DNA from: Neelides folsomi
Lineage: Eukaryota > Arthropoda > Collembola > Neelipleona > Neelidae
Direction: 5' to 3'
Assembly (NCBI GenBank): GCA_034687125.1
Contig: JAQGBZ010000306.1
Coordinates: 1-64,000, forward strand
Length of the DNA: 64,000 nucleotides
Shown here: in pieces, positions 1 to 64,000 of the stretch
How the letters are laid out: each line of letters opens with the position of its first letter
Position numbering within the stretch: position 1 is the stretch's first letter
The notes under the pieces: generated by a model
The model's input: only the letters and a program-made list of their open reading frames with translations
Database searches by the model: none
What the model was told of the DNA's origin: nothing
Made by a program: the position numbers and the translations under genes

Positions 1-110
1 CTGGAGATGGGAAAATATACATTACTTCACCATGGTTAAAGCTAATATTGCATGGAAAATCCATGGTGCACCATGGTTCACCATGGTGTGCCGAACTCGT
101 AAATCCTAGC
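1..110. repeat. Cluster of CCATGG palindromes
   Basis: The first hundred bases hold several ACCATGG/CCATGGT words, including a perfect 16-bp palindrome at 61-76 and a 10-bp one at 79-88. The same GAACCATGG word recurs inside the inverted-repeat element at 13204-13390, so this may be part of a related element cut by the window edge. No coding role is visible. Confidence 0.5.
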
Positions 111-924
111 CGAATTTTCGTACACTGAAGCAAGATCTATACAATTTTCTGAATCACTCTACAATTATTTATTCTTCCTCTGGTTTGCAAATAAATGGGA
201 AAGTTTGAATTCCTATGTGATCAAATGCATCGGCGCTGAGTGGAAAAAAGGACAAAAGGAATTAAACGGAAACATTGATCTTTTGAATCTCACTGGCCCA
301 ACTGGAAATTTCTCAACGTCCAATTTAACCCATTTGGATTTGTCCTTCTTCAATCCTCGATTTTCAAGTAGATATTTTTTCGAAAGGGGTGGCAATTTCC
401 AAAATTGAAGAATTTAACCTTGAGGGTCTAATTCGCTTTAATTAATATTCCCAAGTGTCTAATTCGTTTTTGTTACGACAATTGTATGAATTTGACTCAC
501 TTTACCTCTACGTTGGAATTCCGCAATTTAAAAGAATCAGTTAGTGCTCAGTTGCAAAAGTACATCAATTATGTACCAACTAGATTCTTCACAGAACACA
601 ATAGTAATAATTTTATTCGACCAAATATAAATTTATATAATTGAATATTTAACATTGATGCTTTATATAATTTTTCTTAATTTATACAATTCCAAAGGTA
701 CACAATTCATTCACATCTTATTCAAATCTCCTTTGGAGGCTGATTACAAGAATCGTATTGAATTAAACGAATTCGACTTTCCAATTGTTCCTTTCTTTTT
801 CAAACACTTCGGGGCATTAGATTGTGTTAAATTCAGTTTTTTGCCTTTGGAGCAAAACCTTTATGAGGAACCAAATTCGGAAATTGTTCTCTTCAAAGAA
901 GAGAATTTGGCCAATTTATGCATG
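103..924 (+). pseudogene. Unrecognised exon fragments at left edge
   Basis: An open frame at 103-405 has no internal stop and no ATG at its head. It includes a hydrophobic patch (LYNYLFFLWFANKW) followed by polar, leucine-containing sequence. A short open piece lies near 487-540 (LYEFDSLYLYVGIPQFK). A longer one runs at 658-924 and ends at a plausible GT donor after residues NLANLCM. The pieces could be exons of one plus-strand gene, but I could not join them with consistent splice sites, and no domain was recognised. The style is reminiscent of F-box/leucine-rich-type proteins, which is only an impression. It could be a decayed gene or the 3' part of a gene starting outside the window. Confidence 0.25.
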
Positions 925-1533
925 GTAATTTTTATTATTCTAATAATTTTTCTTCCAATTATTCACATTTACCACAATTTAACATTACAGTCTCTTAACA
1001 AAATTGAAAAAAAATTGACTTTAAAATTTATAGAGAACGATTGAAGTTAAGGAGAATGAACTGAACATTCTTTGAATGAAAATTCCTAAACAGCTTTAAT
1101 TTTTCCACAATTGTACATGCTTATTGTTAATAAGGAGTGATTCGCGTGATTATTTTACATTAGGTATACTCAATAACCACAAGTAATATTTTATACTATA
1201 GAATGTGAATCTGTAAATAGTAAATAGTGATACACGCTTTAACTGATGTTTTGTAATTTACTTAAGAAATCATCGTTTGGAAAATCTACTCTAGTTTTTG
1301 TTAATCCAAAGATATTTTTTATTATTTTTTACATACCCAATGTACACTCTTTACCCAATTTTGTGGAAAGATTGGTTACATGTATTATTAAATCAATGAA
1401 GTCAATGAATTTATGCAGTAGAACAAAAAGAATGAAGTATTACTAATAAAATAATAATATTAAAATAAATATGGTTTAATAAAGGTTTTCGTTATGTTCG
1501 ATACTTTTATTCAATTATATCTTAGGTAAACTA
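925..1533. other. No gene seen
   Basis: AT-rich spacer. Short open frames here (for example around 1246-1446) have no recognisable content and lack a convincing start or splice context. Confidence 0.5.
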
Positions 1534-2852
1534 TTAACGAATGTCAATTTTTGTTTGACAACCTGCAGCAGAAGGAGAAAGACATCGTCCTATTTAGTCA
1601 TCAATAATTAACATTAAGCAATATAAATATCCCATGTTAATTATTATTTTTTATAGTACAATTGTACAGTACATAACTTAAACTATAGTCAAATTAATTA
1701 AAAACATACCGTGTACATTTCCATACCACTTGAAGTGTTCTCCATGTGGGCATTGCAAAATGTGTTTCAAACCTCCGACACAGGCCTTAAAACATTACCA
1801 AAGACAAATACTTATTAAAATTGTAATCTTTCTATTTTATGATTTTAATTATAATATGTAATTGTGTAAAAAATTCAGTGATGAACTGAATTGAACTGTA
1901 AAATTAAAAATAATTACAATGTAAGACTCGCAGCTTTCTGGGTTTGGATAATATCCGTTGTTGTGTCTGTTGCAAATGACTTCACCTCTGATTACACCTC
2001 CGTGTCCACCGTTGTGTCCACCTGAGCTTCCTCCGCCGTGCCCACCTGAGCTTCCTCCACCTTGTCCACCTGATCCACCTTTGTGTCCACCTGAGCTTCC
2101 TCTGCCGTGCCCACCTGAGCTTCCTCCGCCGTGTCCACCTGAGCTTCCTCCACCTTGTCCACCTGATCCACCTTTGTGTCCACCTGAGCTTCCTCCGCCG
2201 TGCCCACCTGAGCTTCCACCACTGCTTCCACTTCCGTATCCACCTTTGTGGCCTCCTGAGCTTCCTCCTCCATGTCCACCTGAGCTTCCACCACAATGCT
2301 TTGACGACCAAATACAAGCTCCTGTGATGAAAAGTTAATCTGTTTAAACTCAATTGATCATATTATGTTTAAAGAGTTAAAATAAGATTTAAATCTAACC
2401 GCCTTTTTGAGGTGCGTTGATGTCATAGAAAAGTCCACTTGGACATGGCATGACATAAGTTAATCCACCGCCACATGCAATGTAGCTTTCTAGAATTTTA
2501 AAAAATCAACTAGTATTTTTTTTCTTGAACTATATTTATTTTAATTTTAACGGTCTGTATATTTACCGATTTCCAAAAAATAGAATCAATAGTCATAAGG
2601 TATAATTATGTATAAATTATAATGAATAAAACTAATACAAGGGAATAATTTAAAAAAAAGTTATTACGGCAGTTATTGGGGTTAACATAGTTTCCATCTT
2701 TTAGACCGTTCTGTTGGCAGTAATCTGAAAATAAATTACACAATTACTTACTTTTAGTATTTTTGTAAAATAAATTTAAAACATTAATTACGATTTCCGT
2801 TGCTGCAGGAAAAGAGCGAAAGGAATATTACAAAAATCAGAGCTAAATACAT
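1534..2852 (-). CDS. Secreted protein with two CBM14 chitin-binding domains and a Gly/Ser/His-rich linker
   Basis: Exon 1 (from ATG at 2852) encodes a signal peptide, MYLALIFVIFLSLFSCSNG. Following minus-strand exons give a six-cysteine peritrophin-A domain: YCQQNG..., PNNC, YIACGGG, MPCPSG, ACIWSS, KHC. A long low-complexity linker of GGSSGGHGG/GGHKGG units (about 2000-2290) follows. A second CBM14 has ICNRHN, PESC, ACVGG, LQCPHG and, if the last exon starts at AAATAG|GACG, RCLSPSAAGC. The C-terminus QTKIDIR ends at TAA 1534. CBM14 proteins bind chitin in peritrophic matrix or cuticle; the linker suggests a flexible spacer between two chitin-binding ends. The two large open frames overlapping the linker on either strand are repeat artefacts. 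The domain calls are firm; the acceptor of the last exon is chosen because it supplies cysteines 5 and 6. Confidence 0.85.
1995..2295. repeat. In-gene tandem repeat, GGSSGGHGG units
   Basis: An imperfect 24-27 bp repeat (core CCACCTGAGCTTCCTCC on the plus strand) encodes the Gly/Ser/His linker of the minus-strand CBM14 protein. A higher-order unit of about 110 bp, including a GGSGGQGGG variant, occurs twice, which points to unequal exchange. Confidence 0.8.
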
Positions 2853-2910
2853 TTTCTCTTATTAAATATCAATTTTTGGGTTTGAGAACATTATTAAGAA
2901 TTTATTAGCT

Positions 2911-2916
2911 TTTATA
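2911..2916 (-). promoter_or_regulatory. TATA box of the two-CBM14 gene
   Basis: TATAAAAG on the minus strand lies about 60 bp before the ATG at 2852, the distance expected for a TATA promoter with a short 5' UTR. Confidence 0.5.
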
Positions 2917-2919
2917 CGT

Positions 2920-3738
2920 TAAAAATGAGGATATAATCAGAAAAATTGATTTCCTCATCCCATCCATTTTAGTTAATTAATTCAGCATTTACCCAACTTT
3001 ATCTTTTTAATTTATGCACAAAAAGTTTTTAACTTGTATAGCATTCACAGATATATAAAAATGTAATATCAAAGAGAAGTTTAAAATTTTATAAATACAT
3101 AAGAATAATTTCTCACTTTTTTCCTCAACTCCTAATATTTCTTATTTGTGCATATATGTCGGTCAATTAATACCTACTAATATATTTTAATCAGAAAATG
3201 CTGCATTTTCCTTTACAAAAAATTCAAATATTCGCCAAAAGTTACATTACAGTAATTATTTTAAATAGCGGTTTAATATTATTATGGTTATATTTTATCT
3301 TCAATCTTCTATAGCCATCAACTTCACCTATATTATTAATATTTGAAAACATAAATTTTTGCAATATATTTTATTCAGACGCTTCATATTTTAAATGTTT
3401 ATGTTAAGTGAACATTATTTAATTTTGTAATCATCTGATTACTTTAAGCTTATTGTTCATTCTGTCTCTGTCTTATTTTCAATGTGCATTGTTTTTGTTT
3501 TATTCTGCTTAGCATCGTTTGTTTAAGTCTTTTAGAAATGGGTTTCATTCTCAATAAAGCCACATATTGTTGTTGCTCATAGAATACATATTACTATAGT
3601 AAGTATATCATATAGAGGTAAGACCTTACTATAGAAATGTGCTTACTCTAAATGAAAAAGAGGTATTTATGTTAAAAAAACTCGATTAATCCTCAGGTAA
3701 TTCCGGTTAAAAGGACAGATTTAACGATTGTGTCTTAC
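2920..3738. other. No gene seen
   Basis: AT-rich spacer between the divergent chitin-binding and galectin-like genes. No open frame of note on either strand. Confidence 0.5.
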
Positions 3739-3739
3739 T

Positions 3740-3747
3740 TATAAAAA
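3740..3747 (+). promoter_or_regulatory. Possible TATA box of the galectin-like gene
   Basis: TATAAAAA lies about 140 bp upstream of the first ATG at 3883. In such AT-rich DNA this is weak evidence on its own. Confidence 0.25.
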
Positions 3748-3882
3748 TCTCAGAATGTCAACTTTCACATTTATCCACTTTATTTATATTCACGCTCATT
3801 CATGTGTTGTTTATTTCTTATCGGGAAATGTTCATTTAATCAATAAGTAAAAAATCCAAATTTCATATTGCGCCAAGTAAAA

Positions 3883-5640
3883 ATGAATTTAAATTCGTGT
3901 TTGTTTTTTGTCATTGTTGGCACTCAATTGTTTAGTTCCGCTAATGGAGATCGGGTAAAATAATTTGTTTTTAATTTAATTTATATTATAAAAATTATAA
4001 TATTACTAGGTATAACTATAAGTGGTCAAAGTTTCCTACACTGTCTAGAGTAAATAAATACCTATAGTACATTTTTTCACTGCTCGGCTCTGAATTTGAA
4101 ATAATCGCCAATTATTTCCTATCTAAATGCATGGAAATAATTCGCGGATCTTTCAAATTCAGAGCCGAGCAGAAAAAAATAGATTATAAGTTATTAATGA
4201 TTTTTCTGTATTGCAGAATGAAATGGTACAGCTTAGAGATAAAATTGCGGAAGTTTCAACAAAATTGGTGCAAATTAATATTAATAAAACAAAAACTACA
4301 GAAATGATAAATAAATGTTAAATCAAATCAAATCGATAATCATTGTTAAAAATTTGAAAAATATTAATCTTGGACTATCTCTTTAATTATGTTCTAGAGC
4401 TACATGACTCATTCAACAAACGATGTTATTCCCAATTTAATTGATAGAATGAATAACGCACTAATTAAAATGGTTAAAAAAATTATTATTAAATGATATT
4501 ACATAAAGAACTTAAATATTATTTATATCATAATATCTATCTTTAAACAAAATACAATATGAAGATATTTGTACTAACTTCACATTCCTATTACTTAATC
4601 ATGATTGTAAAAATAATTAATTGTATTTTAGGATGAACGAATTCATCGTTTAGAAAATTCCATTGCTTCATTAAATCAAGCCCAAGGAGAAATTTTAATA
4701 AAAATGGGAAATATTGAAAATTTGGTGAATCAAGACACAAGCATTTTAACAAGTTCAATTCAATCAGAAGTCATGTCAAACCAAATAATAGAATTAAACC
4801 AAACAGCTCAAGAAATAATCAACAATGTGAAAGCATTAAGTTTAAAAAATGAAATTATTTTTCAAGATGATTTTGACGGAACGGCCAAAAGAAGATGTCC
4901 AATTCTATGGAGACCAATTTACAATGTGTCGGATGTTTTGCAACAAAGTTCCCAATCAACATTTAGTTCAGGAAATGCTTTTCATGCCCATAAATTCCAA
5001 CATGTTTACACAACATTCCCGAGTTATTCGATTAAAGAAAAAGAGTTCATTTTCCAATTCGGGTTTAAAATCCACGTTTCTTCCCGAATCAACTTTGCCT
5101 TTAATCTTTACAATTGCAATGAGGAATTCTTGAATGCTGAAGATTCCCATGACACCATAATGAAATTCCAGTTTTATGAAAACAAGTTTTACATAAACGT
5201 GAAAGACCACAACAACACTTATTTACAGAATGGACGTCCGTCGGCCAAAGTGAAGAGTCCGCTTTTAACACACAAAATCGACACTTCGCCACATTTCTTT
5301 AGATTCGTATTGGATTGTGATGGGACGTGTTTTAAGGTCTTTATAAATGATTTGGAAATGGCCAATGGCTGTGTGGAAGAAAAAATCATAAACAGGCAAA
5401 TATGCCATTTATCATTATTCGCTACTGGGAACAAAGCAGAATATGACGATATTCTTCTTACAACTAATGAAAGCTTTGCAAATGTTAGTCATTTACCAAA
5501 ATTAACAATTTTATTTTATTTTACTAAAATTACTTGATTTTAGGAAATAACTATTTTTAATATTACAGGAACGACGACAAGCGAGTCTAGATGACAACAA
5601 AAAACGATCCGAGGAAATTGATGTTGATTTTCAGATATAA
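3883..5640 (+). CDS. Secreted coiled-coil protein with galectin-like domain
   Basis: Exon 1 (3883-3954) encodes a signal peptide, MNLNSCLFFVIVGTQLFSSA. Small phase-0 exons at about 4216-4267 and 4396-4470 and the start of the large exon (4632-5483) give a polar, heptad-like stretch (DERIHRLENSIASLN, then Gln/Asn/Ile-rich), likely a coiled coil. The large exon then has a beta-rich domain whose order of motifs resembles galectin: FQFGFKIH, INFAFNLYN, a KFYINVKD strand, FKVFINDLEM and ICHLSLFATG. The classical sugar-binding HxNPR and WGxEE residues are not conserved, so carbohydrate binding cannot be assumed. The last exon (about 5568-5640) encodes a charged tail ending DVDFQI. The gene converges on CYLD with a 167-bp gap. 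A foldback element sits in intron 1. The galectin-like call is moderate; secretion is well supported. Confidence 0.7.
4072..4179. mobile_element. Foldback/MITE in intron 1 of the galectin-like gene
   Basis: About 46-bp imperfect inverted repeats flank a 13-bp spacer. Each arm contains GCTCGGCTCTGAATTTGAAA, and the outer ends are runs of T and A. The element lies wholly within the intron between 3954 and 4216, ending about 40 bp before the acceptor. Confidence 0.75.
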
Positions 5641-5700
5641 TAACCTTTTGCTTATATAGACATTTAAAAGATTATATTATTTTTGAATTTTAAATACTAT

Positions 5701-5740
5701 ATCGTAAATATACCACATATACATGTGGTATATTTACGAT
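5701..5740. promoter_or_regulatory. Perfect 18-bp hairpin between convergent genes
   Basis: Arms 5701-5718 and 5723-5740 are exact reverse complements around a 4-base loop. The hairpin lies in the 167-bp gap between the stop of the galectin-like gene (5640) and the stop of CYLD (5808), so both mRNAs could carry it in their 3' UTR. Confidence 0.7.
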
Positions 5741-5807
5741 TAATATTAAATATTAGAAAATAAATAAGAGGTAATTATACTATGTAATTAATTAAATGGC
5801 AAATCTT

Positions 5808-8800
5808 TTAAGTATTCTTTAAGTAAACGCACACGTTGATATCGATAAGCATTCGCTGTAAAAGCTTTGGAAGTTCGTCCCATTTTTCATCGAGTGCATC
5901 AGGAACTTCGGCCAATGCTTGAATTTTATCTCCAAGATCGAATATAATTTCCATCTAACAATAAATGAATTTTTTTATTTATTGGAAATTATCTATTTTT
6001 CTTTTATAAGTCAAACCTTTGATTTCCCTCCAGCAGGATCTGAGTCAAAATAAATCCAAGGAGAATTTTGTTCTTTTCCGCATCTCACAAATGAGACAAA
6101 ATGATCCATTCGTGTGCAAATTACTGCATAAAGATCCAAGTTGCATTTATCCTCTTTGATTTCCTTGAAGTTTGAATTTCTTCCTTTTGTTTTTCTCTGG
6201 TGGAAACTTCTAGTTGGATGCGAATGCATTTGCTTATCACAAACTGTACAATATCTTGTTGATTTCACACCATTGGATTTAATTAAATCGAAACATTCGA
6301 AACACTCAATTGTAGCTATTTCGGAACAAATCCCACAGTACGTTTCATCTAATATAAAATTATACGTTTATTATTAATACATTAATAAAACTTTATGTCA
6401 TTCATATAGGTACTATTTAATAATTTTTTGATGAACTTTAACATTAATAACTAATAACAAAATGAATATTATATTTTTAAGGTAATATATATTACTTCCA
6501 GCTATTGCATCATTTATTTGAAGAGTTATATTTGGCATTACAAATTTTCCCGCTTCATAAGGAAGCTCAAGAATTAATGCAGGTGAAGGAACATCAACCA
6601 ATTTTGATTCCATTTCAAATAAGCTGATTTCAAATAATTTTTGAGTTGTTGAAATTCTCGGTTGTCTGAAAGTTTCTGGGAGGATTATTTGATGTATGTA
6701 ATCTGAAGTTCCAAACTCATAATTAATAAAACAATCAAGATCATAAAGTTGATTAAATATCAGAAATAACGTTTCTTCAATATCTGAAAAAATTAACCAA
6801 ACCAATTTAGAATTCCTTTATTATTAAACGACTATGTATCTTTATATTCTATGGTACAAGTAAATATCAAGTAACATTCTTACACCAGGAAAAATCATCA
6901 CAAATGTTTAAAAGCAATACAATAATTGTTCTACCAATAAATGTTTCTTCAGAATGAGTATTCAATTCGTCTAAAACATTCCTAAATTGAAGAACTGCGT
7001 TTGAACCAACCACATAGTTTTTCCTAAGTTGAGTTACAATATTTGTCAACTTTTTTCTTCCATCATATTCTCGTTCATTTTCTTTTTGGATTCTTCTTTC
7101 TCTCGATTTTGGATTATCAGTGTTATTATTTGTATCAAGGAGAAGTTGGTCAAATTTATTAGTGAAGGAGAAAAGAGTGAAAATCACAGCGTCAACATTG
7201 CATGAATTATCAGTTCCTTGAATTCCCCGCCGTTCTAAATCAAAATTAATTAATCAATATTAATCATATTAGTAGTGTATAATAAACAAATGTTATTTAT
7301 ATTATTAATAGAGTAATTATATATAGGTAGGTACATAATAGTACATATAAATAATATGTAACATATTGTATGAATATTACAATGTAAAAATTTTACTATT
7401 AATATAAATAACCTATTTGTTGAGATTTCATAAATTGATTTATGTCAATTGGCTTTGGAATTTCTTCAGAACTTTTCTCTTTGCGTCTTGTATTTGGAAA
7501 TTGATCCAAAGGGCGATTTTGTGTTCGTGGTGGAACAGGCGGCGATGTTTTGGTGCGTCTTAAAGGAATTGGTGGTTTAGAAATATTTTCATCGCTTTTC
7601 ATATAAGAATCTTCGCTATCAGGGGGAGGATTTTCATCAGAGAAACTTTCTGATGAACTTTGGGAAGAAAGTTTTTCGTTTTTAAAATCAACCGGGAGAA
7701 TTCCCTTTATAATAGCTTGTGTTTGCGGATGGGTTTCTACAGGTGGTAATGGTGGAGTTGGAACGTCGTTTTCTTCGGATTTTTGCGTTTCAAATTTTGG
7801 CGATACATCTGTTGAATTAAATAAAAATTATTGCTTATGTACATATAGTATAGTATAGGTATAGTATATAAAATAATTTAAAGTTGTTTAATTTAATATT
7901 GTAACAAATTGTAACTTATTGAACCATTATAATTTGGCGGGAAGATGAAGTTTAGTGCTTCAACAGTCAAACTGGATTTCCTTCGTTCGTTGTTTTCAAT
8001 AACTTTTAATTCATTACTTGAATCTTTAGTTTCATCAACTGAAATATTTTTACTTGATTTAATTAATTTATCTTGATTTGCCGTAAGAGTTGAAAATTTA
8101 TTTCCAGCAAATTCTTCATTTATGGTATGGGATTTGGACACAAACTTTGCTTTTTCGAGTATCTCTTCGGGAATTTCCCTTGACATTCCTCTAATTAAGC
8201 GATTGTTATGTGGAAGATAAAGCTCGAATTCTTCTTGTAATATTCTAAAAATTAATATAAAAAGAAGAAATCAATTTATTTTTTAAAGTAGGTCATTATT
8301 TAATGTAATTAAATTGTATACTTATTTTAAAATTATGTTTTGCAATAATTAAGTATCTTACAATTTTTTCAAAGTAATTAAAAGACCACAATTTTTTCTA
8401 CAATTAAACAGATTAGGAGAAATATCTTGAGTCATGTTTGGAATGGGTTTATCCTTTAAAATAAAATAAAACACTAACTTCATTGTTAATCGATAGTTTT
8501 AAATAATAATAAAAAGTGTAAATGATCTTTTGCTTAAATCAAATTTTTTGTAGTAATGATTATTTTTTAAGTTAATTAGTAAAATATAATCAATTTAAAA
8601 GAACAATAAATTCCATTTCTAAGAATGTTTTACAAATTCAATCCCAACGCAATTTTCTCCAGAAAGTGTTCCAATCCAACGTACAAATCCAAACATGATT
8701 CCAATGCTTTCAATATTCTTTTTATAAGAAATTACTTTCCCAATTTTTAGCCATTCTAATAAATATTCAAATAAAACATTAAAATAATTTCAAAATTGTT

Positions 8801-9626
8801 AAATATCACTAATTACCCAACTCGTTTTCATCAATTTGCTGATTTTGGTCAAAAATGTGCATCAAAGATGCTCGTGATTTAAAAACTCGCGCTTTCGGTG
8901 CTGGTTCTATCATTTCTCTTTCATTGGTTCGCATTTTGGAAGGAGCCAAAGGAGCTGGCCGTTTCTTTTTTTGCTCTGATAATCTCAATGAATTGGTTGA
9001 ATTTCTCGGTGAAGAAATTGCCAGATTTTGAATTTCTATTTGGGTCATTTGAAGATTATTGTCAAATTCTGTTGGGACATCTGGAATTGTTCGTCTTTTG
9101 CTTGAAGCTGAAGTGAGTTGTTTGATGTAATTGAATTCATTGTCTTCTTCCTCCCAATTAACTTTGGCATCGGAAGTTGGCAAAGTTCTCCTTCCAGGAA
9201 TGACCTTCTTATTGATCGTTATCGAATTGGTAACTTTCCCGCGAAATTCTCTTAAATGGAGAATATTTTCTGGGGGCATTAAACGCCCTGTGCCAAACTT
9301 ACAAAAAAATCTTTTGTCGATTTCAGACTTTTCAACTCCAATTAAATTTGGGATATCTGAATGATCCTAGAGAATTCAGCAAATTTAAATACAAAGATAC
9401 GTAACATTTAATATGAAATTTTTTTAAATTAACAAAAATAACACTTGAATTAATAAAATTAATAATCATAGTATAATTAATTGCAATAACTTACAAATTC
9501 TATTCCAATCATGAATTGTGTCTTGTAAAATCCAACCCATCTAACCGTTCCTGATTTTGGTTTTCCCTCCTGGTTAACCCAAACAATCCTGTCGGAATTC
9601 TTGAATTTGGTTTTTAAATCCTCCAT
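5808..9626 (-). CDS. Cyld: CYLD-type ubiquitin carboxyl-terminal hydrolase
   Basis: About ten minus-strand exons. The start ATG is at 9626 because the frame upstream is closed by a stop. CAP-Gly domain 1 (exon 1 plus exon 2, 9366-8817) shows GTVRWVGFYKTQFMIGIEF and RFFCKFGTGRL. CAP-Gly 2 (about 8640-8757) shows GFVRWIGTLSGENCVGIEF. A proline/serine-rich linker with PPIPLRR and PPVPPR motifs (7400-7810) follows. The USP core starts with RRGIQGTDNSCNVDA (catalytic Cys, about 7205-7233), continues through 6880-7190 and 6500-6784, then the CYLD-specific B-box-like zinc insert (CxxC, CTVCDKQMHSHP; 6060-6350). The catalytic His is in MDHFVSFVRCG and the acidic residue in IYFDSDPAGG. The last exon ends RMLIDINVCVYLKNT. 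CYLD trims Met1- and Lys63-linked ubiquitin in NF-kB/IMD and JNK signalling and microtubule contexts. All catalytic residues are present, so it should be active. Confidence 0.93.
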
Positions 9627-11108
9627 GTTATATTCACACAATTGTAATAATGCTTGAATATTTTTATTGGGCAATTAATTTATTGAGTTTTATTGGATAA
9701 TTTTAACTAACGAATTACAAAGTTGTAATACCCAATTTATGAGATATTCGAAAATTAATTGAAAGATGTTTTTTATAAATTCCTCAAATGTAAGTCACAA
9801 AGATGAATCATCTCTATTGGGAATTTGATGAATTTGGAATAGTGCAATTTTCACTCTCACACTTCAGTTCAATAATTTAATCAATTCTTATCAATACATT
9901 AATAATGTGTTCTACGAAACCTGAATTTCATTTTAAGCACCAATTTGATTACAAGCCGCCAAGGTGTTTTTCAATTTATCACTATTATTATACATACGTA
10001 AAATTATGTCTGCTTTAGTCTCATTCTCTCATTTAATGTTATATTTTACTGCGTTTGTAAAATTTAGTCATCATTCTTATAACATTGTAAATTTATCATT
10101 AACAACAAAGCACCTCAAACTCAAACTCGAAGTTTGACTATATAGGAAAGATCTGTATAAAATTTATAATTCATAACATAAGTTTAATGATTTAATCTGT
10201 ATGTTGTAGATTTGTTAAACAAATAATTACAATGACAATGAGATATGGATGTGGTTATAAAATCAAATTAATGGTAAATATAAAACTGATATCCTTATTA
10301 TAGCGACTATGTAATTCTCCGTTGATTATCGGCGCAACAAATTATTCGAATATTAATAATATTATACATACAAATACTTTACAGGTATGAATGTAAAGTA
10401 CCCTACAGAACATGGTATTTATATGTGATTTAAGATACCATGTTTGCATTATATATTTATTTAGATTTAATTATATTTATAATTGTAATTTGTACCATTG
10501 GTAGACAAAGTCTGTATATTACATATAGTAGTAGGTATTTAACGGTAAGATTGGTTCTCCAAGATAATGATTTTATAAGATAAATACCTATAGTAGTTTA
10601 CCTTAAATACATAAGCCTAAATTTTATAAATATCAATCGTATTTAATTTAGCTATTAATTCTCCACTTTATGATTACTTTATCGAATTGTTTACTGCGCA
10701 TCGATTTTTTATCAACGTATAAAAATGAAAAACAATAATTTGATAATATGCTTATTTAACAAATTATCTAAAATTATCTCAATCACTTAATTGTTTAAAT
10801 AATGCACTCCATATAATATGGAATCCTTTTTAGTCTTGTAGCGTTGTAGCGTTGTAGCCATGGGTACATAAGATTGTACATAACACTACGTAATATGTAC
10901 ATAGTGTTATACAGTGTATGAAGTGAATGTTAATAGTGTTGCAGATGTACAGTACACTTAATACACTATCAATGGTATTACATTACTGGATATATATATA
11001 CATATATACATATAATTGGTGATGATTTTGAAATATTTTATTTTATTTATTCAATATACTTTTAACCCACGAATTTAACAATATCTGAATAAAAACAATA
11101 CTAAAATT
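9627..11108. other. No gene seen
   Basis: About 1.5 kb of AT-rich sequence upstream of CYLD, which should contain its promoter. A small direct repeat (GTAGCGTT twice, near 10836-10858) and alternating TA runs near 10990-11010 are the only structures noticed. Confidence 0.5.
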
Positions 11109-11614
11109 TTAATTGTGAGTTGTTGCAGGTGTGGGTTTTGATTTGCAATTGGCATTTTCGGGCCAATCACAATATTTGACAGCTTGTGCCCAATGAAGTG
11201 GTTTGTCACATTGATGCTCCCATGCTTTTCCAAAACTGCATTGGAAAAACTTGGAGCAATCGTATGGATGTGGATGATATTCATCTTCTGCGTTTGGATT
11301 TGGGCACTGTATGGGATTTATTTTTCAAAATTCATTAATAATTTCAAAATATTTAATGAAAAAAAAAATATTTTATACCTCAAACCAAGGTGAAGGAGTT
11401 GGTTTAACAGTTGTAGATTTGACATCAGCTAGAAAACAATAAATATTTAAAATTACATGCTGTATAATATTTAATAGATTTTTATTTAACGGAAATAATT
11501 AATTAATAAAAAAATTGGGGTGATTCAAGTATTTTCTAATATTTAAGAAAATAATTAGGTACCTGCTACGACATAAGTAAGGCACAAGGCCAAAAGGATC
11601 ATCTTTCCAATCAT
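11109..11614 (-). CDS. Small secreted protein with one CBM14 domain
   Basis: Three exons. Exon 1 begins MIGKMILLALCLTYVVA (signal peptide, ATG 11614) and ends at a GCAG|GTACCT donor. Exon 2 adds a short Thr/Pro linker (VKSTTVKPTPSPWFE). Exon 3 holds a complete peritrophin-A domain with six cysteines: CPNPN, YDCSKFFQCSFG, HQCDKP, VKYCDWPENANC, ending KPTPATTHN at TAA 11109. The CDWPENAxC signature is textbook CBM14. It is likely a chitin-binding cuticle or gut-lining protein. Overlapping open frames on the opposite strand are shadows. Confidence 0.9.
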
Positions 11615-12269
11615 TTCAATTTGAAAGTTTGAAAGTTCTTGATTCGAATAAAAATACTAACTTTTTGATATTTGAAAAAGAATGCCATATTTTCTGTGTA
11701 TATATACTGTTTAGAAACATTATATTTACGTGATTTCATTTTTTAAAAGACTTATTGATTGAATTAAATATTTAATAATTGAAACCATTGTATGAACTGA
11801 TGGAACTGAATTTGTTTTAATGATCATCTGGGTAAATAATTTAAACTTAACTTTCAACAATTGAATATTTGATTGAAAATACATTACCTATATAATAATA
11901 ATTTTTAAAAAACTAGTTAAACAAATGGGTATACTTATGATTAATGTAATTATGATAATCAAAGTATTGGATATTAAATATTATTCGGTATACATATACA
12001 GGGCGGGCCACGAGTTGCTTTCTTTTTTAAATAAACAATCGTATAAAAAAGAAAGCAACGTATGGCCCACCCTGTATATGTAGTAAACTTTAAACATTTA
12101 TGTTTGTGTAATATGTTTAACTATTGATTTAGTTTAAAGAGAATCTCTAAAGGTCTTTTTAAAAAATTTGAAAAATTTTTAATGTCTAAATAAATGTAAA
12201 TAATGTTGAATTTTTATAATATGCATATTGAAAATTGATTGATGTCTGATGTTAGATGTTATCAATCTA
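11615..12269. other. Spacer; no gene seen
   Basis: AT-rich sequence upstream of the small CBM14 gene. Apart from the MITE at 11997-12076 no structure is evident. Confidence 0.5.
11997..12076. mobile_element. 76-bp MITE, CAGGGYGGGCCA family, copy 1
   Basis: Terminal inverted repeats begin CAGGGCGGGCCA and end TGGCCCACCCTG, flanked by TA dinucleotides, which suggests Tc1/mariner-type TA target duplication. Nearly the whole element folds on itself. The core ACAATCGTATAAAAAAGAA is shared with the copy at 55491-55569. Confidence 0.85.
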
Positions 12270-12600
12270 ATAGGTACATTTGTGGTTTAGGTAAGTTTTA
12301 TATATAACAGTGAATTTTTATCAGTATCAGGAATGACATTAGTTTCTCTATATTAGTTCATTAAATAGAAATGGAAAATCCATAAGAAGCAATATAATTT
12401 TGTTTAGTTTCAGCACATCTGGTACCATTCGTTTGTTAATTTTCTAACATTATACATTAAATAATACACTTTATATACCCGTGAATAACCTTTATGTGAG
12501 TGTCAATTAATAAGATCATAAATAAATCATATTTATTTAAGTAAGTACGAATTGTATATTCAATATACATTAGAACATTACGACATGGTGAAATTATAAT
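12270..12600 (+). pseudogene. Duplicated NAT promoter with truncated NAT start
   Basis: This stretch is clearly similar to 15710-16075, the region upstream of the complete NAT gene. Shared words include CATTAAATAGAAATG, ACCATTCGTTTGTTAATTTTC and AAATCATATTTATTTAAGT. The similarity extends into the start codon: ATGGTGAAATT is followed here by TATAA, giving only Met-Val-Lys-Leu-stop (ATG at 12585). The NAT body is absent; sequence then resembles the 3' flank shared with the Cys-rich gene. It is a deletion relic of a tandem duplication. Confidence 0.75.
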
Positions 12601-12852
12601 ATCAGTATAATAGTAACGTATATTAGGTATTATGAATTTGCTAATTACTAGTATTTATAGTATATGTAATAGGAAACTTAATATTGGATAGTATCCAGCA
12701 TGTAAATAAAATATATTAATTTTTGATTTGATTATACTATTTTTCTATACAATTCTTTATTTCCAATTCATGCAGAACTACTAATTACATTTACATTTTT
12801 TATGATATAATTAAAAAAAAACATATTTATAATTAGATGTGAATTGTCTCTA

Positions 12853-13621
12853 CTAATAATAATAGAATTGTGTGCAACATTCTGTTTTGCAAGTAGGTGG
12901 AGCTCCAGCTAGACAAGCTCTTGATGTAGCTGAAGCCGGTTGACAAACTGGAATACAATCTCTACACATTTGGCTACACATTGGTCCAGGCGGAATTAAA
13001 CTGCAATCCCCGACGAAAAAGTCACAGATAGTACCTGGAGTTCGCTCTGTGGTTTGTGGGGTTGGACGGCATAATTCGGGAAATATTCTGCAGAACAAAC
13101 TCTATATTCTTGAATTGTCTTTATATAAAAAATAAATAAAAATATTTTTTGATATTTAAATAAATTAAAATAAAATTATATTTTATATACATAGTGTAAT
13201 TTGGGCTGAGATTCGGAGTCTCTGCAAAACTATGCTAGAACCATGGGGCACCATGTTTCCCTATTCTTATATGTTAATTAGGTTAGGTTAGGTTAGATGG
13301 CGCTAATCAACATTCCTATTCAAATGCACGCTGGAACCATGGAACATGGTTTTGAACCATGGAAAAACTGGTTTTGCAGAGTTGTTAGCCGTAATTTGAT
13401 TTTGTAATTTGTACCTTCAAGCGTCATGGTGTTGTTGAATACAATTGTTGAATTCACATCCTATATTAAATTTCATAGTTTTTCAAATTTTGGAGAAAAA
13501 TAATTTAAACAGGCTGTGTATGAAAAGAGTTTTTACAATTTTTTAATAATATTTGAACACTTGCGGCCGATAAACAGGCAATATAGAAGAGAACAGCAAC
13601 CGACAAAATGAATTTGGCCAT
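12853..13621 (-). CDS. Small secreted cysteine-rich protein, copy 1
   Basis: Signal-peptide exon MAKFILSVAVLFYIACLSA starts at ATG 13621. The main exon (about 12853-13115) encodes RIFPELC, a Thr/Pro stretch, then a cysteine-rich core ICDFFVGDC...CSQMCRDCIPVC...ACLAG...CKTECC and a Tyr tail. A middle exon at about 13410-13456 (DVNSTIVFNNTM) is conserved in the paralogue and has good splice signals. I could not join all three in frame with GT-AG junctions, so the exact model is open. The first donor is GC (GCC|GCAAGTG) where the paralogue has GT. It is paralogous to 17581-18124 and recognised as no known family; a secreted structural or defence role is possible. A 187-bp MITE lies in the intron after the middle exon. 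Confidence 0.7.
13204..13390. mobile_element. 187-bp MITE with 8-bp target duplication
   Basis: Direct repeats GTAATTTG at 13196-13203 and 13391-13398 flank a segment beginning GGCT and ending AGCC, with subterminal inverted CTCTGCAAAAC/GTTTTGCAGAG. The interior has several CCATGG words and a short TTAGG run. The paralogous intron at 17900-17925 lacks it and shows the empty site. An 8-bp duplication fits hAT, P or Merlin-type DNA transposons. Confidence 0.85.
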
Positions 13622-13741
13622 TTTGGTAGATTTTTGGATTTACTAGTTGAACTTGAATGAACTTTTGCTTGGGTAAACTTTGCTCATTTTTCTCCCAATT
13701 TACAGGTACATTTTACAATTAAAATTAAAATTTATTTTAAT

Positions 13742-14611
13742 TTAAAAATAGGAATGAGGGATGGATGAATGGCAACAATTCAGAATTATTAATTCTATAT
13801 ACGCACATTAAAGTACCTAAGTAAGTACGTACTTACTTACTTACAATATTATGTGATAAATATTTCGAAAAAAATTCAACTTCTTGGAAATATGTAATAA
13901 TGAATTAAAATAGAATATATATCCATAATGAAATTATTAAAAATTCTTAAATATTCCAATTTTAAAATAATTATAATCTTCTTTGATCATGTAATTATAT
14001 CTGAAGCTTTTCTGGAAAAAATCAATATATTTGAATCATACACGTTCCTTTGAGGTAGATACATTACAAACCTATATACATTAAGTTCATGTTAATTAAT
14101 CAAAATTTTATCAGTAATTTACATTAAATGTAAGCCTAAATTTGAAATTTTGAATTCTGATAAAATCTTTACCTCTGCGATCATATAAACAAAGGCCATC
14201 AAGTTACCAGTAGCAGCAAACGCCATAATTGATGCATCAGCACTCTTAGTCTTTCAACTCCTTTGACCTTTAGCCTCGGGTGAACTACTGTTTTGTGGTC
14301 ATTCGCATCTCCCATCTTACAAGTCCCAGCATACTCATTTGGGATGCCGAAAGTGTTTATTATAAATCAATAGTAGAGTAAATCTAAGGATTAATTTAGC
14401 ATTATTCAAATGAAATGTACCATAACCAGTCATTTATTCTCTTAGGTAATGGGGTTATTGTTTTATTGAAATAATTATTTTTAGACACAATGTGTACCTA
14501 GGGTAAATCCGATTGTCCATGATGATTGGAATATTAATGAACGCCAATATGTAATGGATTTTACTTTTTTTTTAGATAATAGTCTTAATTAATTCTTATT
14601 AATGGTTTATT
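13742..14611. other. No gene seen
   Basis: AT-rich spacer, with short GTAAGTACGTACTTAC-type palindromic sequence near 13818-13840. The region 14160-14350 is somewhat richer in GC, but no coding frame is convincing. Confidence 0.45.
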
Positions 14612-15314
14612 ATGAAGAATTTTATATTTTTATTCATTTTTCAGTTATTTATTATTTTAAATTTACATTGTTTTGAATCTGATAAAATAGCGCCATATCT
14701 TATTACAAAGTTAAAGCCTATCCAGCAAAATAACGTAAAATCGTATTTTTATGACTTGATTGTATTTTAAACGTTTAAAAATTCATTTTAAATTTTTTAA
14801 AATCATGTAAAGTACATTCTTAATGTAATATAAATTATAAATTTTATTGAAAGAATGAAGACTCAGAAAAAAATGAAACGAGTAACGGAAGTATTGAAAC
14901 GGTTTTAAAATCACTTTTGGATTTTCTCCAAACTGTCTCTTCTGGCAAAAATCTTCCAAATTTCCCCATTCAATTAAAAACAGGAAATGCATCTGATGGC
15001 GGAGCTTTCTTTTCTTCTCCAATTTGTTTTGGATACTGTTTACTTGCACAAGTAATGATGATTTTTAATTACATCTTATATAATTTATGCAAATTAAGTA
15101 TATAAATTTTATAAATTTTTATTGATTATTTTTAAAGATATTTTGGGCCAATTCATCCGTTTCATTATTCGGAGCAAAACTTCCATTTCCACCACCGGGA
15201 CAAACAACTCCAACTAAATTAAGTTTGGTCCATCCCACTAAACCTAGCAAGCGGAATAATACATTCAATATATTTTCTAATGTGCCCGCAATAACTTTAC
15301 GACCAATTGTTTAA
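14612..15314 (+). CDS. Small secreted protein of unknown function
   Basis: Exon 1 (14612 to about 14736) gives a signal peptide MKNFIFLFIFQLFIILNLHC and a short polar stretch ending before GTAAAA. Exon 2 (about 14854-15050) and exon 3 (about 15139-15314) join in phase 0. The mature chain of about 140 residues has SLLDFLQTVSSGKNLPNFP, a GGAFFSSPICFGYC segment, a Pro-rich PFPPPGQTT stretch and a C-terminal half with Lys/Asn/Ser. Only two or three cysteines are present. No family recognised. It lies between the two duplicated NAT/Cys-rich units and is transcribed towards NAT. Confidence 0.6.
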
Positions 15315-16054
15315 ACTCTAATCTACATACATATAATTCATTTATAACAATTTGTTCATACAAATTTTCATATTGGTTCAATACAGATATTGTTGATTCA
15401 TGTTTACATAAATTTTAATGACTACAAACTTGAACTTAAATGCTTAGATTATCAATTTTCCCATTGTTATTCATAATCAATGATGATTAATCATGATTTA
15501 CTATTTGATTATACTGATACTTTAACTTTAAGATTCAATGAACCCCTTTGGAGCACTAAAAATAGTAATTTCATATAGTACCTACTTAGGCACTTACAGA
15601 TGTACAGATACTACAATATTTATTGTATGTACAGACATATGAATTTTATGTAATTTAATACTAAAATATTAAAATAATTAAAACTCATGTTTAAGTAATA
15701 TGTATACCTATGCATATTTGTAGTTTGGGCAAGTTTTATATAAAGGTGAATTATTAAATAGTTATTAGCTAGCATTAATGAACAATAAGTTAAGTAATTC
15801 AATGCCATAATGTCAATAGTTTATCTGCTACTTTCCAAGGCTAGTTTCTCTCTATTGATACATTAAATAGAAATGAAAAATCCATAAGCAATATAATTTT
15901 ATTCAGCTCCAGCACATCTGTTACCATTCGTTTGTTAATTTTCAAAGCAATATCTTGTATACTCTATGTGTGAGCGTCAATCAATTAATAAAAATATAAT
16001 TAAATCATATTTATTTAAGTCGTACAATTTTTATATTCAGCAAACATTATAACA

Positions 16055-17193
16055 ATGGTGAAATTGGACGACGAAGAAATTACGCTTTTCATTAAAAACA
16101 AATTGAAACTTGATTTGGATTGGAAAACAAAATTTGAAGAAGACAAATGGGCTTTATTGAAACAAATCTATAAAAAATTTAGAATTGAAATTTACTTTCA
16201 GGTTTTATAATACCTAATTAACACCAATACCATATATCAAAGCCCTGATATATCTATTATATACAACTATGTAATAAATTCAAATCTTTTACTGTGGTGT
16301 AGTTTTCACTTTAATTTTTTTAAATTTATTTTTAGAGCATGTCTGTAGTATTAGAAAAAAAGGTCCCGTCTCGTGAATCGTCTGTGAATAAATGTCTAAA
16401 AGGAATTGGTGGCGCTTGTATTGACAACAATCATTTTCTCCTCTGTCTTTTGAAAGGAATTGGATATGATGCTTATGGAGCAGGAGGAGATTATTTCCAA
16501 ATGTGCAAGAATCCTCTGAATCATTATTTTTGTGTTGTTCGGGGGGACAATGGAGAACTTTGGGGAGTCGACGGCGGGTGCTGCAACCCAACCCATCAAT
16601 TCATTCCACTTCATGAAATACCTAAGAAATCTTATGTGATGAACCAAGGTGGATTTGATGTGGAGATTCGGCTAAATAAAGAGAAAAATTATTTCGAAAA
16701 AGCTCAACTTCTTGGAGCTTATATGAAAGGAGAATATGTAAATAACAAATAATAATTAATTTGTAGAATAAATAGCTATAAATGAATTTATTAAAAATTC
16801 TTAATTATACAATATTCTAATTTTAAAATAATTATTTTTAATAAGGATGATGGGAAATTGGAAGATGTCATTAAACGCTTCACAATTGAACCTGTCGAAT
16901 ATGAAGAATTCATTCCTACCATGACTGGTCTTTTTACGGATACAACTGAAATGTTTTTCAATATTGGTTTGGCATTTTTCCGTTATCTTGAGATTTCCGA
17001 TGACGATGAGAGTTACAAAGCAGTGGTCGTATGGGGTCTTAAAGTTGCCAAAGCAACAGAAAAAGGAACAGAAAGAACTTTGTTTTCTTCTTATGAAGAA
17101 ATGTGGCCAACTGTGCACAAATATTTCCCACTTATACAGAAAAATGATTACGACAAAGCAGCTTTGACATTTGAGAACAAAAACAAAGAATAA
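16055..17193 (+). CDS. Divergent arylamine N-acetyltransferase-like enzyme
   Basis: Exons 16055-16201, 16336-16737 and 16846-17193 join in phase 0 to a protein of 298 residues, the usual NAT length. The catalytic triad is readable: Cys in GIGGACIDNNHFLLCLL (normally GGWCxxxN), His in NHYFCVV and Asp in LWGVDGGC. The glycine-rich GAGGDYF loop matches the position after the first helices. NATs move an acetyl group from acetyl-CoA to arylamines or other amines through the cysteine. The N-terminus (MVKLDDEEITLFIKNK) is more acidic and shorter than usual. The gene has a duplicated promoter relic at 12270-12600. Opposite-strand open frames over exon 2 are shadows. The fold assignment is good; substrate unknown. 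Confidence 0.8.
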
Positions 17194-17580
17194 TGTATTT
17201 TTGTTATTAATCAATGCATGATTGAATAAATTGCTTAAAGTTAATTCTAAATTCATCTAGCAAAATTTAAAATTATTTGTATTTTTCTAATATCAGTAAT
17301 CATTACTATCACCGCCAGTATTATATATAGTGTAATAGTCTAATAGTGTATTACATATGATTTTATGATCAATGAATTTTCCTATTATTTGAAACTTAGT
17401 GATAATGGATAATCAGTATGTCATATTAAGTCTTGGTTTAATTAATTGGGCGATTTTTCTATTTTACCATTCTTTATTTACAATTCATTTATAACTACAT
17501 TTAAATTTTTTATGATAGATTAAAAAACATATTTGTAATTAGTAATTAGATGTGAATTGTCTCTAATAATAATAATAGAA

Positions 17581-18124
17581 TCATGGTCCACAACATTCTG
17601 GTTTGCAAGTAGGTGCTGGAGCTCCAGCAGCTGGAGCTGGACAAGTTCTTGGTGTAGCTGCAATCGGTTTACAAGTGGTCGGACAATCTTTACACGCTTG
17701 GATACACGTTGGTCCAGGCGGAGTTAACATGCAATCCCCGGCGAAAAAGTTACAGGTAGTGGGAGTTCGGACTGTGGTTGTGGTTGCGGAGGTTTTGCAG
17801 AATTTGGGAATTATTTTGCAGATCAAACTCAATTTTCTTGAATTGCCTTTTTTGATTTTTTTAATATATTAAAATTAAGTTATATTTTGTATACAGGTAA
17901 TGTGCTTAATTTGATTTTGTACCTTCAAGTGGCATAGTGTTGTTGAATACAATTGTTGAATTCACCCCCTATATATTTGATAAGTTTTTCAAATTTGGAA
18001 AAATAATTTAAATAAGTTGTGTAAAAAATATTTTTCAGAATTTTTTAAATAATGTTTGAACACTTACGGCGGATAAACAGGCAATATAGAATAGAACAGC
18101 AACTAACAAAATGAATTTGGCCAT
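17581..18124 (-). CDS. Small secreted cysteine-rich protein, copy 2
   Basis: Signal peptide exon MAKFILLVAVLFYIACLSA (ATG 18124) ends at GCC|GTAAGT. A conserved middle exon at about 17926-17971 (GVNSTIVFNNTM) follows, then the main exon with IIPKFCK, a Thr run, TCNFFAGDC, CIQACKDCPTTC, an Ala/Pro insert, and CKPECCGP ending at TGA 17581. The cysteine pattern equals that of the copy at 12853-13621, with a Pro/Ala insertion before the last cysteines. Introns and flanks are also similar, indicating recent duplication. As in copy 1, the last junction could not be closed in frame by eye. Confidence 0.7.
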
Positions 18125-18211
18125 TTTGGTAGATTTCTGGCTTTTCTGGATTTACTTTTTGAACTTGATTGAACTTGTTGCTTGGATAAACTTTCCTGAT
18201 TTTTCTCCCAA

Positions 18212-18217
18212 TTTATA
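18212..18217 (-). promoter_or_regulatory. TATA box of Cys-rich copy 2
   Basis: TATAAAT on the minus strand, about 90 bp before ATG 18124, in a block conserved with the paralogue. The matching site in copy 1 (13699-13704) reads TGTAAAT. Confidence 0.5.
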
Positions 18218-18259
18218 GGTAGATTTTACAATTAAAATTAAAATTTATTTTAATTTCCA

Positions 18260-19303
18260 AACCAGGAATTATTCAAATGGGGAATGAATGGCAATAATTT
18301 TAGGTGCTTACAGAGTTACATTATCTGATTGATAAAAGAATAAATAAATTTGTAAATCGTAAATATGCGTAACATTGAGAAACATCACATCTAACAAACA
18401 TTTAGTATGATCTCTACCTGGATGGAAGCACTTTTTTAAATTGTAAACGACATAATGAAAATATATATGATAATTCCAAATTTTAATATAAACGTGTGTT
18501 GTTATTGCAATTTTCAAGGTAAGGGAAATGTATTTAACTAACATTAAGCACTACATACCTACATGTTATTTATTTGGTATTTTGCGTATAAAATTATAAT
18601 CCTAAGCAAAAAATTTGAAAGGGCAGTAATTTCCTGAGTTTATTTTCGCCATCTTTTATATTGAAATTTGAATACAAGGTAATAATGATGAAGTTAGAAT
18701 ACAAAATTTATGTTTTTCAATATAAATATATTTATTTGAATCAAAGAAGGCAAATTTTATTTTTCCGCATATGCATAATACGCATGGTATACAGTATGCA
18801 CACATACATATAATTTAACATTTCCTGGTTACCTATTTATTAGTGCCCTATGTTACATTGGCTGGCTTTGGTTGTTCACTTATTTGGCTTCAATTCACAC
18901 GTTCTTATAAATGTACGAGTATATTATGTATGTGGTATATGGTACATATGCATGTAAATAGTAGGGTATCTAGTTCTACAGATAATATGGTATTGATAGA
19001 TTGATACTTTATCATATGATTTTAATTTTTTTTAATTGTTAATTTCATAGTAATTGAATTAAACGTCATTATAATACATTTATAATAATTTAAAAATATT
19101 AAACCAAATAAGTACAATTACACATTGATTTAAAACTCATTCCGAACAAGTCTTTATTTTAAGATCATTATTAATTAATATGTTCAAACATTTAAAAAAT
19201 TCAAATATCTTATTAACACGGTTATACCTACTTTAATTTAATTATAAAAATATACAACATTTATGCAATCAATCAAATTTATGTAAGTTTTATTAATGTG
19301 GGT
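18260..19303. other. No gene seen
   Basis: AT-rich spacer. Short open frames near 18308-18544 show no recognisable content. Confidence 0.5.
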
Positions 19304-20582
19304 TTACCTCCCGCGATATCCTTTAGAATGATATCCTTTAGAATATTTATTATAAGAGGGATACGAGGGATATTTCTGATACTTTTTATGATAGGAAGGG
19401 GGATTGTACGATGGCGGTTGATATGAAGGAGGTGAATAAGACGGTGGAGCATATGATGGCGGTCTGTACGAAGGTGGATTATAACTTGGTGGAGCTGGTG
19501 GTGGGCCGTAATGTGCAGGTGGAGCATAAGCTGGAGGTGCATACGCGGGAGGATGATAAGATGGAGCTGGAGGAGCATACGCTGGAGGATGATATGATGG
19601 AGCTGGATAAGCTGGTGGAGCATACGCCGGAGGATGATATGATGGAGCAGGATAAGCTGGAGGAGCATACGCTGGAGGATGATACGATGGAGCAGGTGGA
19701 GCATATGCTGGTGGATGGTAAGCTGGAGCAGGTGGAGCATATGCAGGCGGATGATATGCTGGAGCGGGTGGAGCATATGCTGGAGCTGGTGGACCATATG
19801 CTGGAGCTGGTGGAGCATATGCTGGTGGATGGTAAGCTGGAGCAGGTGGAGCATATGCTGGAGCTGGTGGAGCATATGCTGGAGCTGGTGGAGCATATGC
19901 TGGAGCTGGTGGAGCATATGCTGGAGCTGGTGGAGCGTATGCTGGAGGATGATAAGCTGGTGGTGCATAGGCAGGAGGATGATAGCTTGGAGCTGGAGCT
20001 GGATGATAGCGTGGAGCTGAATGTCTTCCAGACTCTTTTTTGATATCTTCTTCGCTTTCTTCGTTGGAATTTTTCTTTTTTGGCTTTTTTTCTGTTCCAG
20101 CTTCTTTTAACTCTTCTGTATCATAGTCATCAGTAAAATTATCGTCAATTTGGAAATATTCGGAAGGAGAGGCATTATTGTCTATTGTTCTATTTTCACA
20201 TTCTTTGTCCTTTTCTGTCCTCTCCCGATTTTCTTCATAGTTTTCTTTCGCACTTCTTTTCGCTTTCGATTTTATTGGAGATAATTTGAAAATGTTTCTA
20301 TTTGTTTTAAATGGGGATTCTGTAGTGAGATTATTATAATCCTCTTTATCATTATATGATATAAATAATTCACTTTGTTCCACTTTATTCCACTCACTGC
20401 AATTACAAAGCAAGCCCAAAAGAATGAAGAACGTTGAAATCTACATAAAATATACAAAATTAATGAAATCACTATATTTAATAAATTAAAACTTGTTATA
20501 AAAAATGCTATAAAATCTACAAATATTTACTCGGGAAAAATATTTTAAAAAGAATCATTACCGATAAATTAAAAGAATTCAT
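19304..20582 (-). CDS. Secreted Pro/Ala/Tyr-repeat protein
   Basis: Exon 1 (ATG 20582, MNSFNLS) and exon 2 (from about 20442) combine into a signal peptide MNSFNLSISTFFILLGLLC. Then follows an acidic/basic polar region of about 120 residues, with a possible dibasic cleavage site at SKAKR and many Glu/Lys, ending GRHSAPRYHPAP. The rest is tandem repeats: APPAPAY and HPPAYAPP units (about 19500-20000), then a PPSYxPPSY block, and a basic Tyr/Lys/Gly tail (YQKYPSYPSYNKYSKGY). Repeated Tyr-Pro motifs with a basic tail are typical of cuticular, eggshell or adhesive structural proteins, where tyrosines may be cross-linked. Large frames over the repeats on either strand are artefacts of the repeat. 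Confidence 0.85.
19490..20010. repeat. In-gene tandem repeat coding PAYAPPA units
   Basis: A roughly 21-bp unit (GCATATGCTGGAGCTGGTGG and variants on the plus strand) repeats many times. The most uniform copies lie near 19840-19935. It codes the APPAPAY repeats of the minus-strand protein. Confidence 0.85.
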
Positions 20583-20641
20583 TCTTCTAGATATATAAAA
20601 TTGGGCTTAAAATAAACTGAAATGAAATTTTAGAGCGTCTC

Positions 20642-20647
20642 TTTATA
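20642..20647 (-). promoter_or_regulatory. TATA box of the Pro/Ala/Tyr-repeat gene
   Basis: TTTATAAA centred here lies about 60 bp upstream of ATG 20582 on the minus strand, a good distance for a TATA promoter with a short leader. Confidence 0.5.
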
Positions 20648-20649
20648 AA

Positions 20650-21419
20650 GCTCTTTTCAATTGGCAAATAATGTTCCAATTTTGTGAATGTCTCAAGAAT
20701 GTTACAGCATCTCTTCCTGTATAATAAATCTCATGAATGATAACAATAAGAGTATAACCCCCTTCTTTAGTGGTCATCAATTAGTTACGCTTCTCCCTTT
20801 AGCTACGTTGATGCAAAGTGTCCATCATTTCTTTATATTCCTTATATATATTTCACTCAAAACTCAAATATTTTAAATATATGTAACCTAACAATCTTTT
20901 CCTGAATAAATGAAATTACAGATTTATATATTTATCTAAAGAAGCCAAAAGTAGAGGTAAGTAAAGTATTAGAAATTATTTATTTCATAATAATATGTGA
21001 TATCGTTCTTTATAGATAAGGATGTTATCTCAAAAGTAGAAATACATAGTAAAATACTCACAATTAATTGATATATGCATTAATTTAATCGATGTGATAT
21101 GGAGATAACTTTGTACTTAAAAACCAAGAAACAAAATATCTGTTTATTCTCCAAGACCCAATGATTTTGAAGGTTAAAAAATTTAAATTTACTTTTAATG
21201 TTAAAGCCAAACATAGTGATTTTTTTAATTCGAAGAGGGATTTTTTCAATGTATTTAATTATTTTTTAAATTCATAATATATTATTTATTTATTATTACA
21301 AAAGTTATACTTATTTACTTTATTTCATAATTCATTAGGAATAATTCGATTTAAATCTTGACTCTTTAAACAAATTTAACGTCGAGCAAATTTTCCCGAG
21401 TTTATTATAAACATTTTAT
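20650..21419. other. No gene seen
   Basis: AT-rich spacer without a convincing coding frame. Confidence 0.5.
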
Positions 21420-22554
21420 TTATTTTCCTAATAATCTTTTAATAAGTCCAATAATTCCATATGAGTCGTATCGTTTTGGAATAGTTTGGCGCTCATTAAT
21501 TTGTTTAAGCAGATTTAGAAAAGCTTCATCCACATTAATTGAGTGTTTGGCAGAAGTTTCAATATAGACAGTATTTAGTTGATCAGCAATATTCTATAAT
21601 ATTAATTAGTCAATTCAAAGTTTAATCATGAATTAATGAATACATAAATATATATTTCATTTAGAATTTCATGTTATGTTCCTAATACATATTATAATTA
21701 CCTTATAGTATATCATTAAATGTTTATTAAAATGCTATTAAATTATTAATTATAGTTATTAATTATAGTTAATCATTTAATATAATTTTCACCTTTGCAA
21801 TGTCATGAGTAACAATTTTCTCAGATTTCAAATCGCATTTGGTTCCCACCAGAAGCATAGGAATATTTATTTCGCCAACAATCTGTTGAATGCTTTCCAA
21901 CCATTCGAACAAATTAATTAAAGTTTTGAATTGTGTTGTATCGTAGAGAAGCATAATGCCATGAGAACCGTCGACGTTTGCCGAAATTATCTTTCTGTAT
22001 CGCTCCTGCCCTGCTGTATCCCACTTCAAAAGATTATCAATACTTAATTCATTCATTCGTATTAAGCTAATTAAAAGTATCTGTATATTTAGCATTTACA
22101 ATTTGTAGATGAAACATACTTCCATCAAATTCCATTTTTTTACATCCCTGAAACAGATAATAAGGTTAAACAAACCATTAAAATATTTTAGTGATATTTC
22201 CATGGATGGTTAATATTATAGTATCTGTATATTTTTTTTTATGGTTAGTTACTACGTGATACTACAGAATTTTAATAAATATAGATAAAGATTACAGTGC
22301 ATAACAATGTGCCTTAATATAATTTTTCATAATCATAATATAAAAACTAGGTAACTTACGAAATCCACACCAATTGTTGCACTTGTCAAATCTGGATAAA
22401 CACCTTCCTGTTTAAATAATATTAAATTCAATTTCTTTTTTTATTAATGTTTTATTTATATTGACAATGAGTAACATACAATGAATGTTCTAAAAAGGCT
22501 GGTTTTTCCAACACCGTCTTCTCCAATTAGAATTATTTTGACTTTGGGAAGCAT
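21420..22554 (-). CDS. Rab-like small GTPase without C-terminal cysteine
   Basis: Minus-strand exons give all GTPase boxes: G1 KIILIGEDGVGKTS (22490-22550), G2 TSATIGVDF (about 22365-22410), the GCKKMEFDG strand (22115-22150), G3 WDTAGQERY and G4 GTKCDL (T replaces the usual N; 21790-22025), and G5 IETSAK with a final helix (21420-21590). The order and WDTAGQE place it in the Rab branch of the Ras superfamily, which controls vesicle traffic. The chain ends GLIKRLLGK at TAA 21420, with no CC or CxC for geranylgeranylation. The junction between the 22115-22150 exon, which holds a 7-A run, and the next exon does not close in frame with GT-AG sites that I could find. It may be atypical, decayed, or carry a one-base sequence error. 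Confidence 0.75.
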
Positions 22555-23718
22555 TTTTAGGAAAAATCCTAAATAAAAAATAGAACAAAGGTCACTAAGA
22601 CGTGATGAAGTAAGTAATTTTTTGATTTTCGGGTCGTAAATTTTAAACTATAATGTTGCTAAGATACTGTGTTCTATTAGTTGATATTATTATAATTCTA
22701 TTTGAAATTTTCAAAATTGTATATAATTTAAATTATTTAATAGAAACATTGTCAAAATGTTCAATTACTTTTATCGTTCCTATCTCACTTTCAGATTGTT
22801 CGCAGAAAATATTTGATTTGTTCAGTTCTCAGTTTAAAACTTTGAATGATTATTTAATATATTGGTTATAAACTACAGGTATACCAATACATTTATATAT
22901 TGATATCAAGATATTAACGATAAATTACAAGTTATTTTTAATCTTTCCTTTAGAATATAAAACAATTTACACGTATTGATAGTAAATAGGCCTACTAAAT
23001 CAACTAATGCATATAAGATACAATTGACAATTGATGTACATAATTACATATCTGTTTTTGGTAAAAGTATGTATCGATGTTTGTTACTTAAAGAAATGTT
23101 AATTAGTACGATAACAGTAATGTAGTTTATGATTACGATCGTACTTTAAAATTTAGGAGTTTAGATCTCTTTGTGAATGCCCTAATACGTAACCCATAGT
23201 GATTGTTCAATGGTTTAATTTGTATAGGCACTTAAATATTTACAGATAAGATAGTTCAAAAACGTAAAATAATTCTTCCAAATTATCAATCTTTAATTTT
23301 TGACTCAAGACATGTCATTTAAACATAAATACAATATCCGATAAACCAAACAAAATTAAACTTTTGATTTTGTTTGGCTTAAATACATAGAAATGGCTTA
23401 AATACATTAATGAAAATGAATAAATTGATTTAATGTTAATATAACACTTTTTGATATATTGATATAAAAATTATCATTTTAATGAAATATTATAACGGAT
23501 AACGCCATGCTTTCAAATAAAAAATAACAAAATATAATTTTTACGATAATCCTAAAAAATTTAAATTTAACAAAGATTCTAAATTTTTATAAAATTGTGC
23601 TATTATTTTATAATTATTTGAATAACAAATATCATATTATCCATAAAGATAAATCAACGTACTTTTATCTGGCTTCTTATTCATTCTGTTACAATTGTCA
23701 AACTATAAATTTCTCAAA
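22555..23718. other. No gene seen
   Basis: AT-rich spacer between the divergent Rab-like and four-TM genes. A 72-codon hydrophobic frame at 22653-22871 has no supporting context. Confidence 0.5.
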
Positions 23719-24732
23719 TGGAAATTGGAAACGAGACACCAAAAACTTATTTCATCGCTCTTCTAAAAGCCACAAATTTGGTTATTTTCTATTAATCATT
23801 AATTTTTTAAATTACATTTAATCTGCTGAACAATACATTATAAATGGTACGTTTATTTGGTACATATGATAATGATACATATGAATATGTGTAAATAAAA
23901 TACTACTCTATACATTACATCATATCATAACAGTATTATTATCAGCATTTCTCAAAGCATAACTCATTAAATATTATGCGGATATTCAGATATACTGGTT
24001 TTATACTCCATTAATTGATATTAATTATTATAATCATTTTACTCTTAGATATTCAGTGTGGTGAGTTTGGCCCTCGAGTCGGCCTCATTTTGCTACAACT
24101 GGAAAGAGATTTTTGCACTAATTTTCCTTACGATCGCTACAACTTTGACGTTCATTTCCTTTATCGCTTTTCTGGAAGGAATCAACAGAAAAATCCAAGT
24201 ATCGGTAAATGACCATAAACATAACCACAATAAGCCAAAATTATCAAATTAACTAAAATCATCTAAGGTATAGTGACAATTTTGGTATTAACTGAAACAT
24301 ATTCGTTGATTGTTAGCTTCTATTGGAGAATTTGATCGGGTTCTTAATGAGTGAATGGGTCGCGGTTTGTCTCATCCTCTTTTCCCTCAATCTCTTCGGC
24401 AAGAACGGACTTGGGACTTTGGAGAAATCGGGAGCAAAGCCACCTTGCTACATTGAAACCGGATCTTTTGAATTCACTATGAAAGTTTCGGCAGGAGTAA
24501 GTCAAATTAAAGAAAGCAAACATTTATTAAAATCCCAATAATTAAATTTCATGTTCTTCTTAATTCTACTAAATCTATTCCAATTAGATTTCAATTTTTA
24601 ATTGTTTACATTTTGCGATTAAATATCACAAAAATTTATTTATATTATGATACATTCTTTTAGTCTGCCTCTATCATCAACTCACTAATTCATGGATTTC
24701 AAGTTGTCTACTTTTACCAAATAATCAAATAA
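23719..24732 (+). CDS. Small four-transmembrane protein
   Basis: Four exons join in phase 0: ATG 23719 (MEIGNETPKTYFIALLKATNL), then an exon from about 24050 to 24201, an exon about 24317-24496, and a last exon about 24664-24732 ending FYQIIK. Predicted membrane helices are FIALLKATNL-IFSVVSLAL, IFALIFLTIATTLTFISFIAF, FLMSEWVAVCLILFSLNLFG, and a weaker one in the last exon (SASIINSLIHGFQVVYFY). Cysteines lie in the first loop and in PPCYIETG. The size and topology recall MARVEL-like or other small arthropod four-TM families, but no specific signature is visible. It lies 360 bp upstream of the ENPP cluster on the same strand. Confidence 0.6.
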
Positions 24733-25095
24733 TATTATAATGAAAAATCAAAACGAATAAATCTTAAGTCTTTTATTCAACATTTAATATTAAGTTAATT
24801 AGTATTAAGTGTGTTTTATATGTCGAAATCGTTCTTTACCAAAAGTTTGCAAATTCTTGTTTTTAAACTTTAAGTTGCCCGGCGTTAAAAAGTGAGAATG
24901 GGAAAGTGACAGACTCAAATTCCGCTTGCGTTTAAAACTTGAGAAATTCCCATTGAAGGATATTCATTTTCAGTTTCAGTGTTTAAATTAATTACAATTA
25001 GAAATAGCTGAGGTTAATAATCGTTATTGATTATTTCTCCTTGTTGTATTGTACTTATTTAAAGTATCGATTGAATCTTGACGTCCATCAAAACA

Positions 25096-27062
25096 ATGAA
25101 CAACTTTTACCACCCTCACCCAATGCCAATTTACTGGAAACAGAAGACATTCATTTTCTTCTTTTTCTTCTCGGCCTTTTTCATCTTGGCATTCTCCATC
25201 AACTTTCTCATTAACAATAACAAAATCGTCTTCTTAAAGATACGAAATTCTGAAGAATTTAAACCCAAGTACAAGGAAATCTCAAAGCCAGTTCAGGATA
25301 AACTTCTTGTGATTATGTTTGATGGGTACTTACAATTCATTGAATTAACAATCATAACTATCCATATTGAGATTATTCCCAATTAATAATGTATTAATTC
25401 ATTTACAGTTTTAAATCTGAATATTTAACAAGCTTTGGAGAATTGAAAGGATTTAATCGGCTTATGAAAGAAGGTGCGATGGCCAAATGGATGGAACCAA
25501 TTTTCCCATCGCTTTCTTACGCGTGTTGGACAACGCTGACCACAGGACTTTATGCTGAATCTCACAATGTCATTGGCAACTCCATGTACGACATTTCGAG
25601 GTCTGGACCTTCGGCTCATTTCCATTTCGGAAACATTCATTCGACCTCTGACCCTCATTGGTTGACGACTGAGCCGATTTGGATCACTGCGACCAAATCC
25701 GGGAAACGAGTGTTTGGACGACGTTGGGGAAGTTGCCATGTTCCGTTTGAAGGTGTGAGACCAAAAGACTGCACTGGATATTCTCCATCACAAAAAAATC
25801 CAACGTTCAGCCAAATGCTTGATGAAGTTATTCAGTGGTTTGATGAATTTGATATGTTCATGGTCAGTTAATTTACAATTTGTTTTCTTTTCATTAACAT
25901 CAACTAAATGTAAGATTAGCGTAATTAAAATTCTCATGTTAATTCCAATTACTTGAACTATTAGTCATAATTAAACGAAGTCTCTCAAATATCATTTCAC
26001 CGTTTGAAAATTCTTTTTAGGTTTACGTTGAAGAGATTGACAACGCTGGGCATGACCGTGGACCAAATAGCCAATATATAAATGATATAGTCAAAAGAAA
26101 TGATGGAATTTTGAAAGATTTCTTGGTGAATCTTGATTCAAATAATTTGTCTTCTAAAGTACGAATAATAACCAATTCTTTTAAATTGTAAATTTTTGAG
26201 ATACAAATAAATAGCAAAATTAAAAAAAACCATTCTTATTTGATTAATTGTTTGTATTGTTTATGCCAGATTAACATTTTGGTGTTTGGTGATCATGGGA
26301 TGATAGAAGTCACGAATGTTATTCCTCTTAATGAGCATATCGACGAGGAAGATGTTAAATTAGGCATTCAAGATGGTCCTCTATTTCAATTATTTGTCAA
26401 ACCTGAGCAATTGAATAAAGTAAGAAAATTATTTATTTAAATCCAATGCCAATTTGTGGTTAGTACTATGTAAATTGTAATTGAAACCACAGATTTTTAG
26501 AAATTTCAATAATTGTATAATGTACCTGTACAAATTAAGACTGATGAAATTTAAAATTATGGCAATGGGGAGCTAAATATTGCTTTTATGTTAGGTGTCC
26601 AAAGCTGTTAAAAATATGACAGGAGTAAGTGCTTTCTTAAGGGAAGAAATTCCTGAACGATTTTACTACCGAAATTCCCGTCTGGCCCCGGAGCTTCTTC
26701 TTTTAGCAGATCCAGGAAACATGATTGTTCACTCTGGACGAAAATCTGGTTTTACCGGAATGCATGGATATGATCCACAATCTCCAGACATGAGAACCAT
26801 TTTGTTAGGACGAGGACCCGGTGAGTCAAAAAACATTTTAAAAATAAAAACTTTATACACAAACGAATAGTAATATTAATAAAATGTTAAACAAACATTT
26901 CATTAATTAATTCATTCATTTTGGAATTCAGCATTTCGGCCTGAAACAGTAGTTGAAGCTGTGAAGATGGTCGACGTTTATCAAATGTATGGGAGGCTTC
27001 TTAAAATTGAGCTCAATCCCCACAATGGAACTTGGTCTCACATTGCGTCTATGTTTAATTAA
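25096..27062 (+). CDS. ENPP-family ectophosphodiesterase, tandem copy A
   Basis: Six exons, about 450 residues. The N-terminus has a type II membrane anchor (TFIFFFFFSAFFILAF). The catalytic domain begins LLVIMFDGFKSEYL (zinc Asp). The nucleophile region reads IFPSLSYACWTTLTTGLYAESH, with Ser where most NPPs have Thr. Other zinc ligands: Asp and His in YVEEIDNAGHDRGP, Asp-His in VFGDHGM, and His in GMHGYDPQSPDMRTILLGRG. The C-terminus has VDVYQMYGRLL and NPHNGTW, a family feature. A Ser nucleophile in a PSLSY motif is known from ENPP6, a choline-specific glycerophosphodiesterase, so a phospholipid-type substrate is plausible; that is inference. The start at 25096 is preferred to upstream non-ATG codons. 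Introns are in the same places as in copies B and C. Confidence 0.9.
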
Positions 27063-27724
27063 CCCTGAGAATCAATATTTTAATATGACATGTAGATTTA
27101 TGATTGTCACGAGTCATGATGTTAATAATGTTAAGATTAATACTATATTTAACTGCTTAAGTATCTATTTAAATGTTCTGTTTTAGCTCATAACCCAATA
27201 TTTAAATAAATCAGAAAAATTTAACAAGTGAAGTAATTTCAATTTTATACTTTAATATCAATAGAATACATGTTTTATAAAGTTAATAAAGAATTGTAAA
27301 CCCAAGTTTTAATGCCATAACCCAATTAAATAATATTGTTGATTATTGATTAATATTTTTGATGGAGTTTCACTTTATTGCAATTTGAGTGTTAATTTAC
27401 TCTAATTATAGTATAGTAGCTTATGATAGCATTAAATAATTTATTCAAGAAATTAAATCCATTTCATTTTAATGTTCAAGTGATAGAAATCAATTAAGTT
27501 TTATGTCCAAGTGGTTCTAAATATTCTCCAACATTCCCATTAACAATTTGAAAGTTTTTTTAGTATTCTTTAGTAGTTCTTGTCAAGAGTCAGAGTTTAC
27601 CGTCAAATCACAGCACAATTTATTCCATTACTTAAAACATTTGTAATTTGTATACACGTTATTAAGTTCTATTATTTTGTTAAATCGTATTTAAATAAAT
27701 TAAGTGAATATTACATAAGACAAT

Positions 27725-29631
27725 ATGAACAACAATAATCAAGTTGAAGTGGAAGTGATCAAGTTTAAATGGATTCGAAAGGCATTTATCATCTTCATAA
27801 TTTTTGGCCTGGTACTTACGCTAACAATTTCTATTTACTTTTGTGCTATTAAGAAAGAAAAGCCCAAAACAATAATTCCAATTGATGACATTAAAATACA
27901 AAAGGATAAACTTTTAATTATCATGCTCGATGGGTATGTTTTTAATAATTTTATTTTTCGTCAAACTATTAATTATTTATATATTTATTTTTATAATACA
28001 CTGATAAACTGAATAGTGTTTATTTTATTTTAATAATTATTATATTTGCCTTTGCAGGTTTAAAGCTGAATATTTAGAATCACATGAAAATTTAACTGGA
28101 TTCAGACGTTTAATGAGTGAAGGTGCAATGGCCAAATGGTTGGAACCAATTTTCCCTTCACTTTCTTATCCTTGTTGGACGACGTTGACCACAGGGCTTT
28201 ATGCAGAATCTCATGGAATCATTGGGAATGAAATGTTTGACTCGTCAATGCCTGAAGAATCTGCATATTTCTCACTTGGAAATTCTACATCAACTTCTCA
28301 AGCACATTGGTGGAAGGCTGAACAGATTTGGACCACGGCGACGAAAAATGGGAAAAGGGTTTTTGGAAGACAATGGTCAAGATGTGATGTTGAATTTGAG
28401 GGAGTGAAGCCAAAGGATTGCATTGGATATTTTGCCGGTCAAGGGAATTCTACAAAATTCCAAGAAATGATTAAACAAGTTGTTGATAAATTCAATGACT
28501 TTGATCTTTTCATGGCGAGTGAGAATCATTGTGAAAATAATATTTTAAATATCTTTGCACATAATGGAATTTAAATTTTAAAGTTAACATAATATTTTTG
28601 TTTTAGATTTACGCTGAAGATATTGATTTAGCAGGTCACAAATTTGGTTCCAATGATGAACCCCTTTCAGCTTTGATTAAAGTCTATGACACGATTTTAA
28701 ACGATTTCTTAACCACACTTGATTCAATGAAGATGAGTCAAAAGGTAAAATATCAGTAAATATTCATTTGTATAAAAGATTAATATAATTCTTTAGTTTC
28801 ATTACATTATTTTTTATCCTCAAGTTGAATATAATAATATTTGGAGATCATGGAATGATGGATGTATCCAATTTAATAACCATAGAAGAATACATTGATA
28901 AAAATGATGTTCAATTGATAACTGGAGGAGGTGCGACAATGGGAGTCCTAACCAAACCTGGAATGTTATATAAAGTGAATTATTCTGTATTTATTATTAA
29001 AATATTGATCTGCTACAAATAAACTTTATTATACTTTTAAGAATTATATTTAATTATTAATTTATTCAGGTTTATGAAGCAGCAAAAAGAGTTCCTGGTG
29101 TTAAAACATTTTTGAAAGCGGAAATTCCTGAAAATTATCATTTTCGTAATGCTCGTTTGGTCCTTGAGATTCTTTTAATTGCTGAACCAGGATTTTATAT
29201 GAATATGGTAAGTTGGGGAAAGCCAGGCGGCGGATCGCATGGATATGATCCTCTATCTTCTCATATGAGGACAATTCTTATGGGCCGGGGACCTGGTGAG
29301 TTTCAGTTTAAATATGTATATTTAAATCAAATCTTACTTTATTACTATACAATACAGATTATTATTATAGTTTAATATCTTACAATATACTTGATTAAAT
29401 AGTAAAACTGAACCTTATTATTATATGTGATTTAACACAATGAATATATGATTGGAATTGATTGGGTTTATGTTTCTTATATATATTTTACAATTTTCAG
29501 CATTCCGTCCTGAAACGATTGTAGAAGGTATGAATATGGTTGATGTTTATCAAATGTATGGGAAGCTTCTTCAAATTAAATTAAACCCTCATAATGGAAC
29601 TTGGTCAAGAGTCGCCTCAATGTTTTATTAA
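27725..29631 (+). CDS. ENPP-family ectophosphodiesterase, tandem copy B
   Basis: Same plan as copy A. There is an N-terminal anchor (IIFGLVLTLTISIYFC), then LLIIMLDGFKAEYL, nucleophile region IFPSLSYPCWTTLTTGLYAESH, Asp/His in YAEDIDLAGHKFGS, IFGDHGMMDV, GGSHGYDPLSSHMRTILMGRG and C-terminal VDVYQMYGKLL. All metal ligands and the Ser nucleophile are kept. The intron following FDLFM begins GCGAGT rather than GT, while the matching introns in A and C begin GT; the exon reads on into a stop if unspliced, so a GC-AG intron is likely. About 660 bp of spacer separates it from copy A. Confidence 0.9.
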
Positions 29632-30160
29632 CTTTTATCGATTTTCTTTTAATAAAAATTCTCCACGATTGAATTTATCTTTCTTAATTTTCATCAATTC
29701 TAATTTTTAATTTTTTAATTGCTCAACATAAATGTTTAATGTATTTTCAAATAAATATTTATTATAGTTATTTTATAAACATGTATGATAATATCGTACG
29801 TATAGTATGTTAACTGCTTACAATTAAATGTTTTTAAATGAGAATGGTTAAAATAGTAATGAAATTGTATGAGATGAAATGACTATGAGTTGTCAATGTC
29901 AAATATGAGAAAATGAAAATTTATATTTGTTACAATCTACAAAATGCGAAACGATATTTAAATGTAATTACACCAAAAGAAGAAACGAACAATTGAACAA
30001 AGTAATGCGCACAAAAGGCAAGAAACGCCATTTTGTAATATTACTTTATACCTTTATCCATTATCTTTAATTAGTAGTACATTAATCCATATTTATTTAT
30101 TTCTGAAATCTAGGCTTTTGATTTTACATCAATATAGTTTATTTGGAATTGTTATTCCAA

Positions 30161-32190
30161 ATGTCTTCGATTATTTTTCTTCCAGCACATTGTTCCTGTA
30201 AATTGAGATGGGAAAGACATAATCGTCAAGTAATCTTCGTATTCGTAACCCTTTTATTTTCAACGACCATTATTTACTTCAACTACCATTATGAAAAAAC
30301 ATCCATGGGTCAATCCACCAAAGTTAAAAAACCTAATATTAATAGTGTAGTCAACCGAATGGACCTATTTGATAATGATAGAAAGATGAGGAATTCAAAA
30401 TCTGACAAATTAGTAGTCATCATGATAGACGGGTATTTAAATATATTAATTATTTATCTTCTAAAATAAACCATTTTTGCAAGTTATAATTAATTTAAAT
30501 ATATTTATTCTAATTTCATTTTAATGACATTCTTAATTAAGATTGAAGATTATGTTTTATTTCAGATTTAAACCGTCATATTTGAAACAATTCGGCACCT
30601 TGAAAGGATTCAATCGATTTATGACGAAAGGTGCCATGGCCAAATGGATGAATCCAGTTTTCCCTTCGTTATCTTTCCCTTGTTGGACGACGCTGAACAC
30701 GGGGCTTCATCCTGAAGATCATGGAATCATTGGGAATCACATCTACGAACCAAATTTGGCAGATTCGGAGCAATTCAATATGGACGAAATTGATTCTACC
30801 TTCACTGCTTATTGGTGGAAGACTGAGCAGATTTGGACAACGGCGACGAAACAAAACCTAAATGTTTTACTTCGTTATTGGTCACGTTGTGAAGTTATGT
30901 TTGAGGGGATTGACGCTTTCGACTGCATTGGATATTATCCTGGAGAAAGTACTGTCAGCGAATTTACAAAAAATCTTGAAGATGTTCACCAAAAATTTGA
31001 TTTTATAGATCTTTTCATGGTAAGTCAACACTTTTAGTAGATATTTGAAATTAATGGTAATATTGTAATGTCATTTATGTAATCTTATTTGTGTAAATAA
31101 TCTTATTTTGGTTTTGAATAGTTCTATACGGGAGATCTTGATAAAAAATCTCATGCTCTTGGTACAAAGCATTTGCAAGTTTCCAATTTAATTAAGAAAT
31201 ATGACGAGATTTTATTTGAATTCCTTGAAGAACTTGATAGAAGAAACAGAAGTGATAAGGTAGAGTAAATTACTTGCGTATATAAAATATATTATTAAAA
31301 GATAAAAACGATTCAAATTATTAAATTGATCAAAAATACCACAATGTGAATTAACTTTAATTGTGATTATTTCCATTGTTATTTTAAATGTAAGGTTAAC
31401 ATTTTACTTCTTGGTGATCATGGGATGGCTGATATGGCCGATGATGTAATCGTTCAAAATCTTCCTTATTTTGTCAACCCACGACATATTGATATTTTGA
31501 TTGGAGAAGGATCTATTATGCAAATAATCCCAAAACCTGAGTTCTACAAAGAAGTAAACTGGATTTTCTAATTAATTCTGAATTCTATTTACTTTTGTCA
31601 TTATTGCCATTTTCGTCATAATAGTGTTCATTAAAGTGTCATTTGTTTTAGACCTTGACAAATATTTATTAAATTCATTAAATTCATCAATTTTTTGCTT
31701 TGAAGGTTTATGAAGATGCTAAGAAGGTTTTGGGTTTGGATGTTTACTCGAAAGAGAATATTCCCGAGGAATTTCATTACAAAAAGAGCGAATTTGCCTA
31801 TGAGATTTTACTTGTCGCTCAACCTGGATTTCAAATCTCCACCAAAGCAGTGATTTTCAAAAAGAGTCGAAGCTTCAAAGGACAACATGGCTTTCCACCT
31901 TTGAAAAACGCAAATATGAGAACGATTCTTTTAGGATTAGGACCAGGCGAGGATTTATTTATAACTATCTTAACTAAGCAATTAAAATAAAATTCAATAA
32001 TGTGATTATGCTTTGATAATATTTATGAAAAGTGATTTTAATTATTAATTCGTTTTCAGCTTTTCGACCAGGTGCAGTTGTCGACCCAGTTGATATGGTC
32101 GATGTTTATCAAATGTATGGAAAGCTTCTCAATATCACTCTTAACCCTCACAATGGAACATGGAGCAAAGTTGAACAAATGTTTAAATAA
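30161..32190 (+). CDS. ENPP-family ectophosphodiesterase, tandem copy C
   Basis: The most divergent of the three. The cytoplasmic N-terminus is longer, with the anchor VIFVFVTLLFSTTIIYFNYH. Then LVVIMIDGFKPSYL, VFPSLSFPCWTTLNTGLHPEDH, FYTGDLDKKSHALG (the Asp and His of this zinc site are kept but the usual GH is SH), LLGDHGMADM, GQHGFPP, MRTILLGLGPG and VDVYQMYGKLL. Catalytic residues are therefore intact, but residues around the substrate pocket differ from A and B. ATG 30161 is used; an earlier in-frame codon is TTG. The spacing to copy B is about 530 bp. Confidence 0.88.
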
Positions 32191-32348
32191 TGCAATTTAA
32201 GAAAATGTAATTTCGTCTAATAATTTTATTTGAAAATTTTATTTAGTTTTACTAATTCATAATTGTAGATATTTTAAATGACATGCTATGATATTATATT
32301 TCTGTTAAGTAAAGTATTGTTTAACCATTTGGTTCGCTACATTTTAAT

Positions 32349-32711
32349 TTAACATACTTTGGCGCCCGGTTTACATGGTGGGTTGTATTCGCAGTGAGCT
32401 GTTTGCCCATAACTGCCCATGCTACATGAACCTCCAGTGAATTTCTTCCCGTAAATTGAATTCCTCTGTTTGCAACAAGCTTGAACATTTCGAGTTCTAC
32501 AATACGCATTGCATTGCGGAACAGGAGTGATCGTGTATTGACTCTCCCCTTCAATCACAATTAAATATTTTATGAATTTATGATATTAAACCGGATAAAA
32601 TAGCTAATTGACAATTAATAATTGTATATTAAGTATGAAGTATATTTTACCTTGATTAACAAGAGAAGCTAAGATTAGGATTCCAACACAAATTAAAAGT
32701 GAAGTTTTCAT
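32349..32711 (-). CDS. Secreted 8-cysteine peptide
   Basis: Exon 1 (ATG 32711) codes MKTSLLICVGILILASLVNQ, a signal peptide. Exon 2 (from about 32559) codes a mature chain of about 63 residues starting ESQYTITPVP. Its eight cysteines are in QCNAYC, QACC, GSC, AHC, PPC and the final VC. It is basic (several Arg/Lys). This fits a disulphide-stabilised secreted peptide, possibly antimicrobial or a protease inhibitor, but I recognise no family. It lies tail-to-tail with ENPP copy C, 158 bp away. Confidence 0.7.
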
Positions 32712-33423
32712 TTTTTGTTGAATCTATAAATATTAAAAAGTTATTTGGTTTATTAGTATTATATACTAACATGTAAGTAATAAAATTTCATGATTTTAGT
32801 TTTTATTTAATCTCGTTATCCCGTCCGATATTTTTGTAATTATGCGAATTAGTTTATTTAGTATATATATTTAATGAGAAAAAGTTTTACATTTATTAGA
32901 AGGAAGTAAAGATAAAAAGATATTGGAGCTTTTTATATGTATATGATATGAAATTATAATTGCAATTGTTTAAAATTGACTGACTTCAAATCTCCAATTT
33001 TTAATACATTTATACGATTTTATACCGAGATTCAGCATTCCAGGTTTCAAGGTTTTTTAAGATCAAGTTGCGAATTCCGATTACGAGTGAATCAATATTT
33101 AAACTAAAATTATCATGTTTCAACGAAAACACTACCTTTCTTGTTAACTCAAGTTATTTTATCATATCATTTAAGAAATTAATGACTATTTTTAGGTGTT
33201 TACAAAACGCCTTGGTTGTATGTAGGAAATAGAATTTATAGTTAACGTATTTGGCTAATTTGATTGCTATCAAGGTAACGCATAAATTAAATCATTTTAA
33301 ACAACTACACATTAGCAAATATGTGTATAAAAGTGAATTAATTTTTTTTCGATAAGTTGAACTTAATGCTTACCATGTATTCTTAAATTGAGCATATCAA
33401 ACTTTCATTTTAGCACGAAATAC
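32712..33423. other. No gene seen
   Basis: AT-rich sequence upstream of the 8-Cys peptide; likely holds its promoter. Confidence 0.45.
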
Positions 33424-33617
33424 TATACTGGTCAGTTTACAAATTCCTGGCACACCGCGCCATAACATTTAAAAAGAAACAGTATTTTGGAATATTGAAT
33501 TTCTAAATAACTCCAAGGATTTTTAAAACGTTTAATGTAAATCAAAAGTACAAAATTCTGCTCCTGTTTTAAAAGAGTTGACACGGTGTGCCAGGAATTT
33601 ATAAACTTGCCAGTATA
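33424..33617. mobile_element. 194-bp MITE with 34-bp inverted repeats
   Basis: The left arm from TATACTGGTCAGTTTAC and the right arm ending GCCAGTATA match as inverted repeats over 34 bp with three mismatches, including AAATTCCTGGCACACCG. The ends suggest a TA target site, so a Tc1/mariner-type origin is likely. An open frame on the minus strand across it is incidental. Confidence 0.85.
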
Positions 33618-33964
33618 CAATAATATTTTATTTTTCGATTGGTCTTTAGTATATGAACAGATTATCTTATATTACTAACATTAATTAACCTTAAATATAA
33701 AATATCGATTCATTGACAGTATATTATTAATTATGGATAAAACAATATTTATTTTACTACCAATAAAGATGTGGACATAAAAATTATTATAATTAAAATA
33801 CGACAATCTTTTTTCATACAAAATTAGGATAATTTACATAATTACAGATTTGATATTAGTTAATTACATACCTCGATAAATAAATAGAAAATTTTTATTA
33901 CATACCTAGTTCTCTTTTTTATAAGCTCTGTGATATGTAAAACGTAATATCCAATAAGAATAAT

Positions 33965-34796
33965 TTATAAGATATAAATAAAATTGTATATTGTATAAGA
34001 AATAAAAAATCGAATTAAAATTGGAAAAGTAAACGAATTTTGTAAAGTAGATGCTTTAGAACAAAATCTTCCTGGAAATTCTTTTCTATCCGAATAACAA
34101 ACACAAGTATTTTGAGTGCAAACGGCACTTTCAACACAACCGCGCCCTTCCCAACAAGCCCCGCCAACTTTTGAAACACAACTTTGGCTATTTGGGGAAA
34201 ACACACTTAAGGATCCGCCATCACACTCGCATTGATTAGATGATCCGCAAACAAGTCCCAAATCACTGTTGCACCCATTTTCTACACATGAAACCTAAAA
34301 TGAAAATATCAGATTTGTTTAATAATAATAATGACATTTGATTTTCAATTTCATATAGTAAATCAGTAAATCACTGTTTCATAATTACTTTATAGTTTGC
34401 AGCACACCGTTTTTTCAGATTGGAATATCCATTTTCACATTGACATTCTCCATTGGCTGAACAAAATGACTTTTCCACGCAAGGTTTATTGGGAATTAAA
34501 TAAAATGAATCTCCGTCTTCGTTAAAATTTTCTGGTAAATCGGGCGAACATTTTGTTCCAACAAGACCCACACAAAGTTGACGATTTTCAGAGAACTCAA
34601 ATCCTGGGAGGCAAAGACAAACACTTTGAAGATCTTCAGTTTTAGCGCAGAACAAATTCCCGGTTTCGTTACACCTTTGGCCTTGGGAGCAGTCGTCCAG
34701 ATAGCCAATAATTCTTGGACGAAGTCGAGGAGTACCATACGTTATGCATTGGACTTTACTATTTATGATAAATAAAATTAAAATAAATAATTGCAT
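33965..34796 (-). CDS. Secreted or membrane-anchored Cys-rich EB/EGF-like protein
   Basis: Two exons. Exon 1 (34796 to about 34390) has signal peptide MQLFILILFIINSKVQC. It then carries repeated cysteine modules: DDCSQGQRC, FCAKTEDLQSVCLCLPGFEF, LCVGLVGTKC, CVEKSFCSANGECQCENGY. Exon 2 (about 34295-33965) continues CVENGCNSDLGLVCGSSNQCECDGG, SCVSKVGGACWEG and VCTQNTCVCYSD, then a hydrophobic C-terminus (FTFPILIRFFISYTIYNFIYIL) ending at TAA 33965. The CxCxxGY pattern resembles EB-module/EGF-like proteins expanded in arthropods and nematodes. The hydrophobic end may be a TM segment or a GPI-anchor signal after SKAS. Ligand unknown; a receptor-like or recognition role is inference. Confidence 0.8.
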
Positions 34797-36487
34797 GTTA
34801 GAATATTTACTACAATGATTGAGTAAATGAATTCAGACTAAATGAACGAAACATTGGAGAATGAACTTATTGTTAGTAACTAAGCTAATAAGTAAGTAAA
34901 AGTAGAACTGAAATCAAGATGGGAAATCAATATGTAAAATTTCTAAGGTTGTTTACATAAAGTACATGATGATTGTGAGATATACATATTATATATACTT
35001 ATATTCCATATTTTTTATAACTAGATTAGGTAGCATGTACATATGTAAATTATATTTTTCAATATACACAAACTTTACAATTTTCTAATGTATAATGTAA
35101 GGATTAGTGCAGGTATTTATCTATTTCATTGGTTTGTGTTGTACTGTTGTACTCTAACGTATATGATTTTACCTGAATTTACGATAATGACAAAATGCTT
35201 ACATAATATAACTTACATTTATTTGTAAAATAGAGTATTAGATTAGCCACATGGGAGCTTATTAAAAAATTTTCCTATTTGTTTCTTGTTCCCATTTCCA
35301 GTCTGTTCAGGGACATTATACGGTTATATGTACATTAATTAGAAATAAGATAGACTTAACAAATAATATTCAGGCTTTGTTACAATTATAATGGGTGAGG
35401 TCAGTAAGGTTCAATTATCAATGTTAAACTTACAATTAGTTAGATATTTTACAATGGATTCTATTTTCTATGTATGTAGATATATTGAAAATGGATTATA
35501 TTCAGATTTGATTGAAATTAAATATGTAAACTGATTAATTCATTGTCTTGTAATGTAAGTGTATATTGTTTCATAATACAAATACTTAGATACATAATTA
35601 ACCTTTTTAATAGATTCAATGCTCTGGATGATGTCAAACTTGAATTTACTTCAAGAATATCGTACTTTATCAAAATTTGTCGATTTCTCTTTGTTTGGAG
35701 GTCACTGATTATGGAATTACCGGGCTGCGTAATGAAGTAGAAATGCTGAACAAAGATCCGGATTTTTCATTATGGGATATCATTTCCGGAATTAAATTTC
35801 TTAAAAGTTGCGAACAGCAAAGGTAGTGATGAATCTACGTTATGATTTCAGTCTAATTGTAGGTTATAAACAGAGACAAACGGTAAAGATAAATATCATC
35901 AATTAAAAGTTTTAAAACGATTTCATTTCTCATGCGATTGTAAATTGGGCATGTATCCTTGTTTAAATGTACATGATGTACTAAAATAGGACATTATTCA
36001 TTAAATATATAATTTATTTAATATTTGATTTCATTTTCATTATAAATGATTGAACCAACAATATTTTTCATTCTACTAAATTAAAAAAACGTCTGGCATT
36101 AAATTGATATTTAATTGAAGGATACATACTTTTTAGAGTAATCAAAAAAGCTTGTGAACTTATGAGAGTTTGATTATAAGTAATTTAATATTTCATGATT
36201 TCATTAGAATTTTCATTTGAGGAGATATTTTGATACATTATGTTTATCGTTGAAATATTTATAAACTAATTTGATTTCATAGTTGAGATAAAAGTAAAAA
36301 ATTGCAAATTATAATAAAGTTCAACGAATCGAGAACAATATTTATCCTACAAAACATGTTTGGTTATTAAAAATATGCCGAATTGATTAATTATAATTAC
36401 CGTATTACGACTAGGTAATTAATAATAATAATTAATAATTGACAATGAAAATAAAATACTTAATTCTGTGAAATTAAATCAAGCAAA
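34797..36487. other. Mostly non-coding; one possible orphan exon
   Basis: AT-rich. At about 35695-35827 on the plus strand a short frame reads TDYGITGLRNEVEMLNKD, WDIISGIKFLKSC and then stops. It is richer in codons than its surroundings and might be a stranded exon or relic, but no partner exon or family was found. Confidence 0.3.
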
Positions 36488-37756
36488 ATGCTTAAAAGTG
36501 AAAATACTCGCCTTTATTTGAAAATATTTATCCTTCCACAAACATATTCTTCTTTGCCGATTTATTGTATCCCAAGTAAAGAAATGTTGAAATATTCGGA
36601 AAATAAATTAAGAGTAATTTGTTCTTATTTAATTTTGCTTTCTGGGATTTCATTTCGAATTTTTAATTGTTTTTCAGTGATTTATTCCTATTTCGTCCGA
36701 GAAGACATTTTAAATTTAAATTTTATACTTTCAATTATTTATATAATTGTAACTTTCACTGCAACTTACATTCAATTTAAGGCAATTTACGTCCTTAGGG
36801 ATATTGCATATTTATCAAATCAACTTATTTTATTGAATAGAGCATTCATTAAAGAATTTAATCTTCATAAAAGTGATATTCATGGAAAATTAATATATTA
36901 TTTTATGCATATTATTTTAAAGGGGCGATTTTATGTTTTCATTACAACGTTAATTGTAATGGCTCATGATTTACCAGGAAATATTTATTATTGTATGTCA
37001 CATATATTCAAATTTGAAAATTATCTTTTATTGTTATTTTACGCATTTCTGGAATCTACAGTGAATTATGCCACTTATGTGACAGCAGTGACATGGGGGA
37101 TTTTATTTGTTTATTATTTAAACTTATATTTAACTTATTTCAAAACTCTGAATAAATCAAATTTAAACATCACTTTTAAACCAGTGATTGGGAATGAAAA
37201 GAATAAAACGAATAAATTTGCAATTTTAAAAATGAATGAAATTCGGAAACTTAAATTAAAATGGTTTAAAAAATTTGATTTTCTTCATCGAGTTTTTATG
37301 TCGATTTATCAAAGTGATTTGTTTTTAATTTACGCCATATGTATTTTGAGTGTCATAATTACTTGTTCAAGTGGTTATTTATTGCTTAATAGTCAACTTA
37401 ATTGGAATCAAAGACCTGTTTTTGTATTAATAGCCTTCATTTCTTTATTAATGTTTTCATTTGCTATGTATGCTTCAGGATTAACATTGGCCATTTATTG
37501 TTCAAAAATAACAAAACGCTCCGAGGATCTTATTAAATATTTTCAACGCAATAATAGCCATGTTCAACACTCAAGCGCAATTAAAAAATGGGATAAATTA
37601 TTATTTAATGTGAATTATTTAATAAGTGATTTGGCACCAATTAAATTTAAAATTTCTAACGTTTTTGTTGTTGACCATACGCTTATATTTATTACGATTC
37701 ATTTTATTATTTATCAAACCATCACATTAATAATAATTTATAATAATCCTGAATAA
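36488..37756 (+). CDS. Gustatory-receptor-like seven-TM protein
   Basis: A single uninterrupted frame of 422 residues from ATG 36488 to TAA. It has about seven hydrophobic segments: near residues 40-65 (VICSYLILLSGISF), 75-95, 145-165, 180-205, 280-300 (DLFLIYAICILSVIITC), 315-340 (VFVLIAFISLLMFSFAMYASG) and 395-420. The intracellular part has basic KLKLKWFKKFDFLHR. The length, topology and last helix (FITIHFIIYQTITLIIIY) fit arthropod gustatory receptors, although the usual TYxxxxxQF end is not intact. Such receptors are ligand-gated channels with an inverted topology. The lack of introns may reflect retroposition or lineage style. Confidence 0.65.
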   Translation: MLKSENTRLYLKIFILPQTYSSLPIYCIPSKEMLKYSENKLRVICSYLILLSGISFRIFNCFSVIYSYFVREDILNLNFILSIIYIIVTFTATYIQFKAIYVLRDIAYLSNQLILLNRAFIKEFNLHKSDIHGKLIYYFMHIILKGRFYVFITTLIVMAHDLPGNIYYCMSHIFKFENYLLLLFYAFLESTVNYATYVTAVTWGILFVYYLNLYLTYFKTLNKSNLNITFKPVIGNEKNKTNKFAILKMNEIRKLKLKWFKKFDFLHRVFMSIYQSDLFLIYAICILSVIITCSSGYLLLNSQLNWNQRPVFVLIAFISLLMFSFAMYASGLTLAIYCSKITKRSEDLIKYFQRNNSHVQHSSAIKKWDKLLFNVNYLISDLAPIKFKISNVFVVDHTLIFITIHFIIYQTITLIIIYNNPE

Positions 37757-38491
37757 ACAAATTTATTTACTTAATTTCAAGTCAATTTTTTTTAAATATT
37801 GAGCTATTTAATAGTTCTAGTTTTTTGAAAGCAAATACAATTTTTAAATGGTTCATATTTTGGACCATTTTAAAAAAATTTAGCTGATTTTCAGCAAAAT
37901 TGGTTTAGTGAACAAACGGGGCAACGAATAACTGAGTGTATTCTCTATTCATCGTTTACAAGAGCATATATGAAAGTTCTTATAAACCTGCAAATATATC
38001 AGGTTTTTCAAAAATAAGAATATTTCCTTTTAACAGAAATATATTTACATCTGTAACAGAAATATACTACATAGATTTTATTGCTAACTATAATATTCGT
38101 TTACTTGATTCGTCATTAGTGGTTACCATTAATTACACGTCTCGTCATAGCCGAGGAAGAAAGCCGGGAAGTCCGAAATTGTTACAAGCCCAGATTTCCT
38201 TAACAAACTAGAAGATAAAATGACCGAAATGTCAAAAAGATTTGTAAAATGGATAGGAAGAGCGCGAGGAAGCAATGTGGATTTAAATTATCCTCAATAA
38301 TTGGTAAAATTTAATAAAGAATTGATTTTTGTTAAATCTGTTTATTTATATTTTGATTGACTATTGAGTTCAACTCTCGATCCCATTGGTTTATGTGATT
38401 TTGCATAATGCCCCTTTGGAGGGAAAGTAGCTGTCAAGTTAAAATACACTTATTATAGTCAGTGTTGTGTAATTAACAAAACCTGCAACTT
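37757..38491. other. No gene supported
   Basis: AT-rich. A frame near 38040-38210 ends SRGRKPGSPKLLQAQ, followed by a similarly basic stretch in another frame (about 38220-38295). It could be debris of a mobile element next to the reverse-transcriptase scrap, but this is not shown. Confidence 0.35.
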
Positions 38492-38775
38492 TTAAGCATA
38501 GGCGCGGCGTTGAGGGATGTGCGGCACTGCGGGCAACATATTGTTACCTATTTTGAGAACATTATTATTAGCTGAACCTCGTAATTCAATGGAATAGAAA
38601 AGTTTAAACAATATAACTGTATTACATAATATCTTTAACTGTTCGTTATTAAGGTATCTTTTTTGTAAATTCTTATATGCTAAGAAAACCTCTCTAGCTA
38701 ATTTGGTAATATGTGGCTTCCATGTACAAGATGAGTCAAATATAACACCCAAGATTTTGAATTTGATACTTTAAG
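38492..38775 (-). mobile_element. Non-LTR retrotransposon fragment (reverse transcriptase C-terminus)
   Basis: The minus-strand frame FKILGVIFDSSCTWKPHITK, YKNLQKRYLNN, LKILCNTVILFKLFYSIELR matches the thumb/post-RT region of Jockey-like non-LTR elements (canonical LGVxFDxxLTWxxHI). It stops upstream at TAA and downstream after HIPQRRAYA. No endonuclease, RT core or poly(A) tail is present, so this is a dead 3' scrap. Confidence 0.75.
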
Positions 38776-39418
38776 TCAAGTTACATATAATTATTAGTTT
38801 GAATGCTAACATTTTTATCTCTTACAAGCTTTATATATTATTAATTGTGCATGTACCAAACACGGTGTTGTAGTGTTTGAAACACCACAAACTTTAATTT
38901 ACCTAAATTATATTTAAAAAGGTTTTTTCCAAATCATAATAATAATTTATGTGAATACATGAATATATCAAACTCAGACATTTGCTCATTATCTCAGACA
39001 TTAATAGATAGATTACATATTTTGAAGCTTTGTATGGCAAAGTGTACCTACCTGTAGTCTCAATTTGTCGAATGAAGAGTCAAGATTTCCCAAAAATAAT
39101 GTTAACCATAAAAAATTAAAACATCAATACAATAAAAATTATTGTACATTTTGTATCTTTAACATTAATAGTAAATTCAGCATAAGATCCAACCCATCAT
39201 TTAATTCGTTAAATAAATATTTGGTAAACCGATCTATAGTAATTGTAAGTTTAAATTATTTCAATAACCATTACTGTAGCGCCGAGTAGCTATGTAAAAG
39301 TATCACTTATTTATGTATGTTTTGTTATTACTCAAATATCAATTCTCTCATTATTCTCTTGTCAATTTCTATCTGTAAAACACCTCATTTTCTCCCAAAT
39401 CTCAATAAACCACTTAAA
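38776..39418. other. No gene seen
   Basis: AT-rich spacer without a supported coding frame. Confidence 0.45.
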
Positions 39419-40496
39419 ATGAAAATCATAATCATTTTCCTTTTTATCCTCGACCTCAACTTTGCACTTTGCTCTCCTTCTAAGTCGTCGAAACAATTAC
39501 CATTAATATTTAATATTTACATATATTCCTAAGTGTATTAAAATTTCTAAGATGTAATTTATTATTCTTATATAGCTAAAGATATCTTTCATCTTAATAA
39601 TTTTCTCAACAATATATTAGTATTTCGTGATCTCGAAGAAATCAATAAATAAAAATGATGTTGCTTGGAATTTAGAAAAATTGAGAACTATTGGCTACTT
39701 TGACCATACAAAAGAAACTTGCAATTTTGGACTGAGCAGAAACCATTTTCTAATTGCTGTTCTGAGTTCCTGCTATAATTTCAAAATAAGAAACGGAATA
39801 CGAGAAACTTGGGGGAAATTAAAAGTTCTGGGAAATTCTGAAATGAGCGCCATTTTTATATTGGGACAACATAATGAAGATGAACTTTACAGTTGGACTA
39901 ATGAGTCAATGATTTTAAATGAGCTAACAGAACACAATGATATCATTTTTGGCGAATATTCGGAAACTTACAAAAACTTATGGTTTATAAAGTGTTGATT
40001 GGGATTAAATGGTTTTTAAACAAGTGCCGAGAAGCTGATTCGTTTATAAAAGTCGACGACGATAATTTTATCGACACGTTCAAACTTCTGCAATTGGCCC
40101 CAAATCTTTCAAAGAAAAATTATATGTTGTGCCATGAATTGGTTAATAACAAGGTAGTTAGGGATAATATAAGCAAATGGTATGTTGACAAAGATGATTA
40201 CGGGGGGAGTGTTTATCCAAACTACTGCTATGGTAACAGGGGATATTTAATTTCACAAGACGCATTATTTAGTCTTTATTTGAATGTACATAAAGTTAAA
40301 TTCATTACAGTTGAAGATGCTTTTATAACTTGTGAGACAATATTACAATTATGTTGAAAATCATCCAAATTCACTTGAAATTCATGAAATTTACGATGCT
40401 TCAAAATTATCGATTTCACTATTGAATGAAACAAAACCCTTTGTTCAAGAAAAAGTATATGAATTAAGTAAAGATTCTTCAAAATTAATAAAATAA
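39419..40496 (+). pseudogene. Beta-1,3-galactosyltransferase-like gene (GT31) with two frameshifts
   Basis: ATG 39419 opens a signal-like exon, MKIIIIFLFILDLNFALC. The main part (39627-39979) has the GT31 hallmarks NHFLIAVLSS, RNGIRETWG, FILGQ, and HNDIIFGEYSETYKNL. The frame shifts -1 at about 39970-39983, after five A's, and continues KVLIGIKWF, SFIKVDDDNFI (the DxD metal site), SKWYV, YPNYCYGNRGYLIS and VEDAF. It shifts back near 40320-40332, and a tail follows to TAA 40496. Each shift is one base. The motifs are otherwise intact, so this is either a very young pseudogene or one with assembly errors. The enzymes add galactose or GlcNAc in the Golgi. The first-exon donor was not resolved. 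Confidence 0.8.
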
Positions 40497-43400
40497 ACAT
40501 TTTAAATTATTACACAAACAATTTATTGGAATTCTCATAATTTAATTTTTAATCGCTAATCACTCATTTTCTAATTTACAATGAAATAAATGAAATTTAT
40601 TATAGAGGTATCCTTGTAGCATCAATTATTGTAATTTTGGTTAAAACAATTCTCAATGATTACACCTTGATTAAAATTTTAATAAATAATGAAGGAATTT
40701 TAGAAGTCGTGATAAAATTTTGTAAAATTTGAGCAATGTTGATGAGATGATGAAAATGATGACAATGAAGTTATGAAGAGAGTAGGGGAATTTATGCATT
40801 ATTAATCATCCAAAGGGATTCATTTGGGAATTATTTATTTATTTATGGGAAGGAATCCATGCGGTTGTTTTGCAGAGGAAGAGATTTATAAATCAATAAT
40901 CATCATTATTCTTCTCTCATCTTCCCTCCTGACCTTCCTCAAAATCTCCCTGAGTAAAATCCTTCTCCTTCATCTTTCTACTTCGGCTCAATATGTTGCT
41001 GAACATCATTGCTAATCGATTAGTGTGCGAGATGGTAATGTAATCAGTTTTCCCTCTTAATCCCAAATTTCTTTTTTCATTTTATTATCAGCGTCGATTG
41101 AGCTTATTTTTCCTTAGCAGAGGAACGTGATGGGAATTTATATCCCTCTTTATCATCCCATTGTACAAACTTTTAATCATCATTCCACCCCATTTAACTC
41201 GACTATTTGTTTAATTGGCTTCGGTCCAATTTCCCCAAATTCTCCGGTTCCTGTGTATTTTCAATATAGCTTTAATTATTAAGTTTAAATGAACCTTGGT
41301 TTTACCTGTACTTTACTTTGATTCATGATTACAAAAATTTTCAATTCAAAATTGTTATAAATACTAATTTATTAAAATTAATACCAATTTAGTCCGATTT
41401 TATGCATACAGTAACATAAGGTAAAGCTATAGTCCTTATAGTATAAAAATAAAACTAATAAAATATTTCTATCCTTCTGTTTCTCTTTCTCTCAGAAGTC
41501 AAATGAAAAAAAATTGAGATGATTTGCAATTTGAGAGTCAAATGAGGGAGAAAGAAGGGGAAAGAAAAAAGTTCAATTACCATTCAATATTTCTTCCTTC
41601 CGCTCCTCAATGCTTCCTTTGCTTTTCTAGCAATTTTCTTCCCCAATACAATTCCTATTTCCTTCCTTGAACATTTGGGATAAAAATAGTTTTATAGATA
41701 TTATAATCATACTTCAATCATCCTCAAGGTTCACTAAATGGAAAAAATTCAATTTACATTTAGCATTACAACAGTAGAAATTCTAGTCCGTCTGACGTAA
41801 CAAAGGCTAGAAACAAAGTGAAATTAAAGTACTAAATGAGTATGTGAAACATAAAAGAAACGAGGCATCATTTTCATACATTCTTCATAAGATTTTCCCC
41901 ATATTTCTTCATCTTTTTTAAAAATGAAATTTTTCGTGTCCAAAAGAACCCATGCATAAATATTTTATATAACTACCTATAGTATTCTTATACTGAATAT
42001 CTCCATACTGTTTACTAGATTTTTATACACTACTGTACGTACTGTACTATATATCGTAGTATCGTATCATTATATTTATAATGCATAATATATGAATATA
42101 AATATATGGTCTAACATACCTACATGTTTAAAACATGAAGGAAGTTTTCTAATATAACTTCTGAAAATTTATGAATTTAGAATTTAGAAAATGAAGAGTG
42201 AAGGGAAATTATGAAATTCAAATGTGCTTAATTGACGAATGGAGAAAGGTGGTTCTTAATGGGCTTTTAATTAAAACCCGCTTTCAACTTCTCACATGTA
42301 CATGGTGAATTTCTATAGAAGACAAACTAACCAACCCTTCCTTTTACATTTATTTTTCTTCTCAACATCCCACGTCCGGCAATGCAATGTGTAACATTTT
42401 TACAAAATGTGCAATTTTAATGCTTATTGTTAGTTGGCATAAATTATGATAGATAAGAAAGAATATCTACTACTTGTTATCATGATAGGACCTCTATTTT
42501 ACTACAGATATGTAGATATTATGCAAAAAATGTAGAAATAATAATAAATCTTTGTTTTTTCATTCTCTGCATAATAAGGAAAGAGGAGTTTTATTTTTAA
42601 TCGTTTCTTTCCAGTAACTTTCCTATTTTAGATCTCCCAAACAAATCATAAATTCGTGGAAATTTTTGCTATAAAAATAAATATCAGTTTCATTGTTTTT
42701 TTAATTCTTTTGCCTCCTGTTCAAGGTAAGAATTATTATATCGTTTTATGAAATGTAAAAATTTTATTATTGCTAAATTACTAATTGAAGAGTATTGAAA
42801 AAAATTACAAAATATTAATGTTTTTACTGTCTTATTTTTAATAATAACAGAAAGAAATTTTATTTTTATATTTTATTGAATATTATAAGTAAATGAATTT
42901 ATCAATATGAAATTTAATGACTCAAGGCAATTAATAGATGACGAAAGTTATAAGGAAAATTAAAGTTGGTACGTAAATAAAGAGAAGAGACATCGAGATT
43001 TGATATGAAATAATTGAGCATCCAAGCGGAGGAATTTTATAGGGAAAGTTTCCCAAGTTCCGGAACTCTTCCTGAGGAAACAAAAGTGGAAGTTAAAGGA
43101 GCTAGGACTTAGGATATATGTAGGATATTCCCTAGCCTTGTAGTGAAGATCTCCCTTGTAATCAGACCAACCCTTCAAATCCGTAAAACATCTTTTGGCC
43201 GAAGTTTCATCCGTCGGAGTCTTCGGAACTTCAACCCTCATTTTTATTCCTTCGACTCCCACTGAAATTTGTCCACCATCCAGGGAAATTTCGGTGATAT
43301 GGAAAAGTGGAAAGTTAAACTTCAAAACTTTTATTTATTAAATTTCCCCATTTTTATGTCATTGGTTCGGGAAAAGTGGAAGGACATTGGTTGAATTTTT

Positions 43401-44392
43401 TATAGAAATATTGGCAAAAATTTATCATTTTTATTTCAAGATTTTTAAAACTTTTTTAAAATAAGTTGTAATTTATATTTACCACTTTTACTACTTTACT
43501 TTCCATTCAAAGTTTTTAATTTCTAAATGCAATTAAAAACTTTGAATTTAATAAGATTTTCATAATTTTATTATCAAGATTTATTTTAAGTATTTTAAAT
43601 AATTAACATATAAATTAAGAAGGAAGAAAGATAAGTAAAAGGAAAAGATGTGATAATTATATGAGAGAACTTGGGGTTTGTTTCTTAAGCGCAGGGGCAC
43701 GAGCCACCCGGCGAGACGAAGGAACGGAGAAATCAAAGCACATTTGAACCCGGGAGTTTGTCACGGCCAAACGCCAATTCTCCCTCTGCCAATCTCCCCG
43801 CCAAAAATTCTCAAACGGCCAGTTAATCCAAAACAACGAATTATTTCACAATAATTTTCAGTACCTCAATGTTTATAATAAGCTTCCAATCCAATTGGAT
43901 TATTTTTAAGTAAATATTAAAATATTAAATTCTTTTCCCGCGCATTTACTAATCTTCAATTTAATTAAAATTTCCATTGCCAAAATCTTTTTAATAAATT
44001 AAAATAATATACTCCATATTTTAATAGCTAGTTTGCCTTCCTTAATTGCCAAATTGCCAAATCTTTAATTCGAGATTGGCGGGAATTTTGAAATTATATT
44101 TCCTAAGCAATTTAAATAAACAGTCGGACATTGCATTGAGTGAGTTAATTGTATTAATAGTCTTTAAGTTTTTGATAAACATTAAGTGATAAGAAGCAGA
44201 AGTTTTGGTTCCTCAATCAATTCCAAACATCTTCCTGAAACAATGAAGTGGTGAGGAAGGAAAGTTGGAGTGATAGTGAAAGTGGAGGTGAATTTCATTT
44301 CCCTCGACGGTTTCCGGGATGAAAATGAATTGTCGTGTGGAAGTTTGCCCTATCGACTGAGCCTACTTTACATAATTTATATAAAATAATAA
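40497..44392. other. Gene-poor region; probable upstream region of the large plus-strand locus
   Basis: Patches of higher GC with purine- or pyrimidine-rich sequence (about 41030-41260, 41470-41720, 42950-43330, 43670-43860, 44170-44390) alternate with AT-rich stretches. A 121-codon minus-strand frame at 42960-43325 lies in one patch. It has no recognisable domain and I do not call it a gene. The last patch is just 5' of the ATG at 44393 and may hold its promoter. Confidence 0.4.
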
Positions 44393-47300
44393 ATGGATGA
44401 GATAGGGAGCGAAGTTCTCCCTCAAAGCAACAGCAGAACTTGCCTATCCGAACGCCCCCAACATCTGCCAACGAGGAGTTCTGAAGCGTCCATAAGAATT
44501 TCCCATGACAAAGTGTCAACGGGACTCGGCCAAACCCGCAGGTTGTTTTCAATAAATCTAAACCTCATTTTACTAATGTTAAAAATTCGCGCCAATATTT
44601 TTGAATTTTACCACCAAAACTATTTACTAAATTTCCCCTATTTACTAAATATCCAAATACAGAATAATATTTGTAATATTTAAAATTATATAGTTGGAAA
44701 TATTAAGCTTTTTCTTTTTCTGGAAATATTAACACTTCACAGTTTTGATTGTTTGTAGTTTACTAAAAAAAAAGTAAGTTTAAAAGTTTTTAGTGTTAAT
44801 TCAATGGCGGGAAATTAAAATTTAAATAACATTTTGTTATGCCGAATTGATCTTGTGTTTGAAGAAATGAAATGCAATTCACCATTGCTTAGTTTTAGAG
44901 GGATATATATACAAAGCTATATATAAAGTTATATATTTTGTGTTATATAAGCTCTTCAGTTATTGATCCCGAACCACCGTCTTGCGACTATCACTTCCAC
45001 GTGGCTTTATTATCCTATAAACTCCTTCACACTTCCCCGTAAATTCCATTTAATAGAAAGAATTTAAAATTATACGATTTAAATTTCACCGCCACTTTCC
45101 TTTTATCCCCGCCGTTTCTTTTAAATTTCCTCTACATGTAAACTTGGAATTTGTTTATTTAATACTCAATTTCAAAGGGTGGGGGAAATGAAGTTTGGGA
45201 ATTCAGGAGGAATGGAAAGAATGTTCAGATTTGGAGCTCAAGTGAACATTTAACGAGATCCTTTCGGTTCTCCTCTTGATCTTTCGTGGTTTTGGGAATT
45301 TCTCCTTGTGCTATGGCGATCCTTTTTAACTTTCTTTTCATCTCACCTTCGAGATGGAACTCCCTTAATGACTCCCCTCTTTTCCCTTCATCTCCAATTA
45401 AAGGAGGGATTTAATTAAAAAGGTCCTCGTAAAATACACTTGGTTTAATTATCCCCATAAGTCTCCCTTATCATTATTATTTTGATTTACATAAAGGAAT
45501 TTAATTACAAGTTTAAACTCCACGTTCTAGTTCTCTCCTTCTTCGGTAAATTTCTATTTTTAGCCAAATTTCAACGCCTATTAAAACCCCTTTGTTCTAT
45601 CTTTACTTAATTTAGACAAAAATTTACAACATTTAAAAACCCGGTTGCCTTGGCAACATTTCCCTTAGTTCATGAATTTCCTATTTCATGAAATTCATCA
45701 TACGATTTTTGTTCGATTTTAAGCCCTGCTTTATCTCGGTAAATTGTAAAATATGTAGAATTTTAAACTACTAATAAAATATGATTAAATAAAAACCACA
45801 AGCTCAAAAATTACAAAACATGAAGAAGAAAGGGATTTTTTTGAATTTAAAATGAATGCTGCACGATTGCATAAAACTCAAATAGATTACATCGTTACAT
45901 TCACAAGGGTTTATTTTACCGTTGTGTTCGCTGAGTCTGGACAAATATTTATTCAAAATAAGGAAGACTAAATGAGAATCTACTCCTTGTATAACAACCA
46001 AAATCTCCTTTAATAGACTCTTACAAATATTCCATATATAAAAACAAACTTATATTTACATGATCTTAACTTACTACATTGTAGTGTACCATTCATCTAG
46101 GTATATTTTGCATGTATCACATATATTTTCTCATATCAGTAAATTGGCTATATCGCCTTACTATCTTATATCATATTTATTTAGTAAATAGTTGTCTATA
46201 TTCCGAAAATCTCCTATAAAGTTTGGGCATTTAGAACATTATTCCACCATGAATGTAAATCGGGAGAGAAAGTCCGTTTGTTTTGTATGATTTAGCATTG
46301 GAATGGGAAAGCGCATCTGTCTCCCTCGACCATCCCCATTAAATCTCTTCCACCCCACAAATCCCTTCTTTTAAACTGGAGGTAATTAAACAAACCAATT
46401 GGTTCTTCCTTAATCTCCACTTTTCCAAAACTCCGCTTTTAATTACCGCAATCAGCTTTTCTTTCACTTTTGGCTCACTTCCAAATTCACCCAAATGGCT
46501 TCACAATTTGATAACTTCTTTATCCAATCTAAATCAGCACAAAATCCTAACTTTATTATTTGTCTTATTGATTTTTATTTAAAAAAATATCACAAGATTT
46601 TTAATAAAGATTTATGTTACTTTTTACGTTACTTTAATGATCAAGTTATTTTTATACTATATGATATACCATATACTTTTTTTTACTTTTAATATATTTT
46701 TGATTTTACTTTTTGATATTTTTAAGCTTTGATATTTTTCTGAGATTTCTGGACATTTTAATTGAATTGTTATAAATAAGTATAAGAGCAAATAAATAAA
46801 AGTTTGTTGTTTGTGATAGCTGTGAGATTTTCACATGTGTCCCTCAATTTGATTTGTCTGGTCGAAGGGAAAAAGACATTTCTTATAAAATGGTTTCTTC
46901 TTTGCCAACTCCTGGTAAAGAAATCCTTCGTTTGAACAAAATCCTCCGTTAGACTTGGAAGACTTGTAACGAAGGATTTCTTTTTCCCTTCGATTGACAA
47001 GAGGAAGGAGGGGGCCTTTAAAGAGAGGAAGTGGAGAAATCTCGCCTTGTCTGTCAACATCTTCCTCACATGTCGTCTTTCTCGTTCCAACTTTCTTTAA
47101 CATTTTTTCTTCGATACTTCCTCTTTCAAAATCTGAAATATACCTAAATTCCAATATTTTTCTTATTCTGGATATTATTCAATGTATTTTATATGCCCAT
47201 AATGTGTATCTGTTTAATACAAATATAGAAAATGATTAATGTATTTATTTTATAATTTACTTAATATTATATAGTATAGTCATACTTATACATATGGTAT

Positions 47301-50300
47301 AAATACAATGTACAATCTATCCTACATCTTCACAATATACCTAAGTATTTGTATCTGTGAATACTTAATGTTAATAACATAGTTATTATGTCTATTTGAA
47401 AATCATTTTTGTTATATCATTCAGTAAAGGCGTAATTTTGCATTAACGATATGTATTAAAAAATTCTGTAGAAGTTTTAGAGCACTAAAGTTAAGTAAAT
47501 AAAAAGCATTTATAGATATAAGATATTAAGAAAGTGAAGTTTTATGTGAGAAATAGGAAAAAGGGCAGTGGAGATGTTGTTTAAGAGAAGGAAGGGATCT
47601 TTGTATAATTGATGCGAGGGATACGAATGGACCCATCAAGTTTATTAAATTACACTTCTTTATACGCCGCTCGATCTCGAGAGATTCCAACCGGTATGAG
47701 GAAAATGCTGATCTTAACGAAGCGACATCAATTATTGTAAAATTCCCATCACCGTACATCACAAACCCTTGGTTTTATTTTGTTCCACTTTACTCTCTTT
47801 TACTTTTACTTCTTAACATTATCTTTAATTTCTCTAATTCGATTTCCCCAATATCAGTAAATTCGATTTCACCCAATTTCTCCAATGTGTCTTGGAGGAA
47901 AATAAAAGTTGATATAAGTCTAATTCGATTTTACAAGATCAAATAAATTAATAATGGATGTAAGATTGTTTACTTGATTTATAAATCAGGAACACAAATT
48001 GGAAATGTCTAATCTGTTTATCAGGGCCATAAGGAATGAATTGAATCAAATGAATCATGACTTAAATTGAAGAACAAATGAAATAACTTTGTCAAAAACA
48101 GATGACAAGCGCTTTGAAGAATTGAACTGTTTAGATTGGAATTATCCTCTGATGAAAAATATGTACAATAATGATAAAATATCAAATGCTAGGCTATACC
48201 AATATTATACCTATTAAATAATTGTAATTTAGGTATTGGTATTTGAATTATAGGCGGGAGTGTCCAGAAGAAGAGGAAGAAGACAATCGAAGGGTTTCTT
48301 TCATTGTTGGCCTAGCGACAGGATTCATTTTCATCTCCGCCTTTTTGCTCATTGCCGTCACGCTCAAAATGACTCCTACAATTGACGCCATCCGTGAGTA
48401 CTTCAAATCCCCCCGCCTTTTGCCAATGTCCCCTTTCCTTCAAGCCTGGAGTTGATTTGGAATGAGCGCATATTGAAATATGAGGTACCTATTTAATATA
48501 GAGTCATTCAATATAATGTTGCACTTAAAATGGTATTTTATAAAGATAATGTGATAAGTTGGGAAATAATTTTGTAGCATAAGTAATTAAATTCTAATTT
48601 ATTATTCAAACTGTAATTTGGGGATCTTAAGTGCGGTGATCATTAAAGCCCATAATTTATGAAATATAAATTACTAAATAAGAGATGTTCAGAAAACTCC
48701 ATTCCCATTTGATTAATACGAGTCTTATAAATAAATGTGCTTTTCCTGTTTTGTACAACAAAATGTGTGGAATTCTCCCGAGTCGCGTTGAAATGACTGA
48801 GGTAGTTGGAGAGAGACGTGATAAATTACCTTCCCCTCAACACGTCGTTCAAATCAAAGAGTTCTTCAAACTACACGATAAATTATTTCGTTTCATTTGT
48901 GGGTTTATTCAAGGTTATTTTTCCATCACCATATTTTATATAGTAAAACTTATAATTCATATAATATAATATAATATAATTATACCAATATTCCCGACAT
49001 GAATATAGCTTTTATTTAATACCCTACTTTTAATAGGTGATATTCGATCTGTATGTAATAATATTTATTATGTTACAGATATACTAGATTATAGTAATTA
49101 AATGTATTCTATATATATATTATAATGTATTTGTAGGTATTTATGTTTTTATAATGGGGGATTGTTTAAATAAAAAAGGTAAAAGTGTTTTAAATATTTT
49201 TTTACAAAGTGGATAATAAAAGAGGGGAAAGATTTGGATTTAAAAAATGTGTTATTTGAAAGGTAGCCCGAAGGAAGAAGTTTGAGTGATGTGATGGTTT
49301 GGGTACTATAAAAATTGCTTTATCTTCGCTGGAGGGTAAATCGGTAAAAAACGTTTCATTTCTTTAAAAAAAGATTTAGAGAGGTCCAGTAGAATTTGGA
49401 GAGCGGATTTGAGTTTTTTGTATGAGAAAAGTCGGATTTCTCACAGATGAATTTGAGGATTAAAGGGAGGTCATAAAGAAGGGAATTACTCGTCCCCGTG
49501 AAATGGGATTCTTCAGTTCAATAAGTTAAGACGTTCCAAACGGAAATGAAAGGGGAAGGGATTCAACCGGGTCCAAATACCCGCACCGGCCTCATCCGCA
49601 TCAAACTCCCATCCTCACTGCGGGATTTTAACAAATCTTTTATCAAACTTTCTTCACAGACTTTCCCTCAAAGAGCGCAGGATGTCGCATGGAGGTTTGG
49701 ATTTCACTTCACGGCTTTCTCTTCCTTTCCCTCGCAAAAACTTGAAATTCGCGAATTTCTCCCTTTCTTCTTTCTCTCACGTTATTCACATTTTGTATGC
49801 TTTACACAAGAGCAAAAATGTAAAGATTTAAAATCTGTCATAACTTCATGACAAATACAGATAATAAAGTTTCTCGGGAAAATTTATTATTCAAAATAAT
49901 TTTGAAACATTTATTTATTAATTTATTTTACTTAATATAATTTAATATAAATAATTACCACCATTATGGTACTCTACTTTAATATACCATATTTAATTTT
50001 AGTTTTCAAAACTTAAATGCTTAAGTACATACTACGTATATTATGCTAACATATTTCAACATAGGTAAATAGTAGTTTTAAGATATGAGTAGGTTTTACT
50101 AATAATTTTATTAATATGCCATGTTGAAGAACTATTATGCAGTAGAACTAAAGTTTTCTTGAATGAGCAATTAATCTGAAAACCACAGTTGAAACAAATT
50201 CATAAATTGTGACATTTGCCTAAAAGTATTTAATTTCTAAAACACGATTAAATAGGTCAAAATAGGCAATTGTTGTTAGCTTTTATGTATATATTAAATA

Positions 50301-53300
50301 GGTCAGATCTCTTCCCCTGGTTGAGTATTTATGTTATGAATTGAATAGAAGTTATGGAAGAATAAAACTTCATTGTGAGATTGATTCTCCAAAGACGTCA
50401 CAAAAATAACATGATTAAAAGTGTAGGGATGTTTTTAAAATTTGTGCTGGCGTTTGTTGTCATCATGTTGATTCTCAATCTTTGTCCCGTCTCTGTTTCT
50501 CAACGCTCAACTTCCTCCTTTCATCTCCTTTGAGGAGAAAGGAGGGCGCGGAAAGTTGGGAAGAACAAATAAAACTTAGTTTGCTCTTTAAATATATTTA
50601 CAAAGGATTCTTCAACTTTTTACTTCTTCCCCGACTTCGCCCTTCAAAGGAGATTATTAAGCTTCATCTCCTTCAAAAACTCCTACTTTAACTTTCCGAT
50701 ATTCAAAGAAGAGAAAGACGTTTTTTTTGTAATCAACTTCACTCAGTATATGAATTTACTTTGTTCTGTTCAAAGGCAGTCTTTCAAAATTTGGGTTATT
50801 CTGTGTGTCTATGTATTTATAACTTCTTCCATTAGAATTTCATTCATCTACACAAAATTCCATCTACTATAGATTCTATGCCACCAATATTTAGTTAACT
50901 TTAAGAAATGTATATTAAATCGCAATGCCAATTTGTTATGAGAATCTATGCATAGATGGTAATGGGAGTTATTGACTTAACTTGATAAATATATTAAGTA
51001 AATGATATTGCTTTCAATGTTCAGTGTACTTTAACTAATATGCATTGATATAATCTAATTAACGTCTTTGTTGGAAACTTTGCTTTTATAAAACTTTAAA
51101 TGATAAAAAAAAGTTTTTGATTGAAAAGCTTTTACTTTCAATTTGAAAATTAATGACATTAAAGATGAATATGACTACATATTATATCTGTACTATATTA
51201 TAGTGAATTATATTTCTTATTGCATTTGATTAAAACTGGCTTTAATAATCAAATAGCAAGCTAAAATTACATGTTTTTGTTTTCTTACGTTTCTTCTTAC
51301 GATTACTTTAATTTTCCCTATAAGTTCATTAGTATTTATAAAAGTAAAGTACTAAAATGAAATGACTGATAGATTGTGGTTGCTCACAATTTGTCATAAT
51401 ATTTATTGAGAAATCGACGCGATCGAATTACAATTTTTTTAAATATGAATAATTGTTGTTAAATTACAAAAAATTGATTATTTTCTTTGTATTCATTTTA
51501 TGTTAATGCTCTAATTTACGTAAAATAGTAATTTTTCTGTGGTTAGTTCTTATTAAAGGTTGTTCACTGTTGACAAATTAAGTAGACAATAAATTAAAAC
51601 ATTAGATTCATGTGGTTAAATAAATACTTTTAAAAAATCTATTGAAAAATCTATATCTACTAAGCATGCAATAATTTAAAATATTTCCATTTAATTTCTT
51701 ATCAACATTCAATGAATCACGATTAAAATAATTTTAGTATATATAATATTAATTTGTGGTACTTTAGTATATAATCTCCTCAAAGTTAGGGGAATTAAAT
51801 GTCTATAAAATAAAAAGTTTCTAAAATCTTACAAAACTACTGTATAATATTTACACTTTAGAATAATCATAAAAATATTAAATTCAATTCAAAATAATTC
51901 AAAATGGAAAATAGTTTTCAGTTTAATAAATCTGTAATAATTGAAACTGAATATTTGAGTATTAATTCAACTCCAAATATAATCTCAAATCTCGATCAAG
52001 ACCGAATTTCAAGTCTTTTGAATATACCATTCTTACCAAACGGATTACTCATTTTACTTATAACCTTTACTGGAATAATTTTCAACATTATGAGCATTTT
52101 TGTATTTCTTCGACCAAAAATGCAATCGACTTACAGCATCATTATGATTGGACTTACACTTTCTGATATTCTCATGCTTTCAATGTTTTTTGTGGGCAAT
52201 GGAATTAATTCAACGATAAAAGAAATAAAATTTGACAATTGGTACAGCAACATTTTCATCCCATATGTAGGGCCAGAAATTGTCTCTTTGTGCTATATTG
52301 GTAACTTAACTTACATGACTATACTCAATTAGTATATTATTTAAAAATCTGGTTTTAAACATTAAATGAATTATTTTTACATTGTTATTCCAGGAAGATT
52401 TTCGTCAATTTACCACACGATTGGAATTTCAATTGATCGACTCATTGCAATTAAATGGCCAATAATCTATTCGCAATATCAAAAAAATTATACCAGAGCT
52501 AAGTTGTTTTCGCTCTCAATATTTATCTTTTCAATTTGTTTTAACATTTTGCGATTTTTTGAATATGAACGAGCCGAAATTGTTGATAGCGACGGACATT
52601 CTATTTATCAGATACAAGTTTCAGAATTATTTAAAGAGGGAAAATATAAAGAATATTACTTTTGGTCCCAATTCTCATTTTTTAATTTGATTCCTTTTGG
52701 CGCACTTATTATTATCAACTCGTTTATTTGGATCGGAGTAAGTTATGAACGCAATTTTAAGTTTCATAATTAATATTTAATAGTAGAGCTAAACAATGTT
52801 TATACTTATAAATGATTACTTGGATAATAAAGATTTACTTAATTAATATTTTTTAATTGATCAAGGCAAAAAAAGCTGCAAGCAAAAATAGAAATTCGAA
52901 TTTATCAAAGCGAGAAACTTCATTTACAATAATGATCATTGCTGTTGTTGTTGTATATTTTTTGACAAGTTTCCCATATATAGTTTTAAAAGTTTTAGAT
53001 TACATTGGAATAACATTTAGCAAAATATGGAAATCGATAGCACATATATTTATTATTATTAATTCCGCAATAAATTTTTTCTTATATTGCATTTGGGGTG
53101 GTAGATTTAGAAAAGAATTTAAAATAATGTTTGTTTCAAATGTACTTAAGAAATTACCTTACTTAAAAAATCAAATGTAAATTGGTTATCCAAATATGAG
53201 AAATCAATCCTTAGTTTTATACAAGGAAAATAATAATTCACAATTTATCATTTTTTAAATCGACATTGTAATTTTATTAATATTATTTAATTTTAAGGAT

Positions 53301-56300
53301 ATTGTATTATAAAAATGCTTATTAAATTTTCCGTGAAAATGTATTCGATGCTTCTTTTTTGTATAAAGTTTCATTTATAAATTATATATTTTTTTCAAAT
53401 TGAAAAATGACATGAGAGAGAATTCGTTGACTGAATTTGAGCTATGAAAAATTAATAGCTCAAATTCAGACACGTTGGAAGTTTTAGAACAATCCTCTAT
53501 TCAATTATTTACAATCTTCACTTCAATCTTTTTGGCCCCTTTTTCAATCCCAAGAGGTAAGAAGGAATCCAAAAGGCATAACATAACTTTCCTCTTTCAT
53601 CATTTTCCTATTTTTCCACTCTTCGGGCTCGTGCCACATGAATTCAAGACTTTCCCATCCAACCTGTATCATTTTACATTATAGTTGTGTATCAATTTTT
53701 GATAATTTCCAACTAACCATAAATATTCAAATAGAACCAAGAATTTAAGATCCTATACTTACACTTACTTTTAGTTATTCCATTCCGAGAAAAGGAATTT
53801 GGCGTATTTCTCAAATAAAGAAATATACGTACAGATAGATGTGTCTATAATCGTAATCTTTTATCGAGATATAAAGAGTTTTTGAATCGCCTCGAATGAA
53901 TACATACGGTCGAATTATGAACGGAAAATGGTAATACAATATGTAAAATAAAGGAAAGTTGCTCAGAAAATTGGTGTTGATATTGAAGATTTGGGGGGGA
54001 AAGTAGAGAATTGGTAATTAGTTATTCAAAACACAATGGGCGGAAATTGGGATTGTATTTCTTAAGGGAATCTCTATCGCTTTTAGGTTTCAACATAATG
54101 GCATTGGAAAGAGAGAAGTTAAAGAGAGAATAAACATTCCCAAAGGAACCCCCAAATGTCTCTACCCATTATTTTCAAGAGAGGAGAATGGAATGAGCAG
54201 TTAGGAAACAAAAAAGTTTTAGAGTCAAAGAGAGAATCGTTGTCCTAAACATTTAACTATAAATTTTATGGAATATACAGATAATATACTATCTTTAAAT
54301 ATATATAACGTACAGCAGATATTGTATAAGAATAGCCATTTTTAATACTATTTTTTAACAAGGGAATGGGTATTTATAAGAATAAATTCCCTTAAGTCGA
54401 TCAATTGGGTTTAAAATATTAAAAGGGGTTTATGCGATGTATGATTATTTTATAAGGGAAAAGGAGGTGTTGGAAGTTTGGTTGGATTTGAAATTGACCC
54501 AATGGCCCAATGGTAATCTCGAACAGGATATAAAACATTCTTTCATTTTTCTCCACTTGTTCAAAAGTCAAGGAAAGAAGGATTTATTCATTTTCTTACG
54601 CGCTGTTCGCATGAGAAGTCTCAACTTAACGGATTTAATCTTCTTTACGCCCAACCTCATCCCATCCCACTGCCAGAATATCCGAATAATCTACAAGGTG
54701 TTAAATATGGAATTTCAACTTCTTCAAAAACTTTCTGCTTTTTAATTACTTTTTTCAAATTATGGTCTTTACAACTCAAAGCTTCTCAATTTCTTATGAA
54801 TTCCCTTATACTTAGAATTCCTTTTCCTCAAAATACCTTTTCCGAATTTAATATTGTAAATTTTATTAAGGAAATTGCCTTATATAGTAAAATTACCTAT
54901 CCTTACTCTTACAGTAGCTATCGAAATCTTTATGATGTTAGCGTAGAAATTAAATATGAATACCTGAGTCCTTATTCTACTATTATTTATTGTTTATATT
55001 TAATGGCAGCTATTTGTTTAAACAGGAATTGAGCGGTAAAATAAGTAAATAGATTGTATGATGTCAAATTGAGTAATCTTAAAACAAACAAAGGGAGAAG
55101 ATTAATAACTCATATTTGTCCTTGTATTTGGATATGAATTTACGAATAAAGTGAGATTTTTGGCTTACTATGCGTGCGTGATGGGGAGCAATTTGTATTT
55201 TCCGAACCCCCGTTTTCGGATTCTTATCATTTCCCATGTTCATTTTATTTATCTTGTTTACTACTAACATAATTCTAATAAATTCATAAATTCGTACTGT
55301 ATGTATACATTCGTATGGTATGGTATGGTATATGCATTTGTAAGTACACACACTTCCATTAGAATATTCTCTAAATGAAAGTTACGATTTTGTTTTTCTC
55401 TGATCAAAAAAAGAATTTTAGGAGTTTACATTCAGTTGGTATTATAAGCATTTGGATTTTGGATATATTTATTAGACAAGCTACAGTAGGTACAGGGTGG
55501 GCCATAAATAACTATATTTTTAAATGGACAATCGTATAAAAAAGAATGAAACTTAGGGCCCACCCTGTACATACATATAATTTTAATATAATCTAAATGT
55601 ATGTAAATGTATGTAAATGTGTAGGAATTGATTGAAGGTTCTTATAAGGAAAGAATAGATCATTTTTTATAATAAAGGGAGAATTAAATGGAATTTTTCT
55701 TCCTTGGTCTTCCCATAAGACTCATTCTTAAGAGACGGCTGAAGGCGTGGAATCGCCCAAGTGAAAAATGATTCTTTCACTCAATGAGATTAAAAAATAT
55801 ATTGAAGGTTCATTTTGAAGATCCTAATCTCTTTTCCCTACCTCGAGGCTTCAAGCTCCCTTTCACTTCATTCCTAAATAAAGTGAGAAAAGTACGGAAA
55901 AGATCCGGGAAAATCCCTCATTTAGCAAATTTCTCATTAGCGGAGAGATTTATAATAGGGGTTTGCAAAGTTGGCGTGTGTTTCTTCCTCACGAACAATT
56001 CCTCATATTTTAATCACTTATAGTTATAAAGGAGATTCGAAGTTACCAAACTAAAACACACTTCCAAATTGACTCACTTTTCTCATATTTACCAAAGCTC
56101 TCTGCAATTTGATAAAGTGTTTTTAAACTATAAATCTCTAGTTGGAAATGTTAGAATTAATGAGGTTAAGTTTAAGGCTGACTATAGGTTCCAACTAAAT
56201 ATTGTATAATAAATCAAAGGAGTAAAGTGCATTGTGTAGTTAAATTTCATTGAAATTGCGACCAAAGGTTTGTTTCAGCTCTCTGAGTTGAAGTCGGAAT

Positions 56301-59300
56301 AATTGGGGCGGAATTCTCGGGAGACAAGAAGGTGTTTAATAAAGGTGAAATCCGTAGGAGTGAAATGTGGTAGGTTCAATTAAGAGTGAATGGAAAACCT
56401 CGGAATACCCTTCGGTGGAATCACCTAATGAATTATTTATTCCGCTTTCCCATTATTTTAATTACCTATCCCCTCCATGTGTGTCATTAGTATTTCTTAA
56501 TTACTATTGTTCATTTGTTCCCTCTTGGTTTTATTCACATTGCCATGACTACTTCCAGACCCTTTGTGACATTCATACGTATTATCCCAACTAGTTTAAA
56601 GTTTAATTACATAAGTATTATTAACAAAAGATTAAATCCAGTTTATTCCACCAAATAAAATATAATTACTGCAATATACAATTAAGTTACCTAATTATTC
56701 TATTATTATAATCTTAATTAATGCGCACTTGCTAAACTATAGAATGCAACTTACATTATATTAATCCATTACAAAATATATGTAATTCTATTGAATTTAA
56801 ATGAAATTTAAATTTGAATATTTTGAAAAGAGCAGAATTACGTATCCGTATACCTACTCTATATAACATGGAAGTAAAAGTTGTAAAGTGGAGGAATTTA
56901 AATGAAAGGGTTCTGGGTCAAGGGAGCTTCCTGAGTTTCGGCTTCGATGATTGAAAGCGATTCAAGAAAAAAGTTGGATGATTAAATCCAAGGCGTGGAG
57001 AGTAATCAAAACCCATTCTCATCATTTTAACTCATTTAACTCATTTAAGATGATTCCGAACGAGGAATTCCGTCCATTATTCTTTTAATTGCCTCTCCCC
57101 TTACAACCATCTCTTTGCATAAGAGCGGAGTTTATCTCCGTTGGCCTTAATGTAAAAAAGATGAGTGAACGAGAAAATTGGCATGATGACTTTCACCACT
57201 CGGCTTCAAAATGCTTCTCTTGCCATGCAATCCCTTTATTATGCTTTCGCTTCTTTCACTCAAGGAATCTCATTTTTCCAAATTGTGTGGCAATGGAACT
57301 CCCGTGCGTGTTTGGATCGCTTTTGTGCCAAAAATCTTCAGCTTCATCAGCTTTTATATTCATTCACATGAAAGGATGAAGATTTTATGAACCACAGTGG
57401 ATATTTAATTATTCATTTAAGGTTATTAAGTTTAATATTCCTGTTTACTTTTAGTTAATATTGCTTACTCAGTTAGTAAGAAGGAACAAGTGTAGGAACT
57501 TTGCAAATGAGTTAATTATGTATGAAAGAAAGCCGAGATTTGGGAGGAGATCCGGGTGAATGCACTGTTCATTATTATAGCATTTTGTTCCTTTATACCA
57601 AACCCTGAGCTTATTGGATCAAATCCTTAAATAAACTTATATCATGGATTTCCGCATTTGATCCATATAACAATGGAATTTTGTATTTAGCTAATGAGAA
57701 ACTTTATAATTTGATTTTTTTATTTGGCCTTATTTGTTAATTTATTTTTTTTAAATAATTGGAAGACTTAACTCAAGAAGCTGGAATTGAAGAGGAAAAG
57801 GTGAGTTTTGTGGAATATACCTTTGGAAAGGGTTCGGAAGGGCTTTGGAAGGGTTTTGAATGCTTTGGAGGGACATAGAGAAGATTTCGGTCGAGTCGGA
57901 GCCGCCGCATGAGTCTACCGTCTTTAACCGTTTATCGACCGGGAAGAAGAGGCGGAGCGCAGTGTCCTCCTCTCCTCCGTCCAGATTAGAGGATGGAGAA
58001 AAACCTCAACGACGTTTCAACGTGGACGGCCGAAGACGACATGCCTTCACCGCTTGACTCAGAATCGGAAGAACTCTCGACCTCGCCGCTTTTACCGCCA
58101 TTTTACCCGCCGCGCCGCTTGGCCTCTGAGTCCCCAAATAGGAAAAATAAACAAGCCGAGGAATGTTTCACCATTTCCCAACGTGTGTATGAAAACGTGC
58201 CGACGGAGAGTTTGAATGAACCCAAGAATTTCCCTAGTGAGGAGAAGAAGACCAAACGGGAATTTTTGTCTGCGACGGAATTGATGAATTGCATGCCGAT
58301 TCCGCCAAGTTCGCGGATTTCTTGGGGAGATTCCGGTCGCGAATCTCTTTCTTTCGATGGAGACTCAAACAGCTGTAAAAATCTTTTAATTCCTCCACCT
58401 CCCCCGCCACCCGCCGGTTCCTCAGGAGGTCTCAATTCCTACTTTAGAAAAATGACCCAAGGAGACGAGGAAATGAAGCAAAGCCCAGCGAAAAAGTCCC
58501 GGAGACTAGTAAGACAAAAACATTGTGCAATGGATACAGGGGATTATTCTGATAAAAATACCGGGACTTTTCTCGCTGTCCCATCACCGCGTCGTCACGG
58601 GGGACATCACTCAATTAATCATTCAAATAATCATCCAAATATTCATCATCATCATCAACAATCTTTGCAATCACCATGCCAACAACAGAACTTTTTAGGT
58701 CATCATTTGGGTCACCATGCTTCGCCTATCAGCTTACAAAGACATCCAAATTCCTCTCAGCTTTTATTACAAGAGAATAAAAAGAGTCGACCGCTCATTC
58801 CGTGCGAAGCTCCTTATGGAATGACCAGTGGGAATTTCAATAACAGTACGAATTTATTTAGGGCTAAGAGCCCCAAGATTTCCTCACAATTTACGCGGTT
58901 CGGAGTGGGCCAGCAGAATCAGAGTTTTGACTATGGCGAACTCCCTTCACATCAAATGTTCCCTAAAAGGCATTTGCTCCAACATGGCCGAAATTATGGA
59001 CATAATCCCCCAAGTGGGGGGAATAATTGTAACAACGGAAACGCTCCAGCTCATCGATCCTTTCCCGCCGCTTTATTTGGGTAAGAAATTCAAATTTCAT
59101 TTAAATCTGTATGTTTGAGGGAAACCCAAAGGACCGTTTTTATGATAGTGAATAAAAGTAAATTATAATTTAACTTTACTGTATATTATAATTTAATAAA
59201 ATGAGAAGGAAATAAAAGAGTTTGGGGCTCACAAAGCGTGATGGAAAAATCATATCAAGCTTATGATGATGTGTGAGGAAAAGAGATAAAAAGTTTATTG

Positions 59301-62300
59301 GAAAATGTTCCGCCACTTTCCTCATAAGGGGAAAGTTCATATATGTGAAATTGGATATTCTATTTACTTATAAAATTCACCACCACTTTATGTACATTGT
59401 AATACACACCGAGGATTCTTTAAGCCATTTATACGAGACTTTTATTAGACCTATAACTAACATGTTAAAAACTTCATTCTAAATGTACAGAGTGTACTGT
59501 ACAAATATGAGCATATTGAAACCTTGCCAAAAAGATTTATAGATCCATTTATACCATGGTATATTATTATAAAGGATTATATCATAAGAGAATAGTAATA
59601 TTCAGTATATTGGATTCATATATCTTCATATTGTAATTTTGTCATAATGCATTGTTGGACCATTTGATAGAGAGAATTTCAATATTTGAGGGATGTCAAT
59701 AATGTGAGAAGATTTGGACATTTCATCTCTAAAGACAAGTTGAGCGGAAAAGGGAACTTGATGTGTTTGCTCATGTCAAGAGAGCCAAATTGAATCTCAC
59801 AGTCCACACCAACCCACAGGATTGTAATTACGTCCAACATCCTCCTATGCTTCATTACCCATTCTTCTAATGTTAAATATAAACTCATATTGGTTCATTT
59901 ATTTCGTGAAACTAATCACAGCAATTTCATATCATATACCTACCCTTATAATTGAAGTCCTTTCCCATTAAACTTCAATTACCCTACAATTACTCACATT
60001 TAACTATTTGTTCATTACTCTGAATGATAATGAATCAAATGAATGTTTAAATTGCGATACTAACGAAAAGGAAATCAAAACCTTGATAATTTATGGTATT
60101 CATGTTACAACAGAGGAAATTGGATCTTTCATTATTTATATGAATCAAATTCTAATGAGAAAAAATGAATTATTCATTACAGCATTCCCGATAAAGAATT
60201 TTGATTAGCTGCATATTTCCGTATACTAAATGCCATATATTACAACAGCTAGCAGGACGTAAGTAAAATCCTACGTAAGCTAAATGAAAAACATAATCAG
60301 ACAATCAGACAACATTTAATATCGAAATTCAGTAAATTGCAAATTACATAAGAATACATTTACAAAGGAATCTAAATTGAAGCCAACAAAAAAGCTCGAG
60401 TCTGAATATTATAAAGATAATTGGAGATTTTGGAAATTAGACATAAAGCTAGACATAAAAAAATAAAATTGAGTTCATAAGAAATTGCAATAATGTTGAG
60501 ACGTTGAGAGTAAGATGAGAATTTATTTTTTGTACTTTATTTGAACTGGCCGAGGTTCTGTCGGCGTATGTTTTCCATAACTCATTTTTTACATTTATTG
60601 TTATTGTAAAGGAGAAATGAGAAAGTCCGGGTTTCCCTTCAATCTCTTTAATCTTGTGGTGGAAAGTTATGAGCTTCCCTTCCCTGTTTATACAACGGGG
60701 AGAACGTGGTGAAAAGGAAAAGTTATTTATCTATAATTCTCCGCCCATCCCATCATAACTTATTCCATATACAAACACCGACCGGGACCATAAACCCGAG
60801 AACAATCACATCAAATGAAATTAATGAAAAGGGAAAAACACGTTCAAATTTACCGCCGCTCCACTTTGTTCATTTCTTTTGTCATCCATTTTATCCTATT
60901 ATCTCAGCCATGGTTTCATTTTATAACAAAAATCATCCTATAAACAAAATACCACAATTATAAAACCAAACATAAATTCCTATAACAATTATCAATTATC
61001 AAATCCCAGCTAAACTCTGAATAAATTCCAAATCGGGCCAAATCCTATCCTATGGGAATTTATATGGACTGTAAGTATCCTACATATTGTACATATTGCC
61101 TTTGAGCTTTGATAGACCCTTAAAAGAAAAGAGGAGATTTTAGGTCTTTGAGCAACGTCAGCGACTTTTCCATTTCCAATTTCAGTCTTCGATTGAATTT
61201 CATTATTTTTTAACGAATCAATTCCCCGTTAATAATGTAATCGTTTTGAGAAGTCCAGGAGGATTAGCAAATGGAGAAAGTCGGACGAGTCGTGAAATTT
61301 CATTTGTCCTTTTTGTTCTATTTCGGTGGTGAGATGACAATGGAGGTAAAAGAAGGATTTGAGGTAGCGACGCAGCAGGTCGTTCACTCCCCGTATTATT
61401 CAATATGAGAAAGTGTCCAATTTATCCTCCGCGACGCGATACGTTTCTCCGAGACCTCTTATAAAGACAGGGAAGTGGGGAGATGGATCGAACATACCAA
61501 AAGATAGGAAAGATAGAAAGAGCATATTTCTTTCTTTTTCTAGGACAATTGATTCTTAATGGAAATCTCAACTCCTTCTGTCAGAATAACACATAAATTA
61601 TAAATGAGGTGAATCAAAAAAAAAACTATTTCTGGCTTTCCCCTAACTTTTACTCACAAACTCACACTCGCACAGTTATTGATAAATTGGTGTGGAAATA
61701 AATAACGTTAAATTGCATATTTTCATACTTCACATGCTTCATATCTGTAATATACCATATACATACTCAACAAAGTATTTATACCATTATTCGTTTAATC
61801 TTATATGACTTAAATATTTTATAAGATTCGTGTAATAAATACATAAAATATGATAGGAATCAGTACAGGAATCATATAGCCAGTATACTAACTAACATTA
61901 AGGATAAAAATTGCATTCCTAAAGTTAGGTCATAGGGCATGAGTCATAATTTGTGAGTCATGCAGCCAAAAGTTTGGTGAATTTCATTAAACAATAAAAA
62001 ACGCGAGAGTTATTGAATTAATTTAATTTAATAGTTTGATCAATATTTAGCATATAAGACAGAATTTAATCAGATAAATGAAAATAATAAAACTGATTGA
62101 CTGAATGAAAATGATTTTTGATTAAACTTTATTATTTTTCTCCAGGCCAGGGCCGCGTTCGTGTTCAATGGGGGATTTGAGCGGATCTCCTGGGAGCGTT
62201 CAAACTCTCCGTGTGGGGGAAATGATGCGAGAAGATCATTTGACAAATACGGTTCCTTTGGTGACGAGTTTGCCGCCTGCCACGAGTGTCACTTACGAAT

Positions 62301-62577
62301 ATTCCCTCGCCCCCGTCTCGGGGACTTTGGCCCCAGGCTGGCATTTGACGGCTGTTCAAAGAGGCTTAGCAACGGCGGTTCCCTTAGCCGCTGTCGTCGC
62401 CAGGAGACGAATCCCTCGTCCACGTCCACCCCGATTCGGATTCAAAGATAAAAATGAAGCAAGACGGGCGAAATGGACGATTGTGGTTACAGCATTGGCA
62501 CTTCTGGCCATGAGCATGTTGCTCGTCGGAGTTACTTTACGTCTCGCTCCGCTAATCGACGACTTAGGTTTTTATTT
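44393..62577 (+). CDS. Large membrane-protein locus with two related TM exons (continues past window)
   Basis: Exons: E1 44393-44541 (MDEIGSEVLPQ..., ends phase 2); E2 48254-48393 (acidic RECPEEEEEDNRR, then TM SFIVGLATGFIFISAFLLI, VTLKMTPTIDAI; ends phase 1); possible E3 57766-57800; E4 57990-59080 (363 codons, Ser/Pro/His/Asn-rich, with PPPPPPP, NHSNNHPNIHHHHQQ and acidic patches; ends phase 2); E5 62146-62577 (polar, RRRIPRPRPP, then TM WTIVVTALALLAMSMLLVGV, TLRLAPLIDDL; ends phase 1). E1-E2, E2-E3, E3-E4 and E4-E5 can all be joined in frame. The TM exons are similar (VTLKMTPTIDAI versus VTLRLAPLIDDL) and share phases. It may therefore be one gene with two TMs, one gene with alternative starts, or two tandem paralogues with E4 (ATG 57993) starting the second. 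The 3' end is outside. I do not recognise the family. Confidence 0.6.
44542..48253 (+). other. Intron 1 of the large locus
   Basis: No supported gene. GC-richer patches lie at about 44980-45640, 46240-46500, 46820-47110 and 47520-47760. Minus-strand frames of about 80-107 codons within them (46770-47154, 47526-47762) have no domain and are judged compositional. Confidence 0.4.
48394..51903 (+). other. Intron of the large locus, 5' of the nested GPCR
   Basis: No supported gene. There is a short ATAAT microsatellite near 48955-48985, and GC-richer islands at about 48680-48910, 49230-49860 and 50480-50700. The AT-rich last kilobase precedes the GPCR. Confidence 0.4.
51904..53180 (+). CDS. FMRFamide-receptor-like class A GPCR
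   Basis: Exons 51904-52300, 52394-52737 and 52866-53180 join in frame to 351 residues. N-terminal N-glycosylation sites (NKS, NST) precede TM1 LILLITFTGIIFNIMSIFVF. TM2 has LTLSDILML. The DRY equivalent is SIDRLIAIKWP after TM3, typical of the FMRFamide-receptor branch. TM5 is FFNLIPFGALIIINSFIW. The third loop is basic (KKAASKNRNSNLSKRETSF). TM6 is IMIIAVVVVYFLTSFPYIV and TM7 is FIIINSAINFFLYCIWGGRFRKEF, with NSxxNFxxY replacing NPxxY. A cysteine in WYSNIFIPYVGPEIVSLC may lie at the TM3 top. It likely couples a neuropeptide to G proteins at the plasma membrane; the ligand is not deducible. It sits inside an intron of the large locus on the same strand. Confidence 0.85.
53181..57765 (+). other. 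Intron of the large locus, 3' of the GPCR
   Basis: No supported gene. GC-richer islands lie at about 53480-53680, 53960-54240, 54430-54700, 55690-55960, 56260-56580 and 56880-57380. Frames in them (for example 54437-54745 and 57089-57379) show no domains. A GTATGTAAAT tandem lies near 55600. The second copy of the CAGGG MITE lies at 55491-55569. Confidence 0.4.
55491..55569. mobile_element. 75-bp MITE, CAGGGYGGGCCA family, copy 2
   Basis: TA-flanked inverted repeats CAGGGTGGGCCA / GGGCCCACCCTG with the core ACAATCGTATAAAAAAGAA, as in the copy at 11997-12076. The two copies are 75 and 76 bp long and about 43 kb apart. Confidence 0.85.
57801..57989 (+). promoter_or_regulatory. GC-rich block before exon 4 of the large locus
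   Basis: Sharp rise in GC and CpG (CGGTCGAGTCGGAGCCGCCG) after very AT-rich sequence. A frame from 57860 (VESEPPHESTVFNRLS...) runs through it and overlaps the start of exon 4 in another frame, stopping at 58057. A pyrimidine tract with CCAG and ATTAG precedes 57990. The block is either a CpG-rich promoter/5' UTR for a transcript starting at ATG 57993, or an alternative coding exon. Confidence 0.35.
59081..62145 (+). other. Intron between exons 4 and 5 of the large locus
   Basis: No supported gene. GC-richer islands lie at about 59640-59870, 60540-60900 and 61120-61480; the rest is AT-rich. Confidence 0.4.
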
Positions 62578-64000
62578 ATTTTGATCTTATTTATCTTATT
62601 ATATTACATTCATAATCTCCTTCAGCTTTATCTACATCTAAAAGCTTAAATTCGCAATTTAAAGTTAAAGCTTAAGAGGTTTAGCGCGTTTTAGTGTCAT
62701 CATAAGACACTTTTTGCTTTCTCTTGCAATTTGCAATTTTTTGCAATTTTGCTTTTGGGCTTTCCATGCCTTATCAAGTTTTCGCATTAGTATTTAAAAC
62801 CCACTCAGTTTATGGCAATGAAAGTCAAATAGGAATTTAACATAAAAATTCAACCAAATAATTTTCAGTCCAAGCTGTAAAGTGAATATTAAAGTAGGTT
62901 AAACAACTTGGATTTAAGCGTGTAAAATGTATGGGTTTAAGATAAAGGGGTTTGGAGTTATAAAGTGCCGTGAATGGGAAATGGCCGAAGATTAAAGAAA
63001 GAAAGGGAAATTTGATTTTAAAGAAGTGTGAAAGGCGAAGAGTAATTTGGTATGATTTAGAGAGGCGGGTTTGACATTTTAAATCCCCATGTGGATATTC
63101 GGTGTGAAATATATTGGTCATCTCCGCCCAATTTATCCCTCTCAAGACGGAGAACAGAAGGGGAGATTTTAATCTCCGCCGCTCTCTCACACAACTCGGC
63201 TTTTAAAGGACGACAGTGGTTGAAGTATTGGGAATTCATTAGGAATTCCGAGTCGACAGGCGATTATTAAACGACCACATATGGCCAAAAACCTTTTTCA
63301 GACCCAGACCCGCAAAATGCCCTTTGCAGATAAATCAATAGTAGACAAATCCTAAACCATTAAATCTCTATATTAGCTAATAGCTATACGAGTATATCAA
63401 ATTCCAAATACCTTTATTCAAACTATACCTTTATCAATACATACTTTACAGATTTACAGTAAAGAATGTTGCTCTAAATTTTAAAATTTTATTTACTATA
63501 TGGTATATTCCGTATATTACAAATATTTATAATGAAATAATATTATTATTACTATTAATAATATTAGTACTATTATTTATAAGTAATATGATTCTGATTA
63601 TACGGTAGTCCTAATCCGGGATTTCTTTCATTATGATGAAACGGAGAAAGCTAAATGTGAAGGACGTTTTGAAAGAAGAAGGTCGAAGGGACAAAGGCGA
63701 ATTGTCCAACTTTCCTTCTTAAAATCTCCCAATTAAAGACGGTTAGTTAGTTGAGGAGAAAGGGGCACAAACGATTGGATTAACTTGGTATACCATTTGG
63801 AGAGAGAAACTTTTGATTTTCTCTTCTCATTTCACGGTCTGTAAAATTTAGGTTTGTGGAAATATTGGATGTTATGGAAGTTGAGGGAGTCTCTTCATCA
63901 GCCCCCACAACTCCACATTAAAAGAAGAAGGGAAGTTCTCACAATTCCCGCACATTTCTTTACGAGGTCGTTAAAAGGTTAACTATTCCTTTATTCTGGA
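62578..64000 (+). other. Downstream intron of the large locus, to window edge
   Basis: The exon ending at 62577 is followed by a GTTTTT donor and no in-frame stop before it, so the gene must continue. No further exon is visible. GC-richer islands lie at 62990-63310 and 63600-64000, with an ATT-rich simple repeat near 63530-63590. Confidence 0.4.

Follow-up and report, generated by a model that had tools for sequence, protein, structure and literature searches.

How did two stretches of one contig come to share the 5′ flank of an arylamine N-acetyltransferase (NAT) gene (PF00797) and a neighbouring gene for a Cys-rich secreted protein, with the NAT body itself in only one of them? The question arises in a window of 64,000 nucleotides from the collembolan Neelides folsomi (contig JAQGBZ010000306.1, positions 1 to 64,000), which has a GC content of 29.7%. 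An earlier, sequence-only reading had proposed a tandem duplication of the gene pair followed by deletion of one NAT body, and had suggested that the retained promoter could now drive a non-coding transcript convergent with the first Cys-rich copy.

Two co-linear copies of one gene unit

One unit, made up of a NAT 5′ flank, the NAT and a Cys-rich secreted gene convergent with it, occurs in two co-linear copies on the same strand of the same contig, at positions 12278-13780 and 15716-18299 (Table 1). When the two stretches singled out by the earlier reading were compared by blastn, plus-strand matches paired 12278-12320 with 15716-15756 (E 6e-6), 12340-12595 with 15842-16065 (E 1e-40), 12713-13122 with 17423-17850 (E 2e-82) and 13145-13191 with 17848-17895 (E 1e-9). 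A further plus-strand blastn match, of 13408-13755 with 17916-18269 (E 7e-113), reaches 13780 and 18299 in a window-wide run. Global alignment of 12270-12600 with 15700-16070 scored 257.8, above all of 200 shuffles (maximum 54.6). The co-linear matches and this alignment bear out the proposed duplication, including the claim that the same Cys-rich gene follows both 5′ flanks on the opposite strand. Co-linearity is interrupted by the NAT body, by the 117 bases that come after it breaks off, by a portion of the distal 5′ flank and by an insertion within the intron of the first Cys-rich copy (C1). Outside the unit, no similarity was found on the left side (831 of 1000 shuffles as good) or on the right (371 of 1000).

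We searched an assembly of 75,104,828 bases in 840 contigs, using a search that skips very common words. At E up to 0.001 the copy 1 5′ flank retrieved only itself and its copy 2 counterpart, and the Cys-rich last exon likewise lies in two places; the similarity therefore does not stem from a genome-wide dispersed repeat, which we ruled out as its source. A family search gave 39 matches to PF00379, a cuticle family typical of arthropods, and no match in any of 14 control genomes, as would be expected of arthropod DNA.

Table 1 Features of the two copies and of the spacer between them
Feature	Position	Strand	Basis or detail
NAT 5′ flank, copy 1 (P1), without gene	12278-12584	+	blastn to copy 2; alignment versus shuffles
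Remnant NAT start	12585-12599	+	ATG GTG AAA TTA TAA (MVKL, stop)
Putative deletion scar	12600-12712		weakly similar to intact NAT 3′ flank, about 17320-17421
Cys-rich copy 1 (C1) with UTRs and flank	12713-13780	-	signal-peptide exon 13565-13621
Dispersed repeat in C1 intron	13198-13381		absent from C2 (gap)
NAT fragment, exon 2 end plus most of intron 2	13861-13974	+	aligns to 16690-16835
Small gene in spacer	14612-15314	+	exons read by eye; signal-peptide-like start
NAT 5′ flank, copy 2 (P2)	15716-16054	+	blastn and alignment
Intact NAT, PF00797	16055-17193	+	Pfam 2.2e-9; exons 16055-16201, 16336-16737, 16846-17193
Cys-rich copy 2 (C2) with UTRs and flank	17423-18299	-	signal-peptide exon 18068-18124, donor GTAAGT

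The intact NAT and the absent NAT body

The spliced product of the intact NAT is 298 residues long and resembles the PF00797 family in matching above the curated cut-off (37.9 bits versus 22.8, E 2.2e-9) and in its Cys and His columns, which align with Cys and His in 3lnb and 4dmo, the two PDB alignments shown. The window NAT differs in being divergent, with no PDB chain retrieved at E up to 0.01 when it was searched as a single sequence, and in having three coding exons. A profile of the five NATs of this genome matched 14 distinct PDB sequences (NATs, related acetyltransferases or GdmF; best E 2e-11). The NAT catalytic triad is Cys-His-Asp, and its putative members here are Cys77, His112 and Asp128. 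Cys77 and His112 are invariant across the five NATs; the column of Asp128 (profile position 130) holds Asp in 3lnb, Glu in 4dmo and Glu in one paralogue (C130).

Thirteen NAT matches in the genome resolve into five loci, the one in the window (C306) and four paralogues, C275, C351, C604 and C130. At C275 and C351 all three exons were retrieved by the search; at C604 and C130 it retrieved two, and the first exon was read by eye. Exon ends of the intact NAT and of the paralogues are models. In all four paralogues the first exon, as read, breaks after Phe-Gln (YFQ or PFQ), as it does in the window NAT. Since a three-exon layout is, as far as read, common to the NAT loci, the intact NAT would be ancestral and the absence of the body would reflect a loss, and loss of the NAT from copy 1 appears to be the better polarity. 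One scan of genome contigs for bacterial NAT relatives with a peptide pattern, a coarse method, matched 21 stretches and confirmed none, so a recent bacterial origin is unsupported.

In copy 1 the NAT reading frame ends after codon 4: from 12585 the codons ATG GTG AAA TTA lead directly into the stop TAA, where the intact gene reads ATG GTG AAA TTG GAC GAC from 16055. This matches the earlier observation that the flank recurs with its ATG and that the next codons run into a stop. The frame cut after codon 4, together with the matching layout of the five NAT loci, also upholds the claim that one NAT body was deleted.

The left break falls in codon 4 to 5 of the NAT, and by blastn homology resumes at 12713 and 17423 in the 3′ region of the Cys-rich gene. 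Between these points, 12596-12712 matched the NAT 3′ flank (17193-17422) weakly, with a local score of 29.5 that 37 of 1000 dinucleotide shuffles reached; against the NAT body plus flank (16066-17422), 89 of 1000 shuffles were as good. Two unrelated stretches, used as controls, gave 686 and 405 of 1000, and with simple shuffles the comparison with the NAT 3′ flank scored 27.5 against a maximum of 27.3 (n = 200). The local alignment spans 17320 to 17421 and the global alignment begins at 17289, with AATATCAGTA present in both copies. Given so weak a match at the junction, the right-hand limit of the putative deletion is bounded only between the NAT stop (17193) and 17423, 17289-17320 being our best guess. 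The loss from copy 1 would amount to about 1.2 kb, its 3′ end being approximate.

That weak match counts against a history that includes a deletion. It also fits a patchwork duplication that took in the 5′ flank and the Cys-rich gene but passed over the NAT, so that copy 1 never had a NAT body, and the presence of a NAT fragment elsewhere similarly suggests rearranged pieces. We nevertheless regard such a patchwork as unlikely, given that the order, strand and adjacency of both blocks are kept, that the break falls within the NAT frame and that a single deletion is simpler.

The fragment in question, which the earlier reading had missed, lies downstream of Cys-rich copy 1 and aligned to the intact NAT with a local score of 66 versus a shuffle maximum of 45.5 (0 of 1000 shuffles as good; 609 of 1000 for a control stretch). 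Its two other matches in the assembly, at E 4e-13 and 0.18, both fall in the intact NAT, and the sequence that follows it showed no similarity to exon 3, scoring -10.9 where shuffles averaged -15.0 and peaked at 11.6. This piece implies the decay of one or more additional NAT copies, or else of a displaced part of the lost NAT; either three NATs were once present or the fragment is a moved piece of the lost one.

Both the fragment and a small gene lie in the 1.9-kb spacer that separates the copies (13781-15715). For the small gene, the assembly held no clear paralogue beyond its own two exons (next match E 0.15), and a comparison of the spacer with the 2 kb beyond copy 2 revealed no counterpart there (83 of 100 shuffles scored as well). 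The copies therefore do not adjoin, and no copy of the spacer was found, whereas a strict tandem arrangement would require one or the other; a plain head-to-tail duplication would leave the spacer unexplained. Since no counterpart of the spacer was found, we describe the locus as a local duplication, later rearranged. Of the simple history proposed earlier, the duplication and the NAT loss stand, whereas a single tandem duplication followed by a single deletion is too simple in view of the NAT fragment and of the spacer for which no counterpart was found.

Divergence of the orphaned 5′ flank and of the Cys-rich pair

We counted mismatches per aligned base, with one alignment setting for all parts of the region; the intron parts as divided include a candidate 46-nt middle exon. 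A cheaper-gap alignment gave higher identity throughout (for example 0.85 in the last exon, 0.86-0.90 in non-coding parts) and was not used for comparison. Mismatches numbered 23 of 159 upstream of the Cys-rich gene, 32 of 169 and 11 of 66 in its intron parts and 26 of 133 in its 3′ UTR and flank, giving 92 of 527 for the pooled non-coding parts (introns, UTRs and flank). The core of the NAT 5′ flank diverges at this rate (40/213; Fisher p = 0.67), as does the NAT fragment (17/111; Fisher p = 0.68). The distal part of the flank has 20 mismatches in 60 bases and a 66-base gap, and core and distal part together (60/273) gave p = 0.13 against the pooled parts. The 5′ flank, the NAT fragment and the Cys-rich non-coding parts thus look similar in age, and their similar mismatch rates suggest that they were copied at about one time and have been unconstrained since.

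These rates bear on whether the leftover NAT 5′ flank could still be a promoter, with a short non-coding transcript running into and regulating Cys-rich copy 1. Its ATG is kept, as are 244 of 292 aligned bases in a gap-rich alignment and 173 of 213 in the core, and both flanks carry a TATA-like stretch (12299-12307 and about 15737-15744), a kind of sequence that marks promoters. Yet the core diverges no slower than introns and UTRs, the distal part has fared as described above, and we found no constraint on the orphaned flank beyond the neutral rate. We therefore consider it very improbable that the flank is retained for this role, and the working promoter for a convergent non-coding RNA suggested by the sequence-only reading is unsupported by the divergence of the flank; the copy 1 stretch is identifiable as a 5′ flank only, its promoter being putative.

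For the Cys-rich gene of copy 2, whose last exon ends at 17581, 2 two-exon and 10 three-exon splice forms are candidates, and we judged the one that uses the GTAAGT donor and the candidate 46-nt middle exon the most canonical. The first-exon donor of C1 is GC (GCC followed by GCAAGT) where C2 has GTAAGT, and under the likely splice form of C2 an in-frame TAG stands at 13104-13102, ahead of the C1 last exon. The frame of that exon is open from 13101, with a stop ending at 12853, and C1 has 6 two-exon and 124 three-exon open forms that a later acceptor would allow. Counting its own, the repeat of about 184 bp in the C1 intron has 28 matches in the assembly, spread over 25 places. Because of this repeat, the GC donor and the in-frame TAG, none of which the earlier reading had noted, C1 may be altered or dying, use of the later acceptor being the alternative. 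Copy 2 holds the better Cys-rich gene as well as the intact NAT. With the C2 last exon as query, no further Cys-rich gene was found in the assembly at E up to 1 beyond the two in the window, and the Cys-rich proteins matched no Pfam family at E up to 1.

Within the pair, the signal-peptide exon is the best-conserved part, with 53 of 57 positions identical (93%; 4 mismatched). The last exon, which encodes the mature peptide, has 169 of 219 identical (77%; 50 mismatched), the worst of all parts except the distal 5′ flank (40/60), and the two exons differ in conservation (Fisher p = 0.008), a contrast that the earlier reading had also missed. Over 72 codons the last exon has a dN of 0.31 and a dS of 0.21. 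As a sign of positive selection on this exon, the excess of dN over dS falls short of significance (pN exceeded pS in 914 of 1000 bootstraps; Fisher p = 0.36). Its pN exceeds the pooled non-coding mismatch rate at p = 0.03, uncorrected for the seven Fisher tests run together, and its indels are not significantly more often multiples of three than non-coding ones (4/4 versus 8/14; p = 0.25). Secreted peptides under diversifying selection often pair a conserved signal peptide with a mature peptide that changes faster, and diversification of the mature Cys-rich peptide is a suggestive lead that makes this secreted pair the most promising part of the locus.

A more elaborate account would have NAT loss freeing the Cys-rich gene: its mature peptide would be diversifying under selection, its exon boundary would have been re-cut (with the GC donor, and with the in-frame TAG, otherwise a stop, providing the acceptor), and the orphaned NAT promoter would supply a convergent regulatory transcript, hence the keeping of the reduced copy. 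We give this account even less credence than the promoter role alone. Least credible is an assembly artefact in which two haplotypes were joined in tandem: mis-joined haplotypes are known to leave duplicated blocks in a single contig, which fits, but the copies differ by about 17% mismatch at aligned non-coding sites, only one of them carries the repeat insertion, and 1.9 kb of other sequence lies between them.

Probable turnover of two neighbouring genes

We consider it highly probable that these genes, as a local pair, went through birth-and-death evolution, in which the unit was copied, the NAT of copy 1 deleted and the leftover 5′ flank left inert. This account builds on the observed duplication, absent NAT body, NAT fragment and divergence; the number and order of events and the inertness of the flank are what we infer. 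A NAT and a convergent small Cys-rich gene would have undergone local copying, perhaps in more than one round. Copy 1 would then have lost about 1.2 kb by deletion, from about NAT codon 5 to past the stop, and at least one other NAT copy, or else a stray part of the lost NAT, would also have broken down. The leftover 5′ flank of copy 1 would since have drifted like unconstrained sequence.

The locus resembles birth-and-death evolution of tandem gene families, with which a paper on mammalian glutathione transferases is reportedly associated, in that a local duplication was followed by the reduction of one member to a remnant. It differs in that the copying took in two convergent genes that are unrelated, and that one of these was nearly wholly removed from one copy. 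Our few and narrow literature searches found no direct precedent. The locus looks like ordinary gene-family turnover, and would offer a compact, easily followed illustration of a duplicated pair in which one gene has been erased and the gene next to it has survived.

Repeats at and within copy 1

Adjoining the left end of copy 1, the duplicated unit that lacks the arylamine N-acetyltransferase (NAT) body, is a fold-back element with 80% self-complementarity. It has at least 80 matches in the assembly (40 of 433 first-look candidates scored), individual places matching it in both orientations, and it represents a MITE-like family. The repeat in the intron of the convergent Cys-rich gene of copy 1 is dispersed, with up to 95% identity to copies elsewhere in the assembly, and is absent from copy 2.

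Features discussed in this part, with their coordinates
Feature	Coordinates	Position
Fold-back element, ~90 bases	11991-12082	Beside the left end of copy 1
Dispersed repeat, ~184 bases	13198-13381	Cys-rich copy 1 intron
Perfect 22-base palindrome, taagtaagtacgtacttactta	13818-13839	Spacer, shortly ahead of the NAT fragment
Small gene	14612-15314	Spacer between the two units
Three open frames (at 25443, 28113 and 30543)	25443-31037	
Open frames	L014:2692-3331	Downstream of C130 NAT, outside the window

Other genes and open frames

The small gene, whose exons were read by eye, has a signal-peptide-like start, and an assembly search returned no clear paralogue of it. At C130, another of the five NAT loci in the assembly, the downstream frames look by eye like a mariner-type transposase. 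The three frames within the window are mutually alike by eye, the first matching type I phosphodiesterase/nucleotide pyrophosphatase (PF01663, 4e-26); possibly they form a tandem array.
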